Below the pieces are notes generated by a model, which was not told the DNA's origin, ran no database searches, and saw only the letters and a program-made list of their open reading frames with translations. A DNA stretch of 38,324 nt, from the IMG/VR virus record IMGVR_UViG_3300022074_000132, positions 1-38,324 of that record; one strand, 5' to 3'. The DNA is from a virus. Shown one piece after another: positions 1 to 38,324 of the stretch. The position numbers were made by a program, and so were the translations under genes. Positions within the stretch are counted from its first letter, which is position 1. The number at the start of each line of letters is the position of its first letter.

Positions 1-2
1 AA

Positions 3-311
3 AAAAGAAAAAATTATCCAAAATGCGTGCCTATTGCAAAAGCAAGAGCGATGTCCAAAGGGCAACGTGCGGGTGCCGTAAAAAGAAAACAAGCAGTAGC
101 TAATACAGGACCAACACCATCAAGAGCTGCAACATTTGCAAAGAGAACTAAAAAAGCAGATGGAGGTTCAGTTGATAATGATATGATTCGTCAAGCACAA
201 AAAAATTATATAGGTAGTTATGTATCTGGAGATTTAGGTGGTGTTAAAGTAGGAAATAAATCATATAAAAAATATTATTCCAATCCTGGTTTTAAGATGC
301 CAAAAATATAA
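3..311 (+). CDS. Small basic phage protein, 5' end cut by the window
   Basis: The reading frame is open from base 3, so the true start is probably outside the window; the GTG at 27 and ATG at 51 are only internal candidates. The visible part is rich in Lys, Arg and Ala (KARAMSKGQRAGAVKRKQ) and ends in a Tyr/Lys-rich tail. The upstream in-frame codons read KNYPKCVP, which I recognise as the usual beginning of a small basic protein family in marine phages, so the gene is likely truncated here rather than starting at GTG. A short KADGGSV stretch resembles Gly-Gly motifs in the putative ejection proteins further right. It overlaps the next gene by one base (TAATG). Function is unknown; DNA binding or a virion-internal role is a guess from charge only. 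Confidence 0.75.
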   Translation, partial: KRKNYPKCVPIAKARAMSKGQRAGAVKRKQAVANTGPTPSRAATFAKRTKKADGGSVDNDMIRQAQKNYIGSYVSGDLGGVKVGNKSYKKYYSNPGFKMPKI

Positions 312-604
312 TGAGAAGAAGTTTTTCAAAAGGCAGCATGCCTGCAAAAAATAAAAAAAATTTTAGACCCACAAAAAGTGGAGCTGGAATGACAGAGGCT
401 GGAGTTAAAGCTTATAGAAGACTTAACCCTGGTTCTAAATTAAAAACAGCCGTGACTGGTAAAGTGAAGCCAGGATCAAAAGCTGCTAAACGTAGAAAAT
501 CATACTGCGCAAGATCGCTCGGACAATTAAAACGAGCATCAGCTAAAACAAGAAACGATCCTAACTCACGAATACGACAGGCACGGAGAAGATGGAAATG
601 TTAA
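311..604 (+). CDS. Small Lys/Arg-rich conserved phage protein (DUF6321-like)
   Basis: A 97-residue, strongly basic protein with the sequence core NFRPTKSGAGMTEAGVKAYR, then KPGSKAAKRRKSYCARS and a closing arginine-rich RIRQARRRWKC. From memory this matches a small uncharacterised family (DUF6321-like) common in phages; I could not run a search. The start overlaps the preceding stop by one base (TAATG), which suggests translational coupling; a second in-frame ATG lies at 338. The next gene begins directly after its stop. No enzymatic motif is visible. The net positive charge and the conserved single Cys residues suggest nucleic-acid binding, which is inference. Confidence 0.8.
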   Translation: MRRSFSKGSMPAKNKKNFRPTKSGAGMTEAGVKAYRRLNPGSKLKTAVTGKVKPGSKAAKRRKSYCARSLGQLKRASAKTRNDPNSRIRQARRRWKC

Positions 605-889
605 ATGAAAGATCCAAAAATAGGAACAGGTAAAAAACCAAAAGGTTCAGGAAGACGATTGTATACGGATGAAAATCCTAAAGATACAGTTGGCATAAAA
701 TTTGCAACACCAGCAGATGCAAGAGCAACCGTTGCAAAAGTAAAACGTGTAAATAAACCGTTTGCACGTAAAATACAAATACTAACAGTTATGGAGCAAA
801 GGGCTAAAGTTATGGGTAAAAGCCAAGTTGCTTCAATTGCTAAGAAAGGAAAAGATGCAATTAGAAAACGTCATAAATCAACTACTTAA
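605..889 (+). CDS. Small basic conserved phage protein
   Basis: A 94-residue basic protein, third of three consecutive small basic genes. It contains GTGKKPKGSGRRLYTDENP near the N-terminus and a central block (residues about 33-60) resembling TPADARATVAKVKRVNKPFA, followed by a run ending in RKRHKSTT. Its start codon follows the previous stop with no spacer. GTGKKPKGSGRR looks superficially like a P-loop, but it sits at the extreme N-terminus with no beta strand before it and no Walker B after, so I do not read it as an ATPase. I recognise the family as conserved in marine phages but know no function. Expression is probably coupled to the two upstream genes. Confidence 0.75.
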   Translation: MKDPKIGTGKKPKGSGRRLYTDENPKDTVGIKFATPADARATVAKVKRVNKPFARKIQILTVMEQRAKVMGKSQVASIAKKGKDAIRKRHKSTT

Positions 890-1082
890 ATTTTTAAGGA
901 ATAGACTAGATAATTTGTCTATATCAGTTACATCAGGTGGTGTTGACAATATGGAAAATTATAAGTATATAATAGGACAGATAAACGCCTACGAGGCAAC
1001 ACTACAGGAAATCTCTAACCTGCTAGAAGACAAGGAGCGAAATGGAAAAGGAACAGTCATCGATATTAACGCCAAACAATAA
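855..1082 (+). CDS. Small helical protein of unknown function
   Basis: A 75-residue protein that begins inside the end of the preceding gene. The frame is open further left to a TTG at 828, but the ATG at 855 is preceded by an AAGGAAAAG purine tract at good spacing, so I choose it. The sequence is mostly predicted helix, with leucine-rich segments (LENVINQLLKFLRNRLDNL) and an acidic end (LEEISNLLEDKE type), compatible with a coiled coil. Its last 41 bases overlap the GroES gene. No family function is known to me; its place between the small basic genes and the head-assembly genes suggests a virion-assembly role, which is inference. Confidence 0.65.
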   Translation: MQLENVINQLLKFLRNRLDNLSISVTSGGVDNMENYKYIIGQINAYEATLQEISNLLEDKERNGKGTVIDINAKQ

Positions 1083-1446
1083 ACTTGTTGGTGTAAAATC
1101 TACAAAAGAAGAACCAAAATTACCACAACCAACTGGTTGGAGACTTTTAGTTTTACCTTTCAAGATGAAAGAAAAAACTAAAGGTGGATTAGTATTAGCT
1201 GAAACAACTTTGGAAAGGCAACAAGTTGCATCTCAAGTTGGATTAGTTATGGCTATGGGTCCTCAATGTTATAAGGATAAAGAGAGGTATCCTGAAGGTC
1301 CATGGTGCAAAAAAGACGATTGGATTATGTTTGCACGATATGCAGGTAGTCGAATTAAAATAGATGGTGGAGAGATGCGTCTGCTAAACGACGATGAAGT
1401 GTTAGCAACAATTGATAGTCCAGAGGACATCTTGCATGAGTATTAA
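1042..1446 (+). CDS. groES: Phage co-chaperonin GroES
   Basis: A 134-residue GroES/Cpn10-type protein, longer than bacterial GroES (about 97) because of an N-terminal extension of roughly 30 residues. The fold begins at PTGWRLLVLPF (residues 30-40). The mobile loop carries GGLVL at 48-52, matching the GroEL-binding hydrophobic tripeptide (IVL in E. coli GroES). The beta-barrel follows with VGLVMAMG and the late segment WIMFARYAGSRIKIDGGE, then LLNDDEVLATI, which matches the conserved end of GroES. By analogy with T4 gp31 it would cap host GroEL to fold phage proteins, probably the capsid protein encoded downstream. An in-frame GGAGCG lies just before the ATG. The start overlaps the preceding gene by 41 bases. 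Confidence 0.93.
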   Translation: MEKEQSSILTPNNKLVGVKSTKEEPKLPQPTGWRLLVLPFKMKEKTKGGLVLAETTLERQQVASQVGLVMAMGPQCYKDKERYPEGPWCKKDDWIMFARYAGSRIKIDGGEMRLLNDDEVLATIDSPEDILHEY

Positions 1447-1464
1447 TCATAGGAAGGAGTAACT

Positions 1465-2454
1465 ATGCTAGAAGAAGAAAAAAAGACAGTTGATATAGAT
1501 ACATCAGGTCCTGGTGCAGACATAGATATACCAGAAGATAAAACATATGAAAATGAAGTAGAGGTATCAAATGAAAATAATGAAGACACTAATAAGCCCG
1601 CTGACACATCTGAGAAATCTGATGAGCAGTTGGATGTTCGAGATGATTCGAACAACAAAGAACAAGAAACAACGAAACAAGAAGACGGAAAATTAGAAGA
1701 ATATAGCAAAGGAGTTCAATCTCGAATTGCAAAGCTTACTCGTAAAATGAGAGAAGCAGAGCGAAGAGAACAAGCTGCTTTAGAGTATGCTAAGTCTGTA
1801 GAAGAAAAAAGAAAACAGATGGAGTCTACTTTTCAAAAATCAGATTTAGCTAATCTTGATAGATTTGAAAAAAACATAGATGCTGGATTACAAGCTGCAG
1901 AAAGAGAACTTGCAGCAGCAATTGAAACATCTGATGCTAAAGGTCAAATCGCAGCTAACAAAAGAATAGCAGAACTTTCTTTTGAAAATGCTAGAATTAA
2001 ACAAGCTAAACAAAACAGAGAACAGGTAAAAGTTGAAGACAATGTTCAATCTGAAAGTAAGCCTGTTGAACAACCACAATATAATACGCCAATGCCAGAT
2101 GCTAAAGCTGAGGCATGGGCTTCTAAAAATGTTTGGTTTGGTTCTAATAGAGCTATGACAAATACTGCTATTTCTCATCACCAAGATTTGGAAGGTGAAG
2201 GATATGACACTACTTCTGATGAATACTATAAAGAAATAGATCGAAGAATGAAAGTTGACTTTCCTACCAAATTTGGTAATAATGAGGCAGAGAAAACGTC
2301 CGCTCCCGTGCAAACGGTTGCATCAGCAAATAGAAGCGTAAAACCTGGACGCAAGACTGTGAGACTCACTTCATCACAAGTAGCAATAGCTAAAAAATTA
2401 GGAGTGCCACTCGAAGAGTACGCAAAACAATTGAAAAACACGGAAGGAGCGTAA
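1465..2454 (+). CDS. Putative capsid scaffolding protein
   Basis: A 329-residue, highly charged protein. The first ~85 residues are acidic and low-complexity. Residues about 85-200 form a long Lys/Glu/Ala-rich predicted coiled coil (IAKLTRKMREAERREQAALE and on). A Pro/Gln stretch and a C-terminal segment that ends basic and helical (KKLGVPLEEYAKQLKN) follow. This architecture, together with its place between GroES and the major capsid gene, is typical of phage scaffolding proteins, whose basic C-terminal helix binds the coat. No protease motif is visible. AGGAAGGAG lies 6-7 bases before the ATG. Only one base separates its stop from the next gene. Assignment rests on composition and context, not on a sequence match. 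Confidence 0.7.
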   Translation: MLEEEKKTVDIDTSGPGADIDIPEDKTYENEVEVSNENNEDTNKPADTSEKSDEQLDVRDDSNNKEQETTKQEDGKLEEYSKGVQSRIAKLTRKMREAERREQAALEYAKSVEEKRKQMESTFQKSDLANLDRFEKNIDAGLQAAERELAAAIETSDAKGQIAANKRIAELSFENARIKQAKQNREQVKVEDNVQSESKPVEQPQYNTPMPDAKAEAWASKNVWFGSNRAMTNTAISHHQDLEGEGYDTTSDEYYKEIDRRMKVDFPTKFGNNEAEKTSAPVQTVASANRSVKPGRKTVRLTSSQVAIAKKLGVPLEEYAKQLKNTEGA

Positions 2455-2455
2455 A

Positions 2456-2914
2456 ATGGAAAAAGATAAAAATACTTCACGTGCGAGCCAGACACGAACA
2501 AAGTCGGAAAGACCTAAAGTGTGGGTTCCACCATCATCTCTAGATGCACCCCCTGCACCTGATGGATTCAGGTATAGATGGATAAGAGCTGAAGTTACAG
2601 GCTTTCAAGACACTAAAAATATAACTGGACGAATTAGAGAAGGTTATGAATTAGTTAGAGCTGAGGAAGTTGAAAACGCATCAGATTATCCAGTCCTTGA
2701 AGAAGGAAAATACAAGGGAGTGATTGGGGTTGGTGGCCTTTTACTTGCAAAGGTACCGATCGAGATCGCGAAGCAAAGAATGGAATACATGACTGGTAAA
2801 CACCAGGAACGTGACCAAGCAGTAAACAACGATCTTATGAAGGAGCAAGACCAGAGGATGCCTATCAATGTTGAGAGGCAGTCTCGTGTAACCTTCGGTG
2901 GTACGAAAAAGTAA
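2456..2914 (+). CDS. Uncharacterised head-region protein
   Basis: A 152-residue protein with a Ser/Lys/Pro-rich N-terminus, then a compact middle region beginning PPAPDGFRYRWIRAEV and running through GREGYELVRAEEV-like and GKYKGVIGVGGLLLAKVP segments, and a charged helical C-terminus rich in Gln and Glu. I recognise it as a conserved gene next to capsid genes of marine phages but know no experimental function. It lies between the scaffold-like protein and the 218-aa head protein, so a capsid-assembly or head-completion role is likely. A GGAAGGAG purine tract at the end of the upstream gene provides the ribosome site. After its stop comes a 70-base gap with a hairpin. Confidence 0.65.
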   Translation: MEKDKNTSRASQTRTKSERPKVWVPPSSLDAPPAPDGFRYRWIRAEVTGFQDTKNITGRIREGYELVRAEEVENASDYPVLEEGKYKGVIGVGGLLLAKVPIEIAKQRMEYMTGKHQERDQAVNNDLMKEQDQRMPINVERQSRVTFGGTKK

Positions 2915-2941
2915 TTTTATATCACTGAATTAATATTAACC

Positions 2942-2967
2942 GTGATTCATTTATTATGAATGATCAC
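2942..2967 (+). promoter_or_regulatory. Imperfect hairpin in the 5' leader of the 218-aa gene
   Basis: ATTCAT at 2945-2950 pairs with ATGAAT at 2956-2961 around a TTATT loop. GTG (2942-2944) and CAC (2965-2967) extend the stem past a three-base GAT bulge. The palindrome TTAATATTAA lies just before it (2930-2939). The stem ends about five bases before the AGGAG ribosome site, so it is more likely a leader structure or operator than a terminator; it has no T-tract. Confidence 0.35.
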
Positions 2968-2984
2968 ATAAGGAGAAAATAACT

Positions 2985-3641
2985 ATGGCTAACACAAGTA
3001 CAACTGGTTTTGGTGCTAGAGCGTCTCTTACGTTAGGTAATACACCTGCAACGTCTGGACAATCTAAATACAAAATCAAAAGTGGCTTAGGTAAAAATAT
3101 CCACAATCATGCTCCTGTATCTCTTCAGTATTCTGATGGAGACACGAGCTATATTGAGGATATCACTCATGCTACTATGGACGATGGTCTAACTGGCGGT
3201 GCTTCATGGGATGCGGATGGATCTAACATTCAACCAATCCTAGGTGTGTTCAATGGTGCGTTCTACATAGACAACTCAACTAGCAAACCAACATTTGCTA
3301 ATTTTGTTGCGTCAGGAACAACTTTTGCAACAAACCAAAACACTGGTAGTACAGACGGCGTTGGTTTTGTTAATGATAACCCTCTTCAAGAATACATTGT
3401 TAGAGCAGACGCAGCAGTAGCTGCAACTAACATTGGTAAAAGAGCTAATCTTAACAACCACGGATCACATAAAAACGGCACATCAGTCGTAACTTTAGAC
3501 ATTCAAGCCGATAACGACGGAAGAATGTTTAGAATAATCAGATCTGCAGAAGTTCCAAATCAAGAGGATCTTACAGCAGCTGGTGCAGACGTTGTCGTTG
3601 TATTTAACAATAGAGCAACTCTCTGGCAGAGAGACATCTAA
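2985..3641 (+). CDS. Putative head decoration / virion protein
   Basis: A 218-residue protein without an initial signal peptide. It is rich in Gly, Thr, Asn and Ser, with alternating hydrophobic residues typical of beta structure, and low in charge, as for virion surface proteins. It has no recognisable enzyme motif. It sits directly upstream of the major capsid protein with 21 bases between and has a strong AGGAG ribosome site. Such a position is often taken by a decoration or head-stabilising protein, but I do not recognise the family with confidence, so this is an inference from context and composition. Confidence 0.6.
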   Translation: MANTSTTGFGARASLTLGNTPATSGQSKYKIKSGLGKNIHNHAPVSLQYSDGDTSYIEDITHATMDDGLTGGASWDADGSNIQPILGVFNGAFYIDNSTSKPTFANFVASGTTFATNQNTGSTDGVGFVNDNPLQEYIVRADAAVAATNIGKRANLNNHGSHKNGTSVVTLDIQADNDGRMFRIIRSAEVPNQEDLTAAGADVVVVFNNRATLWQRDI

Positions 3642-3662
3642 GCCTAGAATAGGAGAACAAAA

Positions 3663-4574
3663 ATGGCAATATCAAGAGCACAACTAGTTAAAGAACTAGA
3701 GCCAGGTTTGAACGCACTGTTCGGCTTGGAATATAAAAGGTATGAAAATCAGCATGCTGAGATTTATACCAGCGAATCTTCAGACAGAGCTTTCGAAGAG
3801 GAAGTAATGTTATCAGGATTCGGTAGCGCACAAGTAAAAGGTGAAGGATCTGGTGTAGCGTTTGACGATGCACAAGAAACTTTCACAGCTCGTTACTCAC
3901 ACGAGACAGTAGCTTTAGCATTTGCAATCACAGAAGAAGCTATCGAAGATAATCTCTACGATAGATTAGCTGCTAGATATACAAAAGCTTTAGCAAGATC
4001 TATGAGTAACGCTAAACAAGTAAAAGCTGTCGAGCCTTTGATAAATGGTTTACCTGGTGTAAACACATTCTTATCAGGCGATGGTGAATCTTTGTTTGGT
4101 GTAGCACACCCTACGTTAAATGGTAGTTTTCAAAACACCCTTACAACGCAGGCAGACCTTAACGAAACTTCGTTAGAACAATCACTTATCGACATCGGTA
4201 AGATGACTGACGAAAGAGGTCTTAAAGTTGCAGCAAGAGGAGTGAAAATGATCGTTCCTCAGGAGAATCAGTTCACAGCTGAAAGACTTATGAAGTCTCA
4301 AGGTAGAACTGGAACAGCTGATAATGATATCAATGCAATCGTTTCAATGGGAATGATTCCTCAAGGATACAGAGTGAATAATTACCTAACTGATACAGAT
4401 TCATTCTACATCATTACAGACGTACCAAATGGTATGAAAATGTTCACAAGAGCTCCATTGACAACTGCAATGGAAGGTGACTTCGATACTGGAAACGTTA
4501 GATACAAAGCTAGAGAAAGATACTCATTTGGAGTATCAGACCCTAGAGGTATCTTCGGCGTTGAAGGTGCGTAA
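3663..4574 (+). CDS. Major capsid protein, Mu gpT-like (HK97 fold)
   Basis: A 303-residue protein resembling the Mu-like major head subunit gpT family, which has the HK97 fold and builds the capsid shell. Supporting features are the N-terminal LVKELEPGLNALFGLEYKRY, an early helix-rich region with FAITEEAIEDNLYDRLAARY (about residues 91-110), a mid-region GVAHPTLNG, and a C-terminal MKMFTRAPLTTAMEGDFDTG followed by the ARERYSFGVSDPRGIFG ending typical of this family. Length fits gpT (about 300). AGGAG lies eight bases before the ATG. A hairpin terminator follows 12 bases after the stop, so this gene probably closes a head operon. It is the likely main client of the GroES encoded upstream. Confidence 0.88.
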   Translation: MAISRAQLVKELEPGLNALFGLEYKRYENQHAEIYTSESSDRAFEEEVMLSGFGSAQVKGEGSGVAFDDAQETFTARYSHETVALAFAITEEAIEDNLYDRLAARYTKALARSMSNAKQVKAVEPLINGLPGVNTFLSGDGESLFGVAHPTLNGSFQNTLTTQADLNETSLEQSLIDIGKMTDERGLKVAARGVKMIVPQENQFTAERLMKSQGRTGTADNDINAIVSMGMIPQGYRVNNYLTDTDSFYIITDVPNGMKMFTRAPLTTAMEGDFDTGNVRYKARERYSFGVSDPRGIFGVEGA

Positions 4575-4586
4575 TAATTAAATTTT

Positions 4587-4614
4587 ATGGGGCGGCCTTA
4601 AAACTGCCCCATTT
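4587..4614 (+). terminator. Intrinsic terminator after the major capsid gene
   Basis: ATGGGGCGG (4587-4595) pairs with CTGCCCCAT (4604-4612), a nine-base stem with one G-T pair, around the loop CCTTAAAA. Only a short TTT follows, so termination may be partial. Twelve bases separate the capsid stop from the stem. Confidence 0.75.
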
Positions 4615-4626
4615 AAAACATAAACG

Positions 4627-4887
4627 ATGAGATTCATGAAAAAATTTTTAGTAAATATTTGGGCTTACGATCATCACGGAAAATTTGAAGTAACGTGTGA
4701 TGACAATGCCAAATCCTTGGAACAATCAATCCTTGACAAACTTGGAGAAAATAGTATAGTTTGGGAAAAAACGGGAATGTTTAGTCCGTTGAATAGAATA
4801 ACCTATGAGGAGGTTGTTAATGATACAAGACCTATACAAAGTAAAAAGGTCCTTGGAGTTGAAGTGGGAACAGGAGCATCTGTCTAA
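4627..4887 (+). CDS. Small protein of unknown function
   Basis: An 86-residue protein opening MRFMKKFLVNIWAYDHHGKF, a pattern of alternating hydrophobics that suggests beta strands, followed by CDDNAKSLEQSILDKLGENS as a probable helix. Either ATG at 4627 or ATG at 4636 could be the start; neither has a good ribosome site. The sequence is too short to be membrane-spanning and has no metal-binding cluster. It lies just after the capsid terminator, and its last 68 bases overlap the next gene in another frame. I do not recognise the family. Confidence 0.55.
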   Translation: MRFMKKFLVNIWAYDHHGKFEVTCDDNAKSLEQSILDKLGENSIVWEKTGMFSPLNRITYEEVVNDTRPIQSKKVLGVEVGTGASV

Positions 4888-5029
4888 TGGTAGATATACT
4901 CTTGAAATGGTCAGGATCGATGACAAAGTTAAAGAAGTCATCACAAAGATCAAGCTGGAAGAAGCAGCTATTGCCCACAGACAGAACACTGTCGAAGGTG
5001 CAGCTCCGCAAGTTTCTGTAGCTACTTAA
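4820..5029 (+). CDS. Small helical protein of unknown function
   Basis: A 69-residue protein whose start I place at ATG 4820 because a perfect AGGAGG (4808-4813) lies six bases upstream; the in-frame ATG at 4805 would put that sequence inside the gene. The body is predicted helical and charged (IDDKVKEVITKIKLEEAAIA), compatible with a short coiled coil, and ends in a flexible Ala/Pro/Val tail. It overlaps the preceding gene by 68 bases. The strong ribosome site argues that it is well translated. Function unknown. Confidence 0.6.
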   Translation: MIQDLYKVKRSLELKWEQEHLSNGRYTLEMVRIDDKVKEVITKIKLEEAAIAHRQNTVEGAAPQVSVAT

Positions 5030-5076
5030 TAAAAAGCTACATCGTTGGAAAAAATCAATCCACATTACAGGCTCTC

Positions 5077-5105
5077 TTGCACTCTACTAAAATGTAGTAT
5101 ATAGT
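5077..5105 (+). promoter_or_regulatory. Candidate sigma-70 promoter for the 180-aa protein
   Basis: A weak -35 TTGCAC (5077-5082) stands 17 bases before a good -10 TATAGT (5100-5105), predicting a start near 5112. The following leader (to 5190) is structured and ends in a strong ribosome site. With the terminator at 5744 this would make a one-gene transcript. A TATAGT/ACTATA hairpin (5100-5105 with 5112-5117) overlaps the -10 site and could instead be the real signal. Confidence 0.4.
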
Positions 5106-5127
5106 TTTATCACTATACAATTAATTA

Positions 5128-5168
5128 GAACATAGACGCGTATAGTCGACGGCCTAGAGACTATGTTC
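5128..5168 (+). promoter_or_regulatory. Leader with two mutually exclusive stems
   Basis: GAACATAG (5128-5135) is a perfect complement of CTATGTTC (5161-5168). ATAGTC (5142-5147) is a perfect complement of GACTAT (5159-5164), and the two pairings share CTAT, so they cannot form together. The structure ends seven bases before the AGGAGG ribosome site of the 180-aa gene. It could be a folding RNA leader controlling translation, an RNase-stable 5' end, or a DNA operator. Confidence 0.45.
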
Positions 5169-5190
5169 AATAAACTAGGAGGATATAATT

Positions 5191-5733
5191 ATGGCAAATA
5201 CTACATTTTCAGGACCAGTCCGATCGGAAAATGGTTTTGAACAAATAACAAAAAATAGCACAACAGGTGCTATTACGGTTGAAGCAACTTATGATGCTAG
5301 ACCAAACTTTAGACAAACAATAGACAACTCGACTTTAAATACGGGTGGTGCTGTAACAACAACTTTAACTACTGCTCAATCAGGAACGATTTTTGAAGTT
5401 GATGGAACAGGTGATATTGTTGTTAACATGCCCGCTTTAAGCACAGCTAACGTTGGAAACACTTATGAGTTTTTCGTAACTACTGCTGTAGGTGGCGCTA
5501 AAACTGTTACTTTTGTTTTACCTGGTGCAGGTGTATCAAATTTCTTTGGTGCGCTTTCGCTTATGGGTGGAACAGCTGCTAACCCAGCAAGTGACGTTGC
5601 AGGTGATACTTTAACATTACCTAACTCAGTTGCTGTAAATGCTAGAGTAAGATTAACTTGCATTAAGGATGATGGTACTAACTCAACTTACAAAGCTGAG
5701 ACTTTATCAACTCCTATTGCAACAATAGCGTAA
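5191..5733 (+). CDS. Putative abundant virion protein (beta-rich)
   Basis: A 180-residue protein made largely of Thr, Val, Ala, Gly and Asn with alternating hydrophobic residues, typical of an all-beta virion protein. It opens MANTTFSGPVRSENGFEQI, resembling the start of phage decoration or fibre proteins, and contains GTGDIVVNMPAL and NTYEFFVTTAVGGAKTVTF, patterns often seen in beta-rich tail or head proteins. It has a strong AGGAGG ribosome site, a candidate promoter with structured leader upstream and a strong terminator downstream. That isolated, well-signalled arrangement suggests high expression, as for a decoration protein. Identity is not certain. Confidence 0.65.
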   Translation: MANTTFSGPVRSENGFEQITKNSTTGAITVEATYDARPNFRQTIDNSTLNTGGAVTTTLTTAQSGTIFEVDGTGDIVVNMPALSTANVGNTYEFFVTTAVGGAKTVTFVLPGAGVSNFFGALSLMGGTAANPASDVAGDTLTLPNSVAVNARVRLTCIKDDGTNSTYKAETLSTPIATIA

Positions 5734-5743
5734 TAAATAATTA

Positions 5744-5774
5744 ATGTGGGGCTTCGGCCCCACATATTAATTTT
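5744..5774 (+). terminator. Strong intrinsic terminator with TTCG loop
   Basis: ATGTGGGGC (5744-5752) and GCCCCACAT (5757-5765) form a perfect nine-base stem closed by the very stable TTCG tetraloop (5753-5756), with TTTT at 5771-5774. It starts 11 bases after the stop of the 180-aa gene and ends close to the ribosome site of the next gene, so that gene depends on read-through or on a promoter not recognised here. Confidence 0.85.
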
Positions 5775-5785
5775 AAGGAGAAAAT

Positions 5786-6091
5786 ATGGATTCAGATCAA
5801 ACAACGCTAAATAAAACTACAGGTGCAGCTTCTGTTTTAAGAGGAGCTAGAAGCAGAGTTACTTCTATTCAAGGTAGAGGTGAAGCAGGTTCTGTTTTAC
5901 TTTTACATGATGTTGCTGATGCAAGTGATGCAGGTGCAGGTAATTTAAAAGCGACTTATAAATATGAGACAGAAGGCTTAGAAGTTTACATTCCTGGTTC
6001 TGGTATTTTGTTTGAAAATGGAGTTTGTGCTACTTTAACACAAACTACTGGCACAGATGGAAGCGTTACCATGACAATTACAGGAGCGTAA
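5786..6091 (+). CDS. Small virion-associated protein
   Basis: A 101-residue protein with an AAGGAG ribosome site. It opens with an acidic, Thr-rich segment and contains VTSIQGRGEAGSVLLLHDVA and a C-terminal beta-type segment (GTDGSVTMTITGA). Composition and place among connector genes suggest a structural role. It ends three bases before the next gene. I recognise related small proteins beside connector genes of marine phages but know no function. Confidence 0.6.
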   Translation: MDSDQTTLNKTTGAASVLRGARSRVTSIQGRGEAGSVLLLHDVADASDAGAGNLKATYKYETEGLEVYIPGSGILFENGVCATLTQTTGTDGSVTMTITGA

Positions 6092-6094
6092 TAA

Positions 6095-6844
6095 ATGGCT
6101 AATACTACCTCGGGTACTACAACGTTCGATAAAACTTTTGCTATTGATGAAATAGTAGAAGATGCTTTTGAACGTATTGGATTACAAAATGTTGCTGGTT
6201 ATCAATTAAAATCTGCAAGACGATCTCTTAACATATTGTTTCAAGAGTGGGGTAATAGAGGTATTCACTATTGGGAAATCGATGAGGTTAATTTAGATTT
6301 AATTGAAGGACAATCAGATTATGATTTTTTTAGATCTAGCGACGACGGTACAAGTGCAACATCAACACCAAACGGTGTTTATGGAATGTCCGATGTTCTT
6401 GAAGCACAATTAAGATCTAATAGAACTCAAACAACACAATCAGATTCACCGATGACAAAAGTAGATAGATCTACTTATGCAGGGTTTTCAAATAAATTAT
6501 CTAAAGGAACACCTAATCAATATTGGGTAGAAAGATTTATTGATAAAGTTAGAATACACGTTTATCCAACACCAGACTCAACAAATGCATCTAAAGATAT
6601 GCATTTTTATTATATAAAAAGAATTCAAGATGTAGGTGATTATACAAATGCAACAGATGTGCCTTTTAGATTTGTGCCTTGTATGACAGCAGGTTTAGCT
6701 TTTTATCTTTCACAAAAATATCAACCACAATTAGCACAACAAATGAAACTGTATTATGAAGATGAATTAGCAAGAGCTCTTGCAGAAGATGGTTCTGCTT
6801 CTAGCACATATATTACACCAAAAGCTTATTACCCAGGAGCATAA
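6095..6844 (+). CDS. Head-tail adaptor, P22 gp4-like
   Basis: A 249-residue protein resembling the P22 gp4 tail accessory family, which binds below the portal and forms the connector to the tail. The N-terminal helix-rich part carries the family pattern: IDEIVEDAFERIGL (residues about 17-30), SARRSLNILFQEWGNRGIHYW (about 44-63) and DLIEGQSDYDF. The middle section has long polar loops, and the C-terminal half contains the LAFYLSQKYQPQLAQQMKLYY helix that usually precedes the end. P22 gp4 is shorter (about 166), but marine relatives are often longer. It overlaps the next gene by one base (TAATG). A second, SU10-type adaptor is encoded at 7628. Confidence 0.75.
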   Translation: MANTTSGTTTFDKTFAIDEIVEDAFERIGLQNVAGYQLKSARRSLNILFQEWGNRGIHYWEIDEVNLDLIEGQSDYDFFRSSDDGTSATSTPNGVYGMSDVLEAQLRSNRTQTTQSDSPMTKVDRSTYAGFSNKLSKGTPNQYWVERFIDKVRIHVYPTPDSTNASKDMHFYYIKRIQDVGDYTNATDVPFRFVPCMTAGLAFYLSQKYQPQLAQQMKLYYEDELARALAEDGSASSTYITPKAYYPGA

Positions 6845-7482
6845 TGCCAAAATACGCAACAGGAAAATATGCAAAAGCAATATCAGATAGATCTGGTATG
6901 GAGTTTCCATACAGAGAAATGGTTAGAGAATGGAATGGGTCTTTTGTTCATGTATCTGAATTTGAACCAAAGCAACCACAATTAGAACCAAAACCATTAT
7001 CTGCTGATGGTATATCTTTAAGACATGTAAGACCTGGAAGAAGTGAACCTTCTGTTTTATTAAATTTAAGAAACGATCCTTTTGAAACTTTTAAAATAGG
7101 ATCAAGTATTATAAATGTTTTTGTACCAGGACATGGTTTAACAAATGGTACAACTTATAGATTTAGAGGGTCTGTTAAAACTTCACCTGGAACAGGAACA
7201 CCATATAACCCAAATACTGGAGCATCAGGTAGTCCTATAGCAGGATTTTCAGATATATTAAATTTTGCTGGTATTTTAGGATCTAATATACAAAGATCAG
7301 CAGGATATACCATAACAACTGGTTTATATAAAACTGTTAGTGGTGTTGACCAAAGAATTACAACAGACTATTCATTAAGTAATTTTTTTCATTTTACTGT
7401 TGCAACAAACACTGCTACAATAGGTGAAACAAGAGGAGGAGGAAATGGCTGTTCCGTTGGTCCAGTTAGTTTAGAGTCATGA
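6844..7482 (+). CDS. Conserved virion protein of unknown function
   Basis: A 212-residue protein that opens with KYATGKYAKAISDRSGMEFP and WNGSFVHVSEFEPKQPQLEP, a conserved N-terminus I recognise from connector regions of marine podoviruses and myoviruses. The rest (residues about 85-205) is Gly/Thr/Asn-rich and beta-like, with FKIGSSIINVFVPGHGLTNG, which resembles a small beta-sandwich often fused to phage fibre or connector proteins. It is coupled on both sides: TAATG with the first adaptor and ATGA with the next small gene. It lies between two adaptors, so a role at the head-tail joint is plausible. No enzyme motif is visible. Confidence 0.65.
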   Translation: MPKYATGKYAKAISDRSGMEFPYREMVREWNGSFVHVSEFEPKQPQLEPKPLSADGISLRHVRPGRSEPSVLLNLRNDPFETFKIGSSIINVFVPGHGLTNGTTYRFRGSVKTSPGTGTPYNPNTGASGSPIAGFSDILNFAGILGSNIQRSAGYTITTGLYKTVSGVDQRITTDYSLSNFFHFTVATNTATIGETRGGGNGCSVGPVSLES

Positions 7483-7628
7483 TAAAAAAGATTATTAATA
7501 AAATTAAAAGTTGGTTTACACCTAAAATAGAACAACCAATTATTTTAACTGAAAAAAAACCAGAACATTGTTCAGGACATTTAAGATTTAGAAAATCTTG
7601 TCCACGTTGTCAGGAGTTAATAGCATAA
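7479..7628 (+). CDS. 49-aa zinc-ribbon-like small protein
   Basis: A 49-residue ORF that starts at an ATGA overlap with the preceding stop and ends in a TAATG overlap with the next start. It reads as a basic N-terminal helix (MIKKIINKIKSWF), a Pro-containing linker, then C31-x2-H34-x6-C41-x2-C44, a plausible single zinc knuckle. Exact coupling on both ends and the Cys/His spacing argue that it is real despite its size. Similar tiny Cys/His proteins sit beside connector genes in other marine phages as far as I recall; none has a known function to my knowledge. Confidence 0.65.
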   Translation: MIKKIINKIKSWFTPKIEQPIILTEKKPEHCSGHLRFRKSCPRCQELIA

Positions 7629-8338
7629 TGGCAGGATTAAGTTACAGCGGACTAATTACACAAATTAGAAATTATACAGAAACAGATTCTAATGTTTTAA
7701 CAACAGATATTTTAGAAAATATAATATTAAATGCTCAGTATAGAATTTTTAGAGATGTACCTATTGATGCAGAGCGAAGACAACAAACTGGTAACTTAGT
7801 TGCTGGTCAAGAATCTATAAATGCTCCTGCAGGATCTTTATTTATTAGAGGTATACAAGTTTATGATTCAAGTGCCGTGATTACTGGAGCTAATGTTTGG
7901 CTAGAGAAAAAAGATTATACATACTTGCAGGAATATCAAGATGTAACTGGAACATCTGCAGCTCAAGGTAGACCTAAGTATTATGCTATGTATGGCGGTG
8001 GAACAGGAGACTCAGATACTACATCTGGAAGAATAGCTTTTTCACCAGTACCAAATACTACCTATAAATTTAGGGTTCATTACAATAAAATGCCAGCTAC
8101 TTTAGCTTCAGATAATACGACTAATTATATTAGTATGAATTTTCCAAATGGTCTATTATATTGCTGTTTATCAGAAGCATATGGTTTCTTAAAAGGTCCC
8201 ATGGATATGTTGACATTATACGAAAATAAATATAAACAAGAAGTACAAAAGTTTGCTAGCGAGCAAATTGGAAGAAGACGAAGAGACGATTATACTGATG
8301 GAGCTGTTCGTATACCAATCAACTCAGCAAACCCGTAG
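7628..8338 (+). CDS. Head-tail adaptor, SU10 / gp4-related
   Basis: A 236-residue protein. A longer open frame runs back to a TTG at 7598, but the ATG at 7628 forms TAATG with the preceding small gene and is the normal start (MAGLSYSGLITQIRNYTET). The N-terminal helices, TDILENIILNAQYRIFRDVPIDAERRQ-like segment (about residues 27-53), GRIAFSPVP..YKFRVHYNKMPA strand region and a C-terminal helix before IGRRRRDDY match phage adaptor proteins of the SU10 type, which join portal and tail. This is the second adaptor-like protein of the window; one probably contacts the portal and the other the tail nozzle. The two genes are not close duplicates. Confidence 0.75.
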   Translation: MAGLSYSGLITQIRNYTETDSNVLTTDILENIILNAQYRIFRDVPIDAERRQQTGNLVAGQESINAPAGSLFIRGIQVYDSSAVITGANVWLEKKDYTYLQEYQDVTGTSAAQGRPKYYAMYGGGTGDSDTTSGRIAFSPVPNTTYKFRVHYNKMPATLASDNTTNYISMNFPNGLLYCCLSEAYGFLKGPMDMLTLYENKYKQEVQKFASEQIGRRRRDDYTDGAVRIPINSANP

Positions 8339-8349
8339 GAGAATAAATT

Positions 8350-8802
8350 ATGGCAATAACATCGGCAATATGTTCAAGTTTTAAACAAGAACTTTTACAA
8401 GGTAAACACAGTTTTGAATCTTCAGGTGGACACACTTTTAAATTAGCATTGTTTGATAGTGGTGCTTCTTTAGGTGCTTCTACAACAGATTATTCTACTT
8501 CAGAAGAAATTACTAACACATCGGGAACAGCTTATACAGCTGGAGGGGCAACGTTAACTAACAGTGGAGTTGGACTAACAAGTACAACTGCATTTACAGA
8601 CTTTACTGATGTTACATATTCCTCAGCTTCTTTTACAGCGAACGGTGCAATGATATACAACACAACTACTAATGGTGGTTCAAGCACAACTGATGCTGTT
8701 GCAATCATAGCATTTGGTGGTGACAAAACAGCGAGTAACGGAACTTTTAAAATTGAGTTTCCTGCAAACGACGCGACAGCAGCGATAATCAGATTAGCAT
8801 AG
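8350..8802 (+). CDS. Conserved virion protein, marine-phage family
   Basis: A 150-residue, Thr/Ser/Ala/Gly-rich protein. The pattern HTFKLALFDSGASLGASTTDYS, then YTAGGATLTNSGVG and FTDFTDVTYSSASFTANGAM, matches a small virion protein repeatedly found beside tail and fibre genes in marine phages. The alternation of hydrophobic residues indicates a beta-sandwich. AGGAG is placed ten bases before the ATG. A perfect AGGAGGT follows its stop and serves the next gene. Its place before the fibre genes suggests a tail or head-fibre attachment role; this is inference. Confidence 0.7.
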   Translation: MAITSAICSSFKQELLQGKHSFESSGGHTFKLALFDSGASLGASTTDYSTSEEITNTSGTAYTAGGATLTNSGVGLTSTTAFTDFTDVTYSSASFTANGAMIYNTTTNGGSSTTDAVAIIAFGGDKTASNGTFKIEFPANDATAAIIRLA

Positions 8803-8812
8803 GAGGTCAACC

Positions 8813-9751
8813 ATGTCGGTGACTTCAGGATGGGGACGGTTCACCTGGGGCCAAGCTCAATGGAATGAGGATGCAACTTTAAAAACAGGTTGGGGTGCTC
8901 AAGCTTGGAGTGGCGATGGTGGCTGGGGAGATCTTTCAGATCAAACAATTTCTTTAACAGGTTTATCAATTACATCTAGCATAGGTACGGTCGATGTACC
9001 AGATGTTGTTCTTTCATTAACTGGTCAATCAATAACATCTTCACAAGGAGAAGCTTTTGTTCCTGTTGTAATTGACACAACTTTATCAGCAACATTCTCA
9101 GTTGGTTCATTAACCGTGAACGATGTAACTATGGGTCTAACAGGTCAAGAAGTTACAGCTGCATTAGGTGTGCCAGTTGTAGCAGACATGACTGTTGGAA
9201 TGACAGGTCTAGATTTAACTTTATCACAAGGCACAGCGTTTGCTCCAAATGAAACTGTTATTATTTCTGGTCAAGAAATAACTTTAACACAAGGCACTGC
9301 AACTGGAACTTCTTCACAAGAAGCAGACTTAACAGGTATTGCAGCAACGTTTACTTTAGGTTCTGTAACTATACCTAATGATGCAGTTATTCTTTCTGGA
9401 CTTTCTATGGAAAGTCAACTTGGTTCTATTATTGGATTAGGAGGTGCTGTTGCTAATGTAACTGGAATCAGTATGACATCCAGTGTAGGATCGTTAACCA
9501 TAGAAGAAGGTTTAGGATTAACTGGTCAATCTTTTAGTGCTAGTGTAGGGTCTATTTCTTTAGCAGATATTCAAGTAGGATTAACTGGATTATCTGCAAC
9601 GTTTAATGTAGGAACTGTAGACATATTTGCTTATGGCGATGTTGACACTGGTTCTAATACATCGTATAGTAACATTTCAACGGGTTCGAATTCTTCATAT
9701 TCGAATGTTGCAACTGGATCAAATACAAGTTATAACGATGTAGCAGCGTAG
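8813..9751 (+). CDS. Repeat-built fibre-like protein
   Basis: A 312-residue protein with a perfect AGGAGGT ribosome site. The N-terminus is Trp/Gly-rich (GWGRFTWGQAQWNEDATLKT, then further GWG and GGWG turns). Residues about 47-270 consist of some eleven degenerate units of about 20 residues with the core (L/V)(T/S)G-x2-(I/L/A)T-x-S-x-G(S/T)-x3-(V/L), for example LTGLSITSSIGTVDV. The C-terminus has three 11-residue TGSN(T/S)SY units (residues 279-311). No Lys/Arg-rich or enzymatic segment is present. Such short beta repeats are typical of phage fibres or needle shafts. It precedes a fibre gene by ten bases. A trimeric beta-helix is likely, as inference. Confidence 0.65.
   Translation: MSVTSGWGRFTWGQAQWNEDATLKTGWGAQAWSGDGGWGDLSDQTISLTGLSITSSIGTVDVPDVVLSLTGQSITSSQGEAFVPVVIDTTLSATFSVGSLTVNDVTMGLTGQEVTAALGVPVVADMTVGMTGLDLTLSQGTAFAPNETVIISGQEITLTQGTATGTSSQEADLTGIAATFTLGSVTIPNDAVILSGLSMESQLGSIIGLGGAVANVTGISMTSSVGSLTIEEGLGLTGQSFSASVGSISLADIQVGLTGLSATFNVGTVDIFAYGDVDTGSNTSYSNISTGSNSSYSNVATGSNTSYNDVAA
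9647..9745 (+). repeat. Three tandem 33-base coding repeats
   Basis: Three in-frame 33-base units encode TGSNTSYSNIS, TGSNSSYSNVA and TGSNTSYNDVA at the C-terminus of the 312-residue fibre-like protein. The protein units are nearly identical, whereas the codons vary, which points to selection on the protein rather than a recent DNA duplication. Confidence 0.8.
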
Positions 9752-9761
9752 GAGAATTTTT

Positions 9762-11117
9762 ATGGCATCAACATACACCCCTCTGGGTATAGAAAAACAA
9801 GCAACTGGTGAAAATGCAGGAACTTGGGGGACAAAAACAAATACAAACTTAGAAATCGTAGAACAAATATCTGGCGGTTATACAACTCAAGCCGTAACTG
9901 ATGGTTCAGATACAACTCTTTCAGTATCGGATGGATCAACAGGTGCAACTCTTGCACACAGAGTTATAGAATTTACAGGATCTCTTACAGCTTCTAGAAA
10001 CGTTACAATTCCTTTAGACGTACAAAATTTTTATTTTTTAAAAAATGCAACATCAGGATCTCAAAATGTTGTGTTTAAATATGCAACAGGTACAGGAACT
10101 TCTGCTACAGTTGCAAACGGTAAGACTGTAATTGCATATGCAAAAGCAGATGATGGTACTAATCCAAATATTTCTACAATCTCATTAGCTAGTGATTTAG
10201 TTGATGATACTACACCACAATTAGGTGGTAACTTAGATACTAATTCTTTCATGATAGATTTCGATGATGCTCACGGTATCAGAGATGAAAATGGAAACGA
10301 ACAATTAATTTTTGAAACAACTGGATCTGCAGTCAACCATGTTGATATAACAAATGCTGCGACAGGATCAGGACCAGAAATTGGTGCAGTTGGAGACGAT
10401 TCTAATATTAATTTAGAATTAAGACCAAAAGGAACTGGTGAAATACAGATTGGTACAGGGGCAGCAAACGCAACACTAACCTCAAGTGGGGCACACGATT
10501 TAATTTTAGATACAAATGGTGGTACAAACTCTGGTAACATTACAATTACAGATGCAGCCAACGGTAATATTACTGCAACACCTAACGGAACTGGTGAAGT
10601 AGTTGTCGGTGGTAATACAAACCCTGGAACACTTGTTTTAAATTGTGAGTCTAATTCCCACGGTATCAAACTTCAAAGTCCCGCACATAGCTCAGGGCAG
10701 AGCTACACACTAAAATTTCCCACTGGAAATGTTACAGCAGATAGATTTTTAAAAGTTGCATCAATTACTGGTTCAGGAACAACGGGTGTTGGTCAATTAT
10801 CTTTTGCTGAAGTATCAGGTGGTACTTCATGGCAGGCAGTAAAAACTTCTAGCTTCACAGCTGCAGCTGGTGAAGGTTATTTTGTAAATACTACAAGTAA
10901 TGTAATAACAATGACTTTACCTGCGGGAACAATAGGGGATGAAGTTGTTTTTATAGATTACGCAGGTACATTTGATACTTATGCATTGACAATTGCAGCA
11001 GATGGTTCAGAAAAGATTGCAGGATCAACAGCTGATTTAACAGTTTCAATAGAAAGAGCAGGGAATACTTTAGTGTACACAGATTCTACACAAGGGTGGC
11101 TGCTAAAGAATAAATAA
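9762..11117 (+). CDS. Tail fibre protein
   Basis: A 451-residue protein whose N-terminus, YTPLGIEKQATGENAGTWGT, is a well-known opening of tail-fibre proteins in marine phages. The middle (residues about 150-330) has fibre-type repeats: DDTTPQLGGNLDTNSFMIDF, then NINLELRPKGTGEIQIG and ITATPNGTGEVVVGG, giving a beta-helical shaft similar to other phage fibres. The C-terminus (about 365-451) is a compact beta domain ending in TLVYTDSTQGWLLKNK. There is no chaperone-protease signature. Two bases separate it from the first kelch gene, so the fibre genes form one operon. Confidence 0.8.
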   Translation: MASTYTPLGIEKQATGENAGTWGTKTNTNLEIVEQISGGYTTQAVTDGSDTTLSVSDGSTGATLAHRVIEFTGSLTASRNVTIPLDVQNFYFLKNATSGSQNVVFKYATGTGTSATVANGKTVIAYAKADDGTNPNISTISLASDLVDDTTPQLGGNLDTNSFMIDFDDAHGIRDENGNEQLIFETTGSAVNHVDITNAATGSGPEIGAVGDDSNINLELRPKGTGEIQIGTGAANATLTSSGAHDLILDTNGGTNSGNITITDAANGNITATPNGTGEVVVGGNTNPGTLVLNCESNSHGIKLQSPAHSSGQSYTLKFPTGNVTADRFLKVASITGSGTTGVGQLSFAEVSGGTSWQAVKTSSFTAAAGEGYFVNTTSNVITMTLPAGTIGDEVVFIDYAGTFDTYALTIAADGSEKIAGSTADLTVSIERAGNTLVYTDSTQGWLLKNK

Positions 11118-11119
11118 TC

Positions 11120-12943
11120 ATGGCTACTTATAAAAGTACAGTTGGGACAGCAGTCGTCAACTACGCTGGTAATTATCCAGGCGCCGTGGAAGGTGAGCTT
11201 TGGTACGATAGCACTAACAAAGATTTTAAATATCAATATCCAAATGTAACAACAACTGGTTCATGGTCAACTGGTGGTTCTTTAAATACAGCAAGAAGAC
11301 AAGTAAAAGCTGCAGGAATCTATACAGCTGCTTTAGCTATTGGTGGATATGTTACTTCACCCCAATCTCTTACAGAATCTTACAATGGATCAAATTGGAC
11401 TGAAGTAAATGATTTGGGAACTGCTAGATACGCAGGAGGTACCGCTGGTACATACACTGCAGCATTGTTTTTTGGTGGTGGCTATCCTTTTAAAAGCGAA
11501 ACAGAATCTTGGAATGGAACTAACTGGACAGAGCTAAATGATATGAACGCAGTTCACGGATCTACAGCAGGAGCAGGAGCCACTAATACAGCAGCGTTAT
11601 GTATGGGAGGATCTCCTGGACCTTCAGCTGCATTAACAGAACTATGGAACGGAACAAACTGGACTGAAGTAAATGATTTAGGAACAGGAAGATATAATAC
11701 TGCGGGTGATGGTACATCAACTTCAGCATTATTATTTGGTGGAAGAACTCCGCCTGGAGGACCTACAGGAGCTATTAAAGCTTTAACAGAGTCTTGGAAT
11801 GGTACCAATTGGACTGAAGTAAATGATTTAAATTTAGCTAGATATGGAGTTGGAGGAGCTGGAGCTGATAATACTGCAGCAGTGTGTTTTGGAGGTTTTG
11901 CTTATCCACCAAATGCTCTTTCTGCTACAACAGAAGTATGGAATGGATCAAATTGGACAGAACAGGGAGATTTAAGCACAGCTAGAGAATATCCTGGAGG
12001 AACAGGTACTTCAACTAATGCATTAGCTATAGCTGGAGATACTTCTTCACCAGGAGCTGCAAACTCAGCATTAACAGAAGAATGGACAGGTGCAGGGGTA
12101 GCACAGGGTGCTTGGGCCACAGGTGGTGCTTTAAATACAGCTAGATCACAAATAACTGGTGCTGGCACTAAAACAGCAACTATTGCTTTTGGTGGAATTC
12201 CTACATCTAATCAAAGTCTTTGTGAATCTTACAATGGAACTAACTGGACTGAAGTAAACAATTTAAATACGGGTAGAAGATCTTATGTTGGATCAGGCAC
12301 ACAATCAGCAGCAATAAACGTTGCAGGATATAATGGTTCATCAGATGTTTCTAATACAGAGTTATGGAATGGAACTAACTGGACTGAAGTTAATAATTGT
12401 AATACAGCTAGAAGAACTATTGCTGGTTCTAAACAAAGTTCGACTTCAACATTAATTTTTGGTGGAATACCTAATAGAAATGAAACAGAACTATGGAATG
12501 GAACCAACTGGACTGAAGTTAATAATTTAATTACAGGCAGAGCGCAAATGTCAGGAGCAGGTGCAGATAGTACATCAACTTTAGGTTTTGGTGGAACTAC
12601 AGGATCATCATCAGCACTAACAGAATCTTGGAATGGAACAAACTGGACTGAAGTTAATGATTTAAACGTTGCAAGAGAAAATGGTGGAGGAACAGGCACT
12701 CAAACATCAGCTATAGCTTTTACTGGATCAATACCTCCTCATACAACCGCTACAGAATTATGGAATGGAACTAGTTGGTATAACGACTCAGCTATGAGTA
12801 CTGCTAGAATGGCATTAGGTTCATCAGGTCCTGATAGTTCAGATGCATTAGCTTTTGGAGGCACTACATCGCCAGGAGCTGAATCAGGACTTACAGAAGA
12901 GTGGACTAGTGCTACAAATGTGGTAAAAACTTTAACAGATTAA
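11120..12943 (+). CDS. Kelch-type double beta-propeller fibre protein 1
   Basis: A 607-residue protein. An N-terminal attachment-like segment (residues about 1-45, TAVVNYAGNYPGAVEGELWY) leads into kelch repeats of about 45-50 residues with the core FGG-x(n)-TE(S/L)WNGTNWTEVNDLNTAR. Blade-defining NTAR-type motifs occur six times before a break at EEWTGAGVAQGAWATGG and six times after it, so I read two six-bladed propellers in tandem, ending with EEWTSATNVVKTLTD. Kelch signs are the GG doublet, the Tyr/Trp before NG and the Trp after it. No signal peptide or catalytic residues are seen. It resembles the genes at 13276 and 15105 and is probably a receptor-binding tail component; carbohydrate binding is inference. 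Confidence 0.8.
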   Translation: MATYKSTVGTAVVNYAGNYPGAVEGELWYDSTNKDFKYQYPNVTTTGSWSTGGSLNTARRQVKAAGIYTAALAIGGYVTSPQSLTESYNGSNWTEVNDLGTARYAGGTAGTYTAALFFGGGYPFKSETESWNGTNWTELNDMNAVHGSTAGAGATNTAALCMGGSPGPSAALTELWNGTNWTEVNDLGTGRYNTAGDGTSTSALLFGGRTPPGGPTGAIKALTESWNGTNWTEVNDLNLARYGVGGAGADNTAAVCFGGFAYPPNALSATTEVWNGSNWTEQGDLSTAREYPGGTGTSTNALAIAGDTSSPGAANSALTEEWTGAGVAQGAWATGGALNTARSQITGAGTKTATIAFGGIPTSNQSLCESYNGTNWTEVNNLNTGRRSYVGSGTQSAAINVAGYNGSSDVSNTELWNGTNWTEVNNCNTARRTIAGSKQSSTSTLIFGGIPNRNETELWNGTNWTEVNNLITGRAQMSGAGADSTSTLGFGGTTGSSSALTESWNGTNWTEVNDLNVARENGGGTGTQTSAIAFTGSIPPHTTATELWNGTSWYNDSAMSTARMALGSSGPDSSDALAFGGTTSPGAESGLTEEWTSATNVVKTLTD

Positions 12944-12958
12944 TAAAAGGAGAAAACT

Positions 12959-13267
12959 ATGGCAAAAACATATCAATACTGTGTAGCAGAAAACTGGGGA
13001 AAGGGTTTCATCGATCACGTTGAATCTCAAAGAATCACGTTTGTAGGCTATCCTGGAAATGTTTGGCAAGTTCCTGCATACAACAAACACGGTAATCTTT
13101 GGATTGCTAAAGTTGCAGGTACTGTAAAAACAAAAGACGAGGCACAGGCGATTGTTGATGCAGAGGTTCAAGCGGCGCAAGCTGCGTGGGATGCTTTACC
13201 TGATGCTGAAAAAGCACCAGCAGTAGAGACTAACACAAGACCTGCTGACATAACATTGGAGGAGTAA
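12959..13267 (+). CDS. Small protein between kelch genes
   Basis: A 102-residue protein with an AAGGAG ribosome site, placed between the first two kelch genes. The first half is aromatic and mixed (YQYCVAENWGKGFIDHVESQ, then VWQVPAYNKHGNLWIAKVAG). The second half is an Ala/Glu-rich helix (KDEAQAIVDAEVQAAQAAWD) and an acidic Pro/Thr tail. It has no propeller repeat. Its position suggests a fibre assembly factor or a small virion protein, but I do not recognise a family. The second kelch gene starts eight bases after its stop. Confidence 0.6.
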   Translation: MAKTYQYCVAENWGKGFIDHVESQRITFVGYPGNVWQVPAYNKHGNLWIAKVAGTVKTKDEAQAIVDAEVQAAQAAWDALPDAEKAPAVETNTRPADITLEE

Positions 13268-13275
13268 AAATTTAG

Positions 13276-15102
13276 ATGGCTGAGTATAAAGAAATACATG
13301 GCACAAAGATTCGGAACTATACGACTAATCCCGATAATCCGATTACGGGAGAGGTGTGGTATAACGATACTGATAATGTTTTAAAGTTTCAATTTCCTAC
13401 TGTAACCACAGTTGGTTCGTGGAGAACTGGTGGAAATATGAATACTGCTAGACGACAGTTAATTGGATCAGGATTATATACAGCTGCTTTAGCATTTGGA
13501 GGTAGAGGCACTCCACCTCCTACCAGATATACAAATACAGAATCTTACGATGGAACAAGTTGGACTGAAGTAAACGATTTAAATACTGCAAGATCAGATG
13601 GTTCTGGTATGGGAGTAAGTACATCGACTATAGCTGCTGGTGGAATTACCCCCTCAGCTGCAACAAATGTTACAGAAACTTGGAATGGCACGAATTGGAC
13701 AGAGGTAAATGATTTAAATGCTGCAAGATATGGAATAAGAGGATTTGGATCTACTAATACAGCTGCATTAGCATTTAGTGGAGCTGCACCGTATACAGGC
13801 GCAACAGAACTTTGGAATGGAACTAACTGGACTGAAGTTAATGATTTAAATACGGCAAGAGCATATGGTACCGCAACTGGAACTTCTTCTACCGCAGGTT
13901 TAGCTGTTACTGGATATATTTCCACTGGAAACTCAGCAGTAAATGAATCTTGGAATGGAACAAACTGGACTGAGCTTAATGATGTAAATACTGCTAGAAA
14001 TGGATTGGCAGCATCAGGGCAAGGCACAACGACTTCATCATTAATTTTTGGTGGGAGTGTTTCTCCAAAACAACAAACAGAAGAATGGAATGGTACAAAT
14101 TGGACAGAGGTTGCAGATTTATCTTCTGCAAGAGATAATTTAGCAGGAGGTGGAACTGCAACAAATGCTTTAGCTTTTGGTGGAGACACTCCTCCAAACT
14201 CAGCAGCAACAGAAGAATGGAATATAGGTGTACCAGTTGGAGCATGGTCTACAGGTGGAACTATGAACACAGCAAGAGGAATGTCTGCTTTTGCAGGTAC
14301 TCAAACAGCTACACTAGCTACACAAGGACTTAACAATAATACAGATACTATAATTAATGTAACAGAATCTTACAATGGAACAAATTGGACTGAAGTCAAT
14401 GATGCAAATTTAACTAGAGGTCAACTTTTTGGTCATGGTACACTACCATCTGCTTTAATATATGGTGGGTACGCTAGTGGATCAAATAAAACTGAAACTG
14501 AAACTTGGAATGGAACTAACTGGACTGAAGTAAATGATTTAAACACTGCAAGATATGCTCATTGGGGAGTAGGTGCAGATAGTACAACGGGTTTAGCTGT
14601 TGGAGGTGCTGATACAGCAATAACTGGAAAAACAGAATCTTACAATGGAACTAACTGGACTGAAGTAAACGATTTAAATACTATAAGAGCTACAGCAGGT
14701 GGAGCAGGAACCTATACAAGTTCAATAGCTATGGGTGGACAAACTCCTGGATCACCTGGAAGAACATCAAACTCAGAGTTATGGAATGGAACTAACTGGA
14801 CTGAAGTTAATAATATGAACACGACTAGAAGATCAATAGGAGGACTTGGAACTTCTACTTCTGCTTTAGCAGTTGGAGGAGACGAAAGTCCAAGTGCTAG
14901 AAGTGCTAAAAATGAAGAATGGAACGGTGTTAGTTTTGTAGAACTTGCAGATTTAAGTGCTGCCAGAGAATTTGCGGGAGCATCAGGCACAACTACTGCT
15001 GGATTAGCTGGAGCAGGTAGAAATCCACCAACATCAAGTCTTTCATCAACAGAAGAATGGAGTGGTTCAACAAATACAACCAAAACAATAACTACAGATT
15101 AA
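13276..15102 (+). CDS. Kelch-type double beta-propeller fibre protein 2
   Basis: A 608-residue paralogue of the gene at 11120. It has the same N-terminal module (YKEIHGTKIRNYTTNPDNP, then TGEVWYNDTDNVLKFQFPTV), a first set of six NTAR-type blade motifs, the linker EEWNIGVPVGAWSTGGTMNTAR, a second set of six and the same kind of end (EEWSGSTNTTKTITTD). The blade cores repeat WNGTNWTEVNDLNTAR with little change, while the loops (residues after NTAR and before the next FGG) vary. I infer two six-bladed kelch propellers. GGAGGAG lies 11 bases before the ATG. Large antisense open frames across this gene are products of its repeat codons. Confidence 0.8.
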   Translation: MAEYKEIHGTKIRNYTTNPDNPITGEVWYNDTDNVLKFQFPTVTTVGSWRTGGNMNTARRQLIGSGLYTAALAFGGRGTPPPTRYTNTESYDGTSWTEVNDLNTARSDGSGMGVSTSTIAAGGITPSAATNVTETWNGTNWTEVNDLNAARYGIRGFGSTNTAALAFSGAAPYTGATELWNGTNWTEVNDLNTARAYGTATGTSSTAGLAVTGYISTGNSAVNESWNGTNWTELNDVNTARNGLAASGQGTTTSSLIFGGSVSPKQQTEEWNGTNWTEVADLSSARDNLAGGGTATNALAFGGDTPPNSAATEEWNIGVPVGAWSTGGTMNTARGMSAFAGTQTATLATQGLNNNTDTIINVTESYNGTNWTEVNDANLTRGQLFGHGTLPSALIYGGYASGSNKTETETWNGTNWTEVNDLNTARYAHWGVGADSTTGLAVGGADTAITGKTESYNGTNWTEVNDLNTIRATAGGAGTYTSSIAMGGQTPGSPGRTSNSELWNGTNWTEVNNMNTTRRSIGGLGTSTSALAVGGDESPSARSAKNEEWNGVSFVELADLSAAREFAGASGTTTAGLAGAGRNPPTSSLSSTEEWSGSTNTTKTITTD

Positions 15103-15104
15103 TT

Positions 15105-16121
15105 ATGACAACATACAAAGAATTACGAGGATCACAAATAGAAGTGGTAGCAACCGATCCATCAAATCCTGTTGAAGGACAAGTTTGGTATAATACAACT
15201 TCTAATGTTTTAAAAGGTCAAGCGGCTACAACTGTTGGTTCGTGGAGAACTGCTAATAGTATGAATACTGCTAGAAGATTTCTAGGAGGAGCGGGCATTA
15301 ATACAGCAGCTTTATTATTTGGAGGAGAAGTTAGTGGAAGTGGTTCTGGAGTAACAGAATCTTACAATGGAACAAGTTTTACAGAAGTTAATGATTTAAA
15401 CACTGGAAGAGTTCGTATAGGAGGTGTTGGGGCAGATAATACAGCAGTTTTAGCTTTTGGTGGAAGTGGTCCTCCAACTTCACCTAATTACAAAGCAGAG
15501 ACAGAATCTTTTAATGGAACTAACTGGACTGAAGTAAACAATTTAAATGATGGAAGATGGGCTATGGCAGGTAATGCTGGAATTCAAAATGCAGCTTTAT
15601 TATTTGGAGGTGCTCCAGGAGAGGTACCCTCTTCAGGTCCTAACACAGAAGTTTGGAATGGAACAAATTGGACAGAAGTAAATAATTTAAACACTCAAAG
15701 ATCAGAAAATGCAGGATCAGGAACATATACATCTGCTTTAAGTATAGCAGGAACTCCATCTTATCCAACATCAACAGCAGTTGTGGAACAATGGAATGGA
15801 ACAAACTGGACAGAAATAACAGATGTGAATACTGGAAGAAATGATTTAGGTAGTTTAAAAGGTGGTGGAACAGTTACAGACACTATAATTTTTGGTGGAA
15901 TAAATCGTAGTGGTCCAACTATCTACGCAAATACAGAATCTTGGAACGGAACTTCATGGACTGAAACAACAGATTTAAGTACAGCAAGATATGGTCTTTC
16001 AGGATCAGGTACATCAACAGCTGCATTAGCTGCAGCAGGACTTACAACAGCAGATCAATCAATAGCAGAAGAATGGGCAGGTCCAGGTGCTGGAGTTACA
16101 AGAACGTTTACCGATTCATAA
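15105..16121 (+). CDS. Kelch-type single beta-propeller fibre protein 3
   Basis: A 338-residue paralogue with one set of six blade motifs, ending at EEWAGPGAGVTRTFTDS. The open frame reaches back to 15057, but that part overlaps the previous gene and lacks homology. The ATG at 15105 gives MTTYKELRGSQIEVVATDPS, which aligns with the N-termini of the other two kelch genes (MATYKSTVGT, MAEYKEIHGT), so I choose it although no clear ribosome site precedes it. Blades read WNGTNWTEVNNLN with more variation than in the other two. It is likely the single-propeller form from which the double forms arose, or a shortened copy. Confidence 0.8.
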   Translation: MTTYKELRGSQIEVVATDPSNPVEGQVWYNTTSNVLKGQAATTVGSWRTANSMNTARRFLGGAGINTAALLFGGEVSGSGSGVTESYNGTSFTEVNDLNTGRVRIGGVGADNTAVLAFGGSGPPTSPNYKAETESFNGTNWTEVNNLNDGRWAMAGNAGIQNAALLFGGAPGEVPSSGPNTEVWNGTNWTEVNNLNTQRSENAGSGTYTSALSIAGTPSYPTSTAVVEQWNGTNWTEITDVNTGRNDLGSLKGGGTVTDTIIFGGINRSGPTIYANTESWNGTSWTETTDLSTARYGLSGSGTSTAALAAAGLTTADQSIAEEWAGPGAGVTRTFTDS

Positions 16122-16158
16122 GACTTGTAATATATTTTAATTAATATATATTAGTCTT
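16120..16158 (+). terminator. AT-rich hairpin closing the fibre operon (possible terminator)
   Basis: AAGACT (16120-16125) pairs perfectly with AGTCTT (16153-16158). After a three-base bulge, AATATAT pairs with ATATATT inside, leaving an AT-rich loop. The stem overlaps the stop codon of the third kelch gene. It lacks a clear T-tract, so a terminator is only one reading; a processing site or an operator for the following genes is possible. Confidence 0.45.
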
Positions 16159-16177
16159 AACTATAAAGGATAAAGCT

Positions 16178-16855
16178 ATGAAAAAAGACGTTAAAGAAGT
16201 TATACAAGGTGAAGAACCACATTTAAATAATCTATTAACAACTGAAGATCTATCATCGTTTAAAGGTATGGTAGACGAGCTTCGTGATACATGGACCAAG
16301 AAACAAATGTTTCGAACAGAAACAGAAGCTAGGTTTTCTGTACTACAGGACAATCGTTATCCAACTAAAGCATCAAAATACTGGCAGTGCGTTAGAGAAC
16401 AATCATCATACTTAGATAATCTAATGACATTATCTTTTGACTATAGAAGAAATGAAGCAAAGATTAAATGGTTAGAAGGTAAAGTTGAAAAAGAAGAAGA
16501 TGAATATAAAAAAACTAAATATAAAATAGATTTAGATGAAGCTATATTTGGTAAAGCTTCTATGGAGAAAGTTGCTAAACATAGAATGAGAGAAATTAAA
16601 ATGTGGTCTAAATTAAAAGGTGAATTTAATGATGGATCGTTTAATGATAAAGATGTTAATCAACATCAGTTAGAATCTTATGGATTGCAATACCATGAAA
16701 AAGCAAAAACGTTAAATCAAAACTCATCAGAGGCTGAAGTTTTTAATGTAATGGGTCAACTACAATCATTACAAAGAATTAAAAAGTCTGGTGAATTAGA
16801 AAGTAGTTATCAAGAGAAAGAACAAATTGAACAACATGGGAAACCAAAACCGTAA
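16178..16855 (+). CDS. Coiled-coil protein of unknown function
   Basis: A 225-residue, charged, almost wholly helical protein. Residues about 50-145 are Lys/Glu/Arg-rich (YRRNEAKIKWLEGKVEKEED and on) and predicted coiled coil. The region around WTKKQMFRTETEARFSVLQD and KYWQCVREQSSYL is the most conserved-looking part. It has no membrane segment. I have seen related proteins in marine phages beside fibre and oxygenase genes, without known function. AAAGGA is placed about eight bases before the ATG. It overlaps the sulfotransferase start by 20 bases, tying it to the cassette that follows. Confidence 0.65.
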   Translation: MKKDVKEVIQGEEPHLNNLLTTEDLSSFKGMVDELRDTWTKKQMFRTETEARFSVLQDNRYPTKASKYWQCVREQSSYLDNLMTLSFDYRRNEAKIKWLEGKVEKEEDEYKKTKYKIDLDEAIFGKASMEKVAKHRMREIKMWSKLKGEFNDGSFNDKDVNQHQLESYGLQYHEKAKTLNQNSSEAEVFNVMGQLQSLQRIKKSGELESSYQEKEQIEQHGKPKP

Positions 16856-17627
16856 GTTATTTTTTTTAGTTGCATTACCTAGATCTGGAAATACTTTATT
16901 TACGAGCATTATTAATCAAAATTCAGAGATAGCTTGCACAGCTAATTCTGTAACTTTAGAAATAATGAAAAACATTTTTTTAATAAAAATGACAGACACC
17001 TTTCAAAATTTTCCTGATCACAGATCTTTAGATAATGTGTTAGATAATGTGTATGATTTATATTATAAAGACTGGCCTCAAAAAATAATTATAGACCGTG
17101 GACCTGTAATGACAAGTGGTAATCCTGGAAATTTTGAATTAATGCAAAAACATTTTAAACATGGTTTTAAATGCATTATTTTATTAAGAGATTTAATGGA
17201 TGTGTTTGCAAGTTATATGCAGTGGTATACAGAAAACCCTAGTTCATTTGTAAATAAATTAGGATTTAATGATGAAGAAAAATTACTAGCTTTAATGAAA
17301 GAAAATGGTGCTATTGTAAAAGAACTTAAAGCTATTCAAAATTCATATAATTATCCTAACCTATGTCATTATGTACGATATGATGATATGGTTTCAAATC
17401 CTGAACAAGAGTTTAGAAAAATTTATAACTTTATAGATGAACCTTATTTTAATCATTACTTTGATAATTTAAATCAAGTTAAAATAAACGGTTTGTCTTA
17501 CGATGATAAAATAGTTGGTGATAATATGCATAAACTATTTGATGGACCTGTTAGAAAAGTATACAATCCTTACATAGAAAAAATACCAAAAAATATTAGA
17601 GAAAGATATGAACACATTAAAATTTGA
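16836..17627 (+). CDS. Putative PAPS-dependent sulfotransferase
   Basis: A 263-residue protein. The open frame reaches TTG 16827, but ATG 16836 is the better start. LVALPRSGNTLFTSII (residues 11-26) matches the 5'-phosphosulfate loop of PAPS-dependent sulfotransferases, with the PRSGNT turn at 15-20. CIILLRDLMDVFASYMQWY (113-131) matches the 3'-phosphate loop, with R118 and S126 in the expected places. The C-terminal third contains the usual VRYDDMVSNPEQEFRKIYNFI segment that follows in this family. The reaction would move sulfate from PAPS to a hydroxyl or amine on a glycan, protein or small molecule. PAPS would come from the host. It is coupled to five putative oxygenases downstream. Confidence 0.85.
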   Translation: MGNQNRKLFFLVALPRSGNTLFTSIINQNSEIACTANSVTLEIMKNIFLIKMTDTFQNFPDHRSLDNVLDNVYDLYYKDWPQKIIIDRGPVMTSGNPGNFELMQKHFKHGFKCIILLRDLMDVFASYMQWYTENPSSFVNKLGFNDEEKLLALMKENGAIVKELKAIQNSYNYPNLCHYVRYDDMVSNPEQEFRKIYNFIDEPYFNHYFDNLNQVKINGLSYDDKIVGDNMHKLFDGPVRKVYNPYIEKIPKNIRERYEHIKI

Positions 17628-18267
17628 TTTTGTATTTTTAGGTCAGTCGGTTTTAAAGTATCAAGTACCGCTTGATATATTTACTACAATTAATCAAATC
17701 TACGAACAAAATTTTCATAACCTTGCCCCTGCAAACGAACAATTAGTGGGTAAGATAAAGAACGAACATTCATTGTTTTATCATGGTCAAGATGAGTCTA
17801 AAATGAAAAACCATAATATGTTACCTAGAAATGTTACAGATTATTTTATGCAAATATTTAGACACTATCTAGCATTTAATAAAATTAGAGATTATGAAAC
17901 TCATTTAAATTCTATTTGGGTTAATGAAATGAAACAACATGAATACAATCCTACACATATTCATAGAGGTATGTTATTTACTGGATTGTCTAGTGTAATG
18001 ATTTTAAAACTACCATCAACATATGGTAAAGAATATTCAGCAGAACACATACAACAAAATGGTAGACTACAAATATTAGGTGCAGCTAATGGTCAGTTTG
18101 CTAAAATAGATTATCAGCCACCAATGGATCTTAGAGATTTTTATATATTTCCATATGACATGAGACACTGTGTATATCCTTTTAATGGAACTAATGAAAC
18201 TAGACGAACACTAGCTGCAAATTGTGATGTAAAATTTGATCCTATTAGAAATAGAGGAGCTACTTAA
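17608..18267 (+). CDS. Putative Fe(II)/2-oxoglutarate oxygenase 1
   Basis: A 219-residue protein whose last half has the layout of a double-stranded beta-helix oxygenase: NPTHIHRGMLFTGLSSVMIL (residues 114-133) with H117 and H119, then FYIFPYDMRHCVYPF (178-192) with H187, and NETRRTLAANCDV (196-208) with R199 or R200 as 2-oxoglutarate-binding candidate. Similar His-x-His arrangements occur in the TIGR02466-type family, to which the enzyme at 19428 also belongs. The iron-binding set is incomplete in the classical sense (no clear His-x-Asp), so the call is less secure than for its neighbours. It overlaps the sulfotransferase gene by 20 bases and joins the next gene by one base. Confidence 0.65.
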   Translation: MNTLKFDFVFLGQSVLKYQVPLDIFTTINQIYEQNFHNLAPANEQLVGKIKNEHSLFYHGQDESKMKNHNMLPRNVTDYFMQIFRHYLAFNKIRDYETHLNSIWVNEMKQHEYNPTHIHRGMLFTGLSSVMILKLPSTYGKEYSAEHIQQNGRLQILGAANGQFAKIDYQPPMDLRDFYIFPYDMRHCVYPFNGTNETRRTLAANCDVKFDPIRNRGAT

Positions 18268-18845
18268 TGGATAAACAATATTACATAGATAATCATATAG
18301 GTATATTTAAAAACTTTATGCCAAACGAATTGATAGATGATTATAGAAATTATTTTAATAAGTGTGAACAACAAGGTGCAGTGTATCCAAGGCATGTAGA
18401 TGAGATGTTAGTAGCCGATAATGCAATCGATACCATTAGAGACACCAATGTCCCTATGACTTATAACAACAAACCTTTTATAGATATGTTTTTTAAAGAT
18501 GTGTATCCTTTGTATGTTCAAAAATATTCTTTTTTAAAAAAATTAGCGACACATAATATACTTGAAGTTAAAATACAAAAAACTAAAGTAGGTGAAGGTT
18601 ATCATTTTTGGCATTGTGAGAATGCAGAGATGAAAGCAAGAAACAGAATACTGGCTTTTATGATATACCTTAATGATGTAACCGAAGGTGGAGAGACAGA
18701 ATTTTTATATCAAAAGTGTAGATTCAAACCAGAAAAAAATACTATGTTAGTTTGGCCAGCACAATTTACACATGTTCACAGAGGAAACCCACCTTTGTCG
18801 AATGATAAATATATAATAACAGGATGGGTAGAATACGGATATTAA
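18267..18845 (+). CDS. Putative Fe(II)/2-oxoglutarate oxygenase 2 (prolyl-hydroxylase type)
   Basis: A 192-residue protein with the outline of a prolyl-4-hydroxylase-type 2-oxoglutarate oxygenase. GYHFWHCENAEMKARNRILA (residues 111-130) supplies H116-x-E118 as first iron ligands (Glu in place of the usual Asp). FMIYLNDVTEGGETEFLYQK (131-150) is the characteristic strand pair with GGETEF. MLVWPAQFTHVHRGNPP (160-176) supplies H169, and K181 in DKYIITGW would bind 2-oxoglutarate. It would use O2 and 2-oxoglutarate to hydroxylate a protein side chain or small molecule. The gene overlaps the preceding one by one base and is one base apart from the next. Confidence 0.83.
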   Translation: MDKQYYIDNHIGIFKNFMPNELIDDYRNYFNKCEQQGAVYPRHVDEMLVADNAIDTIRDTNVPMTYNNKPFIDMFFKDVYPLYVQKYSFLKKLATHNILEVKIQKTKVGEGYHFWHCENAEMKARNRILAFMIYLNDVTEGGETEFLYQKCRFKPEKNTMLVWPAQFTHVHRGNPPLSNDKYIITGWVEYGY

Positions 18846-18846
18846 T

Positions 18847-19431
18847 ATGATTACAGAACCACGTTGGAAATCTTACATAGTAGAAACCACACAACCAATC
18901 TTTACACCTAAACAATGTCAAATGATTATTGAAGCTGGACGTTCTGAACCTCGAAATAATGCTGAAGTTGGAAGTGATAAAGGAATTAAAGGTGGTCAAG
19001 TAGATACTAAAACTAGAACCTCACATATTAGTTGGATACCATTTAAAAAAATGGGAGATATGTATAAAGATATTGAGCGCATTATGAAAACTACAAACGG
19101 TAATCATTTTGGTTTTGATGGAATGACTATAACTGAAATGGCACAATACACCGAGTATCCAGAAGGAGGATTCTATGATTGGCATGTAGATAATGATGTG
19201 AACATGCAACACGAGCCACCTGTAAGAAAAATATCTATGACTTGTTTACTATCACCAGAATCAGAGTTTGAAGGCGGTGACTTAGAACTTCAAGCTGAAG
19301 GTAAAGTTGCAAAAATAAAACAAGGGCATGCAATATTTTTTGCATCATTTATTAGACATAGAGTTAAACCAGTTATACGTGGCAACAGAAAATCTTTAGT
19401 TATGTGGTTTGGAGGCACGCCATTTAAATGA
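18847..19431 (+). CDS. Putative Fe(II)/2-oxoglutarate oxygenase 3 (PKHD type)
   Basis: A 194-residue protein close to PKHD-type hydroxylases (PiuC/YbiX group). The ligand set is complete: H113-V-D115 in FYDWHVDNDV, H171 in FIRHRVKPV, and R181 in GNRKSLVMWFGG. The pair RKISMTCLLSPESEFEGGDL (residues 127-146) is the expected beta-helix core. These enzymes hydroxylate peptidyl or small substrates with O2 and 2-oxoglutarate; the substrate here is unknown. It begins one base after oxygenase 2 and its stop overlaps the start of oxygenase 4 (ATGA type), so the genes are translated together. Confidence 0.9.
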   Translation: MITEPRWKSYIVETTQPIFTPKQCQMIIEAGRSEPRNNAEVGSDKGIKGGQVDTKTRTSHISWIPFKKMGDMYKDIERIMKTTNGNHFGFDGMTITEMAQYTEYPEGGFYDWHVDNDVNMQHEPPVRKISMTCLLSPESEFEGGDLELQAEGKVAKIKQGHAIFFASFIRHRVKPVIRGNRKSLVMWFGGTPFK

Positions 19432-20015
19432 TGATTAAAGCTGCATACTTTCCAACAATTATATATGCTAAAGATGTAAATTTAGACAACAGACTTTTTG
19501 AAAAAGAAGTTCTTGCTTGGGCGGATAAAGACAAAGGAGTCAAACGAACTAACATGAATGGCTGGCATAGTGCAACTAATATGCATGAGATACCAGTGTT
19601 TAAACCATTAGTTAATGAATTATTTAAAATGCAAAAAGAAGTATTTCAAGAAGAGTGGCTAGAGAGCGAACCTTATATGGGAAATATGTGGGCTAATATA
19701 AATCCACCAGGTGGATATAACAGACCACACTTACATCCAAATTCTCATTACAGTGGTGTATACTATATTAAAGCACCTAAAAACTCTGGACAGATAATAT
19801 TTAACGAACCAAGATCAAGTGCACATATGGTTATGCCAAGAAGAAAAGAAGGCACACCTCCCTCACATTTGTGGAGAGAAGTTAGAGTAGATCCGTTAGA
19901 AGGTAGAATAGTTATATTTCCTGCATGGCTTTGGCATTGTGTTGACCCAAATGAAAGCGATGAGATAAGAATATCAGTATCGTTTAATTTTTTACAGAAA
20001 GGTTTTAATGTTTAA
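19428..20015 (+). CDS. Putative Fe(II)/2-oxoglutarate oxygenase 4 (TIGR02466 type)
   Basis: A 195-residue protein that fits the TIGR02466 family of putative 2-oxoglutarate oxygenases. Its pattern is MWANINPPGGYNRPHLHPNS (residues 87-106) with H101 and H103, HYSGVYYIKAPKNSGQIIF (107-125), EPRSSAH, then GRIVIFPAWLWHCVDP (159-174) with H170, and RISVSFN with R181. It is of typical family length. The start at 19428 overlaps the previous stop by four bases; a second ATG follows at once. The eight-base overlap with the next gene continues the tight coupling of the cassette. Confidence 0.87.
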   Translation: MMIKAAYFPTIIYAKDVNLDNRLFEKEVLAWADKDKGVKRTNMNGWHSATNMHEIPVFKPLVNELFKMQKEVFQEEWLESEPYMGNMWANINPPGGYNRPHLHPNSHYSGVYYIKAPKNSGQIIFNEPRSSAHMVMPRRKEGTPPSHLWREVRVDPLEGRIVIFPAWLWHCVDPNESDEIRISVSFNFLQKGFNV

Positions 20016-20655
20016 AGACTATAAATATCAAGTAATAAAGAATGCTGTATCTTACGATCTAGCTAACTTTATATTAAACTATTTTTTACTTAAAAGAGAT
20101 GCAACAGCTTTTATGTATAAACATAACATACATTCACAGTCACCGATACTTGGAACATGGACCGATAAACAGATACCAAATACTTATTCATGTTATGCTG
20201 ATTTTGTTATGGAAACACTTATGGTTAAGATGTTACCAGTAATGAAAAAACATACTGGTTTAGATTTAATACCAACATACTCTTATGCTAGAGCCTATAA
20301 AAAAGGTGATGAACTTAGAAGACATAAAGACAGACCTAGTTGTGAGATTTCTACAACAGTTAATCTAGGTGGAGATCCTTGGCCTATATTTATCGATGGC
20401 ACAGGGTCTAATAACGTCATAGATGAGTATAAGAACATACATAAACCCAACGCTCCAAAAGGCACAAAAGTCTTGCTTGAAGTAGGTGATATGCTAGTAT
20501 ATAGTGGTTGCGAACTCGAACATTGGCGAGAGCCTTTTGACGGGAACATTTGCGGTCAAGTATTTCTACATTATAATCATGTAAATGGCCCATTTGCTGA
20601 TAAGAATAGATTTGATGGCAGAGCTATGCTAGGTTTACCATCAGGTATAAAATAG
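20008..20655 (+). CDS. Putative Fe(II)/2-oxoglutarate oxygenase 5
   Basis: A 215-residue protein resembling oxygenases common in marine cyanophages. YARAYKKGDELRRHKDRPSC (residues 93-112) gives H106-K-D108. STTVNLGGDPWPIFIDG follows as a core strand pair. GDMLVYSGCELEHWREPFDG (160-179) gives H172. After this, GQVFLHYNHVNGP ends the fold, with Q184 near the usual 2-oxoglutarate Arg position, which is a difference from the classical pattern and may mark another co-substrate geometry. The substrate is unknown. It is the last gene of the cassette; the gp10-like tail gene begins 17 bases later. Confidence 0.83.
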   Translation: MFKDYKYQVIKNAVSYDLANFILNYFLLKRDATAFMYKHNIHSQSPILGTWTDKQIPNTYSCYADFVMETLMVKMLPVMKKHTGLDLIPTYSYARAYKKGDELRRHKDRPSCEISTTVNLGGDPWPIFIDGTGSNNVIDEYKNIHKPNAPKGTKVLLEVGDMLVYSGCELEHWREPFDGNICGQVFLHYNHVNGPFADKNRFDGRAMLGLPSGIK

Positions 20656-20672
20656 TATTATAATGGAGTCAT

Positions 20673-22850
20673 ATGCTACAAAAGATAGGGTTTCAGCCTG
20701 GTATCAACAAACAATTAACACCTACTGGAGCAGAAGGTCAATGGACTGACTGTGATAATGTACGTTTTAGATATGGCACACCTGAAAAAATAGGTGGTTG
20801 GAAACAATTAGGAGATGATGCACTAACTGGTGCAGGTAGAGGACTTCATCATTTTGTAAATAGTAAAGCTAGAAAATACGCAATCATTGGCACTAACAGA
20901 ATTTTATATGCATATTCAGGGGGTGTATTTTATGACATTCATCCTATTAAATCTACAACAACGCTTACAAGTGCATTCACCACGACCAACGGATCAGCAA
21001 CTGTTACAATAACATTTAGTTCTCCACATAATATAAGCGCACAAGATATTGTCTTATTAGATAATTTTAGTTCAATAACTAATTCTAATTATAGTGCATC
21101 TGATTTTGATGATAAAAAATTTATGGTAACAACTGTGCCTACAAGTACAACTATTACAATTACAATGCCAGCAAACGAATCAGGATCTGGTGCAACAACA
21201 TCAGGTGGTATTAGAGTACAACATTATTATCCTGTAGGACCAGCTGTACAAGCACAAGGTTTTGGTTGGTCACTTGGATCATGGGGTGGTGAAGTAGCGG
21301 GTGAACCTACAACTACATTAACAAATGGTATAAATAGTTCTGTTACAACAGGAATTATATTGGGTGATGTATCTCAGTTTCCAGATGCAGGTACAAACTT
21401 TATAAAAATAGACAACGAAGAAATTTCATACACAGGTATATCTGGTAACGAACTTACAGGTGTTACAAGAGAAGTTAGAGGAACTTCTGCTGCAGCCCAT
21501 AGTGGAGGTGCAACAGTTACTAGTACAACAAACTTTGTAGCATGGGGAGAAGCTGCATCAGGTGATTTAGTTCTTGAACCTGGTATGTGGTCATTGGATA
21601 ATTTTGGTGACAAAGCCATATGTTTAATTCACGATAGTGCTGTTTTTGAATGGAACTCTGCAGCAACAAATGCAGAGACTATCAGAGCAAGTATTATATC
21701 TGGTGCACCAACAGCATCACGTCATATGTTAGTATCTACACCTGATAGACACTTAGTATTCTTTGGAACAGAAACGACGATTGGAGATACATCAACACAA
21801 GATGATATGTTTATTAGGTTCTCGGACCAAGAAGATATTAATACTTATACACCTACAGCAACCAATACAGCTGGTACACAAAGACTGGCCGACGGATCAC
21901 AGATCAGAGGAGCAATCAGAGGTAGAGATGCAATCTACGTTTGGACTGACACTGCATTGTTCACACAACGTTTTGTTGGTCAACCATTTACTTTTGCCTT
22001 TGCACAAGTAGGTACTAACTGTGGACTTGCTGGACAGAACGCATGTGTTGAAGTTGATGGTGCTGCGTACTGGATGTCAGAGAATGGTTTCTTTAGATAT
22101 GCTGGTAAACTAGAATCATTGCCATGTTTAGTAGAAGACTTTGTTTACGATAATATAAATTTAGAATCTGGTAATCAGATGGTATCCGCTGGATTAAATA
22201 ATTTGTTTGGTGAAGTTATTTGGTTTTATCCAACTACAGGATCATCAGTAGTTAATAGACAAGTTACATATAATTATTTTGATTCATCACCACAAAGACC
22301 TGTATGGACTGTTGGATCTTTAGCTAGAACTATGTGGGAAGATTCTGCAGTATTTGGTAACCCACATGCTTTATCTTATGAAGCAGGAACCGATACATCT
22401 TTTGATGTTGTGGGTAATACAGAAGGTAGAACAATATACTATCAACACGAAACAGGAACTGATCAAGTTCAAGGTGGTGCAACTACAGCAATTGTTGCTA
22501 GCATTGAATCAGGTGACTTTGATATTACTCAAAGAATAGTAGGTAATCAACAAACAGGAATAGCTGATACTAGGGGAGATGGTGAGTATCTTATGAAGAT
22601 TAGAAGATTTGTGCCTGACTTTATATCACAAACTGGATCAACAAGAATTACATTTAATCTACGCGATTTTCCTAATGATTCACAATCAAGCTCTCCATTA
22701 GGGCCATTTGATATAACATCTAGCACAAAAAAAATAGATACAAGAGCGCGTGCACGTGCTATAGCTTTAAAAATATCTAATACAACAACTAATCAAAGTT
22801 GGAAATTAGGTACGTTCAGATTAGATATACAACCAGACGGAAGACGATAA
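20673..22850 (+). CDS. Tail protein, P22 gp10-like (packaged DNA stabilisation)
   Basis: A 725-residue protein with the N-terminal signature of the P22 gp10 family: IGFQPGINKQLTPTGAEGQW followed by DCDNVRFRYGTPEKIGGW. In P22, gp10 forms the tail hub that closes the channel after packaging. This copy is longer than P22 gp10 (472), with inserted segments such as the SVTTGIILGDVSQFPDAG to GVTREVRGTSAAAHSGG block (residues about 215-285). The C-terminal half contains GAIRGRDAIYVWTDTALFTQ and YWMSENGFFRYAGKLESLP, also typical. It follows the oxygenase cassette by 17 bases and overlaps the next gene by one base (TAATG). Confidence 0.85.
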   Translation: MLQKIGFQPGINKQLTPTGAEGQWTDCDNVRFRYGTPEKIGGWKQLGDDALTGAGRGLHHFVNSKARKYAIIGTNRILYAYSGGVFYDIHPIKSTTTLTSAFTTTNGSATVTITFSSPHNISAQDIVLLDNFSSITNSNYSASDFDDKKFMVTTVPTSTTITITMPANESGSGATTSGGIRVQHYYPVGPAVQAQGFGWSLGSWGGEVAGEPTTTLTNGINSSVTTGIILGDVSQFPDAGTNFIKIDNEEISYTGISGNELTGVTREVRGTSAAAHSGGATVTSTTNFVAWGEAASGDLVLEPGMWSLDNFGDKAICLIHDSAVFEWNSAATNAETIRASIISGAPTASRHMLVSTPDRHLVFFGTETTIGDTSTQDDMFIRFSDQEDINTYTPTATNTAGTQRLADGSQIRGAIRGRDAIYVWTDTALFTQRFVGQPFTFAFAQVGTNCGLAGQNACVEVDGAAYWMSENGFFRYAGKLESLPCLVEDFVYDNINLESGNQMVSAGLNNLFGEVIWFYPTTGSSVVNRQVTYNYFDSSPQRPVWTVGSLARTMWEDSAVFGNPHALSYEAGTDTSFDVVGNTEGRTIYYQHETGTDQVQGGATTAIVASIESGDFDITQRIVGNQQTGIADTRGDGEYLMKIRRFVPDFISQTGSTRITFNLRDFPNDSQSSSPLGPFDITSSTKKIDTRARARAIALKISNTTTNQSWKLGTFRLDIQPDGRR

Positions 22851-23653
22851 TGGAACAATATATAGACGAATTTGGTAATTTACAATTTAGAGAACCTTCA
22901 AATAATCTCCCATTTAAATCAATGGTCGATATGGCAGCTGAAAATAAAAATTTTATGAATCAGTTTAATTTTTCTTCTGCTGATTTAAATAATGTTCCAG
23001 TAGAAATATCACAATTACCTATTGCATCCGTTCCTAATAATTTTTTAAATTATAGGTTTCAAAACGCTAGAACTCCATTTACTCCATTTAAAGAAGGTAT
23101 AGAAACTCTTAAATCAAATGTATCTAGTGGTATTGGTAAAGGTTTTGATTTAGGAAAAGCAGCTATTGGCGGCATAGCATCTTTAGTGTCAGGCATACCT
23201 GGAATAGGATTATTACTTAATTCACTTCAACCAATGAGTCCAGAACAAAAAGCAATGAGAGATTTTTATGGAAGTGAGTTTGGACTAGATGATATAGGTC
23301 GTGTTCAAAGTGGTATTATGCAAGGATATAATCCTGTATCTTTATTTGGTGGTGTGGGTTTAAATCAAGCAATTGATAAACGAATAGCTAGAATACAAAA
23401 AACTTTACAAAAGAAAAAATCAGATACTTTGCAACAACGATTAAAAGACTTACAAGCCTTAAAAGCAAAAGAAGCAGCAGCATCTGCAAAAGCACTTGAA
23501 GCACAAAGAATAGGTAGAAGACCCTCAGCACCAAGTGGTGGTGGAGGAACAAAAGATTCAGGTGGACCAACAGGTGGCTATTCTTATGACTCTGGTGGAA
23601 GACAAGGATTTGGTTACGGTCTTAAAAATGGAGGACTTGTAAGTTTATTATAA
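22850..23653 (+). CDS. Putative internal/ejection protein, Gly-rich C-terminus
   Basis: A 267-residue protein. The open frame extends to 22799, but ATG 22850 overlaps the previous stop (TAATG) and is the natural start. It has a hydrophobic stretch AAIGGIASLVSGIPGIGLLL (about residues 103-122) that could insert into a membrane, a charged helical segment (IQKTLQKKKSDTLQQRLKDL), and a Gly/Ser-rich tail ending GLKNGGLVSLL. That ending is a motif seen at the ends of many marine-phage virion proteins. Its place after gp10 and before other ejection candidates suggests an ejected internal protein. Confidence 0.6.
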   Translation: MEQYIDEFGNLQFREPSNNLPFKSMVDMAAENKNFMNQFNFSSADLNNVPVEISQLPIASVPNNFLNYRFQNARTPFTPFKEGIETLKSNVSSGIGKGFDLGKAAIGGIASLVSGIPGIGLLLNSLQPMSPEQKAMRDFYGSEFGLDDIGRVQSGIMQGYNPVSLFGGVGLNQAIDKRIARIQKTLQKKKSDTLQQRLKDLQALKAKEAAASAKALEAQRIGRRPSAPSGGGGTKDSGGPTGGYSYDSGGRQGFGYGLKNGGLVSLL

Positions 23654-23817
23654 TGGCAAAAATTGTACAGGTAATAACTAGACCCGCTAGGGAATACGAC
23701 TTGCAAACAGCAGAAGCTCAAGTAAGAGATCTTGATGCAATTGTTGAAAAATTAAACTCAACGTTTCAAGAAGATTTAAAAGATGAAGTTGAAGCGTTTA
23801 ACTTTTTTATTAATTAA
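23653..23817 (+). CDS. Small protein of unknown function, 54 aa
   Basis: A 54-residue ORF joined to both neighbours by one-base TAATG overlaps. It opens MAKIVQVITRPAREYDLQTA and continues as an amphipathic helix (EAQVRDLDAIVEKLNSTFQE), ending NFFIN. The exact coupling on both sides is the main argument that it is translated. The long charged helix suggests an oligomerising or assembly-linked role; no family is recognised. Confidence 0.65.
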   Translation: MAKIVQVITRPAREYDLQTAEAQVRDLDAIVEKLNSTFQEDLKDEVEAFNFFIN

Positions 23818-24146
23818 TGGCTAATCAATTTAAATTTGTTGGTATAGATAACAGCACAACAGGTGGTGCATTAACTCCGTTTGGATCAGGTAATCCTTTA
23901 GTCAGTGAGACTTATGTTATCAAATCATTATTAGTAACAGCTGCAGGTACACCCACAGTCACTGTTACAAACAACAGTATTACAGCTATAAAATCAGCAG
24001 CTTTGACTGCTAATGTAACAACAGAATTACTCACTCAACCTTTAATTGTTGAGGGTGGTAATACCCTAACCGTACAATCAAGCAGCACAGATTCGTTTGA
24101 TGTAGCGATTAGCTATTTAAACATTAAAAAGGAGATAACAACATAA
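23817..24146 (+). CDS. Small beta-rich virion protein
   Basis: A 109-residue protein with low charge and a strong alternating pattern (VIKSLLVTAAGTPTVTVTNN, then TTELLTQPLIVEGGNTLTVQ), indicating an all-beta virion domain. The TVTVTNNS and NTLTVQSSS strands resemble small decoration or fibre-tip proteins of marine phages. It is coupled by TAATG to both neighbours. Function is inferred only from composition and context. Confidence 0.65.
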   Translation: MANQFKFVGIDNSTTGGALTPFGSGNPLVSETYVIKSLLVTAAGTPTVTVTNNSITAIKSAALTANVTTELLTQPLIVEGGNTLTVQSSSTDSFDVAISYLNIKKEITT

Positions 24147-24325
24147 TGAAAGATCTACCAGTAATAGAACCAAAAGAGATTATAACAACAATAACCAATA
24201 TGAAAACAGGCGAGGAATATAAGGATGATTCTGAGTGGAAAGCTAAGGGTATACCAGAATCTGACATAAGAAAAGATGTCAGAGTTATCATGCCAAGCCT
24301 TGATTTATTTGGAGAAACAAAATAA
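24146..24325 (+). CDS. Small acidic-basic protein, 59 aa
   Basis: A 59-residue ORF coupled to the preceding stop by TAATG, with GGAGA 15 bases before its start. Sequence features are MKDLPVIEPKEIITTITNMK, then a charged middle and the ending MPSLDLFGETK. No hydrophobic segment or metal cluster is present. Coupling supports translation; I do not recognise it. The next gene begins 11 bases after its stop. Confidence 0.6.
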   Translation: MKDLPVIEPKEIITTITNMKTGEEYKDDSEWKAKGIPESDIRKDVRVIMPSLDLFGETK

Positions 24326-24336
24326 GATAGTAAACT

Positions 24337-25299
24337 ATGGCAATTTCAAGATCAGATATGGAAAGACAACTTAGAAACATGGGTGGAATTATGAGTTTAG
24401 AAGACCCAAGACAAGGATACTTCTTAGGTAAACTTGTAAGAAAAGCTAAAAAAGCTGTAAAGAAAGTTGTTAAAAGTCCTATAGGTAAAGCTGCTATATT
24501 AGGTGGATTAACATTCGGTATACCTGGAACACAATTTAGTGGATTAGCTGGTGGTAAAGGTTTGGGGTCTTTTTTTGGATCAGGAAGTTTTAATCCATTA
24601 AAAACTGGGTTTGGATATAAAAGTGGTTTAGCTAAAGCATTAGGTAAATTTGGTTTAGCCGAAGGGACAAAATTAACAGGTCTGGGTAAAATTGCAGGTA
24701 TCGGAGGTCTATCGGGACTGGCTGGATTAATGGCTGCTGGAGAACAAGATGAAGAAGATGAAATAGATTTTAGTAAACTAGATAGAGGTGAGGCATTAAA
24801 TATTTTAGATATTGTTGCACGTGCAAGAAAAAATGATCCTGAGTTTAGATTCTTACCTGGTGCAGAGTTTACAGATATGTATGCAGAAGGTGGTGGTGTA
24901 GGATCATTAGCCATGAACGAAGAAAATGTAAAACAAAAATTTGTATCAGATGAAGCTGGAGCAATAGCTAAAAAAGGTGGAGGAGTAACACCTGAAGATA
25001 TGGGTAAATTAAAGCGAAGTGATTTTGATAATGAAGAAAATTATAAAAGATATTTAAGACAATTAAACAGAAAAGCTGAAGGTGGGATCATGGATCTTGG
25101 AGGCAATGAAATGGACCTTAGAGGTGGTGGATTTGTACCACTAGGAGCTAAAGAAAAGGCTGACGATGTACCAGCAAGACTATCCAAAAACGAGTTTGTA
25201 ATGACAGCAGATGCGGTCAGAGCAGCAGGTGGAGGAAGTGTTGATAAAGGCGCAGATAAGATGTATAACATGATGAAGAATTTGGAGGCTCAAGTATAA
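24337..25299 (+). CDS. Putative ejection protein (Gly-rich, marine-phage family)
   Basis: A 320-residue protein. A basic stretch (LVRKAKKAVKKVVKSPIGK, residues about 32-50) precedes a Gly/Leu-rich, membrane-active-looking section (about 51-132). The second half is charged and ends with PARLSKNEFVMTADAVRAAG followed by GSVDKGADKMYNMMKNLE. This C-terminal motif I recognise as a recurring element of marine-phage internal virion proteins. The arrangement of a basic part, glycine-rich helices and a conserved end is like that of ejection proteins that leave the capsid with the DNA. It overlaps the next gene by one base (TAATG). Confidence 0.65.
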   Translation: MAISRSDMERQLRNMGGIMSLEDPRQGYFLGKLVRKAKKAVKKVVKSPIGKAAILGGLTFGIPGTQFSGLAGGKGLGSFFGSGSFNPLKTGFGYKSGLAKALGKFGLAEGTKLTGLGKIAGIGGLSGLAGLMAAGEQDEEDEIDFSKLDRGEALNILDIVARARKNDPEFRFLPGAEFTDMYAEGGGVGSLAMNEENVKQKFVSDEAGAIAKKGGGVTPEDMGKLKRSDFDNEENYKRYLRQLNRKAEGGIMDLGGNEMDLRGGGFVPLGAKEKADDVPARLSKNEFVMTADAVRAAGGGSVDKGADKMYNMMKNLEAQV

Positions 25300-26183
25300 T
25301 GGCAATAACAGAAACACGTAATTTACCCGCACAGTTTATAGAAGATCTTGGTAAAGATTATGCTAAACAATTAACAGCTACAACTGCAATACCAGTAGAT
25401 ACTTCTAAATTTGCACCTACAGTTGCTGCACAAGATGCATTGCAATCACAAGCTGCAACATTAGCAGGATCTGGTGTTGGATCTTTTCAACCATTTATTA
25501 CAGCAGCTCAACAACAAGCAACAGATGCAGGTACAACTTTAAGTGGTATCGCTGGTTTAACTGGTGCACCAACAGCAGCACAAACACAAGCTTATACTTC
25601 ACCGTTTCAACAACAAGTTATTGATACAACATTAGCTGAGTTTGATAGACAAAGAGCTATCAACGAACAAAACATCAGGGACCAAGCAGCAGCTATGGGA
25701 TCATTAGGTGCTGGTAGAACAGGTGTACAATTATCAGAGTATCAATCTCAATCAGGAAGAGATCGATCTGCATTAGAAGCACAATTAAGACAACAAGGTT
25801 TTCAACAAGCACAAGCAGCTAGACAACAAGATATTCAAAATAGATTTGGTTTAGGTCAATCACAATTAGGATTAGGACAATTTCAAACAGGATTAGCGGG
25901 ACAAGTTCCACAGTTACAAAGAGCTGATATATCTACACTTGGTCAAGTCGGTGCAGCACAACAAGCACAAAGACAAGCAGAACTTGATGCAACTAGACAA
26001 GGAGCAAGAACCGCGGCCTACGAACCATTAGAAAGATTAGGTTTCTTTGGTCAAGGTGTAACTGGGTTAATGGGTGGTTATCCTGCACAGTATCAATTCT
26101 CACAAACACCACCAGCATCACCACTACAAACAGCATTAGGATTAGGTACAGGACTAGCAGGAATATTCGGAGCATTGAAGTAA
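25299..26183 (+). CDS. Putative ejection / DNA-transfer protein (Gln/Ala-rich)
   Basis: A 294-residue protein rich in Gln and Ala, with long predicted helices. Residues about 100-185 read as a coiled coil (TTLAEFDRQRAINEQNIRDQ, then RDRSALEAQLRQQGFQQAQA). A C-terminal hydrophobic segment (TALGLGTGLAGIFGALK, the last 17 residues) may touch the membrane. This composition resembles P22-type ejection proteins (gp7, gp16, gp20) that enter the cell with DNA. The start is coupled by TAATG to the preceding gene, and the next start lies one base after its stop. Confidence 0.65.
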   Translation: MAITETRNLPAQFIEDLGKDYAKQLTATTAIPVDTSKFAPTVAAQDALQSQAATLAGSGVGSFQPFITAAQQQATDAGTTLSGIAGLTGAPTAAQTQAYTSPFQQQVIDTTLAEFDRQRAINEQNIRDQAAAMGSLGAGRTGVQLSEYQSQSGRDRSALEAQLRQQGFQQAQAARQQDIQNRFGLGQSQLGLGQFQTGLAGQVPQLQRADISTLGQVGAAQQAQRQAELDATRQGARTAAYEPLERLGFFGQGVTGLMGGYPAQYQFSQTPPASPLQTALGLGTGLAGIFGALK

Positions 26184-26184
26184 C

Positions 26185-27297
26185 ATGATGAATCGTATTT
26201 TAAAAAGACCTATGTTTAGAATGGGAGGTCGGAGCGACGATGGTATTATGTCTGTTAGATCTGGATATGCTAATGGTGGACCCTCGTTAGAAGATACAAT
26301 TGCTGGAGAAAAATTAAAAGAACGTGGTACATTATTTACAGATGATTTTATTAGAGGGGCATTTGATAAATTTAAAAGTCAATACTTTCCAGGAGAAGAA
26401 CCTTCGATGGAAGACATTGGTGGATATGGAGAAATAACGGCACCAACAGATGCAGAAGATCGAGGAATAATGAAATTTCTTACAGAACAACCTGAAAAAT
26501 CTTTTGAATTATTTAAAAAAGGCGAACTTGGCGGAACTGATTTTGAAGCTAAACAAAAAGAACAAAAAAAAATTGCAAAAGATGCAGGGTTAGATTTATT
26601 TCCAAATATAAATGTAGCTGATAAAAATACAAATTCACAGATAAATTTAAATACAGAAAATAATGAAACGGATACTAGTGGTAAACGTCAATCTGATACA
26701 GAGGTAATGAAAGACTATATTGATATGTTTAAAACAGCTTTAGGTTCAGAAGATGATAATACAAGAAGACAAAAATATTTAGCACTAGCACAATTTGGTG
26801 CTAATCTATTAGGACAACCTGGTGGTGATTTAACAGGGGCTGTTGGAAGAGCAGCGTCTCCAGCAATATCAACTTTTGGAAAAGCATTGTCAGATCAAAG
26901 AGCAGCTGAAAGAGAAATAGCTGCACTTGGTGCTCAAGCAGCTTTAAAAAAAATGGATCCAGGAAGCATTGGAAAAGCGATAGAAGATATCATGGCAGCT
27001 AATCCTAAATTAAGTAGAAAAGAAGCTTTAGAAATTGCTGTTAGAAGTGGTGGTGCTACTAGTGCTAGATTAAGTGAAGAAAGAAGACAAGCAGTAACTG
27101 GTATTTTATCAAGTGAAGGTTTAGACGATGCAGCTGCAAATAGAGCTTCTGGTAAAATAATGGCATCAGGGGTAGAAGATTATCTATTTAGTTTATTACC
27201 TAAAGAACCAAAAGAAGGTCAGTATTATTATGATAAAGAAGGTAAACTTTATCAAGGTCAAAAAGACGGTGAAGTTAGAGAATTAATAATAAATTAG
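26185..27297 (+). CDS. Putative ejection protein with RPMFRMGG N-terminus
   Basis: A 370-residue protein whose N-terminus (RILKRPMFRMGGRSDDGIMS) is a recurring start in marine-phage internal proteins. A Gly/Ser-rich turn (YANGGPSLED) follows. The middle is acidic and Asn-rich (about 130-165). The second half is helical with ALAQFGANLLGQPGGDLTGA and FGKALSDQRAAEREIAALGA. The end is beta-like (GQYYYDKEGKLYQGQKDGEV). Two ATG codons (26185 and 26188) are possible starts. It is part of the ejection-protein run; function is inferred from context. Confidence 0.62.
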   Translation: MMNRILKRPMFRMGGRSDDGIMSVRSGYANGGPSLEDTIAGEKLKERGTLFTDDFIRGAFDKFKSQYFPGEEPSMEDIGGYGEITAPTDAEDRGIMKFLTEQPEKSFELFKKGELGGTDFEAKQKEQKKIAKDAGLDLFPNINVADKNTNSQINLNTENNETDTSGKRQSDTEVMKDYIDMFKTALGSEDDNTRRQKYLALAQFGANLLGQPGGDLTGAVGRAASPAISTFGKALSDQRAAEREIAALGAQAALKKMDPGSIGKAIEDIMAANPKLSRKEALEIAVRSGGATSARLSEERRQAVTGILSSEGLDDAAANRASGKIMASGVEDYLFSLLPKEPKEGQYYYDKEGKLYQGQKDGEVRELIIN

Positions 27298-27305
27298 GGG
27301 GTTTA

Positions 27306-30300
27306 ATGGCACTAAAATTGGGACCATCTGTATCTCTTGAAGAAATTAACAAAAAACAAAAAAAAGAAAAAGATACAGAAGAAGTAGGATTTTTTGAATC
27401 TGCATTAGCTGGAGTTGCAACTGGTTTATGGAATATACCAAAAGGCATTGTTTCTTTAGGTGCAGAAATATATGATTTAACAGCAGATACTAATCTAGCA
27501 AGAGATGTTGAAGAATGGTTTGATAACGTAAACCCATTTGATGATGAGGCTGAAGCTAGAACTGTTGGTAAAATAACTCAAGCATTAACTCAAATAGGTT
27601 TACCTGCTTATGCAGGTGCAAGAATAGGTGTTTCTCTTGCAACTAAAACAGCTGAAAGTTTAGCAAAAAAAGCAGTAGCTGCAAAACAAGCAGGAAAAGT
27701 TTTAAGCTTATCTAGAGTAGGTGCAAAAATAATGAGTCCAACTGGAAGAGGTATTATAGGTGCAGGTGTTGGTGAAGCATTAGTTACAGATGAAGATATA
27801 GGAACATTTGCAGATATAGTTAAAGGAACTAAATTAGAACCTTTTGCTATAACTATGTTAGATCGTGAGGATAAACAAGGCAGAGAAGATGCATTAAGAA
27901 GATTAAAAAATAGATTAAAATTTGGAACAGAGGGTGCACTATTTAATTTAGCTTTAGTTGGTGCTGGAAAAGGCATACAAAAATTAAGAGGTGTTGATGT
28001 AGAACCTTTAGATGAATTTGCAAAAACTGCTATTGGTAGAGACATGCAAAGATTTGGACCTGAATATGGTTTTAGACCAGAAAATTTTTTAGGTAAATCT
28101 ACATTTGAAATAAAAGAATTTTTTTCAGGTCAGAAAAAAGCAGCTATGGTAGCAGCTGATAATTCTGTAAAAGAATTAGATACTGCTATAAAAAATGTTA
28201 GTGATGAAGTTATTGATAAATTTATAACTGGTAGAAATAAATTAAAGTCAACAGATCAAAAAAAAGAATTATTTAGAGAAAAATTACAACAAATTTTAAA
28301 ACCAGACAGTCTTGAATCAGAAAGACTTTTAAATAATGAAGTAAGAAAAAACGCTGTTAAAAAATTAGAAGATATTAGAAAACTTAAAGAATTAGACGAC
28401 AGACTTTTAAAAGCAAATAATGATGAAGCGATTGAAGACTTAACTAAACTACAAAATAATCTTTTAACAAAAAATAAAAACGTTGGTGGTGAAGGAGTTG
28501 GTTTAAGAGAGTTTACAGAAAAAGTTCAAAAAGAAGGTATATTTAAACCAGAAGATTATATTGAAACAAAAGATTTAAAACAGTTAAAAAATATAATAGC
28601 AAACATGAGCGGTAAATCTGGAAAAGAAGCTCTTAAAGAGGCTGACCCATTGTTAAACTCATTAAGAGATTTTCGTCTTGGTATAGATAATATGAGTGCT
28701 AAATCATTTTTATTAGGAAAAAATGATGATACTCTAAAAAAAATTGGAGAAAATTTTGGTAGATACATGACAACGGTTTACCAAAAATATGAACAAAAAG
28801 GTTTAAAATTTTTAACAGACTTTAAAACAACTGATGAAATGTTTAAACGAAGTAAAAGAAAATACATTGAGGGAAGTATTAAAACAGCAAGAAGAAAATA
28901 TGTTGACGATCAAATAGCTCTTTTAAAAAGACAACCAACTCCAGATGAATTATTAAAATTTAAAAATGAAGCTGCAGAAAATATATATTCAACTAGAAAA
29001 GAACTTGTAAAACTTATTGATGAAGCAGATAACGCCACTCAATCTTATGCTAAAAAAATAGCAGCAGATGAGGTAAGTCCTTATGGTTTATCTGAAAGTA
29101 ATATATCAAAAACAGATTTAGCTGAAGTAAAAGTAGATGACAGTATTTTAAAAAATAAAAAAATAAATGAATGGCAAGAGGAATTATTTGGAGTTATAAA
29201 AGACCCATCATATACTTTTTTTTCAACTGTAGGTAAACAAGCAAATTTAAATTTTACTACAGATTATTTAAATAGAATAGCTAAAGTTGGTAAAACTGGA
29301 AAAAATCCATTTGTATATGATGCTGAAGAAATAATCGAAAGAAGAACAAAACAAGCAAAAATAGATAGAGAAGCAGGGCTTACGGGCGATGCTTTTACAA
29401 GAGAACAAAATCAAATTTTAGAAGATGGTGTTAGAGCACAAGTTAAAAAAGAGTTTGGCGATGCTACTAAATGGAAAAAATACGTCAATGATACCTCTAT
29501 GCCTAATGATCTTGATAACTTATATATTAAAGCTCCGCAGTATGAGGGTATATTAGATGTCACAAGCAATTGGTTAAACAGAAGTAATGTTGGAACATTT
29601 TATAAATACTCTGTGTTGTTACCAAAAGCAGGTTCGCAAATAGCGAAAACTATTTTATCACCACTAACACACGTTCGTAACGTAATAAGTGCAGGTGCTT
29701 TTGTTTCAGCTAATGGAGCATTTTTTCCTAATTATGGTGATATTCAAATGTTATTACCAAAAATGTTTGGAGGTGAAGGAGCTATAGGCCAAGCTTACAA
29801 ATTATCTGGAAAAAGAATATTAGGCACACTAGGTGAACAAGATTTAAAATTATATCAAAAACTTTTAAAAGTAGGGGTCGTAGATTCTCAAGTTCAAGCA
29901 GGTGAAATGAGAAGATTGTTAAGAGATATTTTATCAGATCCCGCTGCTGTTGAAAGAGGATTGTATGATAAACTACCAAAAACAATTACAGATCGAACTA
30001 AAAAAGGTTTATTAAAAACATATCAAACTTTACAAGATGCATATGTTGCTGAAGATGATTTTTGGAAAGTTATAAATTGGAGTCTTGAAAGAAATAGACA
30101 CTCTATTTTAGCTGGTAAACTTGGTCTTAGAGAAGATAATATTAAAGGTATTTTAGATAATAATAAAAACGCAATAGCTTCAATCGGTAGGGACGCAAAA
30201 CAAAATATTGCAATAGCAGAGTATTTTCAAAAAATAGCTCCAAGAAGAGATTATATAAATACCGCACAAAGCACCAAAGAATTTTATGAAAATTTTTTAG

Positions 30301-31754
30301 ATGAGGTTGCAGGTAATTTAACTAGAAATCAAGTTCCTAATTATGCATATGTTGGAAGAACTGCTAAAGCTTTAAGACAAACTCCATTTGGAAACTTTAT
30401 AGCATTTCCGTTAGAGATTATGAGAACAGGTCATAATATATTACAAAGATCTCTTGATGAAATATATTCTGGTATACCAGAGTTGAGATCGTTAGGTATG
30501 AAAAGATTATTTGGTTTTGGTGCAACAGTTGGTGGTATACCATATGGTATGGTTGAAATGTTTAAATCTAAACATGATGTGACTGATGAAGAAATGCAAG
30601 CCTTAAAAAAATTTGTGCCAGAGTGGTCCAAAAATTCTACACTATTACCCATGGGTAGAGATGAAAATGGTTATTTAAAATATGTAGATTTTAGTTACTC
30701 TAATGCTTACGATACATTAATAAGACCTTTTAACTCTGTAATAAATGCAATTTCTGCAGGGCAAGATACAAGAGAGTCAACTATGGAATCTTTAGGAAAA
30801 GGTATGCAAGAAGGTATTGGTGAATTGTTACAACCATACACTTCTGAATCAATATTTACTGAAGCATTAGTTGATTCTACTATTAGAAGAGGTGTTGGTA
30901 GAGGTGGTGTAAAAGTTTGGAACCCTGAAGATGAAACAATGGTAAAAATTGGAAAAGGTATTTTGCACATAGGAGAGTCTTTGAGACCTGGTTCTTTATC
31001 ACAATTAAAAAGATTAGGTCAGGCGGCTACTGGTAAAACGGATAAATACGGTAAGCTTTATAATTTAGAAGATGAGATTGGTTCTTTGTATGGTTTTAGA
31101 ACTATTAATTCAGATCCAGAAAGAGCTTTGACATTTATGACTACAAATTTAGGAAATGGATTAAGAGATGCTGAAGGTATTTTTAAAAGAGCTGTTTTAA
31201 AAGGCGGAAGATTAGATCCTAAAAATATAATAAATAGTTTTAAATATACACAATCTATACGTTATCAAAAGTTAAGAGAGATGTACCAAAATATAGAAGC
31301 AGCTAGAACATTAGGAGTTTCTGAAAGCGTAATAAGAAAAAAGGTAAGAAGAAAAGGTTTAAAGAAAAAAGTTTTAAAAGAGTTATATCAAGGTGTTTTT
31401 ACTCCAGAAAGACCTGGAGATTTTACCATAAGAACTATTGGTAAAAATAATAGAGAGCTAAATGAAAAAGAAGGCACGGACATACCAAACCCTTTTTATG
31501 AAGCTATACCCTCTATTACTTCTTTTATAAATAGTAATAGAAGAATTTCTTTAGAAGAAAATAGTTTAAATTTAATTGATTTTGAACAACCTATTATGCA
31601 ACAAGAACCACGGATCACGACCCCCAATTTAAACGTGCCACCAGGTACAATAGTAAATAGTCAACCACAAAATGTTATCTCGACAGAACCTAGATATAAT
31701 GTTAATTTACCTACTGCTGAAAGGGCAAAAATAATAGAGGAGTATTTTAGATAA
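27306..31754 (+). CDS. Very large internal virion / ejection protein
   Basis: A 1482-residue protein, the largest of the window. An N-terminal region with Ala/Gly-rich hydrophobic helices (residues about 80-150 and 205-225, e.g. EGALFNLALVGAGKGI) is followed by long charged helices (about 250-750) and a mixed C-terminal part. Such size, position after gp10 and the smaller ejection proteins, and composition match internal core proteins of podoviruses (T7 gp16, P22 gp16 by analogy). I see no lytic-transglycosylase or protease catalytic motif. The DNA is very AT-rich (a hand count of 30001-30060 gives 15 G+C in 60). GGGGGT precedes the start; the tiny ORF after it overlaps by one base. Confidence 0.7.
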   Translation: MALKLGPSVSLEEINKKQKKEKDTEEVGFFESALAGVATGLWNIPKGIVSLGAEIYDLTADTNLARDVEEWFDNVNPFDDEAEARTVGKITQALTQIGLPAYAGARIGVSLATKTAESLAKKAVAAKQAGKVLSLSRVGAKIMSPTGRGIIGAGVGEALVTDEDIGTFADIVKGTKLEPFAITMLDREDKQGREDALRRLKNRLKFGTEGALFNLALVGAGKGIQKLRGVDVEPLDEFAKTAIGRDMQRFGPEYGFRPENFLGKSTFEIKEFFSGQKKAAMVAADNSVKELDTAIKNVSDEVIDKFITGRNKLKSTDQKKELFREKLQQILKPDSLESERLLNNEVRKNAVKKLEDIRKLKELDDRLLKANNDEAIEDLTKLQNNLLTKNKNVGGEGVGLREFTEKVQKEGIFKPEDYIETKDLKQLKNIIANMSGKSGKEALKEADPLLNSLRDFRLGIDNMSAKSFLLGKNDDTLKKIGENFGRYMTTVYQKYEQKGLKFLTDFKTTDEMFKRSKRKYIEGSIKTARRKYVDDQIALLKRQPTPDELLKFKNEAAENIYSTRKELVKLIDEADNATQSYAKKIAADEVSPYGLSESNISKTDLAEVKVDDSILKNKKINEWQEELFGVIKDPSYTFFSTVGKQANLNFTTDYLNRIAKVGKTGKNPFVYDAEEIIERRTKQAKIDREAGLTGDAFTREQNQILEDGVRAQVKKEFGDATKWKKYVNDTSMPNDLDNLYIKAPQYEGILDVTSNWLNRSNVGTFYKYSVLLPKAGSQIAKTILSPLTHVRNVISAGAFVSANGAFFPNYGDIQMLLPKMFGGEGAIGQAYKLSGKRILGTLGEQDLKLYQKLLKVGVVDSQVQAGEMRRLLRDILSDPAAVERGLYDKLPKTITDRTKKGLLKTYQTLQDAYVAEDDFWKVINWSLERNRHSILAGKLGLREDNIKGILDNNKNAIASIGRDAKQNIAIAEYFQKIAPRRDYINTAQSTKEFYENFLDEVAGNLTRNQVPNYAYVGRTAKALRQTPFGNFIAFPLEIMRTGHNILQRSLDEIYSGIPELRSLGMKRLFGFGATVGGIPYGMVEMFKSKHDVTDEEMQALKKFVPEWSKNSTLLPMGRDENGYLKYVDFSYSNAYDTLIRPFNSVINAISAGQDTRESTMESLGKGMQEGIGELLQPYTSESIFTEALVDSTIRRGVGRGGVKVWNPEDETMVKIGKGILHIGESLRPGSLSQLKRLGQAATGKTDKYGKLYNLEDEIGSLYGFRTINSDPERALTFMTTNLGNGLRDAEGIFKRAVLKGGRLDPKNIINSFKYTQSIRYQKLREMYQNIEAARTLGVSESVIRKKVRRKGLKKKVLKELYQGVFTPERPGDFTIRTIGKNNRELNEKEGTDIPNPFYEAIPSITSFINSNRRISLEENSLNLIDFEQPIMQQEPRITTPNLNVPPGTIVNSQPQNVISTEPRYNVNLPTAERAKIIEEYFR

Positions 31755-31834
31755 TGATAAACAAAGTTAAAAGTTTGGGCGGTTTGATAGGCAAGTCCTA
31801 TCGGGTTTCTATTGTGACGGGGGTCATAATCTAA
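31754..31834 (+). CDS. Tiny ORF between ejection and lysis genes
   Basis: A 26-codon ORF (MINKVKSLGGLIGKSYRVSI and six more residues) joined by TAATG overlaps to the 1482-aa gene before and the holin-like gene after. It includes a GATAGG-CAAGT-CCTATC hairpin at 31786-31802, whose two flanking TT/GG wobble pairs could lengthen the stem. It may be a real short hydrophobic peptide, such as a lysis-linked membrane protein, or simply a coupling element for the next gene. Confidence 0.3.
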   Translation: MINKVKSLGGLIGKSYRVSIVTGVII

Positions 31835-32013
31835 TGGTTAAAAAATCTGCATTGCAAAAAATTGAGTCGCATGAAAAGCTTTGCAGAATTATGCAGAAAC
31901 AAACTTTTGATCAAATAAAAGAAATGCAAGAACGAATTAAAAGATTAGAATATTGGATAGTTGGTGGTATGGGAGCTGTCCTAATAACTTTACTAACAGA
32001 CGTAGCAAAATAA
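31834..32013 (+). CDS. Holin-like membrane protein (XhlA-like layout)
   Basis: A 59-residue protein starting at a TAATG overlap. Residues about 1-40 are a charged coiled-coil helix (QTFDQIKEMQERIKRLEY). It is followed by one clear transmembrane segment (WIVGGMGAVLITLLT, residues 41-55) and a short tail. This layout, charged helix then a single C-terminal membrane span, is that of small XhlA-type lysis proteins. It lies ten bases before the endolysin gene, the usual holin position. The exact family was not confirmed. Confidence 0.7.
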   Translation: MVKKSALQKIESHEKLCRIMQKQTFDQIKEMQERIKRLEYWIVGGMGAVLITLLTDVAK

Positions 32014-32023
32014 AAAAATTTTT

Positions 32024-32509
32024 ATGCAACTTTCAAAACACTTTAGTTTAAAAGAGATGACCAAATCGATGACCGCTCAACGTAAGGGTATTGATAATAC
32101 ACCAGGAGCAGGTGAGATCAAAAGCTTAGGAGATCTGTGTTATGAGGTCTTAGAGCCACTACGAGCACACTTCGATAAACCAGTCACAATTACCAGCGGA
32201 TACCGCTCAGAAGCGCTCTGTGAGGCTATAGGCAGCAAAAAAACGTCACAGCATGCCAAGGGCCAGGCCGTCGACCTAGAAATTTTTGGCGTACCCAATA
32301 TTAAGACAGCTTACTGGCTACAAAATAACGTGGACTTTGATCAATTGATTATGGAGTACTACGACAAAGACGATCCTGCAGGCGGATGGGTTCACATATC
32401 TTACCATGAATCAGGTTCAAATAGAAAACAGGTGCTGACTTTTGACGGCAAAAAATACACCGAAGGTCTTCCAGATATGGAATGGAAGGGTGGCAAAGTA
32501 GTTGGTTAA
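32024..32509 (+). CDS. Endolysin, M15-family peptidase
   Basis: A 161-residue protein matching the peptidase M15A family. Zinc-ligand motifs are complete: H77 and D84 in SQHAKGQAVDLEIFG (residues 75-89), and H124 in GWVHISYH (121-128), with E111 in LIMEYYD as candidate catalytic residue. TITSGYRSEALCEAIGS (55-71) is the family's conserved strand-loop. The enzyme would cut peptide cross-links in peptidoglycan for lysis. No signal peptide is seen, so release through a holin is expected. A clear ribosome site is lacking. G+C is much higher than nearby (59 of 120 at 32101-32220). Its stop overlaps the convergent helicase gene by four bases. Confidence 0.9.
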   Translation: MQLSKHFSLKEMTKSMTAQRKGIDNTPGAGEIKSLGDLCYEVLEPLRAHFDKPVTITSGYRSEALCEAIGSKKTSQHAKGQAVDLEIFGVPNIKTAYWLQNNVDFDQLIMEYYDKDDPAGGWVHISYHESGSNRKQVLTFDGKKYTEGLPDMEWKGGKVVG

Positions 32510-33936
32510 ATCCAATCTCTTAACTCTTCACCTAATACTTCAGATGCAATATTAATTTTTTTACGTAAAGCTTTTACTATCTTCTCATCAACAGTATCTT
32601 CTGTAATAAGATCAACATAAGTCACAGCTTTCTTTTGACCAATACGGTGAGCTCTATCTTCGGATTGTAATCTTTTCTCTAAATCATAACCATTAGAATA
32701 ATAGATCACATTACTAGCTGCAGTAAGAGTGATACCATAACCACCAGTCTGCGGTGTACCAATTAAAAACCTACACTCAGGATCATCTTGAAACTTTTTA
32801 ATATTACCTTGTCTTTCATCTTGAGGCGTTAACCCATAATAATCGACCACGGATCCTGGACCATATTCTTTTACAATGCTTTCTATTATGTTTGTAATAT
32901 CTTTTTGATAGTTAGCCCAGATGATTGCTTTACCTTCTATCTCTTCAAGCACATTCATAAGTTCATTAACCCTGTTATTTTTTATAAGTTGAGTGCTGCC
33001 ATCATCAGCAGTAAAGTGTCCGCAAGTTATTTGATGCAATCTCATTAGTTGAGTTAACACAGTTACAGTAGATGTAACTTTACCATTCAACATAGCAAGA
33101 GCTGTTTTTTTCATTTGATCATAAAGTTTTAATTGTTCTGCTGTAAGAGCAATGTTTCTTTTAACATAGATCTTGTCAGGTAAATCTAGACAATCTTCTT
33201 TTAATACTCTGTAAGAAAAACCTTTTAGCTTATCTGATAACTCACCTATATTTTTAAAATAATTAACCACTTGTATTGACCTCCCTCTAGCATTGATTGT
33301 TTTCATTTCTGCATATCTATTTCTAAAAGCGTAGAACGATTGAAAGTTCAATAACCACGGATCAAGGAACTCGCACTGACTATATAAATCTAGTGGATTT
33401 TTTGTAACAGGAGACCCTGTCATTATCCTTCTATACTTTGCTGACTTAGCTAACGATAAAATATTTTTAGTTCTTTTAGCAGAAGAATTTTTTATGGTAG
33501 TAGACTCATCTATTGCAACCATAGCTCTATGACAGCTTAAAAATTTAGAAGCAAACTGTGTTCCTTTTGGTGTACTCAAAGCTTCTACATTCATAATTAA
33601 TATGTGTAGTTTTTCTTCTGTTTCAAATAAACAATCTAAACTTTCTTTTTGTTTTTTTGTAATTAATGCTTGCCATAATACAGACACATTTTCTATATGA
33701 TCTGGTAAGTGTGTTGGTATCTCTTGATTATACCAAGTACCAATAACACCTTTGGGTGCAATGATTAAAGCACCATCTACTTTGCCTTTATCATAAAGCA
33801 TAGCAAGATTATCTATTAATACTTTTGTTTTACCTGTACCCATCTCCATAAAATAAGCATAGGTTTCTTTATTCCACGATTTTTCCAACGCAGTTAATTG
33901 ATGTGCGTATGGCTTTGTCTTAAACTTGTAATCCAT
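32506..33936 (-). CDS. SNF2-type (SF2) DNA helicase/translocase
   Basis: A 476-residue SNF2-like SF2 ATPase, the only minus-strand gene. In order: a Q-like region (PYAHQLTALEKSW), Walker A GTGKT (33-37), LIIAPKGVIGTWYNQE motif Ia, Walker B IDES (142-145), TGSPVTK motif III (173-179), then the second RecA domain with IIWANYQKDI, FLIGTPQTGGYGITLTAAS and the arginine-finger motif QSEDRAHRIGQ. The frame stays open to an ATG at 33990, but the start at 33936 has an AGAAAGAAG ribosome site and lies 19 bases after the predicted transcription start; 33990 would precede the promoter. A role in phage DNA replication or recombination is likely. Confidence 0.9.
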   Translation of the reverse strand: MDYKFKTKPYAHQLTALEKSWNKETYAYFMEMGTGKTKVLIDNLAMLYDKGKVDGALIIAPKGVIGTWYNQEIPTHLPDHIENVSVLWQALITKKQKESLDCLFETEEKLHILIMNVEALSTPKGTQFASKFLSCHRAMVAIDESTTIKNSSAKRTKNILSLAKSAKYRRIMTGSPVTKNPLDLYSQCEFLDPWLLNFQSFYAFRNRYAEMKTINARGRSIQVVNYFKNIGELSDKLKGFSYRVLKEDCLDLPDKIYVKRNIALTAEQLKLYDQMKKTALAMLNGKVTSTVTVLTQLMRLHQITCGHFTADDGSTQLIKNNRVNELMNVLEEIEGKAIIWANYQKDITNIIESIVKEYGPGSVVDYYGLTPQDERQGNIKKFQDDPECRFLIGTPQTGGYGITLTAASNVIYYSNGYDLEKRLQSEDRAHRIGQKKAVTYVDLITEDTVDEKIVKALRKKINIASEVLGEELRDWI

Positions 33937-33953
33937 ATATTTTCTTCTTTCTA

Positions 33954-33983
33954 TTGACTTATATATAAAGGATGTTATATGAT
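33954..33983 (+). promoter_or_regulatory. Rightward sigma-70 promoter for the replication genes
   Basis: -35 TTGACT (33954-33959), an 18-base spacer and -10 TATGAT (33978-33983), each five of six consensus positions. The predicted start lies near 33990, which is the first base of ATG for the next gene, so the transcript may be leaderless. It shares its DNA with a leftward promoter. Confidence 0.6.
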
Positions 33984-33990
33984 CTGTCAA
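33962..33990 (-). promoter_or_regulatory. Leftward sigma-70 promoter for the helicase
   Basis: Read on the minus strand: perfect -35 TTGACA (33990-33985), a 17-base spacer and -10 TATATA (33967-33962), four of six consensus positions. The predicted start near 33955 leaves a short leader with AGAAAGAAG before the ATG at 33936. The elements occupy the same 37 bases as the rightward promoter. Confidence 0.6.
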
Positions 33991-34385
33991 TGTCAGAAAG
34001 TACGAAATATGAAGATCTTAGAAATATCCACGAACCTACTGTCTATGTAATTCAAGAGATAGCAGGAACTAGGGATGGTAAGCCTAAGATAAATGTCATG
34101 GGTGCATCTAAGTATGGTAGATTTAAATTTCTATTACCAGAGATGTCACAAATGATTTTTTCTCCAGGCCCATTAATTTTTAAACTTAGAAAAGGTTTAG
34201 ATAATTTTAATAAGAAAGATTATTTACTACTTACAGGCGATCCTGCAATCATTGGTGTTGCATGTTCTATTGTATCTGATATTACAAACGGCAAATACAA
34301 TTTACTCAAATGGGATAAGCAAGAAAGAAGATATTATCCTATAGAAATAAACTTATACGAGAAAGGAGAAGTTAATGAGTATTAA
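33990..34385 (+). CDS. Conserved phage protein of unknown function
   Basis: A 131-residue protein. An in-frame ATG lies at 33972, but the predicted transcript starts near 33990 and MSESTKYEDLRNIHEPTVYV is the more natural N-terminus; neither has a ribosome site at the right distance. The protein continues as mixed alpha/beta with KINVMGASKYGRFKFLLPE, DYLLLTGDPAIIGVACSI and the end DKQERRYYPIEINLYEKGE. I recognise it as a conserved gene of marine phages without known function. It opens the rightward replication operon and overlaps the next gene by 11 bases. A DNA-metabolism role is inferred from its place only. Confidence 0.7.
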   Translation: MSESTKYEDLRNIHEPTVYVIQEIAGTRDGKPKINVMGASKYGRFKFLLPEMSQMIFSPGPLIFKLRKGLDNFNKKDYLLLTGDPAIIGVACSIVSDITNGKYNLLKWDKQERRYYPIEINLYEKGEVNEY

Positions 34386-34956
34386 ACAACAAGTAAAGTT
34401 CAAAGAAGAAATAAACTTTGAAGAAGATCAACAAGATGCAATGAAAAAAACTGGTAACATCCAGTCACTTGCAGATCAAGTTGAAAGATTAGAAGGTGTC
34501 GCTTCAGATATAGAGACGGCAGAAAGTAATCTAAAAGAATTAAAAAAGAAACGAGATCATATATCGGGTGAGGTCATACCCACCATGATGTCAGAGATGG
34601 GTCTTGCAGAATTAAAGCTGCACGATGGATCACATCTAAAAGTTTCTACGTCATATAGAGCTCACATAAGTGAAGCTAATAAAGAGATGGCGTATAACTG
34701 GCTTCGTAATAATGGACTAGGGGATATAATCAAAAACGAGATATCCGTATCCTTTGGTCGCAACGAAGATAACAAGGCGGCTGATTATGCCGAACTTGCA
34801 AAAGGTCAAGGGTTCCAACCGACACAAAAGATGAAGGTAGAACCCATGACTTTGAAAGCGTTAGTCCGTGAGCGTATTGAGGCTAATAAAGAAATGCCAA
34901 CGGAAATCTTCGGGATATTCTCGGAGAATAAGACAACAATAAAAAGGAACAAATAA
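34375..34956 (+). CDS. Uncharacterised coiled-coil protein of the replication operon
   Basis: A 193-residue protein with an AGGAGA ribosome site. An acidic start leads into a coiled coil (LADQVERLEGVASDIETAES, then KELKKKRDHIS; residues about 30-65). A compact alpha/beta part follows with MMSEMGLAELKLHDGSHLKV and NWLRNNGLGDIIKNEISVSF, and a basic tail ends it. I know relatives beside replication genes of several phages but no experimental function. The operon position, directly before a possible single-strand DNA-binding protein, suggests DNA metabolism. Confidence 0.65.
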   Translation: MSIKQQVKFKEEINFEEDQQDAMKKTGNIQSLADQVERLEGVASDIETAESNLKELKKKRDHISGEVIPTMMSEMGLAELKLHDGSHLKVSTSYRAHISEANKEMAYNWLRNNGLGDIIKNEISVSFGRNEDNKAADYAELAKGQGFQPTQKMKVEPMTLKALVRERIEANKEMPTEIFGIFSENKTTIKRNK

Positions 34957-34958
34957 AC

Positions 34959-35711
34959 ATGAACCAAGTAACAGAGAAAAAGAATGGTGCACTAGCTACA
35001 TTTGATATGGAAGCTGATGCACAAAAAGGAGCCCAGAATATTTCGCAAGAAGATCTTGCGTTACCATTCTTAAAAATTTTGGGACAACTATCTCCAGAGG
35101 TAAACAAAAGAGATGGTAAGTATGTCGAAGGCGCAGAGCCAGGCAAAATAATAAACACTGTAACTAATGCATTGTATGACAAGATTTCTGTTGTACCTTG
35201 TTATTACAAAAGACAGTACATTGAATGGCAAGATAGAGGTACCAGTACAGGTGCACCTGTTGCAATTCACGATGCTGACAGTGATATAGTAAGTCAAACA
35301 ACTAGAGGTAAAGACTATAAAGATAGATTACCGAATGGTAATTATCTAGACAATACAGCTAGTCACTTTGTACTTATTGTTGGTGATAGCCCAGAGACAG
35401 CTATGATTTCTATGAAGTCTACTCAACTTAAAGTTAGTAGAAAATGGAATTCAATGATGATGGGTATTAAGATGCAGGGTAAGAACGGTTTGTTTACTCC
35501 GCCAACTTACAGCCACATTTATAATCTATCCACTGTTCAGATGTCTAACGACAAAGGAACATGGTTTGGTTGGGATGTAGCAAAGGTAGGACCAGTCACA
35601 GATAAAGGTATCTATGATATGTCTAAATCTTTTGCTGAATCTGTAAGTAAAGGAGAGGTTCAGGTTAAACCTGAAGTTCAGGAACAAACTAAAAAATCTT
35701 TGAATTTATAG
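34959..35711 (+). CDS. Replication-operon protein, possibly single-strand DNA-binding
   Basis: A 250-residue protein with AAAAAGGAAC before its start. It opens flexible and charged, then has the segment LPFLKILGQLSPEVNKRDGK and a beta-rich centre with YDKISVVPCYYKRQYIEWQD, HFVLIVGDSPETAMISMKST and GKNGLFTPPTYSHIYNLSTV. The aromatic/basic beta pattern and the operon place next to primase suggest an OB-fold-like single-strand DNA-binding function. However, the C-terminus (QTKKSLNL) is not the acidic tail of typical SSB, so this is tentative. A terminator-like hairpin follows after ten bases. Confidence 0.6.
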   Translation: MNQVTEKKNGALATFDMEADAQKGAQNISQEDLALPFLKILGQLSPEVNKRDGKYVEGAEPGKIINTVTNALYDKISVVPCYYKRQYIEWQDRGTSTGAPVAIHDADSDIVSQTTRGKDYKDRLPNGNYLDNTASHFVLIVGDSPETAMISMKSTQLKVSRKWNSMMMGIKMQGKNGLFTPPTYSHIYNLSTVQMSNDKGTWFGWDVAKVGPVTDKGIYDMSKSFAESVSKGEVQVKPEVQEQTKKSLNL

Positions 35712-35721
35712 TATCCTAGGT

Positions 35722-35758
35722 AGTGGGCGTCGAAGCGAGAGTGGAAGCGCCCACTTTT
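35722..35758 (+). terminator. Intrinsic terminator or attenuator before the primase
   Basis: AGTGGGCG (35722-35729) and CGCCCACT (35748-35755) are perfect complements around an 18-base loop, followed by TTTT. It lies between the possible SSB gene and the primase, whose ATG comes only five bases after the T-run. No promoter is seen behind it, so the primase would depend on read-through. Confidence 0.75.
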
Positions 35759-35763
35759 AATTT

Positions 35764-37218
35764 ATGAATGATAAGATAAATACAAAACCTATTACCTATG
35801 AAGATTGGCTTGATCTTGGTCACGTAATAGTACCCACTGATCAAAAGAAAGCTAGGGTCAGTTGGAAGAAAGAAGATTTTAGTTTAACGAAAGAAGAATG
35901 GAAAAACAATCACACAAAAGCACAAATAGCATTAAGACTAGATCATCATATTGATTTAGATATAGACAACTTTGTTGTCAGAAGATTTATAACACGATAT
36001 TTAAAAGACTGTGGTGCAGTCTATGGTAGAAAAAATAATCCAGATAGTCATTACCTTTGGACAGGTTCTTGTAAATTTATACAATACATATTACCAAAAA
36101 GTTTTGAAAAGAATTTTGAAAAGTTTCCACATGGTGCAACTCTTTGTGAACTACGAAGTGGTAAAGAAAGATACACTATAGTTCCAGAATCTCCTTATGA
36201 TGATAATGGAGAAATGGTTGAATGGTCAAGCTATACTAAGATTCACGAATACAGTGGTAACATAAAAGTTGATGTAGGTAAGATCGCTTTATCTACTGCG
36301 CTTACAATTATATATCCTTCTGCTGGATCTAGAGATATTTATTGCACAGCTGTAGCAGGAACTTTAATTAAAAACACTGACTGGACAACAGAAGAAATTA
36401 ATACATTTGTTCACAACATTGCAATAGAAGCAAACGATACTGAAGCTGAAAAGCGTAATGAAAAAGGAACTACAGGAAGAAAAGCAGAGAAGTTATATGG
36501 TATCCCTAAACTAGCAGAGGTTTTAGATGTTGAACAAAAAGATGTAGTAAAATTATTTAGTTGGATTGGTATTGAAAACAATACTGAAGAGATACAAGAA
36601 CATGTTGGAGAAATAACTGAGTATGGTAGTGATAGATATTTTGTAAAGATATACACTACAGAAGAAGGTAAGAAAGTAGAAAAGGACATAACTGTAGAAG
36701 GACCACAATTAATGAATAAAAAAATATTCTATAACGAAGTGATGAAACAAGCTGCAGTGTTTTTACCTTATATGAAAGAAATGGATTTTGAAAAGATGAT
36801 GATAGCTAAGTTTGAAACAAGAAGAAAGTCACAAGACTATGATCCAGAATCTAGTGAAGACTTAAGATTTATTGGTTGGTTTGAAGGGTTTATTGCAGAG
36901 CATAAAGCTTTTACAGATAAAAAAGAACTGCACTTATTTGGTATGCCTTTTTATAATATTAAAAATGAAAGTTTAGAATTTAAATTAGATAAGTTTGATG
37001 ACTACTTACAAAAGAAAAGAGTAAACATGGCTAGAGTTGATTTAGTTTTAAAGTGTAGAGGGGTTCTTAAGGCAAAAAAATACAGAGGTAAATACAAAGA
37101 ACATTCTTGTTCTTCATACAAGATAGAAAAATATAATGTTGATGAATCAAATCTAATTATAGATGGAGAAGCAGAAGAAATCATAGAGGTAAAACAGATA
37201 GAACATGAACAATCTTAA
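35764..37218 (+). CDS. PrimPol-type (AEP) primase/polymerase
   Basis: A 484-residue protein with an N-terminal primase-polymerase domain of the archaeo-eukaryotic type (residues about 10-165). IDLDID at 63-68 supplies the catalytic Asp pair (D64/D66 or D66/D68). S95-H96 in NPDSHYLW is the sxH motif. CELRSGKERYTIVPESPYDD (128-147) with E129/R131 matches the third motif region of phage PrimPols. The C-terminal two thirds contain a helical region without Walker A/B, so no helicase is fused, unlike many phage primase-helicases. It would make primers or extend them for phage replication, perhaps with the helicases nearby. It has no evident ribosome site of its own. Its end overlaps the next gene by 14 bases. 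Confidence 0.82.
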   Translation: MNDKINTKPITYEDWLDLGHVIVPTDQKKARVSWKKEDFSLTKEEWKNNHTKAQIALRLDHHIDLDIDNFVVRRFITRYLKDCGAVYGRKNNPDSHYLWTGSCKFIQYILPKSFEKNFEKFPHGATLCELRSGKERYTIVPESPYDDNGEMVEWSSYTKIHEYSGNIKVDVGKIALSTALTIIYPSAGSRDIYCTAVAGTLIKNTDWTTEEINTFVHNIAIEANDTEAEKRNEKGTTGRKAEKLYGIPKLAEVLDVEQKDVVKLFSWIGIENNTEEIQEHVGEITEYGSDRYFVKIYTTEEGKKVEKDITVEGPQLMNKKIFYNEVMKQAAVFLPYMKEMDFEKMMIAKFETRRKSQDYDPESSEDLRFIGWFEGFIAEHKAFTDKKELHLFGMPFYNIKNESLEFKLDKFDDYLQKKRVNMARVDLVLKCRGVLKAKKYRGKYKEHSCSSYKIEKYNVDESNLIIDGEAEEIIEVKQIEHEQS

Positions 37219-38324
37219 ATTTATTGTTGGCCCACCAGGCACAGGAAAGACTCACATATATTTAAAAACTAAATATAAAGAACTTTTAGAAACCTACTCA
37301 CCAGAAAAAATGATTTTATTATCTCATACTAATGTAGCTGCTAATGAAATTAGAGAAGCAGTAGAAGATTTACCTGAGATTAAAAATATGAAACTAGAAG
37401 ATAATTTTTTTGAAAATAGAATTTGTACAATTCATAAATATTGTCAGAGTAAATTAATTAAAAAATCTTTATTTAAAGATGAAGATCATATGAACCTTTG
37501 TAGAATGCACAAAGAATTTAGATACCACGATGTAAAAGAAGATGTTTCAGAAGACCATGACTTTTACAAATTTGTTAAAGGTGCAATTGGTAGAGGTCTT
37601 ACCACACAACAATACTATCTTATTTTAAAACAGAACGGTGATTTAAAAACTTACAAAGATTTAAGAATGATTAATCAAATGATTGAATGGGCTACAGAAT
37701 ATAAAAAGAATGAACAGGTAAGAGCTTATGAAGATATGATACAAGAGTTTAATAATCCAAATGTTAAAGAACCAGACATAGACGTATTGATAGTGGATGA
37801 AGCACAAGACAGTAACGTACCACAGAGAAAAGCTTTAGAAAAAATAGCAACCAATGCAGAAGAATTTATAATGGTAGGAGATCCTGATCAAACTATATTT
37901 GAATGGGCTGGAGCAGATGCGGATTATTTTCATACTATATCTAAGAACGCAGAACAATTAAAACAGGGTTTAAGATGTGGTAAAACAATAAATGAATTAT
38001 GTAAAAAAATTATAGCTCCCATATGGCAAGAGTATGATTACAATAGAATCTGGAAACCTGCAGAAAACGTAATCGGTCATCATTATCATTTACCTAATTA
38101 CATATCAGACTGTTCACATATGAGAATTCTATTAGACAAAATAAAAAATACAAAAGAAACTTTTTTATTTACATTCAGAGGCAACCCATCACACAAATGG
38201 GCTAGAGCTTTCTTATTAAGAAACGGAATTAATTTTTCTGCTGTAGGTAATTCTGATTTTGTTTCTAAAAAACAATTTGATTGTCATAAAAACTGGCCTG
38301 CTTTTGTCAAAGGTAAAGCTATGC
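37205..38324 (+). CDS. UvrD/Rep-like SF1 helicase, 3' end cut by the window
   Basis: At least 373 residues of an SF1A helicase. FIVGPPGTGKTHIYLK (residues 6-21) is Walker A with K15. MILLSHTNVAANEIRE (36-51) is motif Ia, and RICTIHKYCQ (72-81) the following conserved piece. VLIVDEAQD (194-202) is Walker B. EFIMVGDPDQTIFEWAGAD (220-238) is motif III, with the UvrD-typical GDxxQ-I-Y/F-W-GA. LRCGKTINELCKKI is motif IV. The frame remains open to the window's end, so motifs V and VI are outside. It would unwind DNA 3'-5' in phage replication or recombination. It starts inside the last 14 bases of the primase. Confidence 0.9.
   Translation, partial: MNNLKFIVGPPGTGKTHIYLKTKYKELLETYSPEKMILLSHTNVAANEIREAVEDLPEIKNMKLEDNFFENRICTIHKYCQSKLIKKSLFKDEDHMNLCRMHKEFRYHDVKEDVSEDHDFYKFVKGAIGRGLTTQQYYLILKQNGDLKTYKDLRMINQMIEWATEYKKNEQVRAYEDMIQEFNNPNVKEPDIDVLIVDEAQDSNVPQRKALEKIATNAEEFIMVGDPDQTIFEWAGADADYFHTISKNAEQLKQGLRCGKTINELCKKIIAPIWQEYDYNRIWKPAENVIGHHYHLPNYISDCSHMRILLDKIKNTKETFLFTFRGNPSHKWARAFLLRNGINFSAVGNSDFVSKKQFDCHKNWPAFVKGKAM

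Follow-up and report, generated by a model that had tools for sequence, protein, structure and literature searches.

A conserved sulfotransferase and oxygenase gene cassette beside the fibre genes of an HTVC023P-type phage, with a predicted role in virion-protein modification

Layout and borders of the cassette

The window analysed here, a whole stretch of viral DNA of 38,324 nucleotides, carries at positions 16836–20655 one sulfotransferase gene (ST) and five genes for Fe(II)/2-oxoglutarate (2OG)-type oxygenases (O1 to O5), which lie on the plus strand and overlap head to tail. ST (16836–17627) shares 20 nt with O1 (17608–18267), which in turn shares 1 nt with O2 (18267–18845); a 1-nt gap separates O2 from O3 (18847–19431), and the last two junctions are overlaps of 4 nt, between O3 and O4 (19428–20015), and of 8 nt, between O4 and O5 (20008–20655). 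Upstream, on the same strand, two repeat-rich fibre-like genes (13276–16121; WNGTNWTEVNDLNTAR repeats, PHROG 27227) encode the candidate substrates discussed below. They are followed after 56 bases by a gene for a conserved 225-residue protein (‘up’, 16178–16855), which overlaps ST by 20 nt and is thus linked translationally to the cassette; this gene is adjacent in 109 loci, matches PHROG 1409 weakly and has a dN/dS of 0.12. The downstream border, 17 bases after O5, is the gene for a virion structural protein (20673–22850, plus strand; PHROG 3287), whose relatives are annotated as P22 gp10-like ‘stabilization’ proteins. The open reading frame coordinates therefore bear out the preliminary description of six genes joined by overlaps or one-base gaps and placed between the fibres and a gp10-like tail gene. 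A consensus scan for a promoter or terminator belonging to the cassette scored no better than shuffled sequences and was uninformative.

The capsid protein is 81% identical to that of HTVC027P, the helicase is 64% identical to that of psg01 and 62% to that of HTVC027P, and identities of the tail gene are 45–49%. By sequence, these three genes assign the phage to the HTVC023P type, and from its relatives we infer that it probably infects a SAR11 host. Phages of this kind are very abundant in the ocean and are related to viruses that infect SAR11 bacteria.

Predicted folds and active sites of the six enzymes

ST matches the Sulfotransfer_3 profile (PF13469, 2e-13) and PF00685 (7e-9). Its 5’-phosphosulfate loop, PRSGNT (P15–T20), and the 3’-phosphate residues R118 and S126 are invariant in 82 homologues, so that the protein is predicted to be a PAPS-type sulfotransferase. 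When the predicted structure was compared with the PDB, all seven tyrosylprotein sulfotransferase (TPST) entries ranked first (Z 16.0–16.4), followed by the olefin-synthase and CurM domains (Z 14.6 and 14.2), while SULTs and heparan enzymes reached at most 12.3. TPST1 and TPST2 are thus the closest solved folds, over about 240 residues, and their PAPS-binding PRSG(N/T)T loop and Arg/Ser pair are kept in the phage protein; the closeness is one of fold only, at 12–14% identity, and tyrosine sulfation by ST is accordingly a putative activity. The catalytic glutamate, which we take to be E99 in TPST2, aligns with an invariant asparagine, N37; E42, present in 80 of the 82 homologues, might serve as a stand-in. 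A search for ST in cellular genomes gave 69 pattern matches, none of them a relative.

Four of the oxygenases fall into two Pfam families, with PF13759 or PF13640 above the cut-off in each. O1 (2OG-FeII_Oxy_5, 2e-8) and O4 (Oxy_5, 3e-29; TIGR02466, 1e-40) belong to the former, and O2 (Oxy_3, 1e-13) and O3 (Oxy_3, 4e-15; PiuC/YbiX-like) to the latter. The metal-binding residues were counted over 105–158 distinct homologues per enzyme and are invariant in all five: H117-x-H119/H187 in O1 (156 homologues, with one H187 unread), H116-x-E118/H169 in O2 (105), H113-x-D115/H171 in O3 (156), H101-x-H103/H170 in O4 (158) and H106-x-D108/H172 in O5 (131). Distal basic residues accompany them in O1 (R199/R200), O2 (K181), O3 (R181) and O4 (R181). 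O3 shares both the double-stranded beta-helix and the HxD...H site with PiuC/YbiX-type hydroxylases. O2 has the highest sequence conservation in the cassette, although it is optional, and O4 occurs as two sequence types among the relatives.

The preliminary description had credited four oxygenases with a full or nearly full metal set, which holds, and had judged the first to be weaker, which does not: the site of O1 is just as invariant and carries the HxH...H signature of PF13759 that it has in common with O4 and with the solved structures 3BVC and 2RG4. It had also placed the five in different subfamilies and argued against tandem duplication. The first statement is largely right, as the five are divergent, but has to accommodate two distant pairs, O1/O4 (25% identity over 116 residues) and O2/O3 (22% over 82 residues), with O5 standing alone. 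The second is upheld by these same values: no two of the oxygenases exceed 25% identity over any long stretch, which rules out a recent duplication. The beta-helix fold and metal site, whose absence from most of the five had been named as a possible outcome, are present.

O5 is a case of its own. It belongs to PHROG 2954 (6e-49), to which many phage records give the name ‘ferrochelatase’, a name on which two papers build. PMC9599517 takes it at face value, and PMC11561400 makes a claim of seasonal enrichment for the group. A Pfam search with O5 returned no match, and the Pfam ferrochelatase profile matched none of 47 PHROG 2954 members at E values up to 10. The AF2 model (pLDDT 92.5, pTM 0.89) is a double-stranded beta-helix of the P4H/PHD2 type, predicted with high confidence. 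Nearly every match listed in the PDB comparison is a 2OG oxygenase, with a Foldseek E value of 1e-8 and Z scores that reach 15.8; Z is about 15 to both prolyl 4-hydroxylase and PHD2, and several of the matches are natural-product oxygenases. The best 50 matches listed include no ferrochelatase, an absence that proves nothing by itself. It is the modelled fold that rules out a ferrochelatase or heme role: O5 has only the name in common with ferrochelatase (HemH), the label of PHROG 2954 is wrong, and the protein has, by its model, an oxygenase fold. The likeness to prolyl 4-hydroxylase and PHD2 extends to the HxD...H site; identity, however, is 13–15%, and O5 has no Arg or Lys at positions +9 to +13 from H172, the usual 2OG-anchoring place. 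Its invariant residues are instead R95, R174, Q184 and H188.

Conservation and genomic neighbourhood

The cassette genes keep one and the same order in about 140 viral contigs, the O1–O2 gap is exactly 0 in 118 of 118, and dN/dS values of 0.07–0.28 point to purifying selection. Since the same order and spacing recur under such constraint, chance is excluded and the cassette is real; the scattered, unlinked arrangement that had been raised as a counter-indication was not found. Membership is graded. O1, O3, O4 and O5 are nearly constant, with O3-O4-O5 forming a conserved trio; O2 is optional, and ST, present here, is an optional part found in roughly one third of the relatives. On the tree, the presence of ST and that of O2 show no linkage, with at least 23 changes of state for ST against 8 for O2. 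In 106 of 129 contigs the gene immediately before the first cassette gene encodes a repeat fibre, and most of the others have a variant fibre there. Some relatives add methyltransferase, kinase or nucleotidyltransferase genes, two (L280 and L098) carry an inserted gene of the Asp/Asn beta-hydroxylase family, resembling peptidyl Asp/Asn hydroxylases, and ST and oxygenases also occur beside other repeat proteins: a 1017-residue Kelch-like protein in L151, and RCC1-repeat proteins interleaved with them, together with GT25 and TPR proteins, in L230.

Oxygenase clusters as such are already known. For HTVC023P-type phages, eight oxygenase kinds have been reported, and the ‘partner AMGs’ of PMC9599517 are several non-orthologous oxygenases beside the ‘ferrochelatase’, often nearby though not adjacent; the word ‘sulfotransferase’ is absent from the text of that paper. 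In HTVC023P, psg01 and HTVC033P, as here, an O3-O4-O5-like trio separates the fibre genes from the tail genes. In contrast to that account, the present genes overlap as a strict unit that includes ST, and O5 is by its model an oxygenase. To our knowledge, three things are new: the cassette of fixed order that includes ST, the reannotation of O5 and the donor module described below.

The remark in the preliminary description that single phage oxygenases are known understates the case. T4-like cyanophages and pelagimyophages (S-CREM1, syn9, S-PM2, S-SCSM1, HTVC008M, Mosig) likewise have runs of divergent oxygenases, 5–9 long in S-CREM1, syn9, HTVC008M and Mosig, and papers report 10 oxygenases in S-CREM1 and 24 in S-SCSM1. 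An O5-like gene often comes last and fibre, chaperone or halogenase genes lie nearby, but these phages are of another morphotype and the order is not fixed. In our neighbourhood survey, of hand-chosen rather than randomly sampled phages, the oxygenases of syn9 come after genes for a tail fibre, for fibre assembly and for Trp halogenases, in that order. In S-PM2, S-RIM32 and S-H9-2, a short tail fibre or tail collar gene is followed by a tail assembly chaperone gene with an oxygenase gene on either side of it; in Sf-FP1, a halogenase gene stands between the fibres and the oxygenases; and in Mosig a tail-fibre gene precedes the oxygenase run. Oxygenases of the same type also lie away from fibres, in ACG-2014f and in the CP12 region of S-SSM5. 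No sulfotransferase was found in the T4-like runs examined. In S-SKS1, a sulfotransferase lies near an O5-like gene.

Candidate substrates and alternative roles

A fixed row of enzymes between fibre and tail genes, one of them a TPST-like sulfotransferase, suggests a virus that chemically finishes its own fibres. We accordingly predict, with a probability of roughly 0.55, that this is a late cassette for the modification of virion proteins, probably tail fibres. ST and O1–O5 would be made as one late, co-translated unit that acts post-translationally, most likely on the repeat fibres encoded just upstream; each oxygenase would oxidise particular side chains, by hydroxylation or otherwise, ST, in the phages that have it, would add sulfate to tyrosines or to the hydroxyls so formed, and fibre stability or receptor binding would be altered. 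Consistent with this, the cassette lies inside a run of structural genes in nearly all relatives, and its oxygenase families are those of peptidyl hydroxylases (O5 P4H/PHD2-like, O3 PiuC-like). The fibre and tail neighbourhoods of other phages, the other repeat proteins beside ST and oxygenases, and the Asp/Asn beta-hydroxylase-family gene of L280 and L098 point the same way. Fibre tyrosine content speaks against it: contigs with and without ST do not differ (2.55% versus 2.42%), which rules out a higher tyrosine content in the fibres of the former. So do the asparagine in place of the TPST glutamate, the lack of the usual anchoring Arg or Lys in O5 and the oxygenases that lie away from fibres. 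The ‘dedicated modification pathway’ proposed earlier stands as the best-supported reading, with fibres as its presumed target. In the library of papers searched, nothing relevant turned up on tyrosine sulfation or PAPS synthesis by phages, or on hydroxylation of fibres.

Supply of the sulfate donor is doubtful in a SAR11 host. These bacteria are not known to synthesise PAPS, and a search for APS kinase in 24 small genomes from the family of a ‘Rickettsiales’ MAG, which may not be SAR11, gave partial P-loop matches only. Some relatives carry an APS-kinase-like/nucleotidyltransferase pair directly after ST: of 57 distinct cases, 48 have ST immediately upstream of the pair, and all but two or three have it no more than about 1.5 kb away. 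The window itself lacks the pair, and because fused relatives of it occur with no ST beside them, it may have another role, such as NAD metabolism. That the phages possess a complete oxidation-and-sulfation system, in which oxygenases and a tyrosine-type ST act on tail fibres while the pair of the relatives makes PAPS for hosts incapable of doing so, is a tentative proposal, with the odds against it. If virion proteins are indeed sulfated and hydroxylated at multiple sites, this would add a new layer to phage-host chemistry. Should fibres rather than metabolism be the target, a large body of AMG interpretation would change, including heme and iron readings that follow the wrong ‘ferrochelatase’ label and the seasonal claim of PMC11561400.

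Late modification of the host surface (LPS, other glycans or a surface protein), for instance to block re-adsorption or superinfection, is the strongest rival, though an unlikely one. A sulfotransferase near fibres would fit receptor masking, a GT25 glycosyltransferase of the ‘LPS biosynthesis’ type adjoins ST in L230, and HTVC023P and HTVC027P carry glycosyltransferase genes nearby; yet the ST model is closer to peptide than to glycan sulfotransferases, and oxygenases of the P4H, PiuC and AspH types act mainly on peptides. Rather less probable is an auxiliary metabolic role, in which the oxygenases, which consume 2OG, would alter how the host metabolises 2OG, nitrogen or iron/heme; published proposals of this kind concern cyanophages (2OG/NtcA) and, with ‘ferrochelatase’ and its partner AMGs, pelagiphages. 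The heme part of these proposals is contradicted by the fold of O5, burning 2OG needs no five divergent, individually conserved enzymes, and the genes sit inside a structural run. Tailoring of an oxidised and sulfated small molecule or peptide, as in secondary metabolism, would accord with the second-ranked CurM and olefin-synthase matches of ST, the natural-product oxygenases matched by O5 and the methyltransferase, kinase and nucleotidyltransferase genes added in some relatives, but none of the cassette genes, which lie among virion genes, was found to encode an enzyme that makes a scaffold, and we consider it improbable. Least credible of all is DNA or nucleotide modification: TET/JBP-type oxygenases exist in phages and one L151 oxygenase matches Tet_JBP weakly (7e-4), but O1–O5 have no Pfam match to the TET/JBP or AlkB families and lie among fibre genes. 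Some related PHROGs named ‘DNA endonuclease V’ cover the same oxygenase domain, and these names look like mislabels.

Organization and conservation of the cassette

The window, 38,324 bases long, is a viral contig of the HTVC023P type: its capsid protein is 81% identical to that of HTVC027P, its helicase matches psg01 at 64% and HTVC027P at 62%, and its tail protein reaches 45-49% against HTVC023P, HTVC027P and psg01. SAR11 is the likely host. The six genes at 16836-20655 are genuine open reading frames lying exactly where the preliminary description placed them, and all belong to the superfamilies proposed: the sulfotransferase ST (16836-17627) and the oxygenases O1 (17608-18267), O2 (18267-18845), O3 (18847-19431) and O4 (19428-20015) by Pfam profiles, and O5 (20008-20655) by structure. 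Pairwise comparison revealed no recent duplication among the oxygenases, in agreement with the view that they did not arise in tandem. The first oxygenase had been considered weaker; however, O1 carries H117-x-H119...H187 together with R199/R200, and the metal residues of each of the five enzymes are invariant among more than 100 distinct homologues per oxygenase. O1 and O4 (H101-x-H103...H170, with R181) are members of PF13759 with H-x-H in place of H-x-D, as in the solved structures 3BVC and 2RG4, while O2 has H-x-E, and O3 and O5 have H-x-D.

Comparison with over 200 viral contigs that carry relatives of O2, ST or O5 bore out the linkage of these genes, showing a nearly unbroken order that runs from a conserved upstream gene through (ST), O1, (O2), O3, O4 and O5 to the tail gene (20673-22850). 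The spacing between O1 and O2 is the same in 118/118 cases, and O3 and O4 overlap by 3-6 bases in 124/124. ST was found in 24/66 and 13/41 members of two sets chosen without regard to it, and a tree of 149 contigs requires at least 23 changes of state for ST and at least 8 for O2, indicating that ST is often gained or lost while its neighbours stay put. Pairwise dN/dS medians of 0.07-0.28 indicate that every cassette gene is maintained. A smaller trio, O3-O4-O5, reaches more distant HTVC023P-like contigs, and homologues of O3, O2 and O5 form a single run in pelagimyophages such as HTVC008M. Some relatives have extra oxygenases, including members of the Asp/Asn beta-hydroxylase family (contigs L280 and L098), and one (L171) has an added methyltransferase. 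The O4/O5 interval is interrupted in some relatives by ParB_N-like genes or a methyltransferase (L172:5021-5458, L226:5392-5796, L171:3749-4246).

O5 and misleading family names

The family containing O5, PHROG 2954, is named ferrochelatase, a label that is wrong by fold. The O5 model (pLDDT 92.5, from a 47-sequence alignment) is 2OG-oxygenase-like: among solved structures it comes nearest to 2OG oxygenases, prolyl hydroxylases included, with a Foldseek E of 1e-8 and VIA-align Z values as high as 15.8. H106, D108 and H172 are invariant, and the customary 2OG-holding Arg/Lys is missing. O5 is a predicted Fe(II)-dependent oxygenase with 2OG as a possible cosubstrate, not a ferrochelatase. Its relatives occur in 154 phage records, many annotated as ferrochelatase, and the label has been used in PMC3037559 (as 'ferrochetalase domain'), PMC9599517 and PMC11561400. 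A second family called ferrochelatase, PHROG 3531, matches O2, O3 and O5 more weakly, and its name may likewise need revision. PHROGs 2297, 274 and 19810 ('DNA endonuclease (V)') match the same domain as O2-O4 (18267-20015) and the oxygenases of relatives, so that these endonuclease names are probably mislabels.

The sulfotransferase and its sulfate donor

ST has an invariant PAPS loop (P15-T20) and an equally invariant R118/S126 pair for the 3'-phosphate. The structures closest to its model (pLDDT 86.8) are human and tick tyrosylprotein sulfotransferases (TPSTs; Z 16.0-16.4), followed by an olefin-synthase domain (14.6) and a CurM domain (14.2), whereas SULTs and heparan sulfotransferases score at most 12.3. 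The model favours, without proving, a peptide-like substrate; the catalytic Glu of TPSTs is missing from its usual position. A SAR11 host may lack PAPS, which a search for APS kinase in 24 small genomes of the family of a 'Rickettsiales' MAG, yielding only partial P-loop hits, supports weakly.

In a related branch, a P-loop kinase (APS_kinase match above cut-off) and a HIGH-type, CTP_transf_like nucleotidyltransferase lie immediately 3' of the sulfotransferase gene (contigs L222:3469-4186, L219:3215-3923 and L316-L395). The two co-occur in 83/83 cases. Of 57 distinct cases, 48 have a sulfotransferase gene directly 5' of the pair, and most others have one no further than about 1.5 kb away; in L373 the upstream gene matches sulfotransferase profiles weakly. 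Against solved structures, the pair hits adenylate kinases, through the N-terminal P-loop part, as well as NMN adenylyltransferases and, with an E of 0.014, a probable APS kinase. Among relatives of the pair in Stenotrophomonas phages no adjoining annotated sulfotransferase was found, and one adjoins a NADAR gene. The pair is absent from the window. That it makes PAPS in the relatives carrying it is attractive, at about even odds, and the pair may serve sulfate activation for phage use.

Association with fibre genes

The cassette lies within a run of structural genes. Among 129 contigs with sufficient upstream sequence, a repeat-fibre gene immediately precedes the conserved upstream gene in 106, and the remainder mostly have a variant fibre there. 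ST adjoins oxygenases again in L151, L230, L280 and L284, with differing repeat proteins or fibres. Fourteen named phages with an O5 relative were picked by hand; in 12 of them the oxygenase run has genes of the tail, fibres, neck or baseplate within a few kb. In S-CREM1 the run neighbours genes for a collagen-like protein and a Trp halogenase; ACG-2014f is an exception and S-SKS1 is uninformative. Most economically, the cassette would act late and finish virion proteins, probably those of the adjacent fibres; we infer the substrate and all later steps. Oxygenase clusters in these phages were known beforehand; what is new is a strict cassette that includes a TPST-like sulfotransferase, a corrected annotation for PHROG 2954, a link with fibres that recurs across phage groups, and a possible donor module.

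The upstream gene itself (16178-16855) encodes a strongly conserved protein, overlaps the start of the cassette and is possibly a chaperone or structural partner. Trp halogenase genes lie beside or near fibre-proximal oxygenase runs in S-CREM1, syn9, Sf-FP1 and HTVC008M, and their target may be fibre tryptophans rather than free tryptophan. In AG-345-E08 (L230; 11249-23455), RCC1-repeat propeller proteins are interspersed with oxygenase, O5-like, TPR, sulfotransferase, GT25 and DUF6445 genes.
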